In this document: positions 1-55,605 of the stretch, piece by piece
Layout of the letters: each line of letters opens with the position of its first letter
Numbering within the stretch: position 1 is the first letter of the stretch
Source: Sinomonas sp. ASV486
GTDB taxonomy: Bacteria > Actinomycetota > Actinomycetes > Actinomycetales > Micrococcaceae
Assembly (NCBI RefSeq): GCF_030908215.1
Contig: NZ_JAVFJK010000009.1
Coordinates: 1-55,605 of the forward strand
Reading direction: 5' to 3'
DNA: 55,605 nt
Notes under the pieces: model-generated
Databases searched by the model: none
What the model saw: the letters and a program-made list of their open reading frames with translations, nothing else
What the model was told of the DNA's origin: nothing
Position numbers and translations under genes: made by a program

Positions 1-37
1 CCTCGCCGGCGTCGTGCGCTTCAGTTGCTCTTCGATA

Positions 38-184
38 CTACTTGCTGCGCGGCTTGCGCAGGTGCGCCACGGGATCGGCGTCGAGCGTGATGGCCCTCCT
101 GGCCTTCTTCGCCGCGCGCTGCTCCTTGAGCGACTTTGAAGGCTTTTTGTGGGCTTCAGGCTGGTGAGGCTGCTTGTCAGGCAT
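38..184 (-). CDS. small basic hypothetical protein (48 aa)
   Basis: This is a 48-residue Lys/Arg-rich protein of unknown function. The ATG at 184 is preceded on the minus strand by a strong AAAGGAG ribosome site about seven bases away, which decides the start over the longer upstream open frame. The middle (SKSLKEQRAAKKARR) is highly positively charged and probably helical. No signal peptide or membrane segment is visible. It is divergent from the S4-domain gene. I do not recognise a family, and a nucleic-acid-associated role would only be a guess from the charge. Confidence 0.6.
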   Translation of the reverse strand: MPDKQPHQPEAHKKPSKSLKEQRAAKKARRAITLDADPVAHLRKPRSK

Positions 185-248
185 GTCAGAACTCCTTTGG
201 TCATCCCCCCGATTCACACGACAATACGCCGGTAAGATGCTTGGCACC

Positions 249-650
249 ATGCCCCCTCCGAATGCACCTGCCCCGTCATCATCAGCCGTCAGGATCGACT
301 CCTGGCTCTGGGCCGTGCGAGCGTTCAAGACCCGCTCTGCCGCGACCGCCGCGTGCCGTGCGGGGCATGTGCGGCTCAACGGGAACCCGGTCAAGGCGTC
401 ACAGACGGTGGTCCCCGGCGACACCGTCGGCGTGCGCCAGCCCGGGTTCGAGCGCCTCCTTGAGGTGCACGTGCTGATCGTCAAGCGCGTCGGCGCCGAG
501 GCCGCGTCGCGGTGCTACACCGACCACACGCCCGAGCGGCCGCCCGCGCCGTTCCTGGGCCTCCCGCAGCGGGATCGCGGGGCCGGTCGGCCCACCAAGA
601 AGGACCGGCGGGAGATGGAGAGGCTGCGGGGGGAGACCCACGGCGACTGA
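249..650 (+). CDS. RNA-binding S4 domain protein (Hsp15-like)
   Basis: The predicted 133-aa protein starts with an S4 RNA-binding domain (IDSWLWAVRAFKTRS, then GHVRLNGNPVKAS and a VVPGDTV turn), followed by a short charged tail rich in Pro, Arg and Glu. This is the layout of the Hsp15/ribosome-associated heat-shock family, whose members bind 50S-tRNA complexes after abortive translation. The start is uncertain: ATG at 249 has no ribosome site, ATG at 237 is also in frame, and a TAAGAT hexamer at 233-238 could be the -10 of a leaderless or nearly leaderless transcript beginning near 249. Confidence 0.85.
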   Translation: MPPPNAPAPSSSAVRIDSWLWAVRAFKTRSAATAACRAGHVRLNGNPVKASQTVVPGDTVGVRQPGFERLLEVHVLIVKRVGAEAASRCYTDHTPERPPAPFLGLPQRDRGAGRPTKKDRREMERLRGETHGD

Positions 651-714
651 GGGTGAACCCCGCAGAGCGCCGAATGCTCCGAAAGAACCGAGGCACGGCA
701 ACAAGGAGGATGCG

Positions 715-1707
715 ATGGTGCGCGCAGCCCAGACGATGCAGGCGGCGTTTGTACGTGAGCTCGGCGGTGCGGAGAAGATCGAGGTTGGGCGGCTGCCCGT
801 TCCGGACGCGGGGCCGACGGACTTGCTCGTGCGGATGGAGGCCAGCGCCGTCAACCACGTGGACCTGTTCGTGCGGTCCGGCGCGTACCAGACCAAGACG
901 CCGTTCCCCTTCGTGATCGGCCGGGACCTCGTGGGCACCGTCGAGGCAACAGGCCCGGGCGTGGTCGGCTTCTCCCCGGGGGACCGCGTCTGGACCAACA
1001 GTCTGGGCCACGCAGGGCGGCAGGGTGCGTTCTCCGAGTACGCGGTGGTCGGCGCCGACCGGCTCTACACTTTGCCCGACGGCGTGGACCCCTCCGACGC
1101 GGCGCCCGTGCTGCATGCCACGGCAACCGCACACATCGGCCTCGTGCGGGAGGCAGCGCTGCAGCCCGGCGAGACGGTGTTCATCGCCGGGGGCGGCGGC
1201 GCGGTCGGGAGCGCGACCATCCAGCTCGCGAGGGCCATGGGTGCCCACGTGGTCACCTCGGCGTCAGCGGACGACGGCGAGTGGTGCCGGTCGCTCGGGG
1301 CGGACGTCACGCTGGACTACCGGGACCCGGACCTCGCCGTGAAGATCGGCCATGCCGCACCTGCCGGCGTTGATGTCTGGTGGGACAACAGCGGGCACCA
1401 CGACTTCGAGGTGACGCTGCCTCTCCTTCGCCAGGGCGCGCGCGTGATCATGATGGCAGGCATGGCTGCAGCCCCGATTCTGCCCGTGGGTGCCCTGTAC
1501 ACCCGGGACGCCAAGCTCTGCGGATTCGCCATCAGCAACGCCTCGGTCTCGGACCTGGCCGGTGCGGCGAGGGTTATCAACAGCCTTCTGGCTGAAGGCG
1601 GCCTCGTGTCCCGGGTCGGGGCAACGTTCCGCCTCGCCGATGCGGCCAAAGCCCACGAGGCGTTGGAATCCGGAGACGTCCGTGGCCGGGTGCTGGTGGT
1701 CCCGTGA
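715..1707 (+). CDS. NADPH:quinone oxidoreductase-like MDR family protein
   Basis: A 330-aa medium-chain dehydrogenase/reductase of the quinone oxidoreductase (zeta-crystallin-like) branch. The GroES-like domain fills the first half (NHVDLFVRSG, GRDLVGTVEATG). The Rossmann domain follows with the NADPH loop GGGGAVGSATIQLA near residue 160. The structural Cys cluster of zinc alcohol dehydrogenases is absent, as expected for the zinc-independent branch. It would reduce quinones or activated alkenes with NADPH in the cytoplasm; the substrate cannot be read from sequence. An AAGGAGG site lies just before the ATG. A 9-bp stem-loop follows 19 bases after the stop. Confidence 0.85.
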   Translation: MVRAAQTMQAAFVRELGGAEKIEVGRLPVPDAGPTDLLVRMEASAVNHVDLFVRSGAYQTKTPFPFVIGRDLVGTVEATGPGVVGFSPGDRVWTNSLGHAGRQGAFSEYAVVGADRLYTLPDGVDPSDAAPVLHATATAHIGLVREAALQPGETVFIAGGGGAVGSATIQLARAMGAHVVTSASADDGEWCRSLGADVTLDYRDPDLAVKIGHAAPAGVDVWWDNSGHHDFEVTLPLLRQGARVIMMAGMAAAPILPVGALYTRDAKLCGFAISNASVSDLAGAARVINSLLAEGGLVSRVGATFRLADAAKAHEALESGDVRGRVLVVP

Positions 1708-1726
1708 ACTGAGCCTGGTCAAGGCC

Positions 1727-1753
1727 GGGTGGGGAGCACTAGGGTCCCCACCC
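1727..1753. terminator. stem-loop after the quinone oxidoreductase gene
   Basis: Perfect 9-bp inverted repeat GGGTGGGGA / TCCCCACCC with a 9-base loop, starting 19 bases after the stop codon. There is no clear T tract, so this is a terminator-like hairpin rather than a textbook intrinsic terminator. Confidence 0.5.
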
Positions 1754-1853
1754 GTCCGCCCGAAAGCTGCAGGCCGAGGCCCTCAGTCGATGGCCCGTCC
1801 TTGCCCTCGGGGCTGAAGGCCGTGGTCACCGCAGCGACCGCCAGGATGCCCGC

Positions 1854-1979
1854 CCAGAAGGGTCCATGACGTTCCTCGAGGACGGCCAGACCGTGACGAT
1901 GGCGGCGACCGCGCCGGGGCCTGGCGGGACCACCGTCTCGTTCGGCGAGGTCTCCGGCAGGGTCGAGCCGGCGCGGTAG
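1854..1979 (+). pseudogene. C-terminal fragment of fumarylacetoacetase
   Basis: The 372-bp gap between 1708 and 2079 holds no intact gene. It does contain a 41-codon tail reading PEGSMTFLEDGQTVTM and ending GEVSGRVEPAR-stop, which matches the C-terminus of fumarylacetoacetase (homogentisate pathway; the family ends with a conserved TFLEDGD.V segment). No upstream body of the gene is present. Immediately after it, a minus-strand frame from 2038 begins MGDAHGSALISALRK. This could be the start of a lost divergent regulator but is too short to call. I infer a deletion that removed most of a fumarylacetoacetase gene next to the gentisate operon. Confidence 0.6.
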
Positions 1980-2079
1980 GCGCGTCCGGACACCTTCCGC
2001 AGGGCAGAAATCAGTGCCGAACCGTGAGCGTCGCCCATAGCCTCGAAGCGGAGCCAAGAACTTCAATGGCGAGGAGGCC

Positions 2080-3240
2080 ATGATGAGCGCGTTCCCAGAG
2101 ACGACCCGTGAGACATCGCACGAGTCAGTCAAGAACGTGATGGTCGCGTCCGAGCTGACCCCTGGGGAGGCGGCGGAGCTGGCGGCGATGTACGCGACGA
2201 TGTCGCGGGAGAACATGGTTCCGCTGTGGACGCAGATCGACGAGCTGATGCCGATGGTCCCGTCTCCGGCGGCGGTGCCACACGTGTGGCGGTGGGACAC
2301 GATCCTTCCGCTGGCCGCCCGCGCCGGGGATCTGGTGCCGGTGGGCCGGGGCGGGGAGCGTCGCGCGATCGCCCTGGCGAACCCGGGCCTGGGTGGGCTT
2401 CCCTATGCGACCCCGACCCTGTGGGCCGCGGTCCAGTACCTCGGCGGCCACGAGGTTGCCCCCGAGCACCGGCATTCGCAGAACGCGTTCCGGTTCGTGG
2501 TGGAGGGCGAGGGCGTGTGGACCGTGGTGAACGGCGACCCGGTGCGCATGTCCCGCGGTGACTTCCTGCCGCAGCCGGGGTGGAACTTCCACGGCCACCA
2601 CAACGACACCGATGCGCCGATGGCGTGGATCGACGGGTTGGACATCCCGTTCGTGCGCGGCATGGACGCGGGCTTCTTCGAGTTCGGCACCGAGCGGGTG
2701 ACCGATGAGGCCACCCCGGACATCTCGCGCTCGGAGCGGCTCTGGTGCCACCCGGGCCTGCGGCCGCTCTCGCGGCTCGAGAACACCCCGGCGACCCCGA
2801 TCGGGGCCTACCGGTGGGAGTACACCGACCGGGCCCTGACCGAGCAGCTCGCGCTCGAGGACGAGGGCTACCCGGCCACGGTGGGCCAGGGCCACGCCGC
2901 AGTCCGCTACGCCAACCCGACCACGGGCGGGGACGTCATCCCCACGATCCGCGCCGAGTTCCACCGGCTCCGCCCCGGCGTCGCGACACGCACGACCCGC
3001 GAGGTCGGCTCGAGCGTGTACCAGGTCTTCGAGGGCCAGGGCGCGTTCGTGCTCAACGGCGAGCGGACCACCGTGACGAAGGGCGACATGATCGTGGTCC
3101 CCTCGTGGGCCGCGTGGTCCATCGAGGCCGAGACCCAGTTCGACCTGTTCACGTTCGGCGACCAGCCGATCTTCGAGCGCCTGCACCTGAACCGCACCTT
3201 CATCGAAGGCCAGACGACCACGAAGGACCAGCACCAGTGA
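2080..3240 (+). CDS. gentisate 1,2-dioxygenase
   Basis: The 386-aa bicupin protein matches gentisate 1,2-dioxygenase, which opens gentisate with O2 to maleylpyruvate using Fe(II). The first cupin carries the metal-binding motif HRHSQNAFRFVVEGEG, and its second half is GDFLPQPGWNFHGHHN. The second cupin (about residues 260-370) contains TREVGSSVYQVFEGQG and GDMIVVPSWAAWSIEA. Length is close to the family norm (about 350-390). GAGGAGG precedes ATG 2080, and a second in-frame ATG follows at 2083. It is the first gene of a tight three-gene operon whose products take gentisate to fumarate and pyruvate. Confidence 0.93.
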   Translation: MMSAFPETTRETSHESVKNVMVASELTPGEAAELAAMYATMSRENMVPLWTQIDELMPMVPSPAAVPHVWRWDTILPLAARAGDLVPVGRGGERRAIALANPGLGGLPYATPTLWAAVQYLGGHEVAPEHRHSQNAFRFVVEGEGVWTVVNGDPVRMSRGDFLPQPGWNFHGHHNDTDAPMAWIDGLDIPFVRGMDAGFFEFGTERVTDEATPDISRSERLWCHPGLRPLSRLENTPATPIGAYRWEYTDRALTEQLALEDEGYPATVGQGHAAVRYANPTTGGDVIPTIRAEFHRLRPGVATRTTREVGSSVYQVFEGQGAFVLNGERTTVTKGDMIVVPSWAAWSIEAETQFDLFTFGDQPIFERLHLNRTFIEGQTTTKDQHQ

Positions 3241-4133
3241 AGGTCACAACCCTCCGCCTGCCCTCCGGGGCAACCGCTGCCGCCCGCCAGGACGGGGACG
3301 CATTCGTCGAAGTGACCGGGTACGCGGACCTGGGTGCGCTCCTGGCCGCGCCCGGCTGGAAGGACATCGCGGCGGCGGCCGACGGCGCGCGGCACCCCGT
3401 GCAGGGCGCCGACCTCGCCGCCGTGGTCCCCGCCCCGTCCAAGGTGGTGTGCGTGGGCCTGAACTACGCCTCGCACATCAAGGAGATGGGCCGGGGCCTT
3501 CCCGCGCACCCGACACTGTTCGCGAAGTTCGCCGAAACCCTCACCGGCCCCTACGACGACATCGAGCTGCCCGCCGCGGACCCCGCGATCGACTGGGAGG
3601 CCGAGCTCGTCGTTGTGATCGGCAAGCGGGCCCGCCGCGTGCCCGAGGCCGAAGCGGCCGGGTACATCGCCGGGTACACCGCGGCGAACGACATCTCGAT
3701 GCGCACGTACCAGTTCCGCACCAAGGAGTGGCTCCAGGGCAAGATGTGGGAGGCCTCCACCCCGGTCGGGCCCGTCATGGTCACCCCGGAGGAGCTCGGC
3801 GCGGACGCGGCGATCACGACCGAGGTCGACGGGGCCAGGATGCAGACCGGGTCCATCGGGGACCTCGTGTTCACGCCGGAATACCTCGTCTCCTACATCT
3901 CCGAGATGATCACCCTCAACCCGGGGGACCTCATCCTGACCGGCACCACCGGCGGTGTGGGCCGCGCCCGCACCCCCGAGGTGTACCTCACCGACGGGCA
4001 GACGGTCACCGTGGCGATCGAGGGCATCGGGCAGCTCCGCAACGTCGCCCGCGCCCAGGCCGCGGGTCCGGCCGTGCCCGGGGTGCTGCCAGCCGGCGTC
4101 GATCTCGCGGCGGCCTCCTCCGGAAACGCCTGA
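3237..4133 (+). CDS. fumarylpyruvate hydrolase (FAH family)
   Basis: A 298-aa fumarylacetoacetate-hydrolase-fold protein. The core begins near residue 70 (VCVGLNYASHIKEMG). The metal-binding acidic motif is in DWEAELVVVIG, followed by GYTAANDISMRTYQ and the C-terminal GDLILTGTTGGVG. The short N-terminal region before the core is typical of the FahD/NagK group. Together with its neighbours this supports hydrolysis of fumarylpyruvate to fumarate and pyruvate, the last step of the gentisate pathway. The GTG start overlaps the preceding stop by four bases (GTGA), so translational coupling is likely. Confidence 0.9.
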   Translation: MKVTTLRLPSGATAAARQDGDAFVEVTGYADLGALLAAPGWKDIAAAADGARHPVQGADLAAVVPAPSKVVCVGLNYASHIKEMGRGLPAHPTLFAKFAETLTGPYDDIELPAADPAIDWEAELVVVIGKRARRVPEAEAAGYIAGYTAANDISMRTYQFRTKEWLQGKMWEASTPVGPVMVTPEELGADAAITTEVDGARMQTGSIGDLVFTPEYLVSYISEMITLNPGDLILTGTTGGVGRARTPEVYLTDGQTVTVAIEGIGQLRNVARAQAAGPAVPGVLPAGVDLAAASSGNA

Positions 4134-4134
4134 G

Positions 4135-4899
4135 ATGGTTGCCCGCCACGACCTCGTGACAGACGCCGAGACCCGCGCCGGGCTGCTCACGGTCCGGCGC
4201 GGCACGGCGTTCTTCGCCCGCAAGCTCAACGAGCTCGCCTACACCGACACGGACGAGCCGTCCCTGCTGCCGGGCTGGTCCCGCCGCCACGTCATCGCGC
4301 ACGTGGGCTACAACGCCCGCGCCGTCGCCCGTCTCGTCGAGTGGGCCGCCACCGGGATCGAGACCCCGATGTACCCCTCGCCCGAGGCGCGGAACGAGGA
4401 GATCGAGTTCGGAGCGACTCTGCCCCCCACAGCGCTGCTCAACCTGTACGACCACTCCGCGATCCACCTCTCGGTCGAGTGGCGCGACCTCCCCGACGCC
4501 CGGTGGGGCGAGGAGGTCCGCACCGCCCAGGGCCGGACAGTGCCCGTGTCCGAGACCGTGTGGATGCGCACCCGCGAGGTATGGCTGCACGCGGTCGACC
4601 TGGACAACGGCGCCCGCTTCGCGGACATCCCCACTGGGGTGCTCCGCCGCCTGATCGGGGACATCTGGGGAGCGTGGGAGAAGCGCGCCGAGACCGCCGG
4701 GCTCGCCGTGCGCGTCCTCGGCGCCGAGGACGGGCTCACCCTCGGCGACCCCGACGCGCCAGGGACCGTCGTGACCGGGCCGCTCGCCGCCGTCGCCCGC
4801 TGGGCCGCCGGCCGCGGCACCGAACCAGGCCAGCCGCTCACCGCGACGCGCGACGGCGCACTGCTCGCAGAGGTCCCCATGCCTCCTCGCTGGATCTGA
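4135..4899 (+). CDS. mycothiol-dependent maleylpyruvate isomerase
   Basis: A 254-aa DinB-like protein of the mycothiol-dependent maleylpyruvate isomerase family (Corynebacterium glutamicum type). The N-terminal helical bundle has the LLPGWSRRHVIAHV segment with its metal-ligand His. A second metal site is the ExxxH in REVWLHAVDL. The C-terminal SCP2-like part follows. It isomerises maleylpyruvate to fumarylpyruvate, the step between its two upstream neighbours, and needs mycothiol, a thiol found only in Actinobacteria. The ATG is one base after the previous stop. Confidence 0.9.
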   Translation: MVARHDLVTDAETRAGLLTVRRGTAFFARKLNELAYTDTDEPSLLPGWSRRHVIAHVGYNARAVARLVEWAATGIETPMYPSPEARNEEIEFGATLPPTALLNLYDHSAIHLSVEWRDLPDARWGEEVRTAQGRTVPVSETVWMRTREVWLHAVDLDNGARFADIPTGVLRRLIGDIWGAWEKRAETAGLAVRVLGAEDGLTLGDPDAPGTVVTGPLAAVARWAAGRGTEPGQPLTATRDGALLAEVPMPPRWI

Positions 4900-5037
4900 G
4901 CATCCGCGCTAGCGTTCACGGTGAGGCGCTCGTTCGAGGCTGAGCCTCCCTCCGCGCAGCCGCGGGCCGGCCACACGTGCGCCATGGGCGTGCTGCCTGG
5001 CGCACAGGCCTCACGGTTGCCATGGGAGGATCGGGGG

Positions 5038-6108
5038 ATGACCTTGACTCCCCGCACGATTGCCGGAACGAACGTGGGCCCCGTCGGCTTCGGCTGGATG
5101 AACCTCAACCAGGCCTACGGCCCGCTTCCGTCCCGCGAGGACGCCGCCAAGCTCCTGCTCCACGCCTTGGACGAGGGCGTCACCCATTTCGACACCGCCA
5201 CCATCTACGGCGCCACGGCCAACGAGATACTCCTCGGGGAGACGCTCGCGTCCCGCCGCGGGGAGTTCTTCCTCGCCTCCAAAGGCGGCATGTCCTCAGC
5301 AGAGGGGCGCCGCGTGATCGACGGCCGGCCCGAAACCCTCCGTGCGCACGTCGACGCCTCGCTGCGCCGGCTGCGGACGGACCGGATTGACCTGTACTAC
5401 CTGCACCGGTGGGACCGGACCGTCCCCATCGAGGAGTCGGTCGGAGCCCTCGGGGGGCTCGTCCGCGAAGGCAAGATCGGCGCCGTCGGCCTCTCCGAGA
5501 TTGGTACCGACGTGCTGCGCCGCGGCCACGCCGAGTACCCCATCGCCGCGCTGCAGAGCGAGTACTCGCCATGGACCCGCAACCCGGAGCTCGGCACGCT
5601 CGAGGCCTGCCGTGAACTCGGCATCGCGTTCGTCGCGTTCAGCCCCGTGGGCCGGGGCGCCTTCGGCGGCGTGCTGCGGGATCCGTCCGGGCTGCCGGAC
5701 TGGGACCTGCGCCGCTCGATGCCGCGGTTCGACGCCGAGCACTGGCCTGCGAACCTCGCGCTCCTCGACCTCTTCGGCGCCCTCGCGGACGACGCCGGGT
5801 GCTCGCCCGCGCAGCTCGCGATCGCCTGGGTCCTTTCCCGCGGCGAGCACGTGATCGCGCTGCCCGGCACGCGCAGCTCCGCCCACCTCAACGAGGACTT
5901 CGCGGCCGGTTCGCTCGAGCTTTCGGCGGACGTCCTCGCGCGTCGACGAGCTCGTCAACGAGGGAACGGTTGCCGGCGGGCGCTACTCGGCTGCCGCGCA
6001 GGCCGACGTGGACACCGAGGAGTTCCCGGTCTCCTAGCGCCGCATTGGAGAGTTGTCCACATAGGCCCAAGGGCCGATGCGGACGCACGACGGCGGTGCC
6101 TAGGCTGA
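5038..6108 (+). CDS. aldo/keto reductase with C-terminal frameshift
   Basis: An aldo/keto reductase with the catalytic tetrad visible as D52, Y57 (FDTATIYG), K82 (LASKGG) and H123 (YYLHRWD). The NADPH-binding C-terminal half contains VIALPGTRSSAHLNED. Near 5940 the frame runs out of the family: the open frame continues as an Arg-rich tail to 6108. The +1-shifted frame instead gives a normal ending (VDELVNEGTVAGGRYS, stop at 6037). GCGCGTCGAC here is two bases shorter than the GCGCGCGTCGAC needed, so a GC dinucleotide was lost in nature or in sequencing. The start is ATG 5038 behind GGGAGGATCGGGGG. The 138-bp gap before it contains only short inverted repeats. Confidence 0.85.
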   Translation: MTLTPRTIAGTNVGPVGFGWMNLNQAYGPLPSREDAAKLLLHALDEGVTHFDTATIYGATANEILLGETLASRRGEFFLASKGGMSSAEGRRVIDGRPETLRAHVDASLRRLRTDRIDLYYLHRWDRTVPIEESVGALGGLVREGKIGAVGLSEIGTDVLRRGHAEYPIAALQSEYSPWTRNPELGTLEACRELGIAFVAFSPVGRGAFGGVLRDPSGLPDWDLRRSMPRFDAEHWPANLALLDLFGALADDAGCSPAQLAIAWVLSRGEHVIALPGTRSSAHLNEDFAAGSLELSADVLARRRARQRGNGCRRALLGCRAGRRGHRGVPGLLAPHWRVVHIGPRADADARRRCLG

Positions 6109-6151
6109 CGTTGTCGGCTCACCACGGGCCGCGCTCAACCGGGGGAACGCC

Positions 6152-7612
6152 ATGAAGTTGCTGTCGGGGCTCGCCGCGGCTGTTATGTTCGCCGGTGCGG
6201 TTCTCGCCTCTGTGCTCGGAGGCTTGGCCCCGCCTGCCGCGCTCGCCGTGTCGCCGAGCGAGGTGGTGGTCGAGGACACGGCCGGCGCACTGTACCGACC
6301 GCAGCTTGATCCCGCGCTCGCCGGGATCTCGTTCTATGTGCCCACCAAGGTTGTCGTGTTCACGCGTGCAGGACAGGCCAGTGACAACCTCAACGAGGCC
6401 GTGCTGCAGTTCGCACGGGCGAACCACCCTGAGTGGATCAGTGCGGACGGGCAGAAGTGGGCCGACGGGCTGTTCATCTTCGCCCTCGACACCACCGGCC
6501 GGAAGGTCGGGACATACTTCGGCGAGGATCGCAAGGTGGGCCCGGGCCAGGAGAAGGCGATCCAGGACGATACGAAGGACCTGTTCCGGACGGCCCAGTG
6601 GACCGATGGGACGATCGCCGGGGTGAAGTCTGCCGCGTCCCGGATTGGGCGGCCGTGGTACCTCTCTCCGGCCGCCTTCATCACCGAAGGGGCTGTCGGG
6701 CTCGTGGTCCTCGGCGGCGTCGGCACCTGGATCGGGGTACGGGGCTGGCGGCGGAGGAAGTTCGCCCTGGCCCTGGAAGCGGGCGATCGCTCGTACTCGT
6801 CCGTGACGCTCAAGCTCGACGAGACCGAACTCAATGCCTCGACCATTCCGGAATCGTCTTCGTACGGCGGCCTAGTCCTCGAGCGCTGGCACAGCTTCAG
6901 GGCACAGCATCGGGAGGCGACCGAGCTGAGGGACCAGCTCACGGGCCTTCGGCCCAGGGAGCGCTCAACCTCGAAGTACGTCAAGGAGGCACGGCGCTAT
7001 GAGGAGATCGCGGAGACCCTCGACGGCCTCGACGATGCGATCGCCGACACGAACTCGATCCTCACGATGGACTCGCGGTGGCGTGCGGCCTGGCGCAATC
7101 AGACGGCGGAGCTGACGGACCAGCTGGACGGGATCGACGGCATGCTCCGGGCGAAGCACACCGCCGGTTCGCCCGAGACCGCAGAGGCGGTCCGCGCTGA
7201 GGCCACCCGCGCACGTGCGGACCTCGAGCGGCTCGGTGCAGGCCTCGAGGACCGTTCCGTGATGCCGGAGGGCGCCCTCGACGGGCTCAAGCGCGTCCGA
7301 GAGCGCCTCGGCGAGGCCCTCGACCTCCACGCCGAGGCGGTGATCCGCGACCACGCGAAGACCGACAAAGAGCGGGATCTCATGCGCCAGAAGCTCGACG
7401 CGTCGAGGCAGACGTGGAGGACCACGCACCGCACCCAGGGCAGCATCCTCGACGTCGCGTACCCGCAGCTGCCCGTGATCAGCATTGTGAGCTTCAGCAG
7501 CGGGATCAACTCGGGCTACTCCGCCGTGGACTCGGCACGGTCATCCTCGACCACGGGCTACGGCGGCAGCGGAGGGAGCTTCTCGGGCTCGGGGAGCTCG
7601 TCCGGCTTCTGA
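6152..7612 (+). CDS. DUF5129-like secreted/membrane protein
   Basis: A 486-aa protein with an N-terminal signal peptide (about residues 1-32), an extracytoplasmic TPM-like domain (residues 35-165) and one transmembrane helix near 178-197. A helical, probably coiled-coil cytoplasmic region follows (about 240-425), and then a Gly/Ser-rich tail (GYGGSGGSFSGSGSSSGF). The layout and tail resemble DUF5129 proteins of Micrococcaceae, whose function is unknown; the family name is from memory. A GGGGG ribosome site precedes ATG 6152, and a TAGGCT -10-like hexamer lies at 6101-6106. Confidence 0.75.
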   Translation: MKLLSGLAAAVMFAGAVLASVLGGLAPPAALAVSPSEVVVEDTAGALYRPQLDPALAGISFYVPTKVVVFTRAGQASDNLNEAVLQFARANHPEWISADGQKWADGLFIFALDTTGRKVGTYFGEDRKVGPGQEKAIQDDTKDLFRTAQWTDGTIAGVKSAASRIGRPWYLSPAAFITEGAVGLVVLGGVGTWIGVRGWRRRKFALALEAGDRSYSSVTLKLDETELNASTIPESSSYGGLVLERWHSFRAQHREATELRDQLTGLRPRERSTSKYVKEARRYEEIAETLDGLDDAIADTNSILTMDSRWRAAWRNQTAELTDQLDGIDGMLRAKHTAGSPETAEAVRAEATRARADLERLGAGLEDRSVMPEGALDGLKRVRERLGEALDLHAEAVIRDHAKTDKERDLMRQKLDASRQTWRTTHRTQGSILDVAYPQLPVISIVSFSSGINSGYSAVDSARSSSTTGYGGSGGSFSGSGSSSGF

Positions 7613-7654
7613 GCAGCGGAGCGCGGATCCTGAGCCCGACCTCTGCCGCGGGTC

Positions 7655-7673
7655 CGGCACCGATCCGGTGCCG
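7655..7673. terminator. stem-loop between convergent genes
   Basis: Perfect 8-bp inverted repeat CGGCACCG / CGGTGCCG with a 3-base loop, lying in the 104-bp gap between the DUF5129-like gene and the convergent aminotransferase gene. It could serve both strands. No T tract is present. Confidence 0.5.
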
Positions 7674-7716
7674 AATCGGAGCGCCCGGAGACCGAGCAGC
7701 CGAGCTCCCAGCGGGC

Positions 7717-9000
7717 CTACGCCCTCTGGAAGCGCAGGATCCGCTCGATCGCTGACTCGACTGCCACCTGCCCGGCCGCGAAGGAAAGCCGGACCGCACG
7801 CCCGCCGTGGACGGCGTCGAAGTCTGTGCCCGGAACGAGGGCCACGCCCTCCGCCTCGAGCAGTGCGCGGCAGTATTCCCGCGAGTCCCCAAACCGTTCG
7901 AGCTGGGCGCCGAGCTCGGCATACAGGTAGAACGCGCCGTCCGCAGGGGCGGCCGGGCCCCAGCCGAGGGCCGGAAGCGCGTCGAGCAGCGTCTGGCGCG
8001 TCTGGGCGTACCCGGCGACCCACGCGTCGGCCTGGGTGTACGAATCCGGGGTGAAGGCCTCCACTGCCGCGAGCTGCGACGGTGCCGGCGGGCACAGCGC
8101 CACGTTGCCGGCCAGCGCGTCCACCGCGCTCACCAGCTCCTTCGGCACCAGCATCCAGCCGAGCCGCCACCCCGTCATGCCCCAGTACTTCGAGAAGCTC
8201 GAGATCACGATCGCCTCCCGGTCCAGCTCCCACGCGCACACCCCGCGGGTGCTGTGCTCGTCGCCGGTGACGGAATCGACGGAATCGACGGGATCGACGG
8301 GATCCGCGGGATCCGCGGGATCCGCCGGATCCGCCGGATCCGCGCCGGCGTACGTGATGCCGTGGTAGATCTCGTCGCTCACGAGCCGCGCCCCGTTCGC
8401 CGCGCACCAGTCCGTCAGGGCCGCGAGCTCCGCGCGGCTGACCATGGTCCCGGTCGGGTTGGCGGGGGAGGCGAGGACGACGCCGGCGAGCGGCCCGCGT
8501 TCGGAGGCCGCGGCGTCGAGCATCGCGGGGGTGGGCTGGTAGCGGGTCTCGGGGCCGGCGTCGACCTCCACGACCTCGCACCCGAGCGCCGCGAGGATGT
8601 TCCGGTACGCGGGGTAGCCCGGACGGGCGAGCGCCACGCGGTCGCCGGCCTCGAAGGCCGCGAGGAACGAGAGCATGAACGCCCCGGAGGAGCCCGTGGT
8701 CACCGCGACCTGCCCGGGATCGACGTCGAGGCCGTACCAGCGGCGGTAGTGCCCCGCGATCGCAGCACGCAGTTCCGCGGTGCCGAGGGCGGGGGTGTAC
8801 GTGAGGGGCCTGCCGGAGGCATGGATCTCGGCAGCCCGTGCCGAGACCGCACCCGGGGCCCCGGCCGAGGGCTCCCCCGCGCACAGGCTCACGACGTCGC
8901 GTCCCTCGGCCCGCAGCGCGTCGACGCGGGCCAGGATGTCCATGACCGCGAACGGCGGCACCTGGGAGCGGGACGAGGCGGCGAGGCGGCGGAGGCTCAT
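7717..9000 (-). CDS. pyridoxal-phosphate aminotransferase (class I/II)
   Basis: A 427-aa fold-type I aminotransferase of the AspC/aromatic type. Visible motifs are LTYTPALGTAELRAAI, the cofactor contacts ASPANPTGTM and SDEIYHGITY, the Schiff-base lysine in SSFSKYWGMTGWRLGW, and the carboxylate-binding Arg in VRLSFA. Substrate cannot be fixed from sequence. The start is taken at ATG 9000 (MSLRRLAASS), where homology begins. Oddly, the loop just after the SDEIYHGITYAG motif is enlarged by a low-complexity stretch of about 24 residues (DPA then DPV/DSV repeats) encoded by a 9-nt tandem repeat. Confidence 0.88.
   Translation of the reverse strand: MSLRRLAASSRSQVPPFAVMDILARVDALRAEGRDVVSLCAGEPSAGAPGAVSARAAEIHASGRPLTYTPALGTAELRAAIAGHYRRWYGLDVDPGQVAVTTGSSGAFMLSFLAAFEAGDRVALARPGYPAYRNILAALGCEVVEVDAGPETRYQPTPAMLDAAASERGPLAGVVLASPANPTGTMVSRAELAALTDWCAANGARLVSDEIYHGITYAGADPADPADPADPADPVDPVDSVDSVTGDEHSTRGVCAWELDREAIVISSFSKYWGMTGWRLGWMLVPKELVSAVDALAGNVALCPPAPSQLAAVEAFTPDSYTQADAWVAGYAQTRQTLLDALPALGWGPAAPADGAFYLYAELGAQLERFGDSREYCRALLEAEGVALVPGTDFDAVHGGRAVRLSFAAGQVAVESAIERILRFQRA
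8269..8340. repeat. eight tandem 9-nt units inside the aminotransferase gene
   Basis: Eight consecutive 9-base units occur as identical pairs: GACGGAATC twice, GACGGGATC twice, CGCGGGATC twice and CGCCGGATC twice. They are in frame on the minus strand and encode Asp-Pro-Ala / Asp-Pro-Val / Asp-Ser-Val triplets. The pairwise identity points to recent slippage-type expansion. Confidence 0.9.
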
Positions 9001-9045
9001 GCGCACCAGCCTCTCACGCCGTTCGGCTCCGCTACCCCAGCGATG

Positions 9046-9092
9046 GTCGGCTGACCGTGGGTCCCGGCCGTCTGTACCCACGGTTGGCCGAC
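9046..9092 (-). terminator. long stem-loop between csoR-type gene and aminotransferase gene
   Basis: Inverted repeat with 17-base arms (9046-9062 and 9076-9092), two mismatches, a perfect 9-bp inner core ACCGTGGGT / ACCCACGGT and a 13-base loop. It lies 32 bases downstream of the regulator stop and 46 bases upstream of the aminotransferase start, both on the minus strand. A terminator is the simplest reading; an operator is possible. Confidence 0.5.
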
Positions 9093-9123
9093 AATTGCCG
9101 GATGGCAGAGAGCCAGCAGAGGC

Positions 9124-9381
9124 TCAGGCCAGGCTAAGGAACATCTTCTCGAGCTCGGCCACATCGCCGCCGCGCTCGGGGTTGGTGAGGCACTGCTGCA
9201 GGTTCGTGGCGATGATCGCGAAGCCAGCCTTGTCCACGGCGCTCGAGACCGCGGAGAGCTGGGTGATGATCGACTTGCAGTCCTGGCCCTCTTCGAGCAT
9301 GCGGACTACGGCATTGAGCTGTCCCTGCGCACGCTTGAGCCGGTTGATGGCCGCCTTCATGGACTCGGGTTCCACGTTCAT
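9124..9381 (-). CDS. CsoR-family repressor, persulfide-sensing (CstR-like) type
   Basis: An 85-aa all-helical DUF156/CsoR-family repressor. Copper-sensing CsoR uses Cys-His-Cys. Here the positions are C35, N60 and C64, so the copper-ligand His is replaced by Asn. This two-Cys pattern is that of CstR, which forms persulfide/polysulfide links and derepresses sulfide-detoxification genes. The context agrees: rhodanese, TauE/SafE exporter and rhodanese genes are divergent from it. Two TACCCC...GGGTA palindromes lie in the shared intergenic region. Copper sensing is unlikely; persulfide sensing is an inference from residues and neighbours. Confidence 0.88.
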   Translation of the reverse strand: MNVEPESMKAAINRLKRAQGQLNAVVRMLEEGQDCKSIITQLSAVSSAVDKAGFAIIATNLQQCLTNPERGGDVAELEKMFLSLA

Positions 9382-9427
9382 GGGTTCTTCCTTCTGTGGT
9401 TGGGTGCCCCGAGAGGCACGTTCCAGT

Positions 9428-9443
9428 GTACCCCTCTGGGTAT
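9428..9443. promoter_or_regulatory. CsoR/CstR-type operator, site 1
   Basis: GTACCCCTCTGGGTAT, a near-palindrome sharing 13 of 16 bases with the perfect site at 9450-9465. It sits just upstream of the -35 of the rhodanese promoter and between the repressor gene and its probable target. It is probably the second operator and could also autoregulate the repressor gene. Confidence 0.7.
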
Positions 9444-9444
9444 T

Positions 9445-9473
9445 TTGACATACCCCTAGGGGTATTGGATACT
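9445..9473 (+). promoter_or_regulatory. promoter of the rhodanese-TauE operon
   Basis: Consensus -35 TTGACA at 9445-9450, a 17-base spacer and -10 GATACT at 9468-9473. This gives a transcript start near 9480 and a leader of about 37 bases before ATG 9517. The perfect operator fills the spacer, so repressor binding should block RNA polymerase directly. Confidence 0.75.
9450..9465. promoter_or_regulatory. CsoR/CstR-type operator, site 2 (perfect palindrome)
   Basis: ATACCCCTAGGGGTAT is a perfect 16-bp palindrome of the CsoR/CstR operator class. It overlaps the last base of the -35 and most of the spacer of the promoter for the downstream operon. Confidence 0.85.
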
Positions 9474-9516
9474 CGAATCACGCACAGATTGACCGGACCC
9501 CTCCCAGGAGCCACGC

Positions 9517-9822
9517 ATGATCGAGACCACCACCGCCCAGACGGCGGAAGCCGCCGACACCGTCCAGATCATCGACGTCCGTGAGGACTTCGAGGTCGCC
9601 GACGGCATGATCCCGGGCGCGCGCCACATCCCGATGGGCCAGATCCCCGGTCGTCTGGACGAGATCGACAAGTCGCGGCCGGTCCACGTCGTGTGCCGCT
9701 CCGGCAACCGCAGCGGACGCGTTGCCGAGGCCCTCGGGCAGCTCGGCTACGACGTCGTCAGCGTGGCTGGCGGCATGATGCAGTGGCAGGCCGAGGGCCG
9801 CCCGCTCGTGTTCCCGGCGTGA
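9517..9822 (+). CDS. single-domain rhodanese
   Basis: A 101-aa rhodanese-domain sulfurtransferase. The active-site loop is CRSGNRS with the catalytic Cys, preceded by IDVREDFEVADGMIPGARHIP and followed by GGMMQWQAEGRP. It would move sulfane sulfur from persulfide or thiosulfate donors to thiols such as mycothiol or cyanide. It is the first gene after the operator-controlled promoter, with CAGGAG before the ATG, and its stop overlaps the TauE/SafE start. The neighbours suggest sulfide/persulfide detoxification. Confidence 0.9.
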   Translation: MIETTTAQTAEAADTVQIIDVREDFEVADGMIPGARHIPMGQIPGRLDEIDKSRPVHVVCRSGNRSGRVAEALGQLGYDVVSVAGGMMQWQAEGRPLVFPA

Positions 9823-10616
9823 CGGTGCTCGCCGCCGCACTCCCCGTCCTCGCCGCACTGGCGGTCGGGTCCGTGATCGGTCTCTTCGGCTCGGGAGGGG
9901 GCATCCTTGCCGTCCCGGCGTTCGTCCTCCTCGGTCTCGAGCCGCACGACGCCGTTGCCGCGTCGCTGCTCGTCGTCGCATCCGCCGCCGTGGTCGCCCT
10001 CATCGGCGGGGCGGCCCGGCACACGCGCTGGGGCATCGCGGCCACGTTCGCCGTCCTCGGTGCGCCGGCTGCGATGGCCGGTGCCGCCGTCGGCCGCGGA
10101 ATCCCCGGACCGTACCTGCTCCTCGGCGTGGCTGCGCTCGCCGTGGCGGCAGCGGTCGCGTCGTACCGGCGCAAGCCCACGGCGGAGGGCGAGCTCACCT
10201 GCTCGACAGGGAGCGCCGCGGAGCGGCTGCGCTGCTGGGCGCCCAGCGCCCTCGCCGCCATCGCCGTCGGCTTCCTGACCGGTCTGCTCGGCGTGGGCGG
10301 CGGCTTCCTCCTGACGCCCGTGCTGCTGATTGCCCTGAGGATGCCGCTGCGGGCCGCCGCGGCGACGTCGTTGCCCGTCATTGCGGTCAACTCGATCGCG
10401 GGGCTCAGCCAGCACGGGGCGCAGCTCTTCCAGCCGGCTGGCACCGGTGTGCCCGTCGTGTTCCTGGCCGCGGCCGCGATTGTCGGTTCCCTGGTCGCAG
10501 CCCGTCTCGGCCGCAGGCTTCCGCCCAACATCCTCCAGCGGGCCTTCGTGGTCCTGCTGTCCGCGGTGGGCATGGGAACCGCGATCGTCGGCACCACCGG
10601 ACTGCTGGCCATCTGA
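9819..10616 (+). CDS. TauE/SafE-family sulfite/sulfur-anion exporter
   Basis: A 265-aa integral membrane protein of the TauE/SafE (DUF81) family. It has eight or so hydrophobic segments in two repeats, each with a Gly-rich re-entrant motif: GLFGSGGGILAVP near residue 22 and GLLGVGGGFLLTP near residue 155. Family members move sulfite, sulfoacetate or thiosulfate-like anions. The GTG start overlaps the rhodanese stop by four bases (GTGA), which decides the start against the longer upstream frame. Rhodanese-TauE pairing under a CstR-type repressor mirrors the staphylococcal cst arrangement. Confidence 0.88.
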   Translation: MTVLAAALPVLAALAVGSVIGLFGSGGGILAVPAFVLLGLEPHDAVAASLLVVASAAVVALIGGAARHTRWGIAATFAVLGAPAAMAGAAVGRGIPGPYLLLGVAALAVAAAVASYRRKPTAEGELTCSTGSAAERLRCWAPSALAAIAVGFLTGLLGVGGGFLLTPVLLIALRMPLRAAAATSLPVIAVNSIAGLSQHGAQLFQPAGTGVPVVFLAAAAIVGSLVAARLGRRLPPNILQRAFVVLLSAVGMGTAIVGTTGLLAI

Positions 10617-10681
10617 GCCGCTGCCCCCACCGCACAGCCCCGTCCTTACACTCCACACTCCACCCACCCGAAAGGTCCGCC

Positions 10682-11008
10682 ATGGGATTCCTCAGCAAGC
10701 TCTTCGCCAAGCCGTACGCCACCGTCTCCGCGCAGCAGGCCCAGGACCTCGTCCGCGAGGGAGCCGTCCTCGCCGACGTCCGCACGCCGGCCGAGTGGCG
10801 CCTCGGCCACGCACGCCGCGCCCACCACATGCCTCTCGACGCGCTCCCGACACGGATCACCGGCCTGCGCAAGGACCGCCCCGTCGTCGCCATTTGTGCG
10901 TCCGGCATCCGCTCGGCCGCTGCGGCCCGTCAGCTCGCGGCTGCGGGCATCACGGCCTACTCGGTGCGCGGCGGCATGGGCGCATGGCGCGCGGCCGGCC
11001 TCGACTGA
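10682..11008 (+). CDS. second single-domain rhodanese
   Basis: A 108-aa rhodanese with active-site loop CASGIRS and the family segments LADVRTPAEWRLGHARRAHHMPL and SVRGGMGAWRAAG. It follows the exporter by 65 bases with AAAGG before the ATG, and is probably the last gene of the sulfur-stress operon. Its N-terminus (MGFLSKLFAKPY) is short and hydrophobic/basic but not a convincing signal peptide. Having two rhodaneses with different loops suggests two donors or acceptors. Confidence 0.88.
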   Translation: MGFLSKLFAKPYATVSAQQAQDLVREGAVLADVRTPAEWRLGHARRAHHMPLDALPTRITGLRKDRPVVAICASGIRSAAAARQLAAAGITAYSVRGGMGAWRAAGLD

Positions 11009-11050
11009 AAGCCATGGTTTTCCCAGCAGCCGTTGGGTAAACTCGGAACA

Positions 11051-11114
11051 CCCCGCAGGGTATCGGGGCATGGTGGGCTCCCCCCTTCCCACCATGTCCC
11101 GATACTCGGCGGGG
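11051..11114. repeat. long imperfect inverted repeat (27-bp arms)
   Basis: Arms 11051-11077 and 11088-11114 are complementary over 27 bases, with one true mismatch and two G.U-type positions, around a 10-base C-rich loop. Looser pairing continues outward by several bases, and a short T-rich run follows the right arm. It fills the 179-bp gap between the rhodanese and the SDR gene. It may be a strong terminator, or a palindromic mobile repeat of the REP/MITE kind. Confidence 0.75.
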
Positions 11115-11187
11115 TTTCCTTGTCCCAGCATCGGTCCACGCGCGGCGGCGGCTCCGTCGGGTGCAGCCGCAGGGTAGCGTGGGCGCC

Positions 11188-12009
11188 ATGCAGCAGGTTG
11201 CTCTTGTCACGGGCGCGTCGAGCGGGATCGGCGAGGCCACCGTCCGCTCCCTCCTGGGCGCGGGGTACACCGTCTACGCGGCGGCACGCAGGGTCGAGCG
11301 GATGGAGGGCCTCGCGCACGACGGCGCCCGCATCCTCGCGCTCGACGTCACCGATGACGCCTCGCTCACCGACGGCGTCCGCAAGGTCCTCGCGGAGGCC
11401 GGGCGCGTCGACGTCCTCGTGAACAACGCCGGGTACGGGTCGTTCGGCGCCCTCGAGGACGTCCCGATCGATGAGGCGCGCCGCCAGTTCGACGTCAACG
11501 TCTTCGGGCTTGCGCGCCTCACCCAGCTTCTCCTGCCGGGCATGCGCGAGCGACGCTCCGGGACCATCGTGAACGTCTCCTCGATCGGCGGGAAGTTCTA
11601 CGAGCCGCTCGGATCCTGGTACCACGCGACGAAGTTCGCTGTGGAGGGGCTCTCCGACTCGCTGCGGATCGAGCTGCGGAAGTTCGGCATCAGGGTGGTC
11701 GTGATCCAGCCGGGCCCGATACTGTCCGAGTGGAGCGGGATCGCCCAGACCACGCTTCTGGCGGCCTCCGCAGGTGGCCCGTACGCGAACTCGGCACGCC
11801 GGGTGGCCGGCGTCCTCCAGACCGCAGACCGCCCGGGGGTGGGCTCGCCGCCCGCAGTCGTCGCGGACACGATCCTCCATGCCGTGCAGTCCCGGAGGCC
11901 GGCCCCACGATACCCGGTCGGCCGCGGCGCCAAGTTCCTCATGGCGCTCCGGCGAATCCTCCCCGATCGCGCGTTCGACCTCTTGGTGCGCGCCATCTAC
12001 CGGCACTGA
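11188..12009 (+). CDS. short-chain dehydrogenase/reductase
   Basis: A 273-aa classical SDR with the NAD(P) loop TGASSGIG at residues 8-15, NNAG near 79, catalytic S132, and Y145/K149 in YHATK. The protein resembles the group annotated as generic oxidoreductases or retinol-dehydrogenase-like; the substrate is unknown. The start is ATG 11188. A TAGCGT hexamer at 11175-11180 would place transcription start at or next to the ATG, and no ribosome site is seen, so the mRNA may be leaderless. It is convergent with proC, 17 bases away. Confidence 0.88.
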   Translation: MQQVALVTGASSGIGEATVRSLLGAGYTVYAAARRVERMEGLAHDGARILALDVTDDASLTDGVRKVLAEAGRVDVLVNNAGYGSFGALEDVPIDEARRQFDVNVFGLARLTQLLLPGMRERRSGTIVNVSSIGGKFYEPLGSWYHATKFAVEGLSDSLRIELRKFGIRVVVIQPGPILSEWSGIAQTTLLAASAGGPYANSARRVAGVLQTADRPGVGSPPAVVADTILHAVQSRRPAPRYPVGRGAKFLMALRRILPDRAFDLLVRAIYRH

Positions 12010-12026
12010 CCGGTTCGGGACGTCGT

Positions 12027-12854
12027 TCAGCCGAGCCTGCGGGCGAGCGCCTCTGAGCGCTCGTGGGCCGCGCGCACACCATCGGCGATGATGGTGCCCA
12101 GGCCGCGCTCGTCGAAGACGTCGATCGCTCCCCCGGTCGTCGTGTCCGGGCCAACGAAGGGACCGAGGAGCACCGCGGGATCGGCACCCGGTTCGGCCAG
12201 CAGGCGGCCCGCGCCGACAAGCGTCTGGCGGGCGATGTCGGCCGCGAGGCCGCGATCGAGCCCCAGCCGGGTGCCGGCGTCGGCCATCGCCACAGCCAGA
12301 TAGAACGCGTAGGCGGGACCGGATCCGCTCACGGCGCTCACCACGTCGATGTGCTCCTCCGGTACCTCGACGACCAGCCCCAGAGCCGCGAGCAGCCCCT
12401 TCACGTGGTCGACCTGCTCCCGGGAGGCGCCCGTGCCCCCGCAGACGGCGATCACACCGCTGCCGAGACGCGAAGGGCTGTTCGGCAGCACACGGACCAC
12501 GGGCTGACCCGGCGGCAGCAGATGCTCGAGCTGGCCGATCGTCACCGCCGCCGCCACGCTCACGACCACGGCCGAGCGGGGCAGAGCCGGGGCGATCTCG
12601 GTCGCGAGCGCTGACACGTCGACGGGCCGGACCCCGATGATCACGAGCGACGCATCGCGCACGGCCCGCCGGTTCGCGTCAGAGGTGTCGTCCGCCGCGA
12701 GGACGGTGACCCCGTAGCGGCTTGCCAGCTCCTCGGCGCGCCCGCGTCGCCGGACGGTGGCGGTGGCGCCCTCCTTCGGGAGGCCTGCGGCGAGGAGTCC
12801 GGCCAGGATGGCCTCGTTCATCGATCCGCACCCGAGGAAGGCAAGGTGATCCAT
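12027..12854 (-). CDS. proC: pyrroline-5-carboxylate reductase
   Basis: A 275-aa ProC: N-terminal Rossmann motif FLGCGSMNEAI, then VRPVDV and RVLPNSPSRLGSG. The conserved C-terminal region is SAVSGSGPAYAFYL and GPDTTTGGAIDVF, which forms the dimer and substrate site. It catalyses the last step of proline synthesis, reducing pyrroline-5-carboxylate. ATG 12854 is chosen because the family begins here; the upstream ATGs at 12881 and 12896 fall at or inside a stem-loop after the binding-protein gene. It lies downstream of an amino-acid ABC transporter on the same strand and may be partly co-transcribed. Confidence 0.92.
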   Translation of the reverse strand: MDHLAFLGCGSMNEAILAGLLAAGLPKEGATATVRRRGRAEELASRYGVTVLAADDTSDANRRAVRDASLVIIGVRPVDVSALATEIAPALPRSAVVVSVAAAVTIGQLEHLLPPGQPVVRVLPNSPSRLGSGVIAVCGGTGASREQVDHVKGLLAALGLVVEVPEEHIDVVSAVSGSGPAYAFYLAVAMADAGTRLGLDRGLAADIARQTLVGAGRLLAEPGADPAVLLGPFVGPDTTTGGAIDVFDERGLGTIIADGVRAAHERSEALARRLG

Positions 12855-12885
12855 TGCAGCCAAGGTGTTCCTCACGATCATGCCT

Positions 12886-12919
12886 GCGCCCCGCATCCGG
12901 GAGCGGGGATGCGGGACGC
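12886..12919 (-). terminator. stem-loop after the amino-acid binding-protein gene
   Basis: Thirteen-base arms (12886-12898 and 12907-12919), fully paired on the minus-strand RNA with one G.U pair, and an 8-base loop. It lies 61 bases downstream of the binding-protein stop and just before proC. It could terminate, or partly attenuate and stabilise, the transporter mRNA. Confidence 0.6.
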
Positions 12920-12980
12920 AGGGACAGGGGATGGGTCAGCGTCCGTGGTGGTACGGGACGTGATGGGTGCGGGGCCTGGA

Positions 12981-13952
12981 TCAGCCGGGCAGCTGGGAGG
13001 CGTTCGTGTACAGCGTGACCTTGTCGGCGGAGCCGTACGCGATGTCGCTGACGCCCCACTTCTTCAGGATCTTGGCGTAGGTTCCGTTGCTGACGATCTC
13101 CTTCATCGCTGCCTGCATCGCCGGGCCGAGGGTGCTGCCCTTCTTCAGGGCGATGCCCAGTTCGAGCGGCTGGTAGACGAACTTCTGGAGGGTGAGCGGG
13201 AGGCTCTGGGACTTGATCGCGTAGGCCATGGCGTCGGTCGTGGTGGCGGTGAGCTCGCTGCGGCCGTTGGAGACGGCGAGGAGCCGCGCGCCGTCGTCGG
13301 GATAGGTCTGCAGCGTGACGGCCGCCTTGCCGGCCTTGGCACAGTCGGCGCTGGCCTGGTTGACCTGGTCGATGAAGTAGGAGCCGGAGAGGACGCCGAC
13401 CGAGTGGCCGCACAGGTCGGTGGCACTCTCCACGGTGATGCCGCTTCCGGTCTTCGAGGCGAAGGAGGTGCCGACGGCGAACTCCGACACGAAGTCGACC
13501 TGGGCGAGGCGGGGCTTGGTGACGCCGAAGTCGGCAGACGAGATGTCATACCGGCCGCTGCTGAGGCCCGGAATGAGCGAGTCGAACGTGCCGACAGAGA
13601 CGTTGTTCACCTTCACGCCCATGACCTCGCTGAGCGCGAGGACGATGTCGGGCTGGATGCCGACGAGCTGACCGTTCTCCTCGAAGTCCTGGGGCGCGAA
13701 GTCGTTGTAGATGCCATTCTGGATGGCTTTGTCCTTGACGTCCGCCGGCACGAGCGCCGTCACTGAGTCGACTGGCTTGAGCCCCCACGTCGTGGTGACA
13801 TTCGATGCGCCGGCGGCCGAGGCGTTGGCCGAGCTGTTGCTCCCGGCGTTGGACGTCGAGCCGGGATCGGAGCAGGCGGACAGTCCCAGGGCGGCGACGG
13901 CTGCGACTGCCGCGACGGTGAGGGAGGCGTGCAGGGAAGGGCGTCGGTACAT
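12981..13952 (-). CDS. polar amino-acid ABC transporter substrate-binding lipoprotein
   Basis: A 323-aa type-II periplasmic-binding (SBP_bac_3) protein anchored as a lipoprotein: signal peptide with lipobox LSAC (modified C27), then an Asn/Ser/Ala-rich linker. The binding domain shows GIQPDIVLALSEVMG, SGRYDISSADFGVTKPR and the C-terminal MKEIVSNGTYAKILKKWG typical of amino-acid binders. GAAAGG before ATG 13952 decides the start over the upstream in-frame ATG at 14003. It pairs with the ATPase and permease genes upstream; the substrate is a polar amino acid or related compound, not identifiable further. Confidence 0.9.
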   Translation of the reverse strand: MYRRPSLHASLTVAAVAAVAALGLSACSDPGSTSNAGSNSSANASAAGASNVTTTWGLKPVDSVTALVPADVKDKAIQNGIYNDFAPQDFEENGQLVGIQPDIVLALSEVMGVKVNNVSVGTFDSLIPGLSSGRYDISSADFGVTKPRLAQVDFVSEFAVGTSFASKTGSGITVESATDLCGHSVGVLSGSYFIDQVNQASADCAKAGKAAVTLQTYPDDGARLLAVSNGRSELTATTTDAMAYAIKSQSLPLTLQKFVYQPLELGIALKKGSTLGPAMQAAMKEIVSNGTYAKILKKWGVSDIAYGSADKVTLYTNASQLPG

Positions 13953-14069
13953 GGAAGAACCTTTCGAGTGAGTCTGGTCGGTCGTGCGGAGTCGGTCGGA
14001 CATCGTCGTCGTGGCCGGGGAGGTGCGTGCGGGGCGGGTAGGAGCGGGCGGGTAGGAGCGGCGGGTGGG

Positions 14070-14876
14070 TCAGAGGACCTTGGAGAGGAATTCCCTCGTA
14101 CGGGGCATCTGGGGGTTGAGCAGGACGTCGTGCGGGTGTCCGCGTTCGACGACGACCCCGCCGTCCATGAAGAGCACCGAGTCGGCGACCTCCCGGGCAA
14201 AACCCATCTCGTGGGTGACCACGACCATCGTCAGGCCCTCGCGGGCGAGGTCCTTCATCACGTCGAGGACTTCACCGACCAGCTCGGGGTCGAGCGCGGA
14301 GGTGGGCTCGTCGAACAGCATGACGCGGGGCTTCATCGCGAGGGCACGGGCGATCGCAACGCGCTGCTGCTGGCCTCCTGAGAGCTGGCGGGGGTAGTGG
14401 TGGGCCTTCTCGGCAAGGCCGACCTTCTCGAGGAGGGCCATGGCGGTGGCCTTGGCCTCCTTCGAATCCTGCTTGAGCACCCCCACCGGGGACTCGATGA
14501 TGTTCTGCAGGACGGTCATGTGCGGGAACAGATTGAAGGACTGGAAGACCATGCCCATCTTGGTCCGCTGGCGTGCGAGGAACTTCTCCGGCAGGGTGAC
14601 GTACTTGTGTCCGTGCTGTCGGTAGCCCACGAGCTCGCCGTCCAGTTCGACCCGGCCGCCGTCGATCTCCTCGAGGTGGTTCATGCTGCGCAGCAGCGTG
14701 CTCTTCCCCGAGCCCGAAGGCCCGATAATGCACATCACCTCGCCTCGCTCGACGGTCAGGTCGACGCCCTTGAGGACTTCCAGGGGGCCGAAGCGCTTCT
14801 TGAGTCCGGTGACCCGGAGGACGACCTCGCGCGCGCCGGTCTGCCTGGCGGCCGGGGTGGTGGATGAGGCGGTCAT
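14070..14876 (-). CDS. amino-acid ABC transporter ATP-binding protein
   Basis: A 268-aa ATPase of the GlnQ/HisP type. Walker A is GPSGSGKST, the Q-loop is in [13 protein letters not shown], the signature is [15 protein letters not shown], Walker B is [14 protein letters not shown] and the switch His is in VTHEMGFA. It energises amino-acid import with the overlapping permease (ATGA overlap at 14876) and the binding lipoprotein downstream. The 117-bp gap to the binding-protein gene carries repeated GCGGGTAGGAGC-like units. Confidence 0.95.
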
Positions 14877-15838
14877 CAGGCCCTCCTGGTTGCAGTGGCT
14901 GACTTGGTCTGGGCGGGAACGATTCCTGCGATCGTGCGCTTGAGCTTCTCCCACGGGGTGGGCGGCAGCGCGCGGCGGCCGCCCTTGGCGTAGTGGCGCT
15001 CGATGTAGTACTGGATGATGCTCAGGACGCTCGTGACGATCAGGTACCAGATGCTCGCGACGATGAGCAGCGGGATGGTCTGGAAGGTGCGGTTGTAGAC
15101 GAGCTGTGCCGAGTACAGCAGTTCCGGCATCGAGGTCACGCTCACGAGCGAGGTGGACTTGAGCATGCCGATGACCTGGTTGCCCGTCGGCGGCACGATC
15201 ACGCGCATCGCCTGGGGGAGGATGACGCGGCGCAGCGCGCGTGATGTGCGCATGCCGAGCGCGACCGAGGCCTCGAGCTGGCCCTGGTCCACCGAGAGGA
15301 TGCCGCCCCGGACGATCTCGGACATGTAGGCGCCTTCGTTGAGTGCGAGCCCGAGGAGGGCGGCCATGAAGGGGGTCACGATCTGGTTGGCGTTGCCCGC
15401 CCAGATCGTCGGACCGATGAAGGGAATGCCCACATCGATCGTCGGGAAGAGTGCCGCAAGGTTGTACCAGAAGATCAGCTGGACCAGGAGTGGCGTTCCC
15501 CGGAAGAACCACGTGTAGAACCATGCGACCGTCGAGAGGATCCGGATCGGCGAGAGCCGCATGACGGCGGTGAGCATGCCGAGCAAGATGCCGAAGAGCA
15601 TCGACAGGACTGTCAGCTCGAGGGTCCGCAGGAGACCGAACACGATGCTCTGGCTGAAGAACCAGCTCGCTACAACGTCCCACTGCAGGTTCGGATTGGT
15701 GAACAGCATCTGGACGATGCCGCCCGCGAACAAGAGGACCAGCGCAGAGAGGATCCACCAGCCCCAGTGGGCGCGATGCGCCACCCGGATGTCGTCGGAC
15801 GCCTCGGTGGCCGGCCGCGCGTCGTTGACCGTGCTCAT
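14876..15838 (-). CDS. amino-acid ABC transporter permease (HisM/GlnP type)
   Basis: A 320-aa membrane permease with an N-terminal transmembrane helix (about 25-45), then the family core of five helices. The His/Glu/Gln-type EAA loop reads [24 protein letters not shown]. The start ATG 15838 (MSTVNDARP) begins a short polar leader typical for the family, and longer upstream frames are low quality. It is the first gene of the transporter operon, divergent from the GntR regulator gene across 388 bp. Confidence 0.9.
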
Positions 15839-16123
15839 CGGTCTCCACCGGCCCCTCGGCTGGGCCGGGAGCGGCCTGTGGCGACGGGCTTCGCGTGCAC
15901 GGATCCAAGCCCGAGTCCGGGCGTGTTCGCGTGACTGGGATTCCAACCGGGGGACGGGCCGACGGTGCAGCCCCGTGCGCTAACAACGTTCTTCATGGGA
16001 GTTGCCCTTCTGGGGAATCGGAGCTCCCCACGGAGGTCGGGTATGCGGTGCACTGCCGCCTGCCGGGTGGGAGAACATCAGTGCCTCTCCAGAGGACTCC
16101 GGGTCGGCGGTGTGACCTTCCTC

Positions 16124-16153
16124 ATAGTGGGCTACTTTGGATCAAAGATCAAG
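16124..16153 (-). promoter_or_regulatory. putative promoter of the amino-acid transporter with GATC sites
   Basis: On the minus strand TTGATC (16152-16147), a 17-base spacer and CACTAT (16129-16124) form a possible promoter with its start near 16117. Two head-to-tail GATCAAA/G heptamers (16140-16153) overlap its -35. The same heptamer recurs beside the GntR gene, so this is a likely operator. The remaining 15839-16123 shows no gene; it would be a leader of about 280 bases. Confidence 0.5.
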
Positions 16154-16189
16154 AGAATCTGGAGAAGTGGTCCAAAGAGGCTCTGGGTC

Positions 16190-16226
16190 TTGCCTTTGGC
16201 CGGAACCCAGTTTGTATATTTGATCC
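16190..16226 (+). promoter_or_regulatory. putative promoter of the GntR gene
   Basis: TTGCCT (16190-16195), a 19-base spacer and TATATT (16215-16220) end six bases before ATG 16227, implying a leaderless mRNA. TTTGATCC (16219-16226) overlaps the -10 and transcription start, which would suit autorepression. Confidence 0.5.
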
Positions 16227-16916
16227 ATGTCCATAGCCATAGCCAAGAGGGTCGAGCCTGTGCTCCTGACTGATCAGGTGTACGAAACGATCCATCAGGC
16301 GATTCTCAGCGGCGAGCTGCCCGGGGGCTCCCGGCTGACCGTGCGCGAGCTGGCGGACCAGGTCGGGACGAGTGCGATGCCGGTGAGGGAAGCCATCCGC
16401 CGGCTGGAGGTGTCCGGCATGGTCGCGCGCGAGCCGCACAAGGGCGCGGTCGTGAAGACCCTCACTCTCGAAGAGCTGCTCCATGTCTACGACATGCGGC
16501 GGCTTCTCGAGGTCGAGGCCGCACGCTTGGGCGCACCGCACGTCACGGCCCAGGACGGCGACCGGATGCAGGCGGAGTATGACTTGATGCTCACGGCGAT
16601 CAGGGAGCATGAGGTCATCGCCCTCCTCGACCACGACGAGGCACTGCTCGAGATCCTCTACGGAAGAGCCGGCAACCCGCTCCTCATCCGGATGATCCGC
16701 AACCTCTGGCAGCAATGCCGCGCGTACAAGATCGTGGGCGCCGACGGAACCCTGTCCGCGGCGGGGGACGATTCTCTGTGGCGCTATCAGGAGGACCTGA
16801 TAGTGGCCGCCCGACATCGGGACCCCGTCGCCGCGGCAGCGGTCAATGACGCCTCACTCGCCAACGCGACGGACCGCATCAGGAAGCTCCTCGCTGCCCA
16901 GACCAGTGCCGTTTGA
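16227..16916 (+). CDS. GntR-family regulator with FCD domain
   Basis: A 229-aa FadR-subfamily GntR regulator. The winged helix is at residues 13-80 (LTDQVYETIHQAILSGELPGG, VRELADQVGTSAMPVREAIRRLE). The all-helical FCD ligand domain is at about 85-215 (DMRRLLEVEAARLGAP, the HDEALLEILYGRAGNPLL region, and the C-terminal ARHRDPVAAAAV). FCD domains usually bind small carboxylates through a metal. It is divergent from the amino-acid ABC operon, which it probably controls through TTTGATC-type sites on both sides of its gene. No ribosome site is present, consistent with a leaderless transcript. Confidence 0.92.
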   Translation: MSIAIAKRVEPVLLTDQVYETIHQAILSGELPGGSRLTVRELADQVGTSAMPVREAIRRLEVSGMVAREPHKGAVVKTLTLEELLHVYDMRRLLEVEAARLGAPHVTAQDGDRMQAEYDLMLTAIREHEVIALLDHDEALLEILYGRAGNPLLIRMIRNLWQQCRAYKIVGADGTLSAAGDDSLWRYQEDLIVAARHRDPVAAAAVNDASLANATDRIRKLLAAQTSAV

Positions 16917-17002
16917 GCGGCCTCCTGCCGCGCAATCCGAGCGACGATCCGGGCGAATCTCCGCGATCATCTGGTCTGGCTTATACACGTCGGATGATCA
17001 CT

Positions 17003-17035
17003 TTTGATCAAATTCTATGTAAGATCTTTGATCAT
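17003..17035. promoter_or_regulatory. pair of TTTGATC-type sites downstream of the GntR gene
   Basis: TTTGATCAAA (17003-17012, perfect palindrome) and TTTGATCAT (17027-17035) lie 24 bases apart in an AT-rich patch within the 229-bp gap before the SRPBCC gene. They match the heptamers in front of the GntR gene. The SRPBCC gene has its own promoter-like TTGACC (17069-17074) and TAGCAT (17094-17099), so it may belong to the same regulon. Confidence 0.5.
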
Positions 17036-17145
17036 ATTTACGCTGATCGATGACAGTGAGAGCGGACCTTGACCCATCGCCGTCGTGCGTGCCTAGCATG
17101 CAGAAGGGCCCCGGTGGCCGGGAACCGTACGGAAGGGGCGCGCAA

Positions 17146-17694
17146 ATGTCTGGACTCGAGGAGCTCGACGGCGAGTATGCCGAGGTCGAGGGACGCGGCG
17201 CCGTGACGTTCATCCGGTCCTATCCGGTCCCGGCCGCGGACTTGTGGACGGCCGTGAGCACCGAGGACGGTCTCGCCGGCTGGTTTCCCTCGCGCGTGCA
17301 GATCGCGCATGACGCCGGCACGGTCACCTTCAGCGGCGACCCGAACGACGCGGCGGGCGGCAGCACGGACCAGATCGTCGACTGGGACCCGCCCCGGCGC
17401 TGGGCCTTCGCCTGGGGCGGCGACCTCATGGAATTCCTTGTCGAGGGCTCGGACGACGAGTGCGAGCTCACGCTCCGGGACTGGCTTGCAGACAGCACCG
17501 CGGCCGCGCGCAATGCCGCCGGGTGGCACGTGTGCCTGCGGGAACTCGCGAAGAAGCTCGAGCGACTGGCCTCAACCGCCCCGCACTCGGGGCCGGGGAC
17601 CGCCGATCGGCCGGACGACTGGGGTCAGCTCTATGCCGGCTATGTCGCCGCTGGCCTCCCGAGCGGCGCACCGATCCCGGGCCGCGACGCTTGA
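17146..17694 (+). CDS. SRPBCC-family protein (AHSA1-like)
   Basis: A 182-aa START/SRPBCC helix-grip protein of the AHSA1 group: FIRSYPVPAADLWTAVSTEDGLAGWFPS at the N-terminus, then DPPRRWAFAWGGDLMEF and an LTLRD strand, and the C-terminal long helix WHVCLRELAKKLERL. Such proteins bind hydrophobic ligands or assist stress responses; no enzymatic residue can be assigned. GGAAGGGG before ATG 17146 decides the start over an upstream in-frame ATG at 17050. Confidence 0.85.
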   Translation: MSGLEELDGEYAEVEGRGAVTFIRSYPVPAADLWTAVSTEDGLAGWFPSRVQIAHDAGTVTFSGDPNDAAGGSTDQIVDWDPPRRWAFAWGGDLMEFLVEGSDDECELTLRDWLADSTAAARNAAGWHVCLRELAKKLERLASTAPHSGPGTADRPDDWGQLYAGYVAAGLPSGAPIPGRDA

Positions 17695-17712
17695 GCGCCG
17701 GAGCCCGTGGGG

Positions 17713-18126
17713 TCAGTTGTCCTCTGGCGGCGGGGTAGGGTCCGGCGTCTTCTTGCCTTTGGCCTTGGGCCTCGTGGGCTCGGGGGTGGGCGTCGGATCC
17801 AGGGTCGCGGTCGGGGCGGACTGGGCCGAGGCAAGGGCCTGCAGGTCCTTGCGCACGCTCGCGATGGCTCCGAGGACCTGCGACGACCGGTCGCTGCTCA
17901 TCGTGCCGTTCGAGGACGCGTTCCGCGCCTCGCGCTCGAGCGCGTCGAGCTTCGCCAGCGCGTCCGCGTACCGTCCGGTCGCGGCCTCGGTGCGCAGCTC
18001 CTGCGCCGCACTGGCGAGCTTCGAGGCAACCCCGGCGTCGAGGGCCGGTGCGGGGGAACAGCCGCTCAGGAGGGTGGCCGCGAGTCCTGCGGCCACGGCG
18101 CCGAGCCAGAGGGTGCGTGCCGTCAT
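17713..18126 (-). CDS. small lipoprotein coupled to a Ser/Thr kinase
   Basis: A 137-aa lipoprotein: signal peptide with lipobox LSGC (modified C23), a helical middle (about residues 30-105), and a Pro/Thr/Lys-rich tail (PTPTPEPTRPKAKGKK). The ATG overlaps the kinase stop by four bases (ATGA), so the two are translationally coupled. No family is recognised. The linkage suggests a cell-surface partner or accessory factor of the kinase. Confidence 0.75.
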   Translation of the reverse strand: MTARTLWLGAVAAGLAATLLSGCSPAPALDAGVASKLASAAQELRTEAATGRYADALAKLDALEREARNASSNGTMSSDRSSQVLGAIASVRKDLQALASAQSAPTATLDPTPTPEPTRPKAKGKKTPDPTPPPEDN

Positions 18127-19463
18127 GGCCTGAGACTCCGTTCGAGCTGGTCGAGATGCGTCCCGAGCTGCCCGGAGACAGCGGGGGAGGCGGGAAGGGG
18201 CGGCAGGTTCGCGGGCTGTGCGGGAAGCACGGCCCGGAGCACGAGCGGCACGATCACGAGGAGCGCGGCCAGGATCCCGACCGTGACGGCGGCCCAGAAG
18301 AGTCCGCGTCGTGGCCTGCGGGCCGCACGGGCGCCGGATCCGCCACGGGGCCGGGCGGACGACGGCGCGTGGCCCGGTACCGCGGGCGGGTCCTGGGGGA
18401 GTTCGGGGACGAGGGGGGCAGCGCGCCACGCACGGGTCTGCTGGCCATCCTGTTCCGCGCCCAGCCGGCTCATTGGGGCCGTGTGCAGAGCCGCGGCCGC
18501 CGAGGGCATCACGCGCGTGCCTGCGCCCTCGACGACGGCGGGCGCGAGCGCCTGGGTGAGCCCGCCATCCGCAGGGTCCGGGGACTCGATGGCGCGAGTC
18601 GGCGCCCCGCCGTCGGCCGGGGCCTCCCCGCGGAGCACCCGGACAATCTCGGTGGCGTCGGGCCGGTCGGCGGCGTCGCGCGCCGTCATACGCGGGAGGA
18701 GCGAGGCCCACGGGCCGCCGAGGTGAGTGGGGATGCGGGGATCGCGGAGGAGCCGCGCGACGGCTGCCTCGACCGCCCCGCCCGTGAACTCCATGGAGCC
18801 CGTGAGGGATTCGAGGAGCACGAGCCCGAGCGAGTAGATGTCCGACGCCGGTCCGACCTTCTCGCCGCGCGCCTGCTCTGGGCTGAGATAGTTGGCCGTG
18901 CCGATCGTCGTGTTCGTGAGGGTGAGCCTCGAGGCGTCGGTGAGGCGGGCGATCCCGAAGTCGGTGAGTTTGACAGGCCTGCGGCGGTGGTTCGGGTCGG
19001 CGTGGGGGACGAGGATGTTCGCGGGCTTGATGTCGCGGTGCACGATCCCGAGCGCGTGCACGTACGCGAGGGCGCCGGCGAGGTCGAGCGCCAGGAGGCG
19101 CGCGTCGTCGGACGTGAGGGCGCCTGAGGCAAGGCGCTGGCGCAGGTCCGTGCCGTCGACGAACTCCATGACGAGGTAGGCGACCTGAGTGGTCCCGTCG
19201 TCCTGGGTGTCGGTGCCAGCGTCGTAGAGGCGCACGAGGCTCGGGTGGTTGAGGCGCGCGAGCACCTGCATCTCGCCACGGCGACGTTCTTCGTGGCGGG
19301 GGTCCGGCGCGTGGGTACGGAAGGTCTTGACGGCCACGTCGCGCCCCAGAACCTCATCATGGGCCCGGTGCACCGTGGCCATGGCGCCGCTGCCGGCGAC
19401 CTCGAGGAGCCGATACCTGCCGCCGACGAAGGTAGGGTCGAGCCCGATATCACTCTCGGCCAC
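18123..19463 (-). CDS. PknB-type serine/threonine protein kinase
   Basis: A 446-aa Hanks-type kinase: Gly-rich loop GSGAMATVH, ATP-binding Lys in VAVKTF, catalytic loop HRDIKPANI, DFG motif in LTDFGIARL, and an activation segment with GTANYLSPEQARG. The kinase domain fills the first 265 residues or so. A Pro/Ala-rich juxtamembrane region and one transmembrane helix follow (GLFWAAVTVGILAALLVIVP). The extracytoplasmic part is short (about 40 aa) with no PASTA domain. GTG 19463 is preferred because GAGGAAGGG lies just upstream; GTG 19490 is the longer alternative. Confidence 0.93.
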   Translation of the reverse strand: MAESDIGLDPTFVGGRYRLLEVAGSGAMATVHRAHDEVLGRDVAVKTFRTHAPDPRHEERRRGEMQVLARLNHPSLVRLYDAGTDTQDDGTTQVAYLVMEFVDGTDLRQRLASGALTSDDARLLALDLAGALAYVHALGIVHRDIKPANILVPHADPNHRRRPVKLTDFGIARLTDASRLTLTNTTIGTANYLSPEQARGEKVGPASDIYSLGLVLLESLTGSMEFTGGAVEAAVARLLRDPRIPTHLGGPWASLLPRMTARDAADRPDATEIVRVLRGEAPADGGAPTRAIESPDPADGGLTQALAPAVVEGAGTRVMPSAAAALHTAPMSRLGAEQDGQQTRAWRAAPLVPELPQDPPAVPGHAPSSARPRGGSGARAARRPRRGLFWAAVTVGILAALLVIVPLVLRAVLPAQPANLPPLPASPAVSGQLGTHLDQLERSLRP

Positions 19464-19547
19464 GTGTTGCCCTTCCTCGCCCGTCGTCACACCCGATCTA
19501 GCCTAGTGGACGCACCGGGGTGCTCGCTCCGTATTGCGGCATGGGAA

Positions 19548-19582
19548 GGGCCCCGCCGCGCACGTTCCGCGCGGTGGGGCCC
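19548..19582 (-). terminator. terminator of the aldehyde dehydrogenase gene
   Basis: Fourteen-base GC-rich arms (19548-19561 and 19569-19582) with one G.U-type position and a 7-base loop, 56 bases after the dehydrogenase stop on the minus strand. Only two T residues follow. The 25 bases next to the gene end (19613-19637) are unusually AT-rich for this genome. Confidence 0.7.
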
Positions 19583-19637
19583 AGCTCCCCGGCCAGAAGG
19601 AAATAGTCCTCTGGCAGAATATAACTACAAATGCATA

Positions 19638-21059
19638 TTAACCGTGGATGACCTGGGGTTGGCCGAGGTGCTTGAGGCCTTCGGTGCCGAATTCGAGGCC
19701 GTAGCCGGACTGCTTGGCACCGCCGAAGGGGGCCATGGGGTTCACCGCGCCGTGGTTGTTGATCCAGACGCTGCCGGCTTCGAGGCGCGCGGCGACGGCG
19801 TGGGCCTGGTCGGGGTCGGTGCCCCACACGGAGGCGCCGAGGCCGACTTCCAGGGCGTTGGCCATGACGACGGCGTGGTCCACGTTTGTGTACTTGATGA
19901 TGGGCAGGGCGGGGCCGAACTGCTCCTGGGCCACGAGGGGGTTGTCGTTGTCGATGTCCGCGACGAGGGTGGTGGGGTAGAAGTAGCCGGGCTGGTTCTC
20001 GTCTGGGTTTCCGCCGAGGAGGACGCGGGCGCCGGCGTCCTTCGCGTCCTGGACGAGGCCGGCGACAATCTCGTACTGGGACCTGTTCTGCAGCGGGCCC
20101 AGGACGTTCTGCTCGTCCAGGCCCACGCCCATCGGCACGTTCGCGGCGTACTCGGTAAGGGCGGCGCAGACGTCCTCGTAGATGTCCTCGTGCACGTAGA
20201 GGCGTTTGAGGGCGGCGCAGGTCTGGCCGGTATTGATGAACGCGCCCCAGAAGAGGCCCTCGGCGATGGCCTTCGGGTCGGCGTCGGGCAGGACGATGCC
20301 GGCGTCGTTGCCGCCGAGCTCGAGGGTCAGGCGCTTCACGGTGTCCGCGGAGGAGCGGATGATCGACTTGCCCGTGGCGGTGGAGCCGGTGAACATGACC
20401 TTGCTGATCGCGGGGTGCTCGGCCAGGGCCGCGCCCACGTCCCGGCGGCCGGGGACCACGTGCAGGACGCCCTCGGGCAGTTCCTGGTTGATGACCTTGA
20501 CGAGGGCAAGGACGGACAGCGGGGTCATGCCGGAGGGCTTGACCACGGCGGTGTTGCCCATGCGCAGGGCCGGGGCGATCTGCCAGACGGTGATCATCAT
20601 GGGCCAGTTCCACGGCCCGATCGCACCCACGACCCCGATCGGGCGGTAGTGCAGCACCGCCTTGGTCCCGTCGGCGTCGACCACGGTCTCGGGCTCGAGG
20701 ACGGTCGCGGCCGTCGCGCGCAGCCAGGCCGCGCACGCGCCGACCTCGAAGCGGGCGTTGGGGCCGTTGAGCGGCTTGCCCTGCTCGCGGGAGAGGATCC
20801 GGGCCAGCTCTTCGGCGTTTGCCTCGACCGCGTCCGCGGCCCGCAGCAGCGACGCCGAGCGCGCCGCGTGCCCCAGCGCCGCCCAGCCCGGCTGGGCGGC
20901 CCTCGCGGCCGTGATGGCCGCCTCGAGGTCCGCCACGCTCTGCAGCGGCGCGAAGCCCACCCGCTCCCCGGTGGCCGGGTCCAGCATCTCCTGCCGCGGC
21001 GTGCCCTCGGGCGCCTCGACCGATCCCAGCAGGGTATCTGCGTGCTCGAGCGTTTCCAT
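19638..21059 (-). CDS. NAD(P)-dependent aldehyde dehydrogenase
   Basis: A 473-aa aldehyde dehydrogenase with oxyanion-hole N151 (PWNWP), cofactor loop FTGSTATG, general base E247 (LELGGND) and catalytic C281 (GQTCAA). The C-terminal motif is PFGGAKQSGYG. The hydrolytic (non-CoA) mechanism is implied by the Glu. Substrate is unknown; the closest types are succinate-semialdehyde and aliphatic aldehyde dehydrogenases. GAGGAGG sits six bases before the ATG. It stands alone between a terminator and a divergent SRPBCC gene. Confidence 0.92.
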   Translation of the reverse strand: METLEHADTLLGSVEAPEGTPRQEMLDPATGERVGFAPLQSVADLEAAITAARAAQPGWAALGHAARSASLLRAADAVEANAEELARILSREQGKPLNGPNARFEVGACAAWLRATAATVLEPETVVDADGTKAVLHYRPIGVVGAIGPWNWPMMITVWQIAPALRMGNTAVVKPSGMTPLSVLALVKVINQELPEGVLHVVPGRRDVGAALAEHPAISKVMFTGSTATGKSIIRSSADTVKRLTLELGGNDAGIVLPDADPKAIAEGLFWGAFINTGQTCAALKRLYVHEDIYEDVCAALTEYAANVPMGVGLDEQNVLGPLQNRSQYEIVAGLVQDAKDAGARVLLGGNPDENQPGYFYPTTLVADIDNDNPLVAQEQFGPALPIIKYTNVDHAVVMANALEVGLGASVWGTDPDQAHAVAARLEAGSVWINNHGAVNPMAPFGGAKQSGYGLEFGTEGLKHLGQPQVIHG

Positions 21060-21268
21060 GAAGTCCTCCTCATCGAGTCCGGTGTTCGTTCAAGCATCCG
21101 GCGAGGCGCCACCGCCGTGCTTGACCACGCGCGCCCGGTGCTTGTCCGAGGGTGCACGGTTCGCGAGCGCCCGACCGGCCCGACCGGCCTCGGGACCGCG
21201 GCCCGACCCGCTCGTCTCCCCGTTGGTCTCCCCGCTCGCGGGGATGCCGCTGGCGTACGCTTCTGTCC

Positions 21269-21760
21269 GTGTCCGAGTTCCGCCACCTGAGTGTCCCGAT
21301 CGCCCTGTCGCCCCGCGCCGTCTTTGCCTTCGCGGGCCATCCCGCCAACCTCCCGCGCTGGGCCGCGGGCCTTGCGGCGGGCGTCCGTGCGGAGAACGGC
21401 CGCTGGATCGCGGACTCCCCGATGGGTGCGGTCGAGGTGAGGTTCGTGGGCGACACTGCCGCCGGGATCCTCGACCACGAGGTCATGCTGCCCGATGGGA
21501 GCGTGGTCCTGAACCAGTTCCGCATCCTCGCCGACGGCGCGCACAGCCTCGCGGTCTTCCACCTCCGCCGTGCGGAGGGCGTGACCGATGAGGCCTTCGA
21601 GGCCGACGCCGCGGCCGTCCAGGCCGACCTGGACACCCTCAAGGACGTCCTCGAGGCCGGAGCCTCCGAGGCCGGAACCGCTGAGACTGGAACCTCGGAG
21701 ACCGGAACCTCCGAGAGCGAAACCCCTGAGGCGCGCACCCCCGAGGCGGGCACCGCGTGA
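21269..21760 (+). CDS. SRPBCC-family protein with repeat-encoded tail
   Basis: A 163-aa protein. The first 125 residues form an SRPBCC/polyketide-cyclase-like fold (FRHLSVPIALSPRAVFAFAGHP, LPRWAAGL, GILDHEVMLPDG). The last 35 residues are an acidic low-complexity tail made of seven EAGTS-like pentapeptides. GTG 21269 is favoured: homology starts there, and a TACGCT -10-like hexamer (21256-21261) would begin the transcript at the GTG, so it may be leaderless. Its stop overlaps the MFS start (GTGA). Ligand unknown. Confidence 0.75.
   Translation: MSEFRHLSVPIALSPRAVFAFAGHPANLPRWAAGLAAGVRAENGRWIADSPMGAVEVRFVGDTAAGILDHEVMLPDGSVVLNQFRILADGAHSLAVFHLRRAEGVTDEAFEADAAAVQADLDTLKDVLEAGASEAGTAETGTSETGTSESETPEARTPEAGTA
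21653..21757. repeat. seven tandem 15-nt units at the end of the SRPBCC gene
   Basis: Seven imperfect 15-base units encode the pentapeptides EAGAS, EAGTA, ETGTS, ETGTS, ESETP, EARTP and EAGTA, immediately followed by the stop codon. Units 3 and 4 are nearly identical (GAGACNGGAACCTCN), suggesting recent duplication. Confidence 0.85.
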
Positions 21761-23214
21761 CCGAGACCAGACAGCAGACCCAGCCGGCCGGCGTCGTGCG
21801 TCGGGGCGTGCACCGCGCGTGGCTCGTCGCCGCCGTGACGCTTCTCGCGCTCGTGGCCGCGGCCGCCTTCCGTTCGACGACCGGCGCGCTCTTTGAGCCC
21901 CTCGAGGCCGAGTTCGGCTGGACGAGGGCCGAGACCTCGGGCGCGGTGACGGCGAACCTCGTGATATACGGCCTCGTGGCGCCGTTTGCCGCAGTACTCA
22001 TGGAGCGGTTCACGCTGCGCAAGGTCGTGGCGACGGCGCTCGTCCTCGTCGCGGCCGGGAGTGGTCTGACCACTCTCATGACCGCCGCGTGGCAGCTGTG
22101 GGCGCTGTGGGGTGTGTTCATCGGCGTGGGAACGGGGATGCTCGCGCTCGTCTTCGGCGCCGTCGTTGCCAACCGCTGGTTCGCGGCCCGGCGCGGGCTC
22201 GTGATGGGCTTCTTCTCGGCCGCGAACGCGTGCGGACAGCTGGTCTTCCTGCCCGCCGTGGTGCAGCTGGCCGCGCACGAGGGCTGGCGCACCGCCGCGC
22301 TGCTTGTCGCCGTGTTCGCGCTCGCGATCGTGCCGCTGCTCGCTTGGCCGTTCGCCAACTCGCCCGCGGAGGTGGGGGTTGCGCCGTACGGTGCGTCGCC
22401 CGCCGTCGCGCCCGCACCTGCGCACGACGCCGCCAGCTCGCCGGAGCTGGAGAGCTCGCCGATGGGTGCGGGGACGGCGCTGCGAGAGGGGAAGCGCGGA
22501 GAGGCGCGACATGAGGACGCGGAGCAGCGCGGAGAAACACCGCACGAGGTCGTGCAGCGCGAGAAGGCGGTGCAGCGTGAGGAGGCGCCCGCCGTCGTGC
22601 GCCGGAACGCGGCGGTGGAGGCTCTCTCGGTGCTGCGCGAGTCGCTGCGGTCGAGGGCCTTCTGGATCCTGCTGTTCACGTTCTGGGTGTGCGGCTGGAG
22701 CACGAACGGGCTCATGCAGACCCATTTCATCCCCGCCGCGCACGATCACGGCATGCCCGCCACCACAGCGTCAGGGCTGCTTGCGCTCATCGGCGTGTTC
22801 GACGTGATTGGCACTGTCGCCTCCGGCTGGCTCACGGACCGTGTGCGGCCGTGGATACTGCTCGTCGCGTACTACGCGCTGCGCGGGGCCTCGCTGCTCA
22901 CCGTCAACGCGCTGCTCGCGCCGGACGTCGAGCCGCCGCTGTGGATCTTCATCGTCTTCTACGGGCTCGACTGGGTTGCGACCGTGCCGCCCACCGTGGC
23001 GCTGTGCCGCGAGCACTTCGGCGCGGCCAAGAGCTCAGTAGTGTTCGGGTGGGTGTTCGCCTCGCACATGGTCGGCGCCGGGGTGGGCGCGTTCCTGGCC
23101 GGGTGGGGACGCGAAGTGAGCGGGACCTACATGACCGCGTGGCTCTCCGCTTCCCTGCTGTGCTTCGCCGCGGCCGCGAGCCTGTTCTTCCTGCCGCGCC
23201 GGCGGGCTGTCTGA
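21757..23214 (+). CDS. MFS transporter
   Basis: A 485-aa major facilitator with two six-helix halves (helices in residues 20-200 and 300-480). The conserved cytoplasmic loop motif between helices 2 and 3 is replaced by MERFTLRKV, and the equivalent C-terminal loop by WLTDRVRPW. The overall pattern resembles the monocarboxylate/oxalate-formate antiporter-like group. The central cytoplasmic loop (about residues 201-298) is unusually long, with a Pro/Ala start and a strongly charged Arg/Glu helix. The GTG start overlaps the SRPBCC stop, so the pair is coupled. Substrate unknown. Confidence 0.88.
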   Translation: MTETRQQTQPAGVVRRGVHRAWLVAAVTLLALVAAAAFRSTTGALFEPLEAEFGWTRAETSGAVTANLVIYGLVAPFAAVLMERFTLRKVVATALVLVAAGSGLTTLMTAAWQLWALWGVFIGVGTGMLALVFGAVVANRWFAARRGLVMGFFSAANACGQLVFLPAVVQLAAHEGWRTAALLVAVFALAIVPLLAWPFANSPAEVGVAPYGASPAVAPAPAHDAASSPELESSPMGAGTALREGKRGEARHEDAEQRGETPHEVVQREKAVQREEAPAVVRRNAAVEALSVLRESLRSRAFWILLFTFWVCGWSTNGLMQTHFIPAAHDHGMPATTASGLLALIGVFDVIGTVASGWLTDRVRPWILLVAYYALRGASLLTVNALLAPDVEPPLWIFIVFYGLDWVATVPPTVALCREHFGAAKSSVVFGWVFASHMVGAGVGAFLAGWGREVSGTYMTAWLSASLLCFAAAASLFFLPRRRAV

Positions 23215-23330
23215 GCGCGGAGTCCTGTCCTTCCGGCCGGTGATCGGCGGGTGGCCGGGACGGCGTCATCTTTCGCGCGCCGTGCGGACCCGGGTTGACC
23301 TCCTCTCATTCCGGTTGACAGGCTTGAAGC

Positions 23331-24218
23331 GTGAGTCTCACTCCATCATGTCTGTCGCTGGCACAGCGGCTCGTCGAGTCCGGCGTCCCCGAGGGGCTGG
23401 CCGCAGTTCTCGCGCACGCCAGCACCGCCGCTCCGGGGGAGCGCAGCGGGGAGGCGGCAGCCTGCGTGCTCGATGAGCAGGGCGCGCTGCGGGTGACGAC
23501 ATGGCTCGAAGCCCAGCTGGCCGGGGGTATGGACTCCCGCGAGGCCCTGGTCACGATTCTCGGTGCCGCGGCGCTGCTGTTCGGCGCCGAGGAGGCGGGG
23601 CGCCTCGTGCTCAGCCACATGCCGTCGGCCATCCAGGCCCTCGAGGAGATGGTGCTCGAGTCGGAGGACGCCGCCGCAGACGACCCGATGCTCGCCTCTG
23701 CGGCGAAGGCCGAGGCTCTCATGCTGAAGGCGGCGCTCGCGCGCGCGGCCGCCGAAGACCCCCGGTACGACCACGGGCTGTACATGGACGAGTCCGTGGT
23801 GCTGCCGGGGTTCCTGCTCGCTGCGCGGCGCGGGTCCGAGGCCGTCGAACTGAACGGGGCCCTCGTGAGCACGCCGGGCGGGCTCGTGTTCGTCCTCTCC
23901 GACGGCATGCTCTCCGCGGAGACGGCCAGCCTGCTCCCCGAGGGGGCACTCGAACGAGGGTCCGTGGCCTTCGGGCTCGACGAGATCGCCGAGGCCGTGT
24001 TCCTCGTCCCGGAGTCTTTCGGAGGGGCCGACGCGCCGACGGGCGTGGACTTCGGCCGGACGCCCGACGGCGAGGTGCACGCGTACATCGACGTGCGAGG
24101 GCATGGGCTGCTGAGCATCTGCCTCGCCTACTCGCATTGGCCCGCGGCACGGCAGGAAGTCCTCCGGCGGCGGTTCGAGACGCTGGTCGAGCGCGTGGGG
24201 AGCGCCCTGCACGCGTGA
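23331..24218 (+). CDS. hypothetical protein, 295 aa
   Basis: I do not recognise this protein. It is acidic, with no signal peptide or membrane helix. The N-terminal half is Ala/Glu-rich and probably helical (residues 1-140). The C-terminal half has alternating strand-like segments (STPGGLVFVLSDG, AVFLVPESFGG, GHGLLSICLAYSHW) suggesting an alpha/beta domain. GTG 23331 has no ribosome site; TTGACC (23295-23300), an 18-base spacer and CAGGCT (23319-23324) could start a leaderless transcript at the GTG. It is convergent with an esterase gene, so no operon partner helps. Confidence 0.7.
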   Translation: MSLTPSCLSLAQRLVESGVPEGLAAVLAHASTAAPGERSGEAAACVLDEQGALRVTTWLEAQLAGGMDSREALVTILGAAALLFGAEEAGRLVLSHMPSAIQALEEMVLESEDAAADDPMLASAAKAEALMLKAALARAAAEDPRYDHGLYMDESVVLPGFLLAARRGSEAVELNGALVSTPGGLVFVLSDGMLSAETASLLPEGALERGSVAFGLDEIAEAVFLVPESFGGADAPTGVDFGRTPDGEVHAYIDVRGHGLLSICLAYSHWPAARQEVLRRRFETLVERVGSALHA

Positions 24219-24297
24219 CGCACGCCTCCGCGCCAGGCCGCGGGTGGCCCTTCTGGAAGTCAGCTCCGGGGGGTCAGGTTCTGCGGGTGACCCGTCT

Positions 24298-24316
24298 GTG
24301 CGGTAGGTGACCGCAC
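24298..24316. terminator. stem-loop between convergent genes
   Basis: Perfect 7-bp inverted repeat GTGCGGT / ACCGCAC with a 5-base loop, in the 108-bp gap between the 295-aa hypothetical and the esterase. Two copies of GGGGGTCAGGTNCTGC flank it. Confidence 0.5.
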
Positions 24317-24326
24317 ATCCTGGGGG

Positions 24327-25358
24327 TCAGGTGCTGCTGCGCAGCTCCGCGAGGCGGCGCAGGTGTGCCGCTACCTGGTGCTCGCCGCCGCCCTCGTGGT
24401 TGTTGAACGGCCACTCCGTGATGTCCTTCGCCGGCCGCGCCCTCTCGGGCGAGTCCTCGCCGTAGTTGTTGAACGCTGCATAGACGGTCGACGGCGGGCA
24501 GACCTCGTCCCGCAGCGCGACCGAGAAGGAGGCGGGCGCCGTCGCCCATCTCGCGAGCAGTGAGACGTCGAAGTAGTCCAGCGTGCGCAGCGCGGTGGCG
24601 GCCATCTCCCGGTGCCGCACGAGGAAGCGTTCGATCTCGGGGTACGGACCCGCCGTGGCGACATCGAGCGCGCGGCGGAAGTCGGAGAGGAAATTGACGT
24701 CCGGCAGACATGCGATGACGCCGCCGATCCCGGCGCGCGCGGCGAGTGAGGCCGCGGCGATCGCTAGGCCGCCACCCTGTGAGACGCCATGGACCACAAT
24801 GCGGGCGGAGTCGACGGCGTCGAGGGCCTGCGCAGCTTCGATGGCGCGCACCGCGTCGGTGTAGAGGCGGCGGTAGTAGTAGTCCTCGGGGTCCTGGATC
24901 CCGCGCGTCATGAGCCCGGGGTACGCGATGCCGCCGGCACTGGGATGCGGATCGGGCGTGTCGCCGGAGATCCCGCCGTAGCCTTGCCCGCGGGTGTCCA
25001 TGATGAGCATGGCCCAGCCGGCCTGCGCCCACACGGTGTCCTGATGCGGGAGCCCGCGGCCGCCCGAGTAGCCGGCGTACTGCACGACGGCGGGCAGCGG
25101 CTGTGCCTGCACGTCGCCCCGCGGGCCGGCCGGCACGTGGAGCCAGCCCCTGATCCTGGCGCCTCCGAAGCCGGTGAAGGTGACGTCGAAGGTGTCGATC
25201 AGGGCGAGCCCCGTCTCGACCGGTTCGAGCACGACGTCGAGCGGCGGTTTGCGCGCGTCGGCGAGCGTTGCGTCCCAGAAGTCCCCGAGGTCCGCGGGCG
25301 CCGTGGCGGAACCGCGATAGGAGCGGAGCGTTTCGAGGGGGAAGTCGAGGGCGGGCAT
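24327..25358 (-). CDS. acetyl-xylan esterase / cephalosporin-C deacetylase family hydrolase
   Basis: A 343-aa alpha/beta hydrolase of the AXE1 (CE7) family, active on acetylated sugars. The nucleophile S193 lies in HGVSQGGGLA, the acid D284 in LRDEVCPPSTVYAA, and the base H321 in NNHEGGGEH. The family motif RGQG is at residues 123-126, and the oxyanion region reads QYAGYSGGRG. Length fits the family (about 320). No signal peptide, so it is probably cytoplasmic, deacetylating imported oligosaccharides. GGAGGAA precedes ATG 25358 by about nine bases. Confidence 0.9.
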   Translation of the reverse strand: MPALDFPLETLRSYRGSATAPADLGDFWDATLADARKPPLDVVLEPVETGLALIDTFDVTFTGFGGARIRGWLHVPAGPRGDVQAQPLPAVVQYAGYSGGRGLPHQDTVWAQAGWAMLIMDTRGQGYGGISGDTPDPHPSAGGIAYPGLMTRGIQDPEDYYYRRLYTDAVRAIEAAQALDAVDSARIVVHGVSQGGGLAIAAASLAARAGIGGVIACLPDVNFLSDFRRALDVATAGPYPEIERFLVRHREMAATALRTLDYFDVSLLARWATAPASFSVALRDEVCPPSTVYAAFNNYGEDSPERARPAKDITEWPFNNHEGGGEHQVAAHLRRLAELRSST

Positions 25359-25455
25359 GGCCGTGCGGTTCCTCCGGACGTCGGGGACGGATGTGACCGA
25401 GCTTACTGGAGGGAGGTGGGATGTGCTGTGTCCCCCGCGGGGGCGCGACTGCCCG

Positions 25456-26313
25456 TCACTCATCGGACTCGAAGAATGGACGGGTCGTTGCCATGGCGGC
25501 CGCCAAGGCCGTCTGAACCGGCAGAGCCCGGTGTTCCTCGGAGAGGATCTCGACACCCCACGGGCCCTTGAACCCGATGTCCTGCATGGTCCGGATGAAG
25601 CCCGCAACGTCCTGGTCCCCCTGTCCGAGGTAGCAGCGATGGTCCCGGGTGTCCTCGAACAGCGTGCCCTGGATCTCGTTGTGGGCATCGTTGAGCTCGA
25701 CGCCGAAGATCTGGTCCGCCGTGAGGGAACTGCGGAGTTCTGCCAGACTCGTTCCCTTGCGGTACACGTGCCAGAAGTCCACGATCAGGCCGCACGCCGG
25801 GTGATCCACGCGGCGCATCAGATCGGCGCCGCGGGGGATCGTGTCGACGAGCGTGAAGGCCACGGGTTCGAGGGCGACTCTCGTTCCCCGTTTCTCGGCC
25901 TCCCCGGCGAGCGTCCTGAGGGGCTCCACCATGAACCCGAGGTCGGCCGGGGGAGTGCCGAAGTCGCTGCCGATCTTCACAAACGGTGCGTGCAGTGCCT
26001 CGGCGGCGTGGAGGAGAAGGTCCCAGTCCGTGCCCCAGACTTCGCGGGGCTCCCACCATCGCGCGAGGAGCTCGACCTCGACGTGCGTCAGCCCGTGGGA
26101 GCGGACGAGGCGGTTCAGCGCCGCGAAGCCCATCGACGACTGCGCGGCTTTGAGGTCGTCCAGAACGAGACCGAACCCGGACCATCCAGTGGCCGCAAGC
26201 GCCTCGATCCGTTCGGGGAGGGGGACTGGACTCGTCTCTGGGCTGCGAAGTGGGGCGGCATCGCCGGCGCTTGTCCAGCAGGTTGCGACGAACCGCTCGG
26301 TAGTGGATGGCAT
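25456..26313 (-). CDS. sugar phosphate isomerase/epimerase-type TIM-barrel protein
   Basis: A 285-aa AP-endonuclease-2/xylose-isomerase-like TIM barrel. Metal-ligand candidates are in LTHVEVELLARWW, LEPV, LIVDFWHVYRKG and GVELNDA. The group includes inosose dehydratase, inosose isomerase and 3-keto-sugar lyases. It is divergent from the ABC transporter of the cyclitol cluster across a promoter region with two LacI-type operators, so it probably belongs to the same regulon and handles an early intermediate. GAGAGGA precedes ATG 26313. Confidence 0.85.
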   Translation of the reverse strand: MPSTTERFVATCWTSAGDAAPLRSPETSPVPLPERIEALAATGWSGFGLVLDDLKAAQSSMGFAALNRLVRSHGLTHVEVELLARWWEPREVWGTDWDLLLHAAEALHAPFVKIGSDFGTPPADLGFMVEPLRTLAGEAEKRGTRVALEPVAFTLVDTIPRGADLMRRVDHPACGLIVDFWHVYRKGTSLAELRSSLTADQIFGVELNDAHNEIQGTLFEDTRDHRCYLGQGDQDVAGFIRTMQDIGFKGPWGVEILSEEHRALPVQTALAAAMATTRPFFESDE

Positions 26314-26387
26314 GGGGATCCTCTCGGGGCCTGAGGCCTGTGGTGTGAGTCACTCGGGGGTTGTTGATGAGTGTGGCACAGAAATAG

Positions 26388-26399
26388 TGGACCGGTCCA
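26388..26399. promoter_or_regulatory. LacI-type operator, upstream copy
   Basis: Perfect 12-bp palindrome TGGACCGGTCCA directly abutting the -35 TTGACA of the transporter promoter. An identical copy lies 42 bp downstream (centre to centre), about four helical turns, which suits cooperative binding or a small loop. Confidence 0.85.
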
Positions 26400-26429
26400 T
26401 TGACATCCGAAACTTTCGCGGCCTATGGT
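26400..26429 (+). promoter_or_regulatory. promoter of the cyclitol ABC transporter operon
   Basis: Consensus -35 TTGACA (26400-26405), an 18-base spacer and -10 TATGGT (26424-26429), boxed in by the two identical operators. Transcription would start near 26436 inside the downstream operator, giving a leader of about 100 bases to GTG 26539. Confidence 0.8.
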
Positions 26430-26441
26430 TGGACCGGTCCA
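26430..26441. promoter_or_regulatory. LacI-type operator, downstream copy
   Basis: Second perfect TGGACCGGTCCA, placed directly after the -10 and over the expected transcription start. The central CG is the hallmark of LacI/GalR-family operators. The LacI gene at 35080-36102 in the same cluster is the likely binder. Confidence 0.85.
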
Positions 26442-26538
26442 TAAAGAGACCCGCATCACATTCCCGCCGATCCGGTGAGGCCGGAGCCCCCGAGATCCTT
26501 CCCGGGATGTGAAGCGCACGAACATCAAAGGAGAGCTC

Positions 26539-27528
26539 GTGAAGAAGACGTGGCACCGCGGCCTGGCCGCCCTTGCCCTGATCCCAGTCCTCGCCGTGAC
26601 GGCCTGCTCGGGCGGCGGCAAGCAGGCCGACGCGACCGCAGGTTCAGGAGGCGGCCAGGCCGTCTCGACTCCCAGGATGAAGGTTGCCCTCATCACGCAC
26701 GCCGAGGCGGGCGACACGTTCTGGGACATCGTGCGCAAGGGTGCCGAGGAGGCGGCGGCGAAGGACAACGTCGAGATTCTCTACACGAATGACTCGGACG
26801 CCGGGCGACAGTCCCAGCTGGTGCAGCAGGCGATCGACCAGAAGGTGGATGGCATCGCGGTCACCATCGCCAACCCGGGCGCCATGAAGGATGTGCTGAA
26901 GAAGGTTGCCGACGCGGGCATCCCGCTCGTGAGCTTCAACGCCGGCGGCGACGTCTCCGCGCAGATGGGCGCGTTCACGCACTTCGGCTCGAACGAGAAG
27001 CTCGCCGGTGAGGCGGTGGGCACCAAGCTCGCCTCGGACGGCTACAAGCACCCCATCTGCGTGATCATGTCGCAGGGGCAGGTGCAGCTCGAGGCCCGGT
27101 GCGCGGGCGTGAAGGAGAAGGTCCCGGGCACGGAGATCCTCTACGTCAACGGAGCCGATATGACCTCGGTGCAGTCCACGGCGACGGCGAAGCTGCAGGC
27201 CACGAAGGACGCCGATGTGATCGTCGGCCTCGGCGCCCCGTACACGGTCACCCTCCTCAAGGCGGTGGCGGATGCGAATAGCTCGGTCAAGGTGGCGAGC
27301 TTCGACCTCAACCCTGCCCTGGCCCAGGCGATCAGCGACGGCAAGGTGCTCTTCACGGTGGACCAGCAGCCGTGGCTGCAGGGCTACCTGTCGGTTGACG
27401 CGCTCTGGCAGAACAAGCGCGGCGGGTTCAAGGTCGGTGGTGGCCAGCCGGTGCTGACCGGGCCGGCGATCGTGGACAAGTCCAACATCTCCGACGTCCT
27501 CAAGTTCGTCCAGCAGGGCGTCCGCTAG
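26539..27528 (+). CDS. CUT2 sugar/cyclitol ABC transporter substrate-binding lipoprotein
   Basis: A 329-aa RbsB-type periplasmic-binding protein made as a lipoprotein: signal peptide with lipobox VTAC (C23), then a Gly-rich linker. Type-I binding fold motifs are VALITHAEAGDTFWDIVRKGAEEAA, the QAIDQKVDGIAV segment and SFDLNPALAQAISDG. AAAGGAG five bases before GTG 26539 decides the start over GTG 26509. It is the first gene after the operator-flanked promoter, and a stem-loop separates it from the permease. Substrate is inferred from the cluster as inositol, another cyclitol or a sugar. Confidence 0.92.
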   Translation: MKKTWHRGLAALALIPVLAVTACSGGGKQADATAGSGGGQAVSTPRMKVALITHAEAGDTFWDIVRKGAEEAAAKDNVEILYTNDSDAGRQSQLVQQAIDQKVDGIAVTIANPGAMKDVLKKVADAGIPLVSFNAGGDVSAQMGAFTHFGSNEKLAGEAVGTKLASDGYKHPICVIMSQGQVQLEARCAGVKEKVPGTEILYVNGADMTSVQSTATAKLQATKDADVIVGLGAPYTVTLLKAVADANSSVKVASFDLNPALAQAISDGKVLFTVDQQPWLQGYLSVDALWQNKRGGFKVGGGQPVLTGPAIVDKSNISDVLKFVQQGVR

Positions 27529-27540
27529 TTCCAAGGATCG

Positions 27541-27570
27541 GGGCCGTGCGGCGGGAACGCCGCGCGGCCC
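27541..27570 (+). terminator. intercistronic stem-loop after the binding-protein gene
   Basis: Twelve-base arms (27541-27552 and 27559-27570) with one U.G pair and a 6-base loop, 12 bases after the binding-protein stop and before the permease ribosome site. It is probably a partial terminator or 3'-end stabiliser that keeps binding-protein mRNA in excess. Confidence 0.65.
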
Positions 27571-27591
27571 GACTGAGAAGGAGTTCTTTCC

Positions 27592-28659
27592 ATGGCAACT
27601 GCAACACTTCCCTCGACGCCGGGGCCGGCGCCCGCGCCGGCTGCCAAAGACGAGCGGGTCGGGCGTCGTGGCCCGTTCCAGAAGCTCCTGGGCCGTCCGG
27701 AGGTCGGGGCGCTGGCGGCCGCGGTCGTGCTGTTCATCTTCTTCGCGGCGGTCTCGGGGACGTTCCTGCAGCCCAACGCGCTCGCGACGGTCCTGTACGG
27801 GTCCTCCACGATCGGGATCATGGCGGTGGGGGTCTCGCTGCTGATGATCGGGGGCGAGTTCGACCTGTCCTCGGGTGTCGCGGTGATCTCCTCGGCCCTG
27901 ACCGCGTCCCTGTTCTCCTGGAACTTCGGGATGAACGTGTGGGTCGGGGTCCTGCTGGCCCTGGTGGTCTCCCTGGGGATCGGGTTCGTGAACGGGTGGA
28001 TCCTGGTCAAGACGAAGCTGCCCTCCTTCATCGTGACCCTGGCCACGTTCCTGATGCTCACGGGCCTGAACCTGGCCCTGACCCGCCTGATCGGCGGGGC
28101 GGTGTCCTCGCCCTCGATCGCCCAGATGGACGGGTTCGGCGCGGCCAAGGCGGTCTTCGCGTCCTCGGTGAACATCGGCGGGGTCGAGTTCAAGATCACG
28201 ATCCTGTACTGGATCGTGCTGGTGGTGGTCGCGTCCTGGGTGCTGCTGCGCACGAAGGTCGGGAACTGGATCTTCGCCGCGGGCGGGGACGCGAACGCCG
28301 CCCGGGCGGTCGGGGTCCCGGTCACCGCGACCAAGATCGGCCTGTTCATGGGGGTGGGGCTGTGCGGGTGGCTGCTGGGCATGCACAACCTGTTCGCGTT
28401 CGACGCGGTCCAGTCCGGGGAGGGCGTGGGCAACGAGTTCCTCTACATCATCGCCGCGGTCATCGGCGGGTGCCTGCTCACCGGCGGGTACGGCTCGGCC
28501 GTGGGCGGGGCGATCGGCGCGTTCATCTTCGGCATGGCCAACAAGGGCATCGTGTACGCGCAGTGGAACCCGGACTGGTTCAAGTTCTTCCTGGGCCTGA
28601 TGCTCCTGCTGGCCACGATCGTGAACCTCATCGTCAAGAAGCGCGCAGAGCGCGCCTGA
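27592..28659 (+). CDS. CUT2 ABC transporter permease (RbsC-like)
   Basis: A 355-aa membrane permease of the BPD_transp_2 (RbsC/FrcC) family with about ten hydrophobic segments. Characteristic stretches are GGEFDLSSGVAVISSAL (the conserved substrate-channel region), TLATFLMLTGLNLALTRL and IIAAVIGGCLLTGGYGSAVG. AAGGAG precedes the ATG. Codon use is extremely GC-biased and highly regular, as in the following ATPase gene. Confidence 0.93.
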   Translation: MATATLPSTPGPAPAPAAKDERVGRRGPFQKLLGRPEVGALAAAVVLFIFFAAVSGTFLQPNALATVLYGSSTIGIMAVGVSLLMIGGEFDLSSGVAVISSALTASLFSWNFGMNVWVGVLLALVVSLGIGFVNGWILVKTKLPSFIVTLATFLMLTGLNLALTRLIGGAVSSPSIAQMDGFGAAKAVFASSVNIGGVEFKITILYWIVLVVVASWVLLRTKVGNWIFAAGGDANAARAVGVPVTATKIGLFMGVGLCGWLLGMHNLFAFDAVQSGEGVGNEFLYIIAAVIGGCLLTGGYGSAVGGAIGAFIFGMANKGIVYAQWNPDWFKFFLGLMLLLATIVNLIVKKRAERA

Positions 28660-28686
28660 GAGAACGAAGCACAGGAGATGGCCACC

Positions 28687-29598
28687 ATGGCAGAGCACAT
28701 CAGCAACCAGGAGATCCTGGCCAAGGCGGGGGAGACCGACCCCCTCACCGACCGGCCCGTGCACCTGCTGCGCCTGGACGGCGTGGGCAAGCACTACGGC
28801 AACGTCATCGCCCTGCGGGAGGTGACCATGGCCGTGGACAACGGCCGCGTCACCTGCGTCCTGGGCGACAACGGGGCCGGGAAGTCGACCCTGATCAAGA
28901 TCATCGCCGGCCTGCACCAGCACGACGCCGGCACCTTCACCATCATGGGCGAGGAACGCAGGCTCTCCTCCCCGAGGGAGGCCCTGGACGCGGGCATCGC
29001 CGCGGTCTACCAGGACCTCGCGGTGGTCTCCCTCATGCCGATCTGGCGCAACTTCTTCCTCGGCTCCGAGCTGACCACCGGGTTCGGCCCGTTCAAGCGC
29101 ATGGACGTGAACCGGATGAAGGAGACCACCAGGACCGAGCTGGCGGCCATGGGCATCGACCTGCGCGACGTCGAGCAGCCCATCGGCCAGCTCTCCGGCG
29201 GCGAGCGGCAGTGCGTGGCCATCGCCCGGGCCGTGTACTTCGGGGCCAAGGTCCTGATCCTGGACGAGCCCACCGCCGCCCTGGGCGTGAAGCAGTCCGG
29301 CGTGGTCCTGCGCTACATCCTCCAGGCCCGCGACCGCGGCCTCGGCGTCATCTTCATCACCCACAACCCCCACCACGCCTTCCCCGTCGGGGACCGCTTC
29401 CTGCTCCTGAAGCGCGGCCGCTCCATCGGCTACTACGACAAGAAGGACATCACCCTGGAAGAACTCACCGCCCAGATGGCCGGCGGCGCCGAACTCGCCG
29501 AACTCGCCCACGAACTCGAACAGCTCGGCGGCCACACCCAAGCCCTCCAAGAAGCCAAAGCCGAAGCCGAAGCCGTCCAAGCCGAAGCACACCACTGA
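28687..29598 (+). CDS. CUT2 ABC transporter ATP-binding protein, single domain (FrcA-like)
   Basis: A 303-aa protein with one nucleotide-binding domain: Walker [10 protein letters not shown], signature [15 protein letters not shown], Walker [13 protein letters not shown] and switch His in [10 protein letters not shown]. Most CUT2 ATPases are tandem duplications of about 500 aa; this one is the single-domain FrcA type and must dimerise. The C-terminus ends in a heptad-like Ala/Glu/Leu tail of about 35 residues. ATG 28678 directly touches AGGAG (no spacing), so ATG 28687, nine bases from it, is the better start. Confidence 0.9.
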
Positions 29599-29633
29599 TC
29601 CGGCCCCGGATCCCTATGAAGCTGGAGAACACC

Positions 29634-31064
29634 ATGCAGATGCTCATCGCCGGAGCGTGGCAGGGCGCCACGAGCGGTCAGGAAGAAGAGGTCCGCTCGC
29701 CGTTCGACGGACGCGTTGTCGGCATCGTTCCTGTGGCCAGCGCCGCGGACGCCAAGGCGGCGCTCGACGCCGCCGAGATCGGAGCGCGGATCCAGCGCGC
29801 CCTGCCCGCGCATGTCCGTACCGACATCCTCCTGCGCGCGGCCGCCCTGGCGGATGAGCGCGCCGAGGACATCGCCCAGACGATCAGCGGTGAGACCGGG
29901 AAGCCGATCTCGGAGGCGCGCGGCGAGGCAGGCCGTTCAGGCTCGATCATCCGGCTCGCTGCCTACGAGGGCACTCAGCTCTATGGGTCGACGCTCCCGC
30001 TCGACGCCAATCCCGGCACCGGGCAGGACAAGATCGGGTTCACGCTCCGCCAGCCGTGCGGCATCGTCGTCGCGATCACGCCGTTCAACTACCCCGCGCT
30101 GCTCGTCCTGCACAAGATTGCCCCCGCCCTTGCCGCGGGCAACGCCGTCGTCCTCAAGCCGGCCCGCTCCACGCCGCTCACGGCCCTCAAGCTCGCGCAG
30201 TGCTTCGTTGACGCCGGGCTCGCACCCGAGGCGCTCTCGGTCATCACCGGCTCGGGCGCCGAGATCGGCGACGTCCTCGTGACCGACCCGCGCGTCCGCA
30301 AGGTCTCCTTCACAGGATCCACCGCCACGGGCACGCGCATCAGCAATATCGCAGGCGTCAAGAAGCTCTCCCTCGAGCTCGGAGCCGCGTGCCCCGTCAT
30401 CGTCCTCCCCGACGCCGACCTCGAACTCGCCTCGTCGGCCGTCGCCGCGGGCGGCTACATCAACGCAGGCCAGGTCTGCATCTCTGTGCAGCGCGTCATC
30501 GTGGACAAGTCCGTCGAGGCGGACTTCCTCGACGCTCTGGTCCCCAAGGTCGAAGCCATCGCCGTCGGAGATCCCTCCCACGCGGACACCCGTCTCGGCT
30601 CGCTCATCTCCGAGGCAGAGGCGACCCGGGTCGAGAACGCCATCCTGGGTGCCCGCAGCGGAGGCGCCCGCGTCCTCACCGGTGGCTCGCGCAGCGGCGC
30701 AGTCGTGGCACCGACCGTCGTCGCCGGGGTCGACCCGGCCTCGCCGTTCAGCCGCAACGAGCTGTTCGGTCCGGCCGTCGCGGTCACCTCCGCCCCCGAC
30801 ATCGAGGCCGCGATCGCGCTCGCGAATGACAGCGACTACGGGCTCGGCGCCGGCATCTTCACGTCCGACGTGTCCGGGAGCATCCGCGCGATGCGCCAGA
30901 TCGACGCCGGCAACATCCACATCAACTGGACGCCCCTCTGGCGGGCCGACCTCATGCCCTACGGCGGCCTCAAGGGCAGCGGGATCGGCAAGGAGGGCAT
31001 CCGCTCCGCGGTGGAGGAGATGACCGAAGAGAAGACGGTCATCCTCCACGGCCGTCCCTGGTAA
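29634..31064 (+). CDS. aldehyde dehydrogenase of the cyclitol cluster
   Basis: A 476-aa aldehyde dehydrogenase with N152 (PFNYP), cofactor loop FTGSTATG, general base E248 (LELGAA) and catalytic C282 (GQVCIS). The C-terminal motif is PYGGLKGSGIG. The conserved Glu indicates normal NAD(P)-dependent oxidation to an acid, unlike the CoA-acylating IolA at the far end of the cluster. Best relatives are lactaldehyde/glycolaldehyde or succinate-semialdehyde types. GGAG six bases before ATG 29634 decides the start over ATG 29616. It lies 35 bases after the ATPase gene. Confidence 0.9.
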   Translation: MQMLIAGAWQGATSGQEEEVRSPFDGRVVGIVPVASAADAKAALDAAEIGARIQRALPAHVRTDILLRAAALADERAEDIAQTISGETGKPISEARGEAGRSGSIIRLAAYEGTQLYGSTLPLDANPGTGQDKIGFTLRQPCGIVVAITPFNYPALLVLHKIAPALAAGNAVVLKPARSTPLTALKLAQCFVDAGLAPEALSVITGSGAEIGDVLVTDPRVRKVSFTGSTATGTRISNIAGVKKLSLELGAACPVIVLPDADLELASSAVAAGGYINAGQVCISVQRVIVDKSVEADFLDALVPKVEAIAVGDPSHADTRLGSLISEAEATRVENAILGARSGGARVLTGGSRSGAVVAPTVVAGVDPASPFSRNELFGPAVAVTSAPDIEAAIALANDSDYGLGAGIFTSDVSGSIRAMRQIDAGNIHINWTPLWRADLMPYGGLKGSGIGKEGIRSAVEEMTEEKTVILHGRPW

Positions 31065-31092
31065 CCACCCGCACCCGACTGGAGCCACCACC

Positions 31093-33063
31093 ATGCCCAT
31101 TCCCCGCAACACCGTCCGGCTCACCGTCGCCCAGGCGGTCGTCAAGTACCTCTCCGTGCAGCACTCCGTCGCCGACGGGCACCGGCAGCGCCTCGTGCCT
31201 GCGGCCCTCGGGATCTTCGGCCACGGCAACGTCGCCGGGCTCGGCCAGGCCCTCGACCAGCTCTCCGACGAGCTGCCGTTCATCCAGGGCCGCCACGAGC
31301 AGTACCTCGCGCACATCGCCACCGCGTACGCCAAGGCCTCGCGCCGCCGGTCCGTCCTGGCGGTCACGGCGTCGATCGGCCCCGGGGCGCTCAACCTCGT
31401 GACCGCCGCGGGCCTCGCGACCGTCAACCGGATCCCGCTGCTCCTGCTGCCCGGGGACACCTACGCGACCCGCCACCAGGGTCCCGTCCTCCAGCAGCTC
31501 GAGCACCCGACGGAGGCGGACGCGACCGTCAATGACGCCTTCCGGCCCGTCTCCCGGTTCTTCGACCGCATCACCCGGCCCGAGCAGCTCCTCGCTGCCC
31601 TGCCACAGGCCATGCGGGTGCTCACGAGCCCCACTGATGCGGGCGCCGTCGTGCTCTCGCTCCCGCAGGACATCCAGTCGCACGCCTACGACTTCCCTGC
31701 CGAGTTCTTCGAACCGCGGGACTGGAAGATCCGCCGCGCCCTGCCGGACTCGGAGGAGGTCGCGGAGGTCGCGGAGATGATCCGGACGGCCGAGCGGCCC
31801 GTGGTCATCGCGGGCGGCGGCATCCACTACTCGGACGCCCACGCCGCGCTCGAGGCCCTCGCCGGCCAGATCGGAGTCCCCGTCGTGGAGACGTTCGGCG
31901 GCAAGGGCGCGGTCACCAAGGACGAATGGTGGCAGGTGGGCGGCGTCGGCCTCGAGGGCAACTTCGCCTCCAACAAGCTCGTGAAGCAGGCAGACCTCGT
32001 GCTGAGCGTCGGGACCCGCCTCACCGACTTCGCCACCGGCTCGCAGTCGATCTTCGAGAACCCCGGGGTACGGTTCGCCGCGCTCAACGTGACCGACGCC
32101 GACACACGGAAGCAGGGCGCCGTGGGCATCCTCGCCGACGCGCGCCTCGGGCTCGAGGCCCTGGCCTCGGCACTCGAAGGGCACAGCACCTCCGAGGAGT
32201 GGCAGGACACGGTCCGGACGGCCGCCCGGGACTGGGAGCCGATCCGCGCAGAGTGGCTCGACGCCGACACCGCCTACCGCGCGGAGGACCACCCGGAGGC
32301 CCCGGTCACCGGGGCGGTCCTGACCCAGCCGCAGCTCATTGGCCTCCTCCAGGAGCATGCCCGCTCCGGCGACACGATCATCGCTGCGGCCGGTGGCCCT
32401 CCCGGGGACCTCCAGAAGGTCTGGGACGCCACCGACGGGCGGGCGTGCCACCTCGAGTTCGGCTTCTCGTGCATGGGCTACGAGATCGCCGCCGGCATGG
32501 GCGTCCGCCTCGCTGAGGGGGCCGACGGCGGGCGCGTCACCTCGTTCATCGGCGACGGCACCTTCCTCATGGCCCCCACCGAGATCCTCACCGCCGCCCA
32601 GGAAGGCCTCGACGTGACCGTCGTCGTCTCGGAGAACCACGGGTACCAGGTGATCCACCGCCTCCAGATGGGAAGGAACGGCCGCGAGTTCGGCAACGAG
32701 TTCCGCTACCGCACCCAGAGCGGACCCGTGACTGAGACAGCCTCGACCGAGCCCGACGGCACGGCGTCAGCGCCACGCCTCGAGGGCGACTACCTCAAGG
32801 TCGACCTGCGCCAGATTGCCGAGGGCCTCGGCGCAACGGCCCTGCGCGCCACGACCGCCGCCGAGGTCCGTGAGGCCCTCGATTCGACGCGCGGAACCCG
32901 CGGACCCGTCGTCATCGTCGTTCCGACGGTGCCGCACGTCGACCTGCCCGGCGGGGACGTGTGGTGGGACGTGGCCCCCGCCGAAGTCTCCGAGCAGCAG
33001 GCAGTCCGCGACCTGCGCGCCAAGTACGAGGACGCCCGCGGCGGCCAGAGGTGGTTCGGATGA
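31093..33063 (+). CDS. iolD: 3D-(3,5/4)-trihydroxycyclohexane-1,2-dione hydrolase
   Basis: A 656-aa thiamine-diphosphate enzyme matching IolD, which hydrolytically opens the inositol-derived diketone ring to 5-deoxy-glucuronate. The catalytic Glu is E69 in GRHEQYLAHIA. The central domain carries VVIAGGGIHYSDAH. The ThDP-binding motif is GDGTFLMAP followed by SENHGYQVIHRLQ. The N-terminal TVAQAVVKYLSVQ is typical of IolD. This gene fixes the cluster as ring-cleaving cyclitol catabolism. The next ATG overlaps its stop (ATGA). Confidence 0.95.
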   Translation: MPIPRNTVRLTVAQAVVKYLSVQHSVADGHRQRLVPAALGIFGHGNVAGLGQALDQLSDELPFIQGRHEQYLAHIATAYAKASRRRSVLAVTASIGPGALNLVTAAGLATVNRIPLLLLPGDTYATRHQGPVLQQLEHPTEADATVNDAFRPVSRFFDRITRPEQLLAALPQAMRVLTSPTDAGAVVLSLPQDIQSHAYDFPAEFFEPRDWKIRRALPDSEEVAEVAEMIRTAERPVVIAGGGIHYSDAHAALEALAGQIGVPVVETFGGKGAVTKDEWWQVGGVGLEGNFASNKLVKQADLVLSVGTRLTDFATGSQSIFENPGVRFAALNVTDADTRKQGAVGILADARLGLEALASALEGHSTSEEWQDTVRTAARDWEPIRAEWLDADTAYRAEDHPEAPVTGAVLTQPQLIGLLQEHARSGDTIIAAAGGPPGDLQKVWDATDGRACHLEFGFSCMGYEIAAGMGVRLAEGADGGRVTSFIGDGTFLMAPTEILTAAQEGLDVTVVVSENHGYQVIHRLQMGRNGREFGNEFRYRTQSGPVTETASTEPDGTASAPRLEGDYLKVDLRQIAEGLGATALRATTAAEVREALDSTRGTRGPVVIVVPTVPHVDLPGGDVWWDVAPAEVSEQQAVRDLRAKYEDARGGQRWFG

Positions 33064-33863
33064 GCGCCCTCAACATCGCCCCCGGCGCCCTTCGCGACCG
33101 GTTGCGGGCCGGGGAGTCGACGGTCGGCACCTTCGTGGGGCTCGCCTCCTCGGGGGCGGCCGAGGTCTGCGCCGCGGCCGGGGCAGACTGGATCCTCATC
33201 GACCTCGAGCACGGCTCGGGCACCGAGGACAGCGTGCGCGACGGCGTCCTCGCCGCGGCCGCGTACGGCGTTCCGACCGTTGTCCGCGTCGAGAGCGCGG
33301 AGCGGATCCGGATCGGCAGGGCCCTCGACCAGGCAGCGGCCGGCGTCATGGTGCCCCGCCTCGAGCGTGCCGCCCAGGCGCGCGAGTTCGTGCGGCACCT
33401 GAACTACCCGGTGCTCGGCGGCGACCGAGGCGTGGCCACCTACAACCGGGCCTGCCGCTGGGGCATGGACCGGACCCCCCTCGCGGCCACCGAGCAGCAG
33501 GGCCTCGGGATCGTCCAGATCGAGACCCTCGGCGCCCTCGCCGAGGCCGAGGAGATCGCGGCGATCGACGGCGTCGACGTCCTCTTCGCCGGGCCCCTCG
33601 ACCTCTCCTACTCGCTCGGAGTGCCGCTCGAGTTCGACAACCCGGTCTACACGGACGCGCTCGCCCGCGTGGTCTCCGCCGCGGAGCGCCACGGCAAGGC
33701 GGCGGGCATCCTCGCGCTCGACGGCGCTGCTGCCGCCCGCTACGCGGAGGCCGGCTTCCGGTTCGTCGCGGTCGGCTCCGACTCCACCCTCATGGCCGCC
33801 GCACTCCGCGACGCGTTCGCGGCGGCCCGCACCCCTGACCTGCAGAGAAAGGCACTGGCATGA
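33060..33863 (+). CDS. HpcH/HpaI-family aldolase
   Basis: A 267-aa class II aldolase/citrate-lyase-beta fold protein: DWILIDLEHGSG (family signature), GVMVPRLERAAQA, metal-ligand Glu in VQIETLGALAEAEEIAA and Asp in VLFAGPLDLSYSLG. HpaI-type enzymes cleave 2-keto-3-deoxy or 4-hydroxy-2-keto acids to pyruvate and an aldehyde. In classical inositol catabolism the cleavage is done by the fructose-bisphosphate-aldolase-like IolJ, which is not in the window, so this enzyme may perform a different cleavage. It overlaps iolD and the next gene by four bases each. Confidence 0.88.
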   Translation: MSALNIAPGALRDRLRAGESTVGTFVGLASSGAAEVCAAAGADWILIDLEHGSGTEDSVRDGVLAAAAYGVPTVVRVESAERIRIGRALDQAAAGVMVPRLERAAQAREFVRHLNYPVLGGDRGVATYNRACRWGMDRTPLAATEQQGLGIVQIETLGALAEAEEIAAIDGVDVLFAGPLDLSYSLGVPLEFDNPVYTDALARVVSAAERHGKAAGILALDGAAAARYAEAGFRFVAVGSDSTLMAAALRDAFAAARTPDLQRKALA

Positions 33864-35077
33864 CCACCGCACCCGCCCCCCGCACCATCGGCGTGGGACT
33901 CATCAGCATCGGCTGGATGGGCAAGCTCCACGCCCGCGCCTACACGGCCCTCCCGTACGTCTATCCCGAGCTCGGCATCGAGCCGAAGCTCGTCATCGCG
34001 GCCGATACCGAGCCGAGCCGCGTGAAGTTCGCCCAGGATGTCCTCGGCTTCGCCGAGGGCACGGCGGACTACCGGGAGGTGCTCGCCCACCCGGACGTGG
34101 ACGTCGTCTCGATCTGCGCCCCGAACTTCCTCCACGCCGAGATCGGGATCGCTGCCGCGAAGGCGGGGAAGCACTTCTGGATCGAGAAGCCCGTGGGCCG
34201 CGGGTACGAGGAGACCGCCGCCGTGCGGGACGCCGCCGTCGAGGCCGGCGTCGTGACCACGATCGGCTACAACTACCGCCACGCCCCTGCAGTCGAGCAC
34301 GCGCGCCGGCTCGTGGCGGAGGGGAAGCTCGGCCGGATCACCAATGTCCGCGCCTCCTTCTTCTCCGGCTACGCCTCCGAGCCCAACGGAGCCCTCTCCT
34401 GGCGGTTCGACCGCAAGCTCGCCGGCACGGGCGTCCTGGCCGATCTGTTCAGCCACGCGACCGACCTGTGCCAGTATGTTGTCGGCCCCATTGCCGAGGT
34501 GACCGCCCTCACGAGCACCGTGTACGCACAGCGGCCCAAGCTGGCCATGGGAACGGGAACGCACTTCGCTGTCATCGAGAACGGGGAGATGGGGGACGTG
34601 GAGAACGAGGACTACGCCGCAGCCCTGGTCCGCTTCGGCCCGTCCGCCCGCGGCGCCGGCGCGGTCGGCACCGTTGAGGCGTCCCGCGTCGCCGTCGGGC
34701 CCGAGTGCGGCTACCGCATCGAGGTGTACGGCACTGAGGGGTCGCTCATGTGGGACTTCGAGCGGATGAACGAGCTCAAGGTCTGCCTGGGTCGGTCCAA
34801 CGACGAGCAGGGCTACACCACGGTCAACGCGAGCCCCAAGTACGGCGACTACTCGCACTTCCAGCCCGGCCCGGGCAACAGCATGGGGTTCGACGACCTC
34901 AAGGTCATCGAGGCCAAGAAGTTCCTCGTCGCCGTCACCGGAGGGGTCCAGGAGAACTCCAACATCCACGACGCCGCATCCGCCGCGGCCCTCGTCACCG
35001 CAGCAGAGGTCTCCGCGGGGACCGGGCAGTGGCAGAAGGTCGAGGACCTCGACGGCACCACGGCGGCCCGGGTCTAG
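33860..35077 (+). CDS. Gfo/Idh/MocA-family oxidoreductase
   Basis: A 405-aa NAD(P)-dependent sugar/cyclitol dehydrogenase. The Rossmann start GLISIGWMGKLHARAY has the Gly motif partly changed (GLISIGWMG for GxGxxG). The conserved EKP region is IEKPVGRG, with GYNYRHAPA and a C-terminal beta-sheet domain. The active-site HD-type segment is ADLFSHATDLCQY. The length and SWRFDRKLAGTGVLAD segment resemble levoglucosan- and inositol-dehydrogenase relatives. It overlaps the aldolase gene by four bases and is followed after two bases by the LacI gene. Confidence 0.88.
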   Translation: MTTAPAPRTIGVGLISIGWMGKLHARAYTALPYVYPELGIEPKLVIAADTEPSRVKFAQDVLGFAEGTADYREVLAHPDVDVVSICAPNFLHAEIGIAAAKAGKHFWIEKPVGRGYEETAAVRDAAVEAGVVTTIGYNYRHAPAVEHARRLVAEGKLGRITNVRASFFSGYASEPNGALSWRFDRKLAGTGVLADLFSHATDLCQYVVGPIAEVTALTSTVYAQRPKLAMGTGTHFAVIENGEMGDVENEDYAAALVRFGPSARGAGAVGTVEASRVAVGPECGYRIEVYGTEGSLMWDFERMNELKVCLGRSNDEQGYTTVNASPKYGDYSHFQPGPGNSMGFDDLKVIEAKKFLVAVTGGVQENSNIHDAASAAALVTAAEVSAGTGQWQKVEDLDGTTAARV

Positions 35078-35079
35078 CC

Positions 35080-36102
35080 ATGCCAGCCGTCTCCGCAGGA
35101 AGGCCGACTATCCGGGACGTGGCCCAACGGGCCGGCGTCTCGAAGTCCCTCGTCTCGCTCGTGCTGCGCAATTCGCCACGGGTGAGCGAGGAGCGCCGCC
35201 TGCGGGTGCTGGAAGTGATGAAGGACATGGGGTACGAGCTCAACATCGCCGCCCGCTCCCTCGCAACGCGCGCGAGCGGGACCGTGGGGGTGCTGGTCAG
35301 CGATCTGCACAACCCGTGGGCGTTCGACGTCGTCGACGCCGCCCGCCCCGTCCTCGAGGACGCCGGCCACACGGTCCTGTTCAGCGCCGTGACCTCCTCG
35401 CGGGCGGGCGACGGCGTGGACACCTCTCTGCTGCAGGCGTACCGCGACCTGCGGGTCGCGGGGCTCCTCGTGATCGGGTCGGTGCCGGACACGGCGCCGT
35501 TCAGGGAGGCGATCGGGGCGGGCGCGGTCGTGTTCGCGGGCGGCGGCCCGGACTACATCGACACGGCGGACATCGTCCGTGGTGACGACGCGGCCGGGAC
35601 GTCCATGGTCGTCGAGCACCTCGTGGGGCTGGGGCACGAGCGGATCGTGCACCTCGGCGGGTCCGGCGGATCGGTCGCCCGGGAGCGGTCCGATGCGTAC
35701 ACCGAGGCCATGGAACGTCACGGCCTCGGCCGCTACGCGAAGGTCCTGCCGGCGGACTTCTCCCAGGAGTCGGGATACGCGGCCGCGTGCCGGGCGCTCG
35801 CGGGCGACGGCGGTCGGCCGCCGACGGCGCTCGTGTGCGTCAACGACCTGGCCGCACTCGGAGCCATGGCCGCGGCCGACGAGCGCGGGGCCTCGGTCGC
35901 AATCACTGGCTACGACAACATCTCCCTCGGTGCGATGCCGCGCCTGTCCCTGACCACCGTCGACCCGGACAGTGCCACCATCGGCCTGCTCGGGGCAACC
36001 TCGCTCCTGAACCGCATCTCCGGCGATGGCGGCGACTCCTTCATTCACCGGCCTGTCACCCCGCGCCTCGTGGTCCGCAACTCGAGCCGAATCGGCCTCT
36101 GA
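35080..36102 (+). CDS. LacI-family transcriptional regulator of the cyclitol cluster
   Basis: A 340-aa LacI/GalR regulator: helix-turn-helix and hinge at residues 9-60 (IRDVAQRAGVSKSLVSLVLRNS, recognition helix SKSLVS), then a type-I binding-protein core with ITGYDNISLG. It is embedded in the catabolic operon two bases after a dehydrogenase gene. The only LacI-type palindromes seen near the cluster are the two TGGACCGGTCCA sites at 26388-26441, so it is the probable repressor there, relieved by a pathway sugar or cyclitol. Confidence 0.92.
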   Translation: MPAVSAGRPTIRDVAQRAGVSKSLVSLVLRNSPRVSEERRLRVLEVMKDMGYELNIAARSLATRASGTVGVLVSDLHNPWAFDVVDAARPVLEDAGHTVLFSAVTSSRAGDGVDTSLLQAYRDLRVAGLLVIGSVPDTAPFREAIGAGAVVFAGGGPDYIDTADIVRGDDAAGTSMVVEHLVGLGHERIVHLGGSGGSVARERSDAYTEAMERHGLGRYAKVLPADFSQESGYAAACRALAGDGGRPPTALVCVNDLAALGAMAAADERGASVAITGYDNISLGAMPRLSLTTVDPDSATIGLLGATSLLNRISGDGGDSFIHRPVTPRLVVRNSSRIGL

Positions 36103-36203
36103 CCCTTTTCACCTTCCGGACGCACGACGCCGCGTGGCGGCCGAGCGCCGGCCGCGCACCCGCCGTCGTGCGCGGCTCCACCGACCTTCTGTTGAGGACA
36201 CCG

Positions 36204-37178
36204 ATGTCTCCCACCTCCCAACCCCAGACCAGCCGACACGAGCCGGTTGCCCACGCGACCACGCCCCAGACCATCGTCGCGCTCGGCCCCCTCGAGCCGG
36301 CCCTCGTCGAGCCCCTGCTGTCCGCCCACCAGCGCCTCGTCCTCGAGCCGCGCGAGGAGGACCTCGCCGTCGCCGACGCCGCCATCGTCCGTGCCGCGTA
36401 CACCGTGGACGGGCCGCTCCTGGACCGGATGCCGGCCCTGAAGGTGCTGGCCCGCACCGGCGTGGGCACCGACCTCGTGGACGTCGCCGAGGCCGCGCGG
36501 CGCGGGATCCCGGTGGTCATCACCCCGGGAAGCAACACGGCGGCGGTCGCGGAGGGCGTGTTCGCCCATCTCCTTGCCCTCGTCAAGCGGATCCGGCCCC
36601 TCACCGCGCTCGTGCGCGAGGGCCGGTGGGACGAGCGCGCCGCCGGCGCCGTTGGCGACCTCGACGGCTTCACGCTGGGAATCGTGGGCTATGGCCGCAT
36701 CGGCCGCCGCGTCGAGCGCATCGCGCAAGCCTTCGACCTGCGAGTCCTCGCGTTCGACCCGTACGTCGACGTCCCGGAGGCCATCCGTGCGGACACTCTG
36801 GACGACCTGGTTGCCGCGAGCGACTTCGTGACCCTCCACGTCCCGCTCACTCCCGAGAACACGAACCTCATCGACGCGCGGAGGCTCGCGCTCATGCGGC
36901 CCGGCAGCGCCCTCATCAACTGCAGCCGCGGCGGGCTCGTGGACCTCGACGCCGCCCACGCCGCCCTCGGCGCGGGGACCCTCGCCGGCCTGGGGCTCGA
37001 CGTCTTCGACCCGGAACCCCCGGCACACCACCCCGTCTTCGACCACGAGAACGTCACCCTGACTCCTCACCTCATGGGCTTCACGCGCCAGGGCATGGCC
37101 CACACCGTGCGGGACGCCGTCCAGGGCGCCCTCGACGTCCTCGCCGGCCGGACGCCCCCCGCGGTGGCACGGCCATGA
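36204..37178 (+). CDS. D-isomer 2-hydroxyacid dehydrogenase
   Basis: A 324-aa D-2-hydroxyacid dehydrogenase: NAD loop GIVGYGRIGRRV, catalytic Arg in NCSRGGLVD, Glu in DVFDPEPP and His in LTPHLMGF. It resembles phosphoglycerate/glyoxylate-type dehydrogenases without regulatory domains, so it probably interconverts a 2-ketoacid and 2-hydroxyacid produced downstream of ring cleavage. GAGG lies eight bases before ATG 36204, and the 101-bp gap after the LacI gene could hold a secondary promoter. Confidence 0.88.
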   Translation: MSPTSQPQTSRHEPVAHATTPQTIVALGPLEPALVEPLLSAHQRLVLEPREEDLAVADAAIVRAAYTVDGPLLDRMPALKVLARTGVGTDLVDVAEAARRGIPVVITPGSNTAAVAEGVFAHLLALVKRIRPLTALVREGRWDERAAGAVGDLDGFTLGIVGYGRIGRRVERIAQAFDLRVLAFDPYVDVPEAIRADTLDDLVAASDFVTLHVPLTPENTNLIDARRLALMRPGSALINCSRGGLVDLDAAHAALGAGTLAGLGLDVFDPEPPAHHPVFDHENVTLTPHLMGFTRQGMAHTVRDAVQGALDVLAGRTPPAVARP

Positions 37179-37229
37179 CCCCCACTCAGATCCCCTCGAC
37201 CGTCGCGACCCTCCTGAAAGGCCCCCACC

Positions 37230-38258
37230 ATGTCCACTGATCGCCGCCTGCGCCTCGCCCTCTTCGGATCCGGTCGGATCGGCCAGGTCCACGCACGCAA
37301 CGTTGCCGCCCACCCCGACCTCGAGCTCGCACTCATCGCGGACCCGTTCATCGACGGTGCCCGGCGCCTCGCCGCAGCGACCGGCGCGCGCGCCGTCGAG
37401 AGCGCGGACGAGGTCTTCGCCGAGCCCGGCCTCGACGGAGTGATCATCGGCTCGCCCACGAGCACCCACGTGGGCCTCATCGAACAGGCCGTCCGCCACG
37501 GAATCGCCGCCCTCTGCGAGAAGCCCATCGACCTGGACCTCGACACCGCGCTGGCCTGCCGCGAACGCATCAGCGGCACGTCCGTGCCGATCATGCTCGG
37601 ATTCAACCGCCGCTTCGACCCGGCGTTCGCCTCGGTGCAGGCCCGTGTCGCGGCCGGCGAGGTCGGCCGGCTCGAACAGCTCACCATCATCAGCCGCGAC
37701 CCCGCCCCGGCCCCGCGGGACTACATCGCTGGATCCGGCGGCATCTTCCGCGACATGACGATCCATGACCTCGACATGGCACGGTTCTTCGTCCCGGACA
37801 TCACCGAGGTCACGGCCGTTGGGACGAACGTGTTCAGCGGCGACATCGAGGAGCTCGGCGACTACGACTCCGCCGTCGTGACCCTGCGCGGCCGTGGCGG
37901 CGAGATCGTCACGATCACCAACTCGCGGCACTGCGCGTTCGGCTACGACCAACGCCTCGAGGCCTTCGGCGCCGACGGCGCGCTCGCGGCGGGCAACGTG
38001 ACCCCGACGACCGTGCGGAAGTACGGCGCCGCCGGAACCGAGGCGGCCGAGGCGTACCAGCCGTTCTTCCTCGAGCGCTATGCACAGGCGTACCAGTCGG
38101 AACTCGCGGCCTTCGCCACGTCCATCCGCACCGGCGCACCGAGCTCGCCCAGTTTCGACGACGGCGTGGCCGCCCTCATCCTGGCCAACGCCGCGACCGA
38201 GTCGGCAGCGACCGGCCGGTCCGTCGCGGTCCAGCCAGTCTCTGCCGGAAGGGACTGA
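37230..38258 (+). CDS. iolG: inositol 2-dehydrogenase
   Basis: A 342-aa Gfo/Idh/MocA enzyme close to myo-inositol 2-dehydrogenase, which oxidises inositol to 2-inosose. Rossmann motif FGSGRIGQVHARN; CEKPI with K98; IISRDPAPAP; catalytic D175 and H179 in GIFRDMTIHDLDMARF, matching the Lys-Asp-His set of Bacillus IolG. Of the dehydrogenases in the window this is the most IolG-like. It sits directly upstream of an SDR and the IolE-like gene. Confidence 0.92.
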   Translation: MSTDRRLRLALFGSGRIGQVHARNVAAHPDLELALIADPFIDGARRLAAATGARAVESADEVFAEPGLDGVIIGSPTSTHVGLIEQAVRHGIAALCEKPIDLDLDTALACRERISGTSVPIMLGFNRRFDPAFASVQARVAAGEVGRLEQLTIISRDPAPAPRDYIAGSGGIFRDMTIHDLDMARFFVPDITEVTAVGTNVFSGDIEELGDYDSAVVTLRGRGGEIVTITNSRHCAFGYDQRLEAFGADGALAAGNVTPTTVRKYGAAGTEAAEAYQPFFLERYAQAYQSELAAFATSIRTGAPSSPSFDDGVAALILANAATESAATGRSVAVQPVSAGRD

Positions 38259-38260
38259 CC

Positions 38261-39043
38261 ATGGCCGGACAGCTGCAGGACAAGATCGTCCTCGTCAGCG
38301 GCGGGACCCAGGGCCTCGGAGCCGGGATCGCCCGCCGGTCCGCCGAGGAGGGCGCAGCCGGCGTCGTCATCACCGGCAGGAACGCGGCCGCGGGGGAGAA
38401 GGCCCGGGCCGAGCTCGAGGAGCTCGGCACGCGCGCGCTCTTCGTCCCGACTGACCTGGCCGACGTCGAGCAGGCACGCGCGTCGGTGCATGCCGCCATC
38501 CGCGAGTTCGGGCGGCTCGACTGCGTGGCCAACGCCGCCGGCCTCACCACCCGAGGCACCTTTCTCGACACCGAGCCGGACCTCTTCGACGCCCATATCG
38601 CCGTCAACCTCAAGTCGCCGTTCTTCATCATGGCGGAGGCGATCCGGCACCTCGTGGACCGGAAGTCGCCGGGGACGATCGTCAACGTCATCTCGATCGC
38701 GGAGCACGGGGGCCAGTCCTACCTCGCCCCCTACGTCGCGGCCAAGGCAGGCCTCGCCGGCGCGACGCGCAACGCGGCCCACGCCCACCGCTGGGACCGC
38801 ATCAGGATCAACGGACTCAACATCGGCTGGACCGCCACCGAGGGCGAGGCGGCCACCCAGAAGAAGTTCCACGGCGCCGAATCGGACTGGCTCGAGAAGG
38901 CCAATGCCTCGGTGCCCATGGGCAAGCTCGGCCAGGTCGACGAGATCGCCGAGTTCGCCGTCTTCCTCCTCTCCGAGCGGAGTGGAGTCGTCACCGGATC
39001 GGTCATCGACTGGGACCAGAACGTCATCGGAGGTTCAGAATGA
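38261..39043 (+). CDS. short-chain dehydrogenase/reductase of the cyclitol cluster
   Basis: A 260-aa classical SDR: cofactor loop SGGTQGLG (13-20), NAAG near 91, catalytic S145, and Y158/K162 in YVAAK. It begins two bases after iolG and overlaps iolE (ATGA). SDRs of this kind in inositol clusters act on inositol stereoisomers or keto-inositols; the substrate here is inferred only from context. Confidence 0.88.
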   Translation: MAGQLQDKIVLVSGGTQGLGAGIARRSAEEGAAGVVITGRNAAAGEKARAELEELGTRALFVPTDLADVEQARASVHAAIREFGRLDCVANAAGLTTRGTFLDTEPDLFDAHIAVNLKSPFFIMAEAIRHLVDRKSPGTIVNVISIAEHGGQSYLAPYVAAKAGLAGATRNAAHAHRWDRIRINGLNIGWTATEGEAATQKKFHGAESDWLEKANASVPMGKLGQVDEIAEFAVFLLSERSGVVTGSVIDWDQNVIGGSE

Positions 39044-39992
39044 ACACGAACATCAGCTCCCGCCTTGCCGCCGCCCCGATCTCGTGGGGCGTGTGCGAGG
39101 TCCCCAATTGGGGTTACCAGCTCGACGCCGACCGCGTCCTGTCCGAGATGGCCGAGCTCGGCGTGACCGCGACCGAGTTCGGGCCCGCCGGGTTCCTGCC
39201 CACCGAGCCCGGCCCGCGTGCCGAGGTCCTCTCCCGGTACGGACTCCAGGCCATTGGCGGCTTCTTCCCCGTCATCCTGCACGACGCCGGCAAGGACCCC
39301 CTCGAGGCCGTGCAGCCCGAGCTCGACGCCTACGAGGCCGCCGGTGCGCAGGTCATGGTCCTCGCGGCCGAGACCGGAGTCGAGGGCTACGACCAGCGGC
39401 ACGAGCTCGACGCCGAGGGCTGGACCCTCTTCGGCCGGAACCTCGATCGGATCGTTCGGGCCGCCGCGGACCGCGGCGTCGCTGCCGTCCTGCACCCCCA
39501 CGTGGGCACCATGGTCGAGTCCGCCGCGGACGTCCGCCGGGTGCTCGACGACACGTCCGCGGACCTGTGCCTCGACACGGGCCACCTGCTCATCGGCGGC
39601 ACAGACCCCCGCGCGCTGGCCCGCGAGTTCGCCTCGCGGATCGGCCACACCCACCTCAAGGACGTGCGGGCCGAGCTCGCCGCTCGGGTTCAGGCCGGCG
39701 AGCTGACGTACACGGACGCGGTCAAGGCCGGCATGTACGTTCCGCTCGGGCAGGGCGACGTCGGCATCGCGGACATCGTCGCGAGCCTCACGGCCTCTGG
39801 CTATCGCGGGTGGTTCACGATGGAGCAGGACACCATCCTCGACGCCGCCCCCGAAGGCGACGGACCGGCGTCGGACGTCCGCATTTCCGTCGCGTTTCTG
39901 CGCTCGCTCGAAGGCGCCGCGCAGGGCACGGCGCAGGGCACGGCGCACGACGGCGGGGCGCTCGCGGGCGGCTCCCCGCGCGGCGGGGCGGC

Positions 39993-39996
<4 letters not shown>
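39040..39996 (+). CDS. iolE: inosose dehydratase-like TIM-barrel protein
   Basis: A 318-aa protein closely resembling IolE, which dehydrates 2-inosose to the diketone used by IolD. Visible are the IolE-type start APISWGVCEVPNWGYQL, metal-ligand Glu in ATEFGPAGF, and later ligands in VLHPHVGTMVES, LCLDTGHL and HTHLKDVRAEL. GMYVPLGQGDVGIADI precedes the last barrel strand. The C-terminus has an extra Gly/Ala tail from a duplicated 12-base unit (39919-39942). Start and stop both overlap neighbours. Confidence 0.9.
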
Positions 39997-41000
<1,004 letters not shown>

Positions 41001-41034
41001 TTCCATCCACTTCTCTCACAACAGGAGTTAGATC

Positions 41035-42534
41035 ATGAGTGTCAAGACCATTCCGCATTTCCTCGATGGCGTGGAGTCCAACGGTGTCGGTGAGCGGACG
41101 CAGCCGGTGTTCAACCCGGCCACGGGCGAGCAGACGGGCGAGCTGCGCCTGGCCGACGCGGCCGATCTGGAGACGGCTGTCGCGGCGGCGCGCAAGGCCG
41201 CGGAGTCGTGGAACGACATCTCCCTGGCCAAGCGCACCGGGGTGCTGTTCCGGTTCCGGGAGCTGGTCGCGTCCCATGTGGAGGAGCTCGCGGCTCTGGT
41301 GACCGCGGAGCACGGGAAGGTGATCTCGGATGCGAAGGGCGAGATCGGGCGCGGCCTGGAGGTGGTGGAGTTCGCGTGCGGGATCCCGCAGCTGCTCAAG
41401 GGCGCGTACTCGGACCAGGCCTCGACCGGGATCGACGTGTTCTCCTACCGCCAGCCGGTCGGGGTGGTCGCGGGGATCACGCCGTTCAACTTCCCGGTGA
41501 TGGTGCCGCTGTGGATGGCGCCGGTGGCGATCGCCACGGGCAACGCGTTCATCCTCAAGCCGTCCGAGCGTGACCCGTCGGCGTCGATGCTGTTGGCGCG
41601 GCTGTGGGCCGAGGCGGGCCTGCCGGCCGGGGTGTTCCAGGTCCTGCACGGGGGCAAGGAGACCGTGGACGGGCTCCTGACCCACCCCGACGTGGATGCT
41701 GTCTCCTTCGTGGGGTCGACCCCGATCGCGCGGTACGTCCAGGAGACGGCGACCGCGCACGGGAAGCGGGTCCAGGCCCTGGGCGGGGCGAAGAACCACG
41801 CGATCATCCTGCCGGACGCGGACCTGGACAACGCCGCGGACCACCTGGCCGCTGCCGCGTTCGGCTCCGCGGGGGAGCGGTGCATGGCGATCTCGGTCGC
41901 GGTGGCGGTCGGGGACGCCGCCGATGCGCTGGTGGGCAAGGTCGCCCAGCGGGCCGAGGCCGTGCGCGTGGCGGAGGGCACCGACCCGGGGGCGGAGATG
42001 GGCCCGGTCATCACGGCCGCGTCCAGGGACCGGATGAAGGGCATCGTCACCGACGCCGCCGCGGCCGGGGCCCGGCTGGTCGTGGACGGGCGCGAGTTCA
42101 CCGTGGCGGGCAAGGAGGGCGGGAACTGGTTCGGCCCGACCGTGATCGACAACGTCGGCACGGACATGGGCGCGTACACCGAGGAGATCTTCGGCCCGGT
42201 CCTGTCCGTGGTCCGCGTCGAGACGGTCGAGGAGGCCATCGAGCTGATCAACTCCAACCCGTACGGCAACGGCACCGCGATCTTCACCTCCTCCGGGTCC
42301 AACGCGCGCAAGTTCCACCGCGGGGTCCACGTGGGCATGATCGGGGTCAACGTCCCGATCCCCGTCCCGGTCGCGTACCACTCCTTCGGCGGGTGGAAGA
42401 ACTCCCTCTTCGGCGACAAGCACATCTACGGCGAGGAAGGCGTCGCCTTCTACACCCGCGCCAAGGTCGTCACCCAGCGCTGGCCCGAACCCACCCACGC
42501 CTCCGACGCCTCCTACAACTTCCCCTCCAACTAG
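41035..42534 (+). CDS. iolA: CoA-acylating methylmalonate-semialdehyde dehydrogenase
   Basis: A 499-aa MmsA/IolA enzyme that converts malonic or methylmalonic semialdehyde plus CoA to acetyl-CoA or propionyl-CoA with loss of CO2. N152 is in PFNFP. Catalytic C283 lies in GSAGERCMAIS, a family hallmark. The usual general-base Glu is absent and replaced in ALGGAKNH, as expected for CoA-dependent members. AGGAG is eight bases before the ATG. It is the last gene of the cluster, convergent with the FUSC gene. Its presence implies that the classical lower pathway product reaches a semialdehyde. Confidence 0.94.
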   Translation: MSVKTIPHFLDGVESNGVGERTQPVFNPATGEQTGELRLADAADLETAVAAARKAAESWNDISLAKRTGVLFRFRELVASHVEELAALVTAEHGKVISDAKGEIGRGLEVVEFACGIPQLLKGAYSDQASTGIDVFSYRQPVGVVAGITPFNFPVMVPLWMAPVAIATGNAFILKPSERDPSASMLLARLWAEAGLPAGVFQVLHGGKETVDGLLTHPDVDAVSFVGSTPIARYVQETATAHGKRVQALGGAKNHAIILPDADLDNAADHLAAAAFGSAGERCMAISVAVAVGDAADALVGKVAQRAEAVRVAEGTDPGAEMGPVITAASRDRMKGIVTDAAAAGARLVVDGREFTVAGKEGGNWFGPTVIDNVGTDMGAYTEEIFGPVLSVVRVETVEEAIELINSNPYGNGTAIFTSSGSNARKFHRGVHVGMIGVNVPIPVPVAYHSFGGWKNSLFGDKHIYGEEGVAFYTRAKVVTQRWPEPTHASDASYNFPSN

Positions 42535-42556
42535 GCGCACCCGCAGGAGGTGACAC

Positions 42557-43630
42557 TCAGGAGGTGACTTGCGGACGGGACGTGCGCGGCGCCGTCGTGC
42601 GCCTGGCCGCGGTGGTCGCGAGCGCGGCGACGAGGATCCCGGCCGAGACGCCCATGAGGGTGTCGACCGCCCGGAACGTGACGAGGGGGAGGGGCTCGGA
42701 CGGGGCCGCGAGCTGGGTCATCATCAGGATCAAGGGCGTGAAGAAGCCGAGGGCAAGCCCGTAGTGGCGGGCCATGAACAACTCCGTGGGGAACAGCAGG
42801 GCCATGACCACGAGGGCCGCCGCGGCGCCGTCGAGCCCCACGGCGAAAAGCGCCGCGGTCCCGCCCAGACCCGCGAAGGTCCCCAGGACGCGGTGGGCGC
42901 TGCGCCCGACCACGCTCCCGAGCCCGGGCCGCAGGTGGCGGCCTGGGTCCGCGGCGGCGAGGGGGACGATGGCCGAGGCGATCGCCCAGTTGGCATGGTC
43001 GACGCCCAGGAGCACCCCCGCTGATCCAGCAGCTGCCGTCGCGAGGGCGTAGCGGCCCGCGTGGGCCATGGCCAGGGCGAGTCGGGTGCGCCCCGGCTCC
43101 GTGTCGTGTCGCACGGGCGCTCGTACGGACAGCCCGCCCAGCAGCCCGAGTGCGAGGGAGAACAGTGCGGTGGTGACACAGATCAGGACGGCGGTCGACG
43201 GCGCGACGCGGTCCGGTGGGACCGTGGCGAGGGCGCCGAGCGCGAAGGTTCCGAAGAACGGGCCCTGGGGGTTGAGGCCGAGGCTGTCGGCGGCGACCGC
43301 CGCAGCGTACGTGAACGGCACCGCGTATGCGACCAGAACCCAGGGCGCCGCGTGGGCGGCCGCGATGAAGATGCCGAGGGCAGCACCGGCCAGCAGGATC
43401 GCGCCGGCCTGAGTCTGGTGGCGGAAGCGCGTCCGTCGGGACTCGCCCCGCCCGTACATGCCCGTGAACGAGCCGAAGACGGCGTAGATGATCAGGTCTG
43501 GCCTGCCGACGGCGACGAGCACCAGACCCGGAACCACGAGCCCGAGTGCCACGCGGCACGCGTGCTGCCAGGCGCCGTCGTCCGGAGAGAGCCGGCGCGC
43601 CGCGGCGAGTGGCATCGGGATCATCGGCAC
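42557..43630 (-). CDS. FUSC-family membrane protein
   Basis: A 357-aa protein with about ten hydrophobic segments in two halves and the FUSC-type motif DLIIYAVFGSFTGMYGRGESRRTRFRHQ. Family members (fusaric-acid resistance, aromatic acid exporters) are efflux-linked; this one lacks the large cytoplasmic domain. AGGAG six bases before GTG 43630 decides the start over the ATGs at 43624 and 43615. It is divergent from a LysR gene with a LysR-box palindrome between them. Confidence 0.8.
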   Translation of the reverse strand: MPMIPMPLAAARRLSPDDGAWQHACRVALGLVVPGLVLVAVGRPDLIIYAVFGSFTGMYGRGESRRTRFRHQTQAGAILLAGAALGIFIAAAHAAPWVLVAYAVPFTYAAAVAADSLGLNPQGPFFGTFALGALATVPPDRVAPSTAVLICVTTALFSLALGLLGGLSVRAPVRHDTEPGRTRLALAMAHAGRYALATAAAGSAGVLLGVDHANWAIASAIVPLAAADPGRHLRPGLGSVVGRSAHRVLGTFAGLGGTAALFAVGLDGAAAALVVMALLFPTELFMARHYGLALGFFTPLILMMTQLAAPSEPLPLVTFRAVDTLMGVSAGILVAALATTAARRTTAPRTSRPQVTS

Positions 43631-43707
43631 CTGTTCTCCTGGACGTTGACTGCCCTGCAACTCTCGCCGACCTCCGGTTCCCGCGTCCAAGCGGAAGTTC
43701 CGACCGG

Positions 43708-43728
43708 TTGATCGGCGCCGCCTATCAA
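43708..43728. promoter_or_regulatory. LysR-type T-N11-A box
   Basis: TTGAT, eleven bases, ATCAA: a 5-bp inverted repeat with the spacing of LysR-regulator boxes, in the 136-bp region between the FUSC and LysR genes. It is the likely binding site of the adjacent LysR protein. Confidence 0.6.
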
Positions 43729-43766
43729 CGTGGGGCCGTGGAGCCCGGGGCGTGGTGCAATGGCTC

Positions 43767-44714
43767 ATGCTGTTCCGCCAACTCGAGTACTTCGTGGCGC
43801 TGGCCCGAGAGAAGCACTTCGCCCGCGCGGCGAGTGCGTGCTTCGTTTCGCAGCCGGCGCTTTCGGAGGCGATCCGCAAGCTTGAGCATGAGCTCCAGGT
43901 CCCGCTCGTCCAGCGCGGGCACTCGTTCGAGGGGCTGACCCCGGAAGGCGAGCGACTCGTCCACTGGGCTCGCCGCATCCTCGCGGACCAGGACGCGCTC
44001 AAGCAGGAGGTCACCGCACTCCGGACCGGACTCACCGGCGAGCTGCGGGTCGGGGTGATCCCTGCCGCGGCGGCCACGGTCGCTCTCCTGACCGACCCCT
44101 TCTGCGCCGAGCACCCCCTCGTGACGGTGCAGCTCGAGACGAGCCTGCGCTCGGCGGAGATCATCGGCCGGATCCGCTCCTTCGACCTCGACGCCGGCGT
44201 GGTCCACCCCGACGGGCAGGACACCCAGGGCCTCAAGCTCACGCCGCTGTACGAGGACCGGCAGGTGCTCGTGGTCGGCAGCGGCCTGCTGCCGGGCGCC
44301 CCCGACGGCATCGACTGGGCGGACGCGGCCGAGCTGCCCCTGTGCCTGCTGAGCAGCGGCATGCAGGGGCGCCAGATTGTTGACGACGCCTTCACTGCCC
44401 GCGGGCTCACCGTGACGCCGCGGCTCGAGGCCGACTCGATCGCGGCGCTGCTCGCCCACGTGGGCGCCGGGCGCTGGGCGAGCATCCTCCCCGAATCCTG
44501 GCTGCGGACCCTCCGCGCGCCTGAGGGAACCCGGGTGGTCCCGCTCGGCGACCCGCCCACCGCCGCCGCCGTCGCGCTCCTCACGGGCGGCGGCGAGCCC
44601 GGATCGGTCCTTGCCCGCGCGTTTTCCGAGGTTGCCCGGGCGCCTCACTTGCGGGGCCTCCTCCGTGGGCTCCGGACGGACGACGACGCTGGGGCGCCCC
44701 TCGCTGGCGGGTGA
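43767..44714 (+). CDS. LysR-family transcriptional regulator
   Basis: A 315-aa LysR regulator: winged helix in residues 1-60 (FRQLEYFVALAREKHFARAA, SQPALSEAIRKLEHEL), then the linker helix and a type-II binding-protein effector domain (LRVGVIPAAAATVALL, LSSGMQGRQIVDDAF). ATG 43767 starts at the usual place (MLFRQLEYF); an upstream ATG at 43752 is possible. Divergence from the FUSC gene suggests it activates that efflux protein in response to an aromatic or similar acid. Confidence 0.9.
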   Translation: MLFRQLEYFVALAREKHFARAASACFVSQPALSEAIRKLEHELQVPLVQRGHSFEGLTPEGERLVHWARRILADQDALKQEVTALRTGLTGELRVGVIPAAAATVALLTDPFCAEHPLVTVQLETSLRSAEIIGRIRSFDLDAGVVHPDGQDTQGLKLTPLYEDRQVLVVGSGLLPGAPDGIDWADAAELPLCLLSSGMQGRQIVDDAFTARGLTVTPRLEADSIAALLAHVGAGRWASILPESWLRTLRAPEGTRVVPLGDPPTAAAVALLTGGGEPGSVLARAFSEVARAPHLRGLLRGLRTDDDAGAPLAGG

Positions 44715-44867
44715 TCGGCCGCTTGGGGCCGGCTCGCCCGGCCGGACTTCACCGGTACCGACTTCCCAGTAAGCTCAATGTTGAGGCCGTCGGGAAACCA
44801 TGACGAGAATCTCGGGGTGGGTGCGGCGTATCAATGCGCGCCGACCAAATGCCGGTGTATTCAGTGA

Positions 44868-44896
44868 TTGCCGCCGTCCCGAGCGGAGGCTATCCT
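44868..44896 (+). promoter_or_regulatory. putative promoter of the small Cys/His protein gene
   Basis: TTGCCG (44868-44873), a 17-base spacer and TATCCT (44891-44896), with the start expected near 44903, about 54 bases before ATG 44957. The rest of 44715-44867 shows no gene, and its GC is lower than the surroundings. Confidence 0.4.
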
Positions 44897-44956
44897 CGTG
44901 GCACCCCTTCCTTTCTCCACATGGCAGGGGCAGTCCTATCGAAGGTCGCGAGTGTC

Positions 44957-45199
44957 ATGGCGAAGAATCCTTTTGGGCATCGAACGCACGAATCGGACAA
45001 GCCGGAAAGGCCGGCCAGCCCGGAGAAGCATCACGGGATTCTTTTGGGGGAGTGGCTGATGCGCGAGGAAGACGGTATAGACCGGGTCTTCAGTATCAGT
45101 GACCACGACCGGCCGCTCCCACCCGAGAGAACCTGTCTTCAGGGGCATGAGATACCGCATGGGCAGGATCATTGCTCACACGGTCATCCCGTCGGCTAG
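44957..45199 (+). CDS. small Cys/His-rich hypothetical protein
   Basis: An 80-aa protein ending in a zinc-ribbon-like cluster: C60, H64, C73, H75 and H77 in CLQGHEIPHGQDHCSHGH, reminiscent of the C..GH...C..C half ribbons of small actinobacterial proteins but with His in place of the last Cys residues. The N-terminal half is polar and basic. The ribosome site before ATG 44957 is weak, and ATG 44834 in the same frame is an alternative. No family is recognised, and the coding call rests on the motif and the promoter-like sequence upstream. Confidence 0.4.
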   Translation: MAKNPFGHRTHESDKPERPASPEKHHGILLGEWLMREEDGIDRVFSISDHDRPLPPERTCLQGHEIPHGQDHCSHGHPVG

Positions 45200-45245
45200 G
45201 AGCATCATCTGTCCTCACCAGCCGCACGGGACGTTTGAAGCGCCA

Positions 45246-45449
45246 GCGCAGGTCCTCATCGCTCATGGGATTCATCGTGCTGACCGAGGCGGTCGCGACG
45301 GTGACTTCGACACTCGATTCCGTCAGGTCCTTGGCCACGACGATGGTGCCGCGCACCGCCTCGAAGCGACCACGCACGCGTCCCACCACGAGGTGCTGGG
45401 CGCGGAAGGTCACGAAGGTGTGGATGGGGTCGATCTCGAAGGTGCCCAC
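45246..45449 (-). pseudogene. YceI-family protein, N-terminal fragment
   Basis: Sixty-eight codons match the N-terminal third of YceI-family lipocalin-like proteins (GTFEIDPIHTFVTFRAQHLVV, then VEVTVATASVSTMN..DEDLR). YceI proteins are normally about 180 aa. Homology stops sharply at DEDLR, the frame continues into unrelated sequence, and no proper start with a ribosome site is visible. The 403-bp stretch 45200-45602 contains only this remnant. Confidence 0.75.
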
Positions 45450-45602
45450 CGGAGGAGAGAGGACGTGGTTGGTGGTCCCCGGAGCCGGGGAGATGAACGA
45501 CGAACTGCCGCGACCCGCGGCTAGGCTTGGGAGTGGATACCCGAAGCGCCGCTGCCCTGCTAAAGGGGCAGCAGCAGCGGTGCTGGACCCAGGAGGTGCG
45601 TG

Positions 45603-45911
45603 GTGCACGCGATACTGAGGGTGAACACATTCGATCCGGCGAAACTGGGCGCGGCCCAGGATGACCTGCGCGAATTCAACAGGATCCACGCGGCCCAAGC
45701 GGGCTTCATCGGGAGCATCACCGTCGATCTCGGCGGCGGCCGGGAATTCGTCATGAACGTTTGGCAAAGCGCCGAGGACGCCGACGCGGGCGTGTCCGTG
45801 CTCGGGCCCCACGTGGGGCGCCTGCTGAGCCCGCTCATGGCCGCGGCATCGGAGTTCATTGGAGCCGGTCCGGTTGTCGGCACGGACTTCGCCCCAACAC
45901 GGCAGTCCTGA
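45603..45911 (+). CDS. small hypothetical protein (ABM-like fold)
   Basis: A 102-aa protein with a ferredoxin-like alternation of strands and helices (AILRVNTFDPAKL, AAQAGFIGSITVDLGGG, EFVMNVWQSAEDA). This is reminiscent of antibiotic-biosynthesis-monooxygenase-type dimeric domains but without diagnostic residues. AGGAGG (45591-45596) lies six bases before GTG 45603 and three before GTG 45600; the second gives normal spacing. It stands between two gene remnants and has no operon partner. Confidence 0.65.
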   Translation: MHAILRVNTFDPAKLGAAQDDLREFNRIHAAQAGFIGSITVDLGGGREFVMNVWQSAEDADAGVSVLGPHVGRLLSPLMAAASEFIGAGPVVGTDFAPTRQS

Positions 45912-46113
45912 TCCGGCCGCGTTCAGGATGAGATGTGATTCGCTCCCCGCGCATCCGCACGCTCTGGTCGCGCGGGTCGGCAAGCGCCAGAGACATGTCT
46001 TCGACCGGCTCATTTGCGCCTGCCCCCGGATGCCTTCCGGCTCCGTCCGGTGAACATCGTCCATCCGATGCGGTTCGAGGGTGCGCGGCCCGTGAGGGTC
46101 CGCGCGGAGCGGG

Positions 46114-46320
46114 CTAGCGCCCTGCTGTGACGGCGTGCCCCGCGCGGAGCGCGGCGGTTCGCGCGGCGTCGACCGCCACGCCGTAGTCGCGCTCGGCGGC
46201 CTCGAGGTTGGTGAAGCCGTCGAGCACGTCCGAGAGGACCTTCTCGGGGCCGCGCTTGATCGGGTCGCCGTAGCCGCCGGAGCTCGGCACGGTGATCTCC
46301 AGCGAGTCGCCGGTGAAGCG
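46114..46320 (-). pseudogene. hydantoinase B/oxoprolinase family, C-terminal fragment
   Basis: Sixty-eight codons plus stop read RFTGDSLEITVPSSGGYGDP, then KVLSDVLDGFTNLEAAERDYGVAV. This is the characteristic C-terminal end of HyuB/acetone-carboxylase-type proteins (normally above 500 aa). The rest of the gene is missing, and IS3-like sequence begins within about 75 bases upstream. The 881-bp stretch 45912-46792 contains only this fragment and the IS remnant. Confidence 0.8.
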
Positions 46321-46395
46321 CTCTGGGCTTGATGGAGACTCCTGACCTTGGAAACGAGGATGGAGTCATGGCAACGAGTCGGGTCTGGGAAACCG

Positions 46396-46645
46396 ATGGC
46401 ACGTCGGTATTCGCCCGGAGGAGAAGGCTGCCGCGGTGCGGATGGTGCGGACACATGCGCGCGGAGCTGGGGGACCGAGCACGGGACGGTGCAGCGGGTC
46501 GCGGCCCAGCTGCGCCACGGCCCCGAATCGGTGCTGGTCTGGCAGGCCGGACATCGACGACCGGCGCGGGGCCGCGTGTGAGCACCGCCGACGCCCGGCG
46601 GATCAGGGAGCTGGAACAGGAGAACCGCGAAGCAGAAGGTGGCGC
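46396..46645 (+). mobile_element. decayed IS3-family transposase OrfA remnant
   Basis: Pieces of an IS3-type OrfA are scattered over all three frames: MARRYSP, then EEKAAAVRMVRTHA in a second frame, ELGTEHGTVQRVAAQL back in the first, and VSTADARRIRELEQENRE in the third. The order matches an intact OrfA, so the copy has several frameshifts and cannot function. OrfB and clear terminal repeats are absent. It abuts the hydantoinase B fragment, suggesting the element inserted in or near that gene before decay. Confidence 0.75.
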
Positions 46646-46792
46646 GCCAAGGGTTGTGGAGCAGCCAAAGGGGCCGCAAGCAGCATGGGTGTCCGGGGTG
46701 CGTCGGCGCTGACCCGGCATTGCTCTGCTAGCGTCTAGCTGTAGGGTTGGCAGGCTTTCCTTTGGTGGTACGTCTTCGGAGAGGAGCGGCTG

Positions 46793-47851
46793 TTGGCACA
46801 GGAATCGGGGCGCCCAGCATCTGTTCCGCGACGGCGGAAGCCCAGCATCAACGATGTGGCCAGGATCGCCGGTGTCTCCTATCAGACCGTCTCCCGAGTC
46901 ATCAACAACGCCCCGGACGTGAGTGCTGCGACCCGGGACCGGGTGCTCGGCGTGATCAAGGAGATCGGCTACCGCCGCAATCGGACGGCCACGGCGCTCG
47001 TCACTAGTCGTTCGACGGTCATCGGGATCCTGACAGACGGCTCTCCGCGCTTCGGGCCGGTAGGGACGCTCATGGCACTTGAGAGCCTGGCGCGGCAGAA
47101 CGGCTACGCATCGACAGTTGTGACCGTCGACGAGCCGTACCAGGAGAGCGTGCCGAAGGCACTGGACGCCTTGGACGACGTGGGCGTCGACGGCATCATC
47201 GTCATCGCGCCACGCCTTGCCATGGCTGCCGCCGTATGGAATGCCGACGTCCGGGTGCCGGTCGAGATGATCGCAGCCGGGGCCTCCTCCACGCCGAACG
47301 TCTTCACCTACTCCGAGAACCAGGAACTGGGCGCCCGCATGGCGACCCAGCACCTCATCGACCTCGGCCACAAGGACATCGCCCATATTGCAGGTTCGAT
47401 GGAATGGTTCGACGGCCGTGTCCGTAAGCGCGGCTGGGAGGCATCGATGCGGGATGCCGGCTTGGAACCCGGGTTGTGCGTCGAGGGCGACTGGAGCCCG
47501 AAGTTCGCCTATGAGACTGGGCTGCGCCTGGTTTCCGAGGGAAGGGTGCCACAGGCGATCTTCGCTGTGAGTGACCACACCGCGCTCGGCCTGATCCGGG
47601 CGTTCGCTGAGAACGGCGTCCGGGTTCCCGAGGATGTGAGCATTGTGGGCTTCGACGACGTAGAGGGCTCAGACTACTTTCTTCCGCCGCTGACAACTGT
47701 CCGCCAGGACTTCCCGGCGCTCGCCCAGGCCAGCATCGACGCGCTCCTGGCGGCTGTCGAGGGGCGCGAGGTCGACAGGACCCCGAGCGTCCCAACTCTT
47801 GTCGTGAGGGCGAGCACCATCCCAGCGCGTCTTCGCCAGACCAGCCCTTGA
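46793..47851 (+). CDS. LacI-family transcriptional regulator of the second sugar operon
   Basis: A 352-aa LacI/GalR regulator: basic N-terminal arm (RRRKPS), helix-turn-helix INDVARIAGVSYQTVSRVINN with the LacI-like recognition residues YQTVSR, and hinge to residue 75. The sugar-binding core contains TYSENQELGARMATQHLIDLGH and VGFDDVEGSDYFLPPLTTV. It starts with TTG at 46793 behind GAGAGGAG. The two GTGAACGTTCAC palindromes 130-170 bases downstream of its stop are its probable targets, controlling the operon that follows. Confidence 0.92.
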   Translation: MAQESGRPASVPRRRKPSINDVARIAGVSYQTVSRVINNAPDVSAATRDRVLGVIKEIGYRRNRTATALVTSRSTVIGILTDGSPRFGPVGTLMALESLARQNGYASTVVTVDEPYQESVPKALDALDDVGVDGIIVIAPRLAMAAAVWNADVRVPVEMIAAGASSTPNVFTYSENQELGARMATQHLIDLGHKDIAHIAGSMEWFDGRVRKRGWEASMRDAGLEPGLCVEGDWSPKFAYETGLRLVSEGRVPQAIFAVSDHTALGLIRAFAENGVRVPEDVSIVGFDDVEGSDYFLPPLTTVRQDFPALAQASIDALLAAVEGREVDRTPSVPTLVVRASTIPARLRQTSP

Positions 47852-47964
47852 GCCGAATGCACCGAAACCAGGACGAGGCGCTTTTGCTCCCTGGGTAAGC
47901 GGGGGAGCGTGCGTCTAGGCCCCTGCTTTCGATGGCTCCGATCATCACGAGTCAAAAGTGACCC

Positions 47965-47970
47965 TTGACA
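47965..47970 (+). promoter_or_regulatory. -35 element of the second sugar operon
   Basis: Consensus TTGACA nine bases before the first operator. The -10 is not obvious: CACGAT (47989-47994) gives an 18-base spacer but is a weak match and overlaps the end of the first operator. Upstream, 47852-47964 shows no gene. Confidence 0.5.
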
Positions 47971-47978
47971 CACCACCC

Positions 47979-47992
47979 CGTGAACGTTCACG
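47979..47992. promoter_or_regulatory. LacI-type operator, first copy
   Basis: Perfect 14-bp palindrome CGTGAACGTTCACG between the -35 and the likely transcription start. Its half site GTGA resembles that of LacI, whose YQ recognition residues are shared by the adjacent regulator. Confidence 0.85.
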
Positions 47993-48000
47993 ATAGATGG

Positions 48001-48018
48001 ACCGTGAACGTTCACGGT
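48001..48018. promoter_or_regulatory. LacI-type operator, second copy
   Basis: Perfect 18-bp palindrome ACCGTGAACGTTCACGGT, 24 bp centre to centre from the first copy, at the start of the predicted transcript and about 28 bases before GTG 48046. Confidence 0.88.
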
Positions 48019-48045
48019 AGGTCTCAAGGAAAAGGAGGAGCCACG

Positions 48046-48537
48046 GTGGAAGCCGACAACTCGGTCCAGTCCCTCGGGCTCCCATCCGGGGTCCGGGTCG
48101 GCGAAGTCGACGCCGGGCAGTGGGCCAACGCAGCGCAGCTGATGCTCGCGGCCCACGGCTCGGACAACGACATCGCCAGAGGTGTGGATGCGTTCGTCCC
48201 CCGCAATTCCTCGGCTGTCGTGGGTGTCCTCCAAGACGGAGCCCTGTGGGCGAGCCTGGTCCTGACAGCGGACGGGTCGGGCTCTCTCGCATCGGTGAAG
48301 ACCGTGGATCCGGGGGATCTCGAATCTCCCGGTGACTTGGCCAGCGTCTCCTCGGAGGCGGTCGCATGGGTCCACGCCCACCACGGTCCCTGCAGTCTCG
48401 GGCTCTTCTTCGGCAAGCCACATGCCGAGGCGTTCCTGAACGCCTCTGACAAGGCTGCGGCGATCCGTGCAGCCTCGACCGCCGGCGGGCTCATCCTCTC
48501 GCCGGTCCCTCCCGCTCTGGCGCTTGCACTCGCCTGA
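48046..48537 (+). CDS. hypothetical protein heading the second sugar operon (163 aa)
   Basis: I do not recognise this family. The protein is soluble and acidic, with no signal peptide. It has strand-like segments (SSAVVGVLQDGALWASLVLTA, GSLASVKTVDP) and a helical part (VSSEAVAWVHAHHGPCSLGLFFG) before an Ala-rich C-terminus, suggesting a compact alpha/beta fold. AAAGGAGGAG precedes GTG 48046; the longer frame from 47965 would start inside the operators and is rejected. Being the first gene behind the LacI operators and before the binding protein, it is probably co-induced with sugar uptake. Confidence 0.75.
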   Translation: MEADNSVQSLGLPSGVRVGEVDAGQWANAAQLMLAAHGSDNDIARGVDAFVPRNSSAVVGVLQDGALWASLVLTADGSGSLASVKTVDPGDLESPGDLASVSSEAVAWVHAHHGPCSLGLFFGKPHAEAFLNASDKAAAIRAASTAGGLILSPVPPALALALA

Positions 48538-48651
48538 GCGTCCCAGAACCGAACTCCTACCACCGGATCCAGACCGCTCAGGGGGATGACCCCCAAAGCG
48601 CGTCGCGGTCCAGCACAACCCTTCCCCTCCCGACAGGACTGGAGATCACCC

Positions 48652-49806
48652 ATGATCCGCAGAACAGCGTCCCTCGCGGCGGCCGCCGCAATCACCCTCG
48701 CGGCTGCCGGGTGCAGCTCATCAACGAGCGCCGCCGGAGGAACGGACTCCGGCGTCTCCCAGAAGGCCGAGACCGCCCTCAGGCAGGTCACCGGGCAGGT
48801 GCTCAGCAAGGGCCCGAACGGCGAGACACCCTCGCCCGCCTCGGCCACGACCCTGACATCCGACGAGATCGCGAAGGTCAAGGCCATGGGCGCCACGGCC
48901 GCGATCGTCATGCACTACGGCGGCAATGACTGGGCGACAGCCCAGACCGCCGGCCTCAAGAGCGAGTTCGAGAAGCTCGGCATCAAGGTCATCGCCACGA
49001 CGGACGCCGACTTCAAGCCGGACAAGCAGGTCTCCGATCTCGAGACCGTCATGACCCAGAAGCCGAACATCATCGTTTCGATCCCCACCGACCCCGTTGC
49101 CACCGCGTCGGCCTACCGCAAGGCCGCGCAGGCCGGAGCCAAGCTGGTCTTCATGGACAACGTCCCGCAGGGCTTCACTGCGGGCAAGGACTACGTCTCC
49201 GATGTCTCCGCGGACAACTACGGCAACGGCGTCGTCTCCGCCCACGAGATGGCCAAGGCCCTCGGCGGCAAGGGAAAGATCGGGGTCATCTTCCACCAGG
49301 CCGACTTCTTCGTGACCCAGCAGCGGCACCAGGGCTTCAAGGACACCATCGCGAAGGACTACCCGGACATCCAGATCGTCGAGGAGAAGGGCATCGCCGG
49401 CCCTGACTTCGCCGGCGACGCCCAGGCCGGGGCGAACGCGATGCTGAGCAAGCACGCGGATCTCGCGGGCATCTGGGCCGTGTGGGACGTCCCGGCAGAG
49501 GGCGTCATGGCGGCGGCGCGCGCTGCGGGGCGCCAGGACCTCAAGATCGCGACCGAGGACCTTGGCAAGAACGTGGCCATCGCCCTCGCGAAGAACGACC
49601 TCGTAGTCGGCCTCGGCGCCCAGGTTCCGTTCGACCAGGGCGTGACCGAGGCACAGATCGCTGCCGGAGCCCTGCTCGGCAAGCAGGAGCCGGCCTACGT
49701 GGCGCTGAGCGCACTGCCAGTGGACCACTCGAACGTCCTGGACGCGTGGAAGCAGGTCTACCACGCAGACGCCCCCGCGGACCTCCAGAGCTCCTACAAG
49801 AAGTAG
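48652..49806 (+). CDS. CUT2 sugar ABC transporter substrate-binding lipoprotein
   Basis: A 384-aa RbsB-type binding protein with a lipoprotein signal peptide (lipobox AAGC, C21) and a Ser/Gly linker. The core includes AAIVMHYGGNDWATAQTAGLKSEF, SDLETVMTQKPNIIVSIPTDP and VFMDNVPQGFTAGKDYVS. It is longer than RbsB (about 300 aa) because of an extra N-terminal segment (residues 30-75). GGAG lies eight bases before ATG 48652. It probably binds a sugar or anhydrosugar fed to the dehydrogenase/isomerase genes downstream. Confidence 0.9.
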   Translation: MIRRTASLAAAAAITLAAAGCSSSTSAAGGTDSGVSQKAETALRQVTGQVLSKGPNGETPSPASATTLTSDEIAKVKAMGATAAIVMHYGGNDWATAQTAGLKSEFEKLGIKVIATTDADFKPDKQVSDLETVMTQKPNIIVSIPTDPVATASAYRKAAQAGAKLVFMDNVPQGFTAGKDYVSDVSADNYGNGVVSAHEMAKALGGKGKIGVIFHQADFFVTQQRHQGFKDTIAKDYPDIQIVEEKGIAGPDFAGDAQAGANAMLSKHADLAGIWAVWDVPAEGVMAAARAAGRQDLKIATEDLGKNVAIALAKNDLVVGLGAQVPFDQGVTEAQIAAGALLGKQEPAYVALSALPVDHSNVLDAWKQVYHADAPADLQSSYKK

Positions 49807-49830
49807 CGGGCCAGAAGCACCAGAAGCAGT

Positions 49831-49856
49831 CGGGCGGGGGCTGATGCCCCCGCCCG
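49831..49856 (+). terminator. intercistronic stem-loop after the binding-protein gene
   Basis: Perfect 11-bp arms CGGGCGGGGGC / GCCCCCGCCCG with a TGAT loop, 24 bases after the binding-protein stop and 13 before the ATPase start. It is probably a partial terminator or mRNA 3'-end stabiliser, as at the other transporter loci here. Confidence 0.7.
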
Positions 49857-49869
49857 GGAGGGACAACCC

Positions 49870-51375
49870 ATGAACACGCCAGACAATGCCGTCGAGATGC
49901 GGTCCATCTCCAAGGGCTTCAACGGGGTTCCGGTCCTGAAGGAGGTCGACTTCGAAGTCCGCAGAGGCGAGGTCCATGCGCTTGCAGGGGGCAACGGCGC
50001 CGGCAAGTCCACCCTCATGAAGATCCTGCAGGGCGTCTACCAGGCAGATGCCGGCGAGATCCTCATCGACGGGAGGCCGACAGCCATCAATTCCATCCAG
50101 GGGGCGAAGGCCGCCGGGATCGGAATGGTCTTCCAGGAATTCAGCCTCGTGCCGAGCCTGACGGTCGCGCAGAACATCTTCCTCGCCTCCGAGCCGCTGG
50201 CCGGCGGCCTCATCAATGACCGCGAGGCCGTCCGCCGAGCCAAGCAGAGCTTCGAGGAGATGGAGGTCCGCGTCGATCCCAAGGCCGAGGTCTCCCGCCT
50301 CGGAACGGCGTACTGGCAGCTCACGGAGATCGCCAAGGCGCTGTCTCAGAACGCGAAGGTGCTCATCATGGACGAGCCGACTGCGAGCCTGGCCAGACAC
50401 GAGACCGAGGCGCTCTTCGAGCTCATCGATCGGCTCAAGGCCCGCGGCATCTCGATCATCTACATCTCCCACCGCATGGACGAGGTGTACCGGATCGCGG
50501 ACCGCATCACGATCCTGCGCGACGGCCGGCGGCTGCTCACGGAGCCGCTGTCCAGCGTGACGCCCGAGCAGATCGTCGAGGGCATCGTTGGCAAGAAGAT
50601 CGAGGGGCAGCTCGCCTACCGCGAGCGTGAGCATGCGACGCACGACGGCGTCCCGCTCCTCGAGGTCCGCGGGCTCACCTCCGGACCCAAGGTCCGGGAC
50701 GTCTCGTTCGCGCTGCGGCCCGGGGAGATCCTCGGACTCGCAGGCCTCATGGGCAGCGGGCGCACCGAACTGGCCCGCACGCTGTTCGGTATCGACAAGG
50801 CCACGAGCGGCGAGATCCTCATCAGGGGCAAGAAGGTCACGATCTCCTCGCCCAAGCAGGCGATCGCGGCAGGACTCGCCCTGATCCCGGAAGACCGCCG
50901 CGCCCAGGGCCTCGTCCTGGACCACTCCGTGCGCGACAACCTCCTGCTCCCCCTCCTCGGGAACATCAGCCGCGGCCCGCTCCTGGACATCGGTGAGGGC
51001 AAGAAGCTCTCGTCGTCGCTCATCGAGAAGCTCGCGGTGAAGGTCGCCCACCCGAACCGCCCCGTCAGGCTCCTCTCCGGCGGAAACCAGCAGAAGGTGG
51101 TCATCGCCAAGTGGTTGGGCACCAACCCTGAGGTGCTCATCCTCGACGAGCCGACGGCCGGCGTCGACATCGGCACGAAGAGCGAGATCCTCGACATGAT
51201 CCGGGACCTGGCGAGCACCGGCAAAGCGGTGATCGTCATCTCCTCCGAATACCCCGAACTCCTTGCGGTGAGCGACCGAGTCCTCGTCCTCAAGGAAGGC
51301 TCCATCATCCAAGACCTGCCTCGCGGCGAGATAGCCGACGAGGAATCACTCCAACTCGCAGTCCAGGGAGTCTGA
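49870..51375 (+). CDS. CUT2 sugar ABC transporter ATP-binding protein (two domains)
   Basis: A 501-aa tandem ATPase of the RbsA/MglA type. Domain 1: Walker A GGNGAGKST, Walker B LIMDEPTASLA, switch His in YISHRMDE; its signature, however, reads LGTAYWQLTEIAKAL instead of the usual LSxGxQQ. Domain 2: degenerate Walker A GLMGSGRTE (normal for the family), canonical signature LSGGNQQKVVIAKWL, Walker [12 protein letters not shown]. It energises import with the permease that starts one base after its stop. Confidence 0.94.
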   Translation: MNTPDNAVEMRSISKGFNGVPVLKEVDFEVRRGEVHALAGGNGAGKSTLMKILQGVYQADAGEILIDGRPTAINSIQGAKAAGIGMVFQEFSLVPSLTVAQNIFLASEPLAGGLINDREAVRRAKQSFEEMEVRVDPKAEVSRLGTAYWQLTEIAKALSQNAKVLIMDEPTASLARHETEALFELIDRLKARGISIIYISHRMDEVYRIADRITILRDGRRLLTEPLSSVTPEQIVEGIVGKKIEGQLAYREREHATHDGVPLLEVRGLTSGPKVRDVSFALRPGEILGLAGLMGSGRTELARTLFGIDKATSGEILIRGKKVTISSPKQAIAAGLALIPEDRRAQGLVLDHSVRDNLLLPLLGNISRGPLLDIGEGKKLSSSLIEKLAVKVAHPNRPVRLLSGGNQQKVVIAKWLGTNPEVLILDEPTAGVDIGTKSEILDMIRDLASTGKAVIVISSEYPELLAVSDRVLVLKEGSIIQDLPRGEIADEESLQLAVQGV

Positions 51376-51376
51376 C

Positions 51377-52363
51377 ATGAGCAAGACAGCCCCCGCAGCC
51401 CCCATCGAGACGGCGACATCGCCGAGCTTCGGCGAGACGCTGAGGAAGCTCGACTGGCGTCGCTACGTCATCTACATCGGCTTCGTCGTGGTGTTCGCGT
51501 TCTTCGCGATCCTCCTGCGCGACCAGGGCTTCCTGTCCGCGGTGAACCTGCTGAACATCTTCCGGCAGACCGCGACCATCACAGTGATCGCCGTCGGGAT
51601 GACCTACGTCATCTCGTGCGCCGAGATCGACCTCAGCGTCGGGTCCACCGCCGGCCTATCGAGCGTCGCCACCGCGATGGCGATCTCCCATTGGGGCCTC
51701 CTGCCGGGTATCCTGGCCGGCCTGGCCATGGGCGTCATCGTCGGGGCCATCAACGGCGGCCTCGTGAGCCTCCTGGGCATCCCCTCGTTCCTTGTGACCC
51801 TGGGCATGATGGGGATCGCGGTCGGGGCCGCGCAGTGGATCACGGCGTCGGCTCCTCAGCCGATCCTCGACGACACCTTCAACACGATCTTCGGCTCCGG
51901 CAACATCGGCCCTGTCCCGGGCCTGGTCCTGTGGTCCGCGCTCTTCGTGGCGGTGGGCGCCGTCGTCCTATCCCGCACGAAGTTCGGCCGGCAGGTCCTC
52001 GCGACGGGCGGCAACCGCACGGCAGCGGACTTCACCGGCATCAGCACCAAGCGCATCAAGTTCCAGGTCCTGCTCATCTCCGGCATCGTGGCGAGCATCG
52101 CCGGGATGCTTTACGCAGGTCGCCTCCAGTCCGGACGCTTCCAGTGGGGCACGGGGGACGAGCTCTCGGCGATCGCCGCCGTGATCCTCGGAGGGACCAG
52201 CCTGTTCGGCGGCTCTGGCACGGTGATCGGAACGCTGTTCGGCTCGCTGCTCATCGGCCTGATCAACAACGGCCTCATCCTCGCCGGGCTCGACAGCAGC
52301 CAGCAGCAGGTCGTGCGCGGGGCGATCATCATCCTGGCCGTCGCCCTGGCCCGGAAGAAGTAG
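51377..52363 (+). CDS. CUT2 sugar ABC transporter permease (RbsC-like)
   Basis: A 328-aa permease with about ten membrane segments and the family region CAEIDLSVGSTAGLSSVATAMA, then VSLLGIPSFLVTLGMMG, ATGGNRTAADFTGI and AVILGGTSLFGGSGTVIGT. It begins one base after the ATPase stop and is followed after two bases by a dehydrogenase gene, so the transporter and catabolic genes form one operon. Confidence 0.94.
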   Translation: MSKTAPAAPIETATSPSFGETLRKLDWRRYVIYIGFVVVFAFFAILLRDQGFLSAVNLLNIFRQTATITVIAVGMTYVISCAEIDLSVGSTAGLSSVATAMAISHWGLLPGILAGLAMGVIVGAINGGLVSLLGIPSFLVTLGMMGIAVGAAQWITASAPQPILDDTFNTIFGSGNIGPVPGLVLWSALFVAVGAVVLSRTKFGRQVLATGGNRTAADFTGISTKRIKFQVLLISGIVASIAGMLYAGRLQSGRFQWGTGDELSAIAAVILGGTSLFGGSGTVIGTLFGSLLIGLINNGLILAGLDSSQQQVVRGAIIILAVALARKK

Positions 52364-52365
52364 CC

Positions 52366-53487
52366 ATGGGCGCCGCACTCCGCTCCGGGATCATCGGCAC
52401 GGGATTCATCGGAGAGGTCCACGCGCACGCGGTGCGGGCAGCCGGCGGCACGGTGAGCGCCGTCGCCGGCCGGACGACGGCGAGCGCCGAGCGCGCTGCT
52501 CCCGCACTCGGGGCGATGCACGCAGCAGCATCGCCGGAGGCCCTCATCGAGCGCGACGATATCGACGTCGTCCACATCTGCACCCCCAACGCGACGCACG
52601 CCCACTACACGAAGCTCGCTATCGTCGCGGGCAAGGCGGTCGTCTGCGAGAAGCCACTCGCGACCTCGGTTGAGGATGCCGCGGAGCTTGCAGACCTGGC
52701 TAGGCGCCATCGAAGCGTCGCCGCGGTGCCGTTCGTCTACCGGTTCTACCCTGCCGTCCGCGAAGCGCGAGACCTCGCGCGCCGCGGGGACGCCGGCCGC
52801 CTCTGGCTCCTGCACGGTTCCTACCTCCAGGACTGGCTCGCCAGCCCCCAGGCAACGAACTGGCGCGTCGACCCGGCCAGGGGAGGGGCGTCCCGGGCCT
52901 TCGCCGACATCGGCGTCCACTGGTGCGACCTCATGGAATTCGTCACCGGGCAGCGGATCACCCGGCTTGTCGCATCGACGTCGCGGGCGTTCCCCGAGCG
53001 GCCCGGCGAGGGAGGCCCCAGCCCAGTCACCACCGAGGACGGCGCGAGCGTGCTGTTCGAAACCGACCAAGGCGCCGCAGGGTCCGTCGTGGTCAGCCAG
53101 GTCACCCCTGGCCGGAAGAACCGGCTCTGGTTCTCCTTCGATGGGACCGAGGCCTCCCTGAGCTTCGACCAGGAGCAGCCGGACACGCTTTGGCTGGGAC
53201 GGACAGCGGCCGCCACCCGGGTGGCCGTGGGCCCGGACACCCTCACAACCCCGGCCGGGAGGCGGTATGCCAGGCTCCCCGCCGGCCACCCGCAGGGCTA
53301 TCAGGACAGCTTCAACGCCTTCGTCGCCGACGTCTACGACGCTGTGCGCGGCGGGGCCCCCGACGGGCTGCCCACCTTCGCCGACGGGCTACGCGCGGCG
53401 CAGCTCACCCAGGCGCTCATCGACTCAGCGCAGGGCGGCGGATGGGTCAGCGTTCCCGCCTACGACAAGGTTTCCACCATCATCTGA
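52366..53487 (+). CDS. Gfo/Idh/MocA-family sugar oxidoreductase
   Basis: A 373-aa NAD(P)-dependent dehydrogenase: Rossmann GIIGTGFIGEVHAHAV, VHICTPNATHAHY, CEKPLATS, VPFVYRFYP and the catalytic segment RAFADIGVHWCDLMEF, with H and D at the expected places. The GSYLQDW and NWRVDP segments are shared with the last gene of the window. It is one of two Gfo/Idh/MocA enzymes flanking the isomerase gene, a layout seen in levoglucosan (lgd-type) pathways, where one oxidises the sugar at C3 and the other reduces the 3-keto product back. Confidence 0.9.
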   Translation: MGAALRSGIIGTGFIGEVHAHAVRAAGGTVSAVAGRTTASAERAAPALGAMHAAASPEALIERDDIDVVHICTPNATHAHYTKLAIVAGKAVVCEKPLATSVEDAAELADLARRHRSVAAVPFVYRFYPAVREARDLARRGDAGRLWLLHGSYLQDWLASPQATNWRVDPARGGASRAFADIGVHWCDLMEFVTGQRITRLVASTSRAFPERPGEGGPSPVTTEDGASVLFETDQGAAGSVVVSQVTPGRKNRLWFSFDGTEASLSFDQEQPDTLWLGRTAAATRVAVGPDTLTTPAGRRYARLPAGHPQGYQDSFNAFVADVYDAVRGGAPDGLPTFADGLRAAQLTQALIDSAQGGGWVSVPAYDKVSTII

Positions 53488-53499
53488 AAGGGCCAGCCA

Positions 53500-54321
53500 A
53501 TGAAACTCGGATACTGCACCATCACCTGGGGCGGGGTCGTCGGGCACCCGGTCGGGGTGACGAGCATCAAGGACCTCTTCTACATGACCCACGGGTCCAT
53601 GGACCGGGCCGTGAAGGACATCGCCGCGGTCGGCTACGAGGGCGTGGAGATGTTCGACGGCAACCTCGCCGAGTACGCCGACCGGCCCGAGGAGCTCCGC
53701 GGCCTCCTCCAGGAGGCGGGCGTCTCGCTCGTGAGCGTCTACACCGGAGCGAACTTCATCTACGCCGACATCCTCCCCGACGAGCTGGACCGCATCCAGC
53801 GGTCCGCCGAACTGGCGGCCATGTTCGGAGCCGAACGCCTCGTCGTCGGCGGCGGCGCGCGGCGCGCCGCGGGAACCAGGGACGAGGACTACCAGCGCCT
53901 CGGCGAAGCCCTCGACCGGGTCGCCGACATCGCCGAAGGATCCGGCCTCTCCGCCAGCTACCACCCGCACCTCACCACCATCGTCGAAGGCCCGGACGAG
54001 CTCGAGCGCCTCATGCCGCTCACCAGGATCGGCTTCTGCCCGGACACCGCGCACATGGCCGCCGGCGGTGCCGACCCCGCGGCCATGATCCGCAAATACC
54101 CCGAGCGCCTCCGCCATGTGCACCTGAAAGACCTCCGCAGGGACCCGTTCACGTTCCTGCCCCTCGGTGAAGGCGAGCTCGACCTCCCGGACATCGTCCA
54201 GGCCATCAAGGAGAGCGGCTACGACAGCTGGCTCATGGTCGAGCTCGACGAGTACGACGGAGACCCCCGCGCCGCCGCCGAGATCAGCAAGAAGTACTTG
54301 GACTCCCTCCTCCATTCCTGA
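53500..54321 (+). CDS. sugar phosphate isomerase/epimerase-type TIM-barrel protein
   Basis: A 273-aa xylose-isomerase-like TIM barrel: MKLGYCTITWGGVVG start, YEGVEMFDGNLAEYA with a metal-ligand Glu, SYHPHLTTIVEGP, GFCPDTAHMAAGG, HVHLKDLRRDP and MVELDEYDGDP supply the usual Glu-Asp-His-Glu metal set. In levoglucosan and related 3-keto-sugar pathways such proteins do the elimination or hydration step on the oxidised sugar. It sits between two Gfo/Idh/MocA genes on one transcript. Confidence 0.88.
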   Translation: MKLGYCTITWGGVVGHPVGVTSIKDLFYMTHGSMDRAVKDIAAVGYEGVEMFDGNLAEYADRPEELRGLLQEAGVSLVSVYTGANFIYADILPDELDRIQRSAELAAMFGAERLVVGGGARRAAGTRDEDYQRLGEALDRVADIAEGSGLSASYHPHLTTIVEGPDELERLMPLTRIGFCPDTAHMAAGGADPAAMIRKYPERLRHVHLKDLRRDPFTFLPLGEGELDLPDIVQAIKESGYDSWLMVELDEYDGDPRAAAEISKKYLDSLLHS

Positions 54322-54345
54322 CCCCCCATCGAATAGGAACACGTC

Positions 54346-55527
54346 ATGAAGAATCTCAACGTCGGCCTCATCGGAGGCGGCTTCATGGGCAAGGCCCATT
54401 CGCTCGCATACTCGGCGATGCCCATGTTCTTCTGGCCGGCCCCGGCCATGCCTGTCCGCAAGACGATCGCCGAGGCGAACGAAGGCCTCGCTGCCGAGGC
54501 CGCCCGGCGCTTCGGCTTCGAGCAGTCGACCTCGAACTGGCGCCAGATCATCGAGGACCCAGAGATCGACGTCGTCGATATCGCGACGCCGAACCACCTC
54601 CATGCCGAGATCGCGATCGCCGCAGCCCAGGCGGGCAAGCACATCATCTGCGAGAAGCCTCTCGCCCGCACCGGCGAGGAGTCCAAGGCGATGTACGACG
54701 CGGTCAAGGACGCCGGCATCGTGCACATGGTGGCCTTCAACTACCGGCGCACTCCCGCCGTCGCCCTTGCCAAGAAGTACATCGAGGAAGGCGCGATCGG
54801 GCGCATCCTCAACTTCCGCGGCACCTACCTCCAGGACTGGAGCGCCGACCCCAACTCCCCGCTGTCGTGGCGCTTCCAGAAGTCCGTCGCCGGCTCCGGG
54901 GCGCTCGGCGACATCGCGACGCACGTCATCGACATGGCCCGCTACCTCGTGGGCGAGTTCGCCTCCGTCAACTCGATCCTCTCGACCTGGATCCCTGACC
55001 GACCTCTGCAGTCCGGCGGCGCAGACGCGCTCGGGAACGTTCTGGGAGGCGACGGGCCGCGCGGCGATGTGGACGTCGACGACGAGGTCATGACTATGGT
55101 CCGCTTCGCCAACGGGGCCGTCGGCTCCATCGAGGCCACCCGCAACGGCTGGGGGCGGAACAACTTCATCACGTTCGAAATCCACGGCACCGAAGGCAGC
55201 ATCGTCTTCAACTACGAACGCCGGGATGAGCTCCAGGTCTGCTTCGCGAACGACGGCGCCGACCGCCGCGGCTTCCGGACCGTCTACACCGGGCCCGCCC
55301 ACCCCTATGGAGAGGGCCTGTGGCCGATTCCGGCGCTGGGCATCGGCTATGGCGAAACCAAGATCATCGAGGCGCACGACTTCTTCAAGGCCATCGCCGA
55401 GGGCACCAGCGTGAGCCCGAACTTCGGGGATGGCTACCAGACCGCACTCATCGATGACGCGATCATCGCATCCGCCGAGAAGGAAGCCTGGGTCGACGTC
55501 CCCCTAGTGGCCGAGCTCGCGGACTAG
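54346..55527 (+). CDS. Gfo/Idh/MocA oxidoreductase, levoglucosan dehydrogenase-like
   Basis: A 393-aa NAD-dependent dehydrogenase: GLIGGGFMGKAHSLAY with a hydrophobic MPMFFWPAPAMP insert, DIATPNHLHAEIA, CEKPLART, VAFNYRRTPAVA, YLQDWSADPNSPLSWRFQ, and catalytic D and H in GALGDIATHVIDMARY. Length and these motifs closely resemble the Pseudarthrobacter levoglucosan dehydrogenase as I remember it; no alignment was possible here. It would oxidise the C3 hydroxyl of 1,6-anhydroglucose or a similar sugar. It is the last gene in the window, and the operon may continue beyond it. Confidence 0.9.
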   Translation: MKNLNVGLIGGGFMGKAHSLAYSAMPMFFWPAPAMPVRKTIAEANEGLAAEAARRFGFEQSTSNWRQIIEDPEIDVVDIATPNHLHAEIAIAAAQAGKHIICEKPLARTGEESKAMYDAVKDAGIVHMVAFNYRRTPAVALAKKYIEEGAIGRILNFRGTYLQDWSADPNSPLSWRFQKSVAGSGALGDIATHVIDMARYLVGEFASVNSILSTWIPDRPLQSGGADALGNVLGGDGPRGDVDVDDEVMTMVRFANGAVGSIEATRNGWGRNNFITFEIHGTEGSIVFNYERRDELQVCFANDGADRRGFRTVYTGPAHPYGEGLWPIPALGIGYGETKIIEAHDFFKAIAEGTSVSPNFGDGYQTALIDDAIIASAEKEAWVDVPLVAELAD

Positions 55528-55542
55528 GCCGAACACAGGGGC

Positions 55543-55581
55543 GGGGGGGGGGGGGGGGGCCCCCCCCCCCCCCCCCCCCCC
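55543..55581. other. G17/C22 homopolymer block at the window end
   Basis: Seventeen G followed directly by twenty-two C, shortly after the last stop codon. A natural GC-rich terminator may lie here, but runs this long are more likely caused by failed sequencing or assembly through a strong hairpin at a contig edge. Bases after it should be treated with caution. Confidence 0.7.
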
Positions 55582-55605
55582 AGCCCACCCACGAAAACAC
55601 CCCCC

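Follow-up and report, generated by a model that had tools for sequence, protein, structure and literature searches.

The final part of the window, which is the whole stretch of 55,605 nucleotides analysed from Sinomonas sp. ASV486, very probably belongs to a complete levoglucosan catabolic operon with importer and own regulator. Levoglucosan is a major product of biomass burning, formed when wood burns; fungi degrade it by a kinase route, to which bacteria have an alternative that needs no ATP. The levoglucosan pathway itself is already published, as the accessible text of two papers shows (Kuritani et al. 2020, PMC7676230; Kaur et al. 2023, PMC10066097). The following features were assigned; for the last two, contig coordinates continuing those of the window are given.

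46793..47851, + strand: LacI-family regulator (LacI HTH and Peripla_BP_3 domains)
47980..47991, no strand: operator 1, perfect palindrome GTGAACGTTCAC (exact genome search; paired sites in relatives)
48004..48015, no strand: operator 2, same perfect palindrome GTGAACGTTCAC at a 24-bp spacing from operator 1
48046..48537, + strand: 163-aa protein (U163), first operon gene (Pfam and NCBIfam without match)
48652..49806, + strand: lipoprotein sugar-binding protein of the predicted ABC importer (Peripla_BP_4, E 8e-40; lipobox in translation)
49870..51375, + strand: sugar ABC transporter ATPase with two ATPase domains (ABC_tran, E 9.5e-54, two stretches)
51377..52363, + strand: sugar ABC transporter permease (BPD_transp_2, E 4.1e-42)
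52366..53487, + strand: putative LgdC, NADH-dependent 3-keto-glucose reductase (glucose 3-dehydrogenase; Gfo/Idh/MocA domains, E95, H185)
53500..54321, + strand: putative LgdB1, 3-keto-levoglucosan beta-eliminase (AP_endonuc_2, PF01261, E 1.8e-38)
54346..55527, + strand: LgdA, levoglucosan dehydrogenase (NF052479, 752.6 bits; PDB 6a3f, 794 bits)
55719-56048, past the window end: ABM-domain gene (ABM, PF03992)
56072-57076, past the window end: hydratase-like TIM barrel (PDB 8ro4 homology)

The original prediction had described the order LacI gene, operators, 163-aa gene, importer, Gfo/Idh/MocA, TIM barrel and Gfo/Idh/MocA. All of these genes, their order and their strand were confirmed by the ORF list (46793-55527) and Pfam, whose families fit every operon protein except the 163-aa protein. 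From the binding-protein gene to lgdA the intergenic gaps are 63, 1, 2, 12 and 24 bases; between the 163-aa gene and the binding-protein gene lie 114 bases. A scaffold gap of 10 N starts exactly at the window end. Beyond position 55605, where a second isomerase had been expected, a second TIM barrel homologous to the hydratase of PDB 8ro4 was found at contig position 56072. Its place was confirmed with a genome of the same species assembled as one contig, in which lgdC, lgdB1, lgdA, the ABM gene and the hydratase gene follow each other ungapped. The block from binding protein, ATPase and permease to lgdC, lgdB1 and lgdA is also present in six named loci (L004, L005, L008, L009, L010 and L030), and minus lgdC in L006, L007 and L011. 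Loci L002 and L003 lie outside the locus comparison.

Gene identity by homology, gene order, operator uniqueness and linkage were observed, and the reactions are inferred from published enzymes. Levoglucosan would be taken up by the lipoprotein-dependent ABC importer and oxidized at C3 by LgdA with NAD+ to 3-keto-levoglucosan. LgdB1 would open the 1,6-anhydro bridge by beta-elimination, yielding 2-hydroxy-3-keto-D-glucal, to which the 334-aa TIM-barrel hydratase past the window would add water. The resulting 3-keto-D-glucose would be reduced to D-glucose by LgdC, using the NADH from step one. Overall, levoglucosan would be hydrolysed with no ATP spent and no net change in redox state.

By its sequence, the gene 54346..55527 encodes a levoglucosan dehydrogenase, as had been proposed for the last protein of the window. 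LgdA exceeds the cut-off of the NCBI equivalog model NF052479 (752.6 against 650 bits). In the alignment to the crystallised Pseudarthrobacter enzyme (PDB 6a3f, 794 bits), 343 of 388 aligned residues are identical by hand count, about 88%. Thus, the low identity named in the original prediction as evidence against a levoglucosan dehydrogenase was not found. The catalytic residues E103 and H193, given in the accessible text of Kaur et al. (2023, PMC10066097), are present together with K104 in our LgdA and in 35 of the 36 rows aligned, with a gap in the other one; the rows comprise our own protein, its orthologues, and second copies and fragments with more than 60% identity. Within the Micrococcaceae, lgdA above the cut-off was detected in 22 of 295 genomes.

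LgdB1 has 273 aa, which fits the size of the published LgdB1 cluster (~275), and its gene ends 24 bases before lgdA. A match (42-95%) was found in 30 of the 31 named LGDH loci; it is absent from L019, and in L027 and L032 its strand is opposite to that of the query lgdA. The corresponding genes of L004-L008, L010 and L030 reach 80-95%. The protein encoded at 52366..53487 carries E95 and H185 at numbers identical to those named for LgdC in the accessible text of PMC10066097, and matches of 62-87% occur at the same position in L004, L005, L008, L009, L010 and L030. These residues and the linkage in other loci agree with the returning reductase predicted for this gene. Sequence comparison, with the B. 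smithii LgdB1 and LgdC outside it, supports both the reading of 53500..54321 as an LgdB1-type eliminase and that of 52366..53487 as LgdC.

The 334-aa TIM barrel begins about 545 bases after lgdA, across the scaffold gap. Among solved structures it has a homologue in the 2-hydroxy-3-keto-glucal hydratase PDB 8ro4 (E 3.4e-36, residues 16-315), and it shares the motif DPSH..WQG(I/L)DPV with Bacillus LgdB2-type proteins; LgdB1 is without this motif. A homologue (E<=1e-100) was detected in all 22 lgdA genomes, compared with 157 of the 273 other Micrococcaceae genomes. Since the hydratase-like family is common (179/295), its presence alone is weak evidence. The genomic placements of the homologues are minimum counts among the matches listed: the gene lies elsewhere in the genome, outside the fetched lgdA locus, in at least L004 (S. 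albida), L006, L007, L011 and L030, so that the link to the pathway is partly indirect. Our genome has at least two near-identical copies (96-97%) in other clusters. The data point to a hydratase family that is shared, often encoded apart from lgdA and reused by further 3-keto-sugar clusters of the same genome. In the accessible text of Kaur et al. (2023, PMC10066097) the hydration step of Paenarthrobacter was left open and its hydratase unnamed, and 126 of 265 neighbourhoods contained LgdB1 but neither LgdB2 nor LgdB3. Judged by homology, the barrel is a candidate for this step. Size class and distribution suggest that the LgdB3 cluster of that study is probably this downstream TIM barrel.

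Directly 3' of lgdA a protein of 109 residues with an ABM domain is encoded (PF03992, 42.6 bits; gathering cut-off 23.1). The predicted model of the S. atrocyanea orthologue shows the ABM fold. Of the 295 Micrococcaceae genomes 17 gave a match; every one of the 17 belongs to the 22 lgdA genomes, and in each of them the gene directly follows lgdA; five of the 22 lgdA genomes gave no ABM match at E<=1e-10. The domain is no universal component of lgd loci, as it is lacking in 11 of the 31 named LGDH loci (L012, L015, L018-L021, L027, L029, L032-L034). No match was detected in L035-L037, three contigs without LGDH. The small upstream protein at 45600-45911 reached only E 0.15 against ABM and had no matches in the loci searched.

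Could the ABM-domain protein, not the TIM barrel, carry out the hydration? The barrel would then serve other 3-keto-sugar pathways, which differs from the main reading in one step. Such a role would fit the invariable position after lgdA in the 17 matched Micrococcaceae genomes, the loci in which ABM adjoins lgdA even without a barrel (L004, L006, L007, L011, L030) and the two barrel copies in other clusters of our genome. However, it is the barrel that is homologous to a solved hydratase, carries the LgdB2-type motif and occurs in every lgdA genome, while five of these genomes gave no ABM match. Hence, we regard hydration by the ABM protein as improbable and retain the TIM barrel for this step.

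The importer is predicted to carry levoglucosan. Its binding protein starts at MIRRTASL with a lipobox; an earlier ATG is in the ORF list at 48586. For the ATPase, the nearest NCBIfam models are of the AraG/XylG type and score under the cut-off. Transporter specificity is unreadable from the sequence, and the matches to NCBIfam transporter models stay under the cut-off, which would leave room for another 1,6-anhydrosugar or glycoside (e.g. galactosan, mannosan or cellobiosan) as main substrate and levoglucosan as side substrate. With the high identity of LgdA to the crystallised levoglucosan dehydrogenase, the equivalog cut-off passed and the catalytic residues kept, this is quite improbable. 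An inositol-type operon with IolG/IolE-like Gfo/Idh/MocA and TIM-barrel proteins was rejected as extremely unlikely, because the matches of the barrel 53500-54321 to the IolE model (E 1.7e-36; 126.3 against 290 bits) and of LgdA to IolG (E 1.2e-40; 139.4 against 355 bits) stay far below the model cut-offs, whereas LgdA lies above the levoglucosan cut-off.

The LacI protein is likely the local repressor of the levoglucosan operon. The two perfect operators of the original prediction are present, and an exact search of the entire 4.28-Mb genome returned only these two copies of the 12-base palindrome GTGAACGTTCAC, both upstream of the operon; the reversed control pattern gave no match in the whole genome. 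Two other Sinomonas (L004, L005) have the 10-base core TGAACGTTCA as a pair with a spacing of 24 bp. Among the four Arthrobacter-type loci that contain a 163-aa gene, three (L007, L010, L030) carry close operator variants as pairs with a spacing of 22 bp; the fourth, L006, has a single operator-like site. LacI orthologues are 93-94% in S. albida and S. atrocyanea, and in L006, L007, L010 and L030 matches of 76-80% are encoded on the opposite strand. The protein would repress from the two adjacent operators until an inducer binds, probably levoglucosan or a pathway intermediate.

The 163-aa gene has a GTG start after AAGGAGGAG; an alternative longer ORF of 190 aa has its start at 47965, ahead of the two operators. 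No match to Pfam or NCBIfam was found up to E 1. Of the 295 Micrococcaceae genomes 16 gave a match to U163, and each of these 16 is one of the 22 whose lgdA exceeds the cut-off. These genome overlaps (22, 17, 16 and 22 for lgdA, ABM, U163 and barrel) were compared by eye across result tables, matched by genome identifier. As the gene of L030 looks frameshifted, six of seven sequences were kept in the alignment and L030 was left out. The AlphaFold2 model has a mean pLDDT of 81.3; a structural match of this model to an SCP2-like fold was too weak to use.

The Sinomonas operon and the lgd locus of B. smithii S-2701M, as described in the accessible text of Kuritani et al. (2020, PMC7676230), have LgdA, LgdB1, LgdC, a LacI regulator and a sugar ABC transporter in common, and the sequence of oxidation, elimination, hydration and reduction would be the same. 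In contrast, Sinomonas has one permease gene instead of two and the extra ABM and 163-aa genes, and the identity of its hydratase to the LgdB2-type proteins from four Bacillaceae lgd loci is just about 26-28%, with B. smithii outside this comparison. Paenarthrobacter LG01/LG02 resemble Sinomonas: lgdA, lgdB1, lgdC and the ABC cassette are described, with no LgdB2 in the accessible text (Kaur et al. 2023, PMC10066097). The Agrobacterium O-glycoside operon with AtOGE and AtHYD would share the chemistry after elimination, but according to the accessible text (PMC10628242) it differs in the first oxidoreductase and the eliminase, and its substrate is an aryl glucoside. PDB 8ro4 is presumably AtHYD.

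The 163-aa and ABM genes are linked to lgdA and undescribed in the searchable literature (subscription papers and supplements excluded), where no paper was found to combine levoglucosan with 'antibiotic biosynthesis monooxygenase'; 'monooxygenase' and 'ABM' do not occur in the main text of PMC10066097. Four Firmicutes ABM copies group among background ABMs and two Cryobacterium copies apart from the other LG copies, so these six were not counted as pathway-specific. In the ABM tree (75 columns) the fork with ten actinobacterial copies (84/78) includes 11 background rows, and that with five alphaproteobacterial copies (88/68) includes eight. With weak deep support in this tree, the two groups may have one common origin or two. 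LsrG (PDB 3qmq, 2gff), a phospho-DPD isomerase, has the ABM fold, and an LsrG-like isomerase is put forward for the ABM protein as a hypothesis only. Tentatively, and with more doubt than confidence, we suggest that the ABM protein may be an unrecognised dedicated levoglucosan enzyme of Actinobacteria and Alphaproteobacteria, from one or two recruitments. Its substrate might be a reactive intermediate of dicarbonyl or enol type (2-hydroxy-3-keto-glucal or 3-keto-glucose), on which it would work as LsrG-like isomerase or mutarotase and thus provide a fifth catalytic step or safety valve, with the 163-aa protein as second pathway-specific factor.

With a hydratase family that the data suggest to be shared and often encoded apart from lgdA, the hydration gap of Kaur et al. 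becomes testable with one protein. Through their strict linkage with lgdA, the small ABM and 163-aa proteins are specific candidates both for functions still missing from the pathway and for engineered levoglucosan use.

All eight genes of the original prediction lie where it had placed them, on the + strand at 46793-55527 of the window, which is contig C19:1-55605 within a 4.28-Mb genome. Seven of their products fall into Pfam families: the LacI regulator, the binding protein (Peripla_BP_4), the ABC ATPase, the permease (BPD_transp_2), two Gfo/Idh/MocA proteins and a TIM barrel (AP_endonuc_2). The genes discussed below are:

48046-48537, + strand: U163 gene (163-aa protein, first gene of the operon)
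52366, + strand: Gfo/Idh/MocA gene, LgdC
53500, + strand: TIM barrel of 273 aa, LgdB1
54346-55527, + strand: Gfo/Idh/MocA gene, LgdA
55719-56048, beyond the scaffold gap: ABM-domain gene
56072-57076, beyond the scaffold gap: PF01261 barrel, 334 aa

The reading as a levoglucosan pathway was supported, LgdA scoring 752.6 bits against the levoglucosan dehydrogenase (LGDH) model NF052479 (cut-off 650). Among solved structures LgdA comes closest to PDB 6a3f (with 6a3g, 6a3i and 6a3j; 794 bits, residues 1-388), 343 of 388 residues being identical (about 88%, counted by hand from the alignment). E103 and H193, catalytic according to Kaur et al. (PMC10066097), are present in LgdA; of 36 aligned rows, 35 share them and one has a gap. 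By LgdA, the nearest named relatives are Sinomonas albida at 96% and S. atrocyanea at 94%, which puts the host in or close beside Sinomonas. Tandem lgdA-like genes (73% each) were seen in a Cohnella locus (L018), and two neighbouring ones on opposite strands (58-68%) in Lachnospiraceae (L027, L032).

The protein encoded at 52366 has both residues known from LgdC, E95 and H185, at the same numbers. It was ruled out as a second LGDH, because it scored just 157.7 bits with the LGDH model. Six of the nine named loci of this kind have an LgdC match of 62-87% in the same position (L004, L005, L008-L010, L030), and L006, L007 and L011 have none there. In the whole genome 31 Gfo/Idh/MocA domain matches were counted, seven of them on C19. 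LgdB1 (published size about 275 aa) ends 24 bases upstream of lgdA and was matched in 30 of 31 named LGDH loci.

The window ends exactly at the start of a 10-N scaffold gap with low-complexity G/C on its flanks; these flanks, in the regions 55540-55605 of the window and 5606-5700 of L001, contain long G and C runs. Genome G238, listed as the same species, carries LacI, U163, importer, lgdC, lgdB1, lgdA, ABM and barrel as a single N-free run on one contig, hence the scaffold join is right. At the gap position its spacer is short and GC-rich and contains an inverted repeat; judged against it, the G/C filler looks like an assembly artefact. The second isomerase expected beyond the window is present as the 334-aa barrel.

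This barrel was matched across its full length by PDB 2zds and over residues 16-315 by PDB 8ro4 (E 3.4e-36), deposited as 2-hydroxy-3-keto-glucal hydratase. We infer that 8ro4 is AtHYD, the protein of an Agrobacterium operon that, on preliminary evidence reported in PMC10628242, hydrates 2-hydroxy-3-keto-glucal. In four lgd loci from Bacillaceae (L016, L017, L020, L023), the LgdB2-type proteins are 26-28% identical to the barrel (E 1e-20 to 1e-24) and share with it a DPSH..WQG(I/L)DPV stretch, which LgdB1 lacks; the one LgdB2-type protein tried also matched 8ro4 (E 1.5e-6). On these sequence comparisons the barrel is offered as candidate hydratase of the pathway.

For U163 no Pfam match was found. 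It was matched in six of 31 named loci (L004-L007, L010, L030) and in 16 of 295 Micrococcaceae genomes, all 16 carrying LGDH on the same strand at 4.9-6.3 kb start to start; one match (G181) is weak and partial (33%, E 1.2e-5), and six LGDH genomes of this set gave none. The association of U163 with this operon in Micrococcaceae is firm. Its C-terminal half is strongly conserved in the alignment, and the best of five structure models (pLDDT 51 to 81, best 81.3) weakly resembles SCP2-like domains. Compared with G238, U163 shows 81% protein identity, the other operon genes 98-99.5%. The divergence, at 48160-48600, takes in most of the U163 gene and extends to silent-looking sites, which suggests a local recombination patch. 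In one Paenarthrobacter locus (L030, 3719-4200) the gene lies in two frames and looks frameshifted, by sequencing error or decay.

Two copies of the palindrome GTGAACGTTCAC exist in the whole genome, both upstream of the U163 gene. Its 10-base core is kept as a pair with 24 bp spacing in two Sinomonas loci (L004, L005), and variant pairs with 22 bp spacing in L007, L010 and L030; L006 has a single site, and the AACGTT site was absent from the stretch examined in L008, L009 and L011. The natural reading is a predicted local repressor dedicated to this operon alone. Upstream of LacI, overlapping ORFs at 46330-46740 give the impression of a broken IS transposase fragment. A small protein at 45600-45911, 97% conserved in G238, has a sub-threshold ABM-like match (E 0.15) and no match among the other lgd loci.

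The pathway itself is already known and was correctly recognised; new are two small proteins linked to lgdA, the ABM-domain protein and U163, and the reading of a shared hydratase. LGDH above the model cut-off was counted in 22 of the 295 genomes, the barrel (E ≤ 1e-100) in 179: in all 22 LGDH genomes versus 157 of 273 others (random-draw chance about 1e-5, kinship ignored). It lies within about 4 kb of lgdA in at least 11 of the 22. A separate search gave some barrel match (E ≤ 1e-10) in 32 of 32 genomes, those in Firmicutes and Alphaproteobacteria at 29-47% and some short. The genome under study holds further copies, two at 96-97% and one at 69%. One of 96% stands after an LgdC paralogue (51%) in L183 (C17:64000-82000), a cluster that also encodes two GMC oxidoreductases, a lactonase and a further TIM barrel and may serve glycoside 3-oxidation; a second extra copy is preceded by two Gfo/Idh/MocA genes. 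These surroundings fit one hydratase reused across several 3-keto-sugar routes, which would explain why many published lgdA neighbourhoods are without the barrel.
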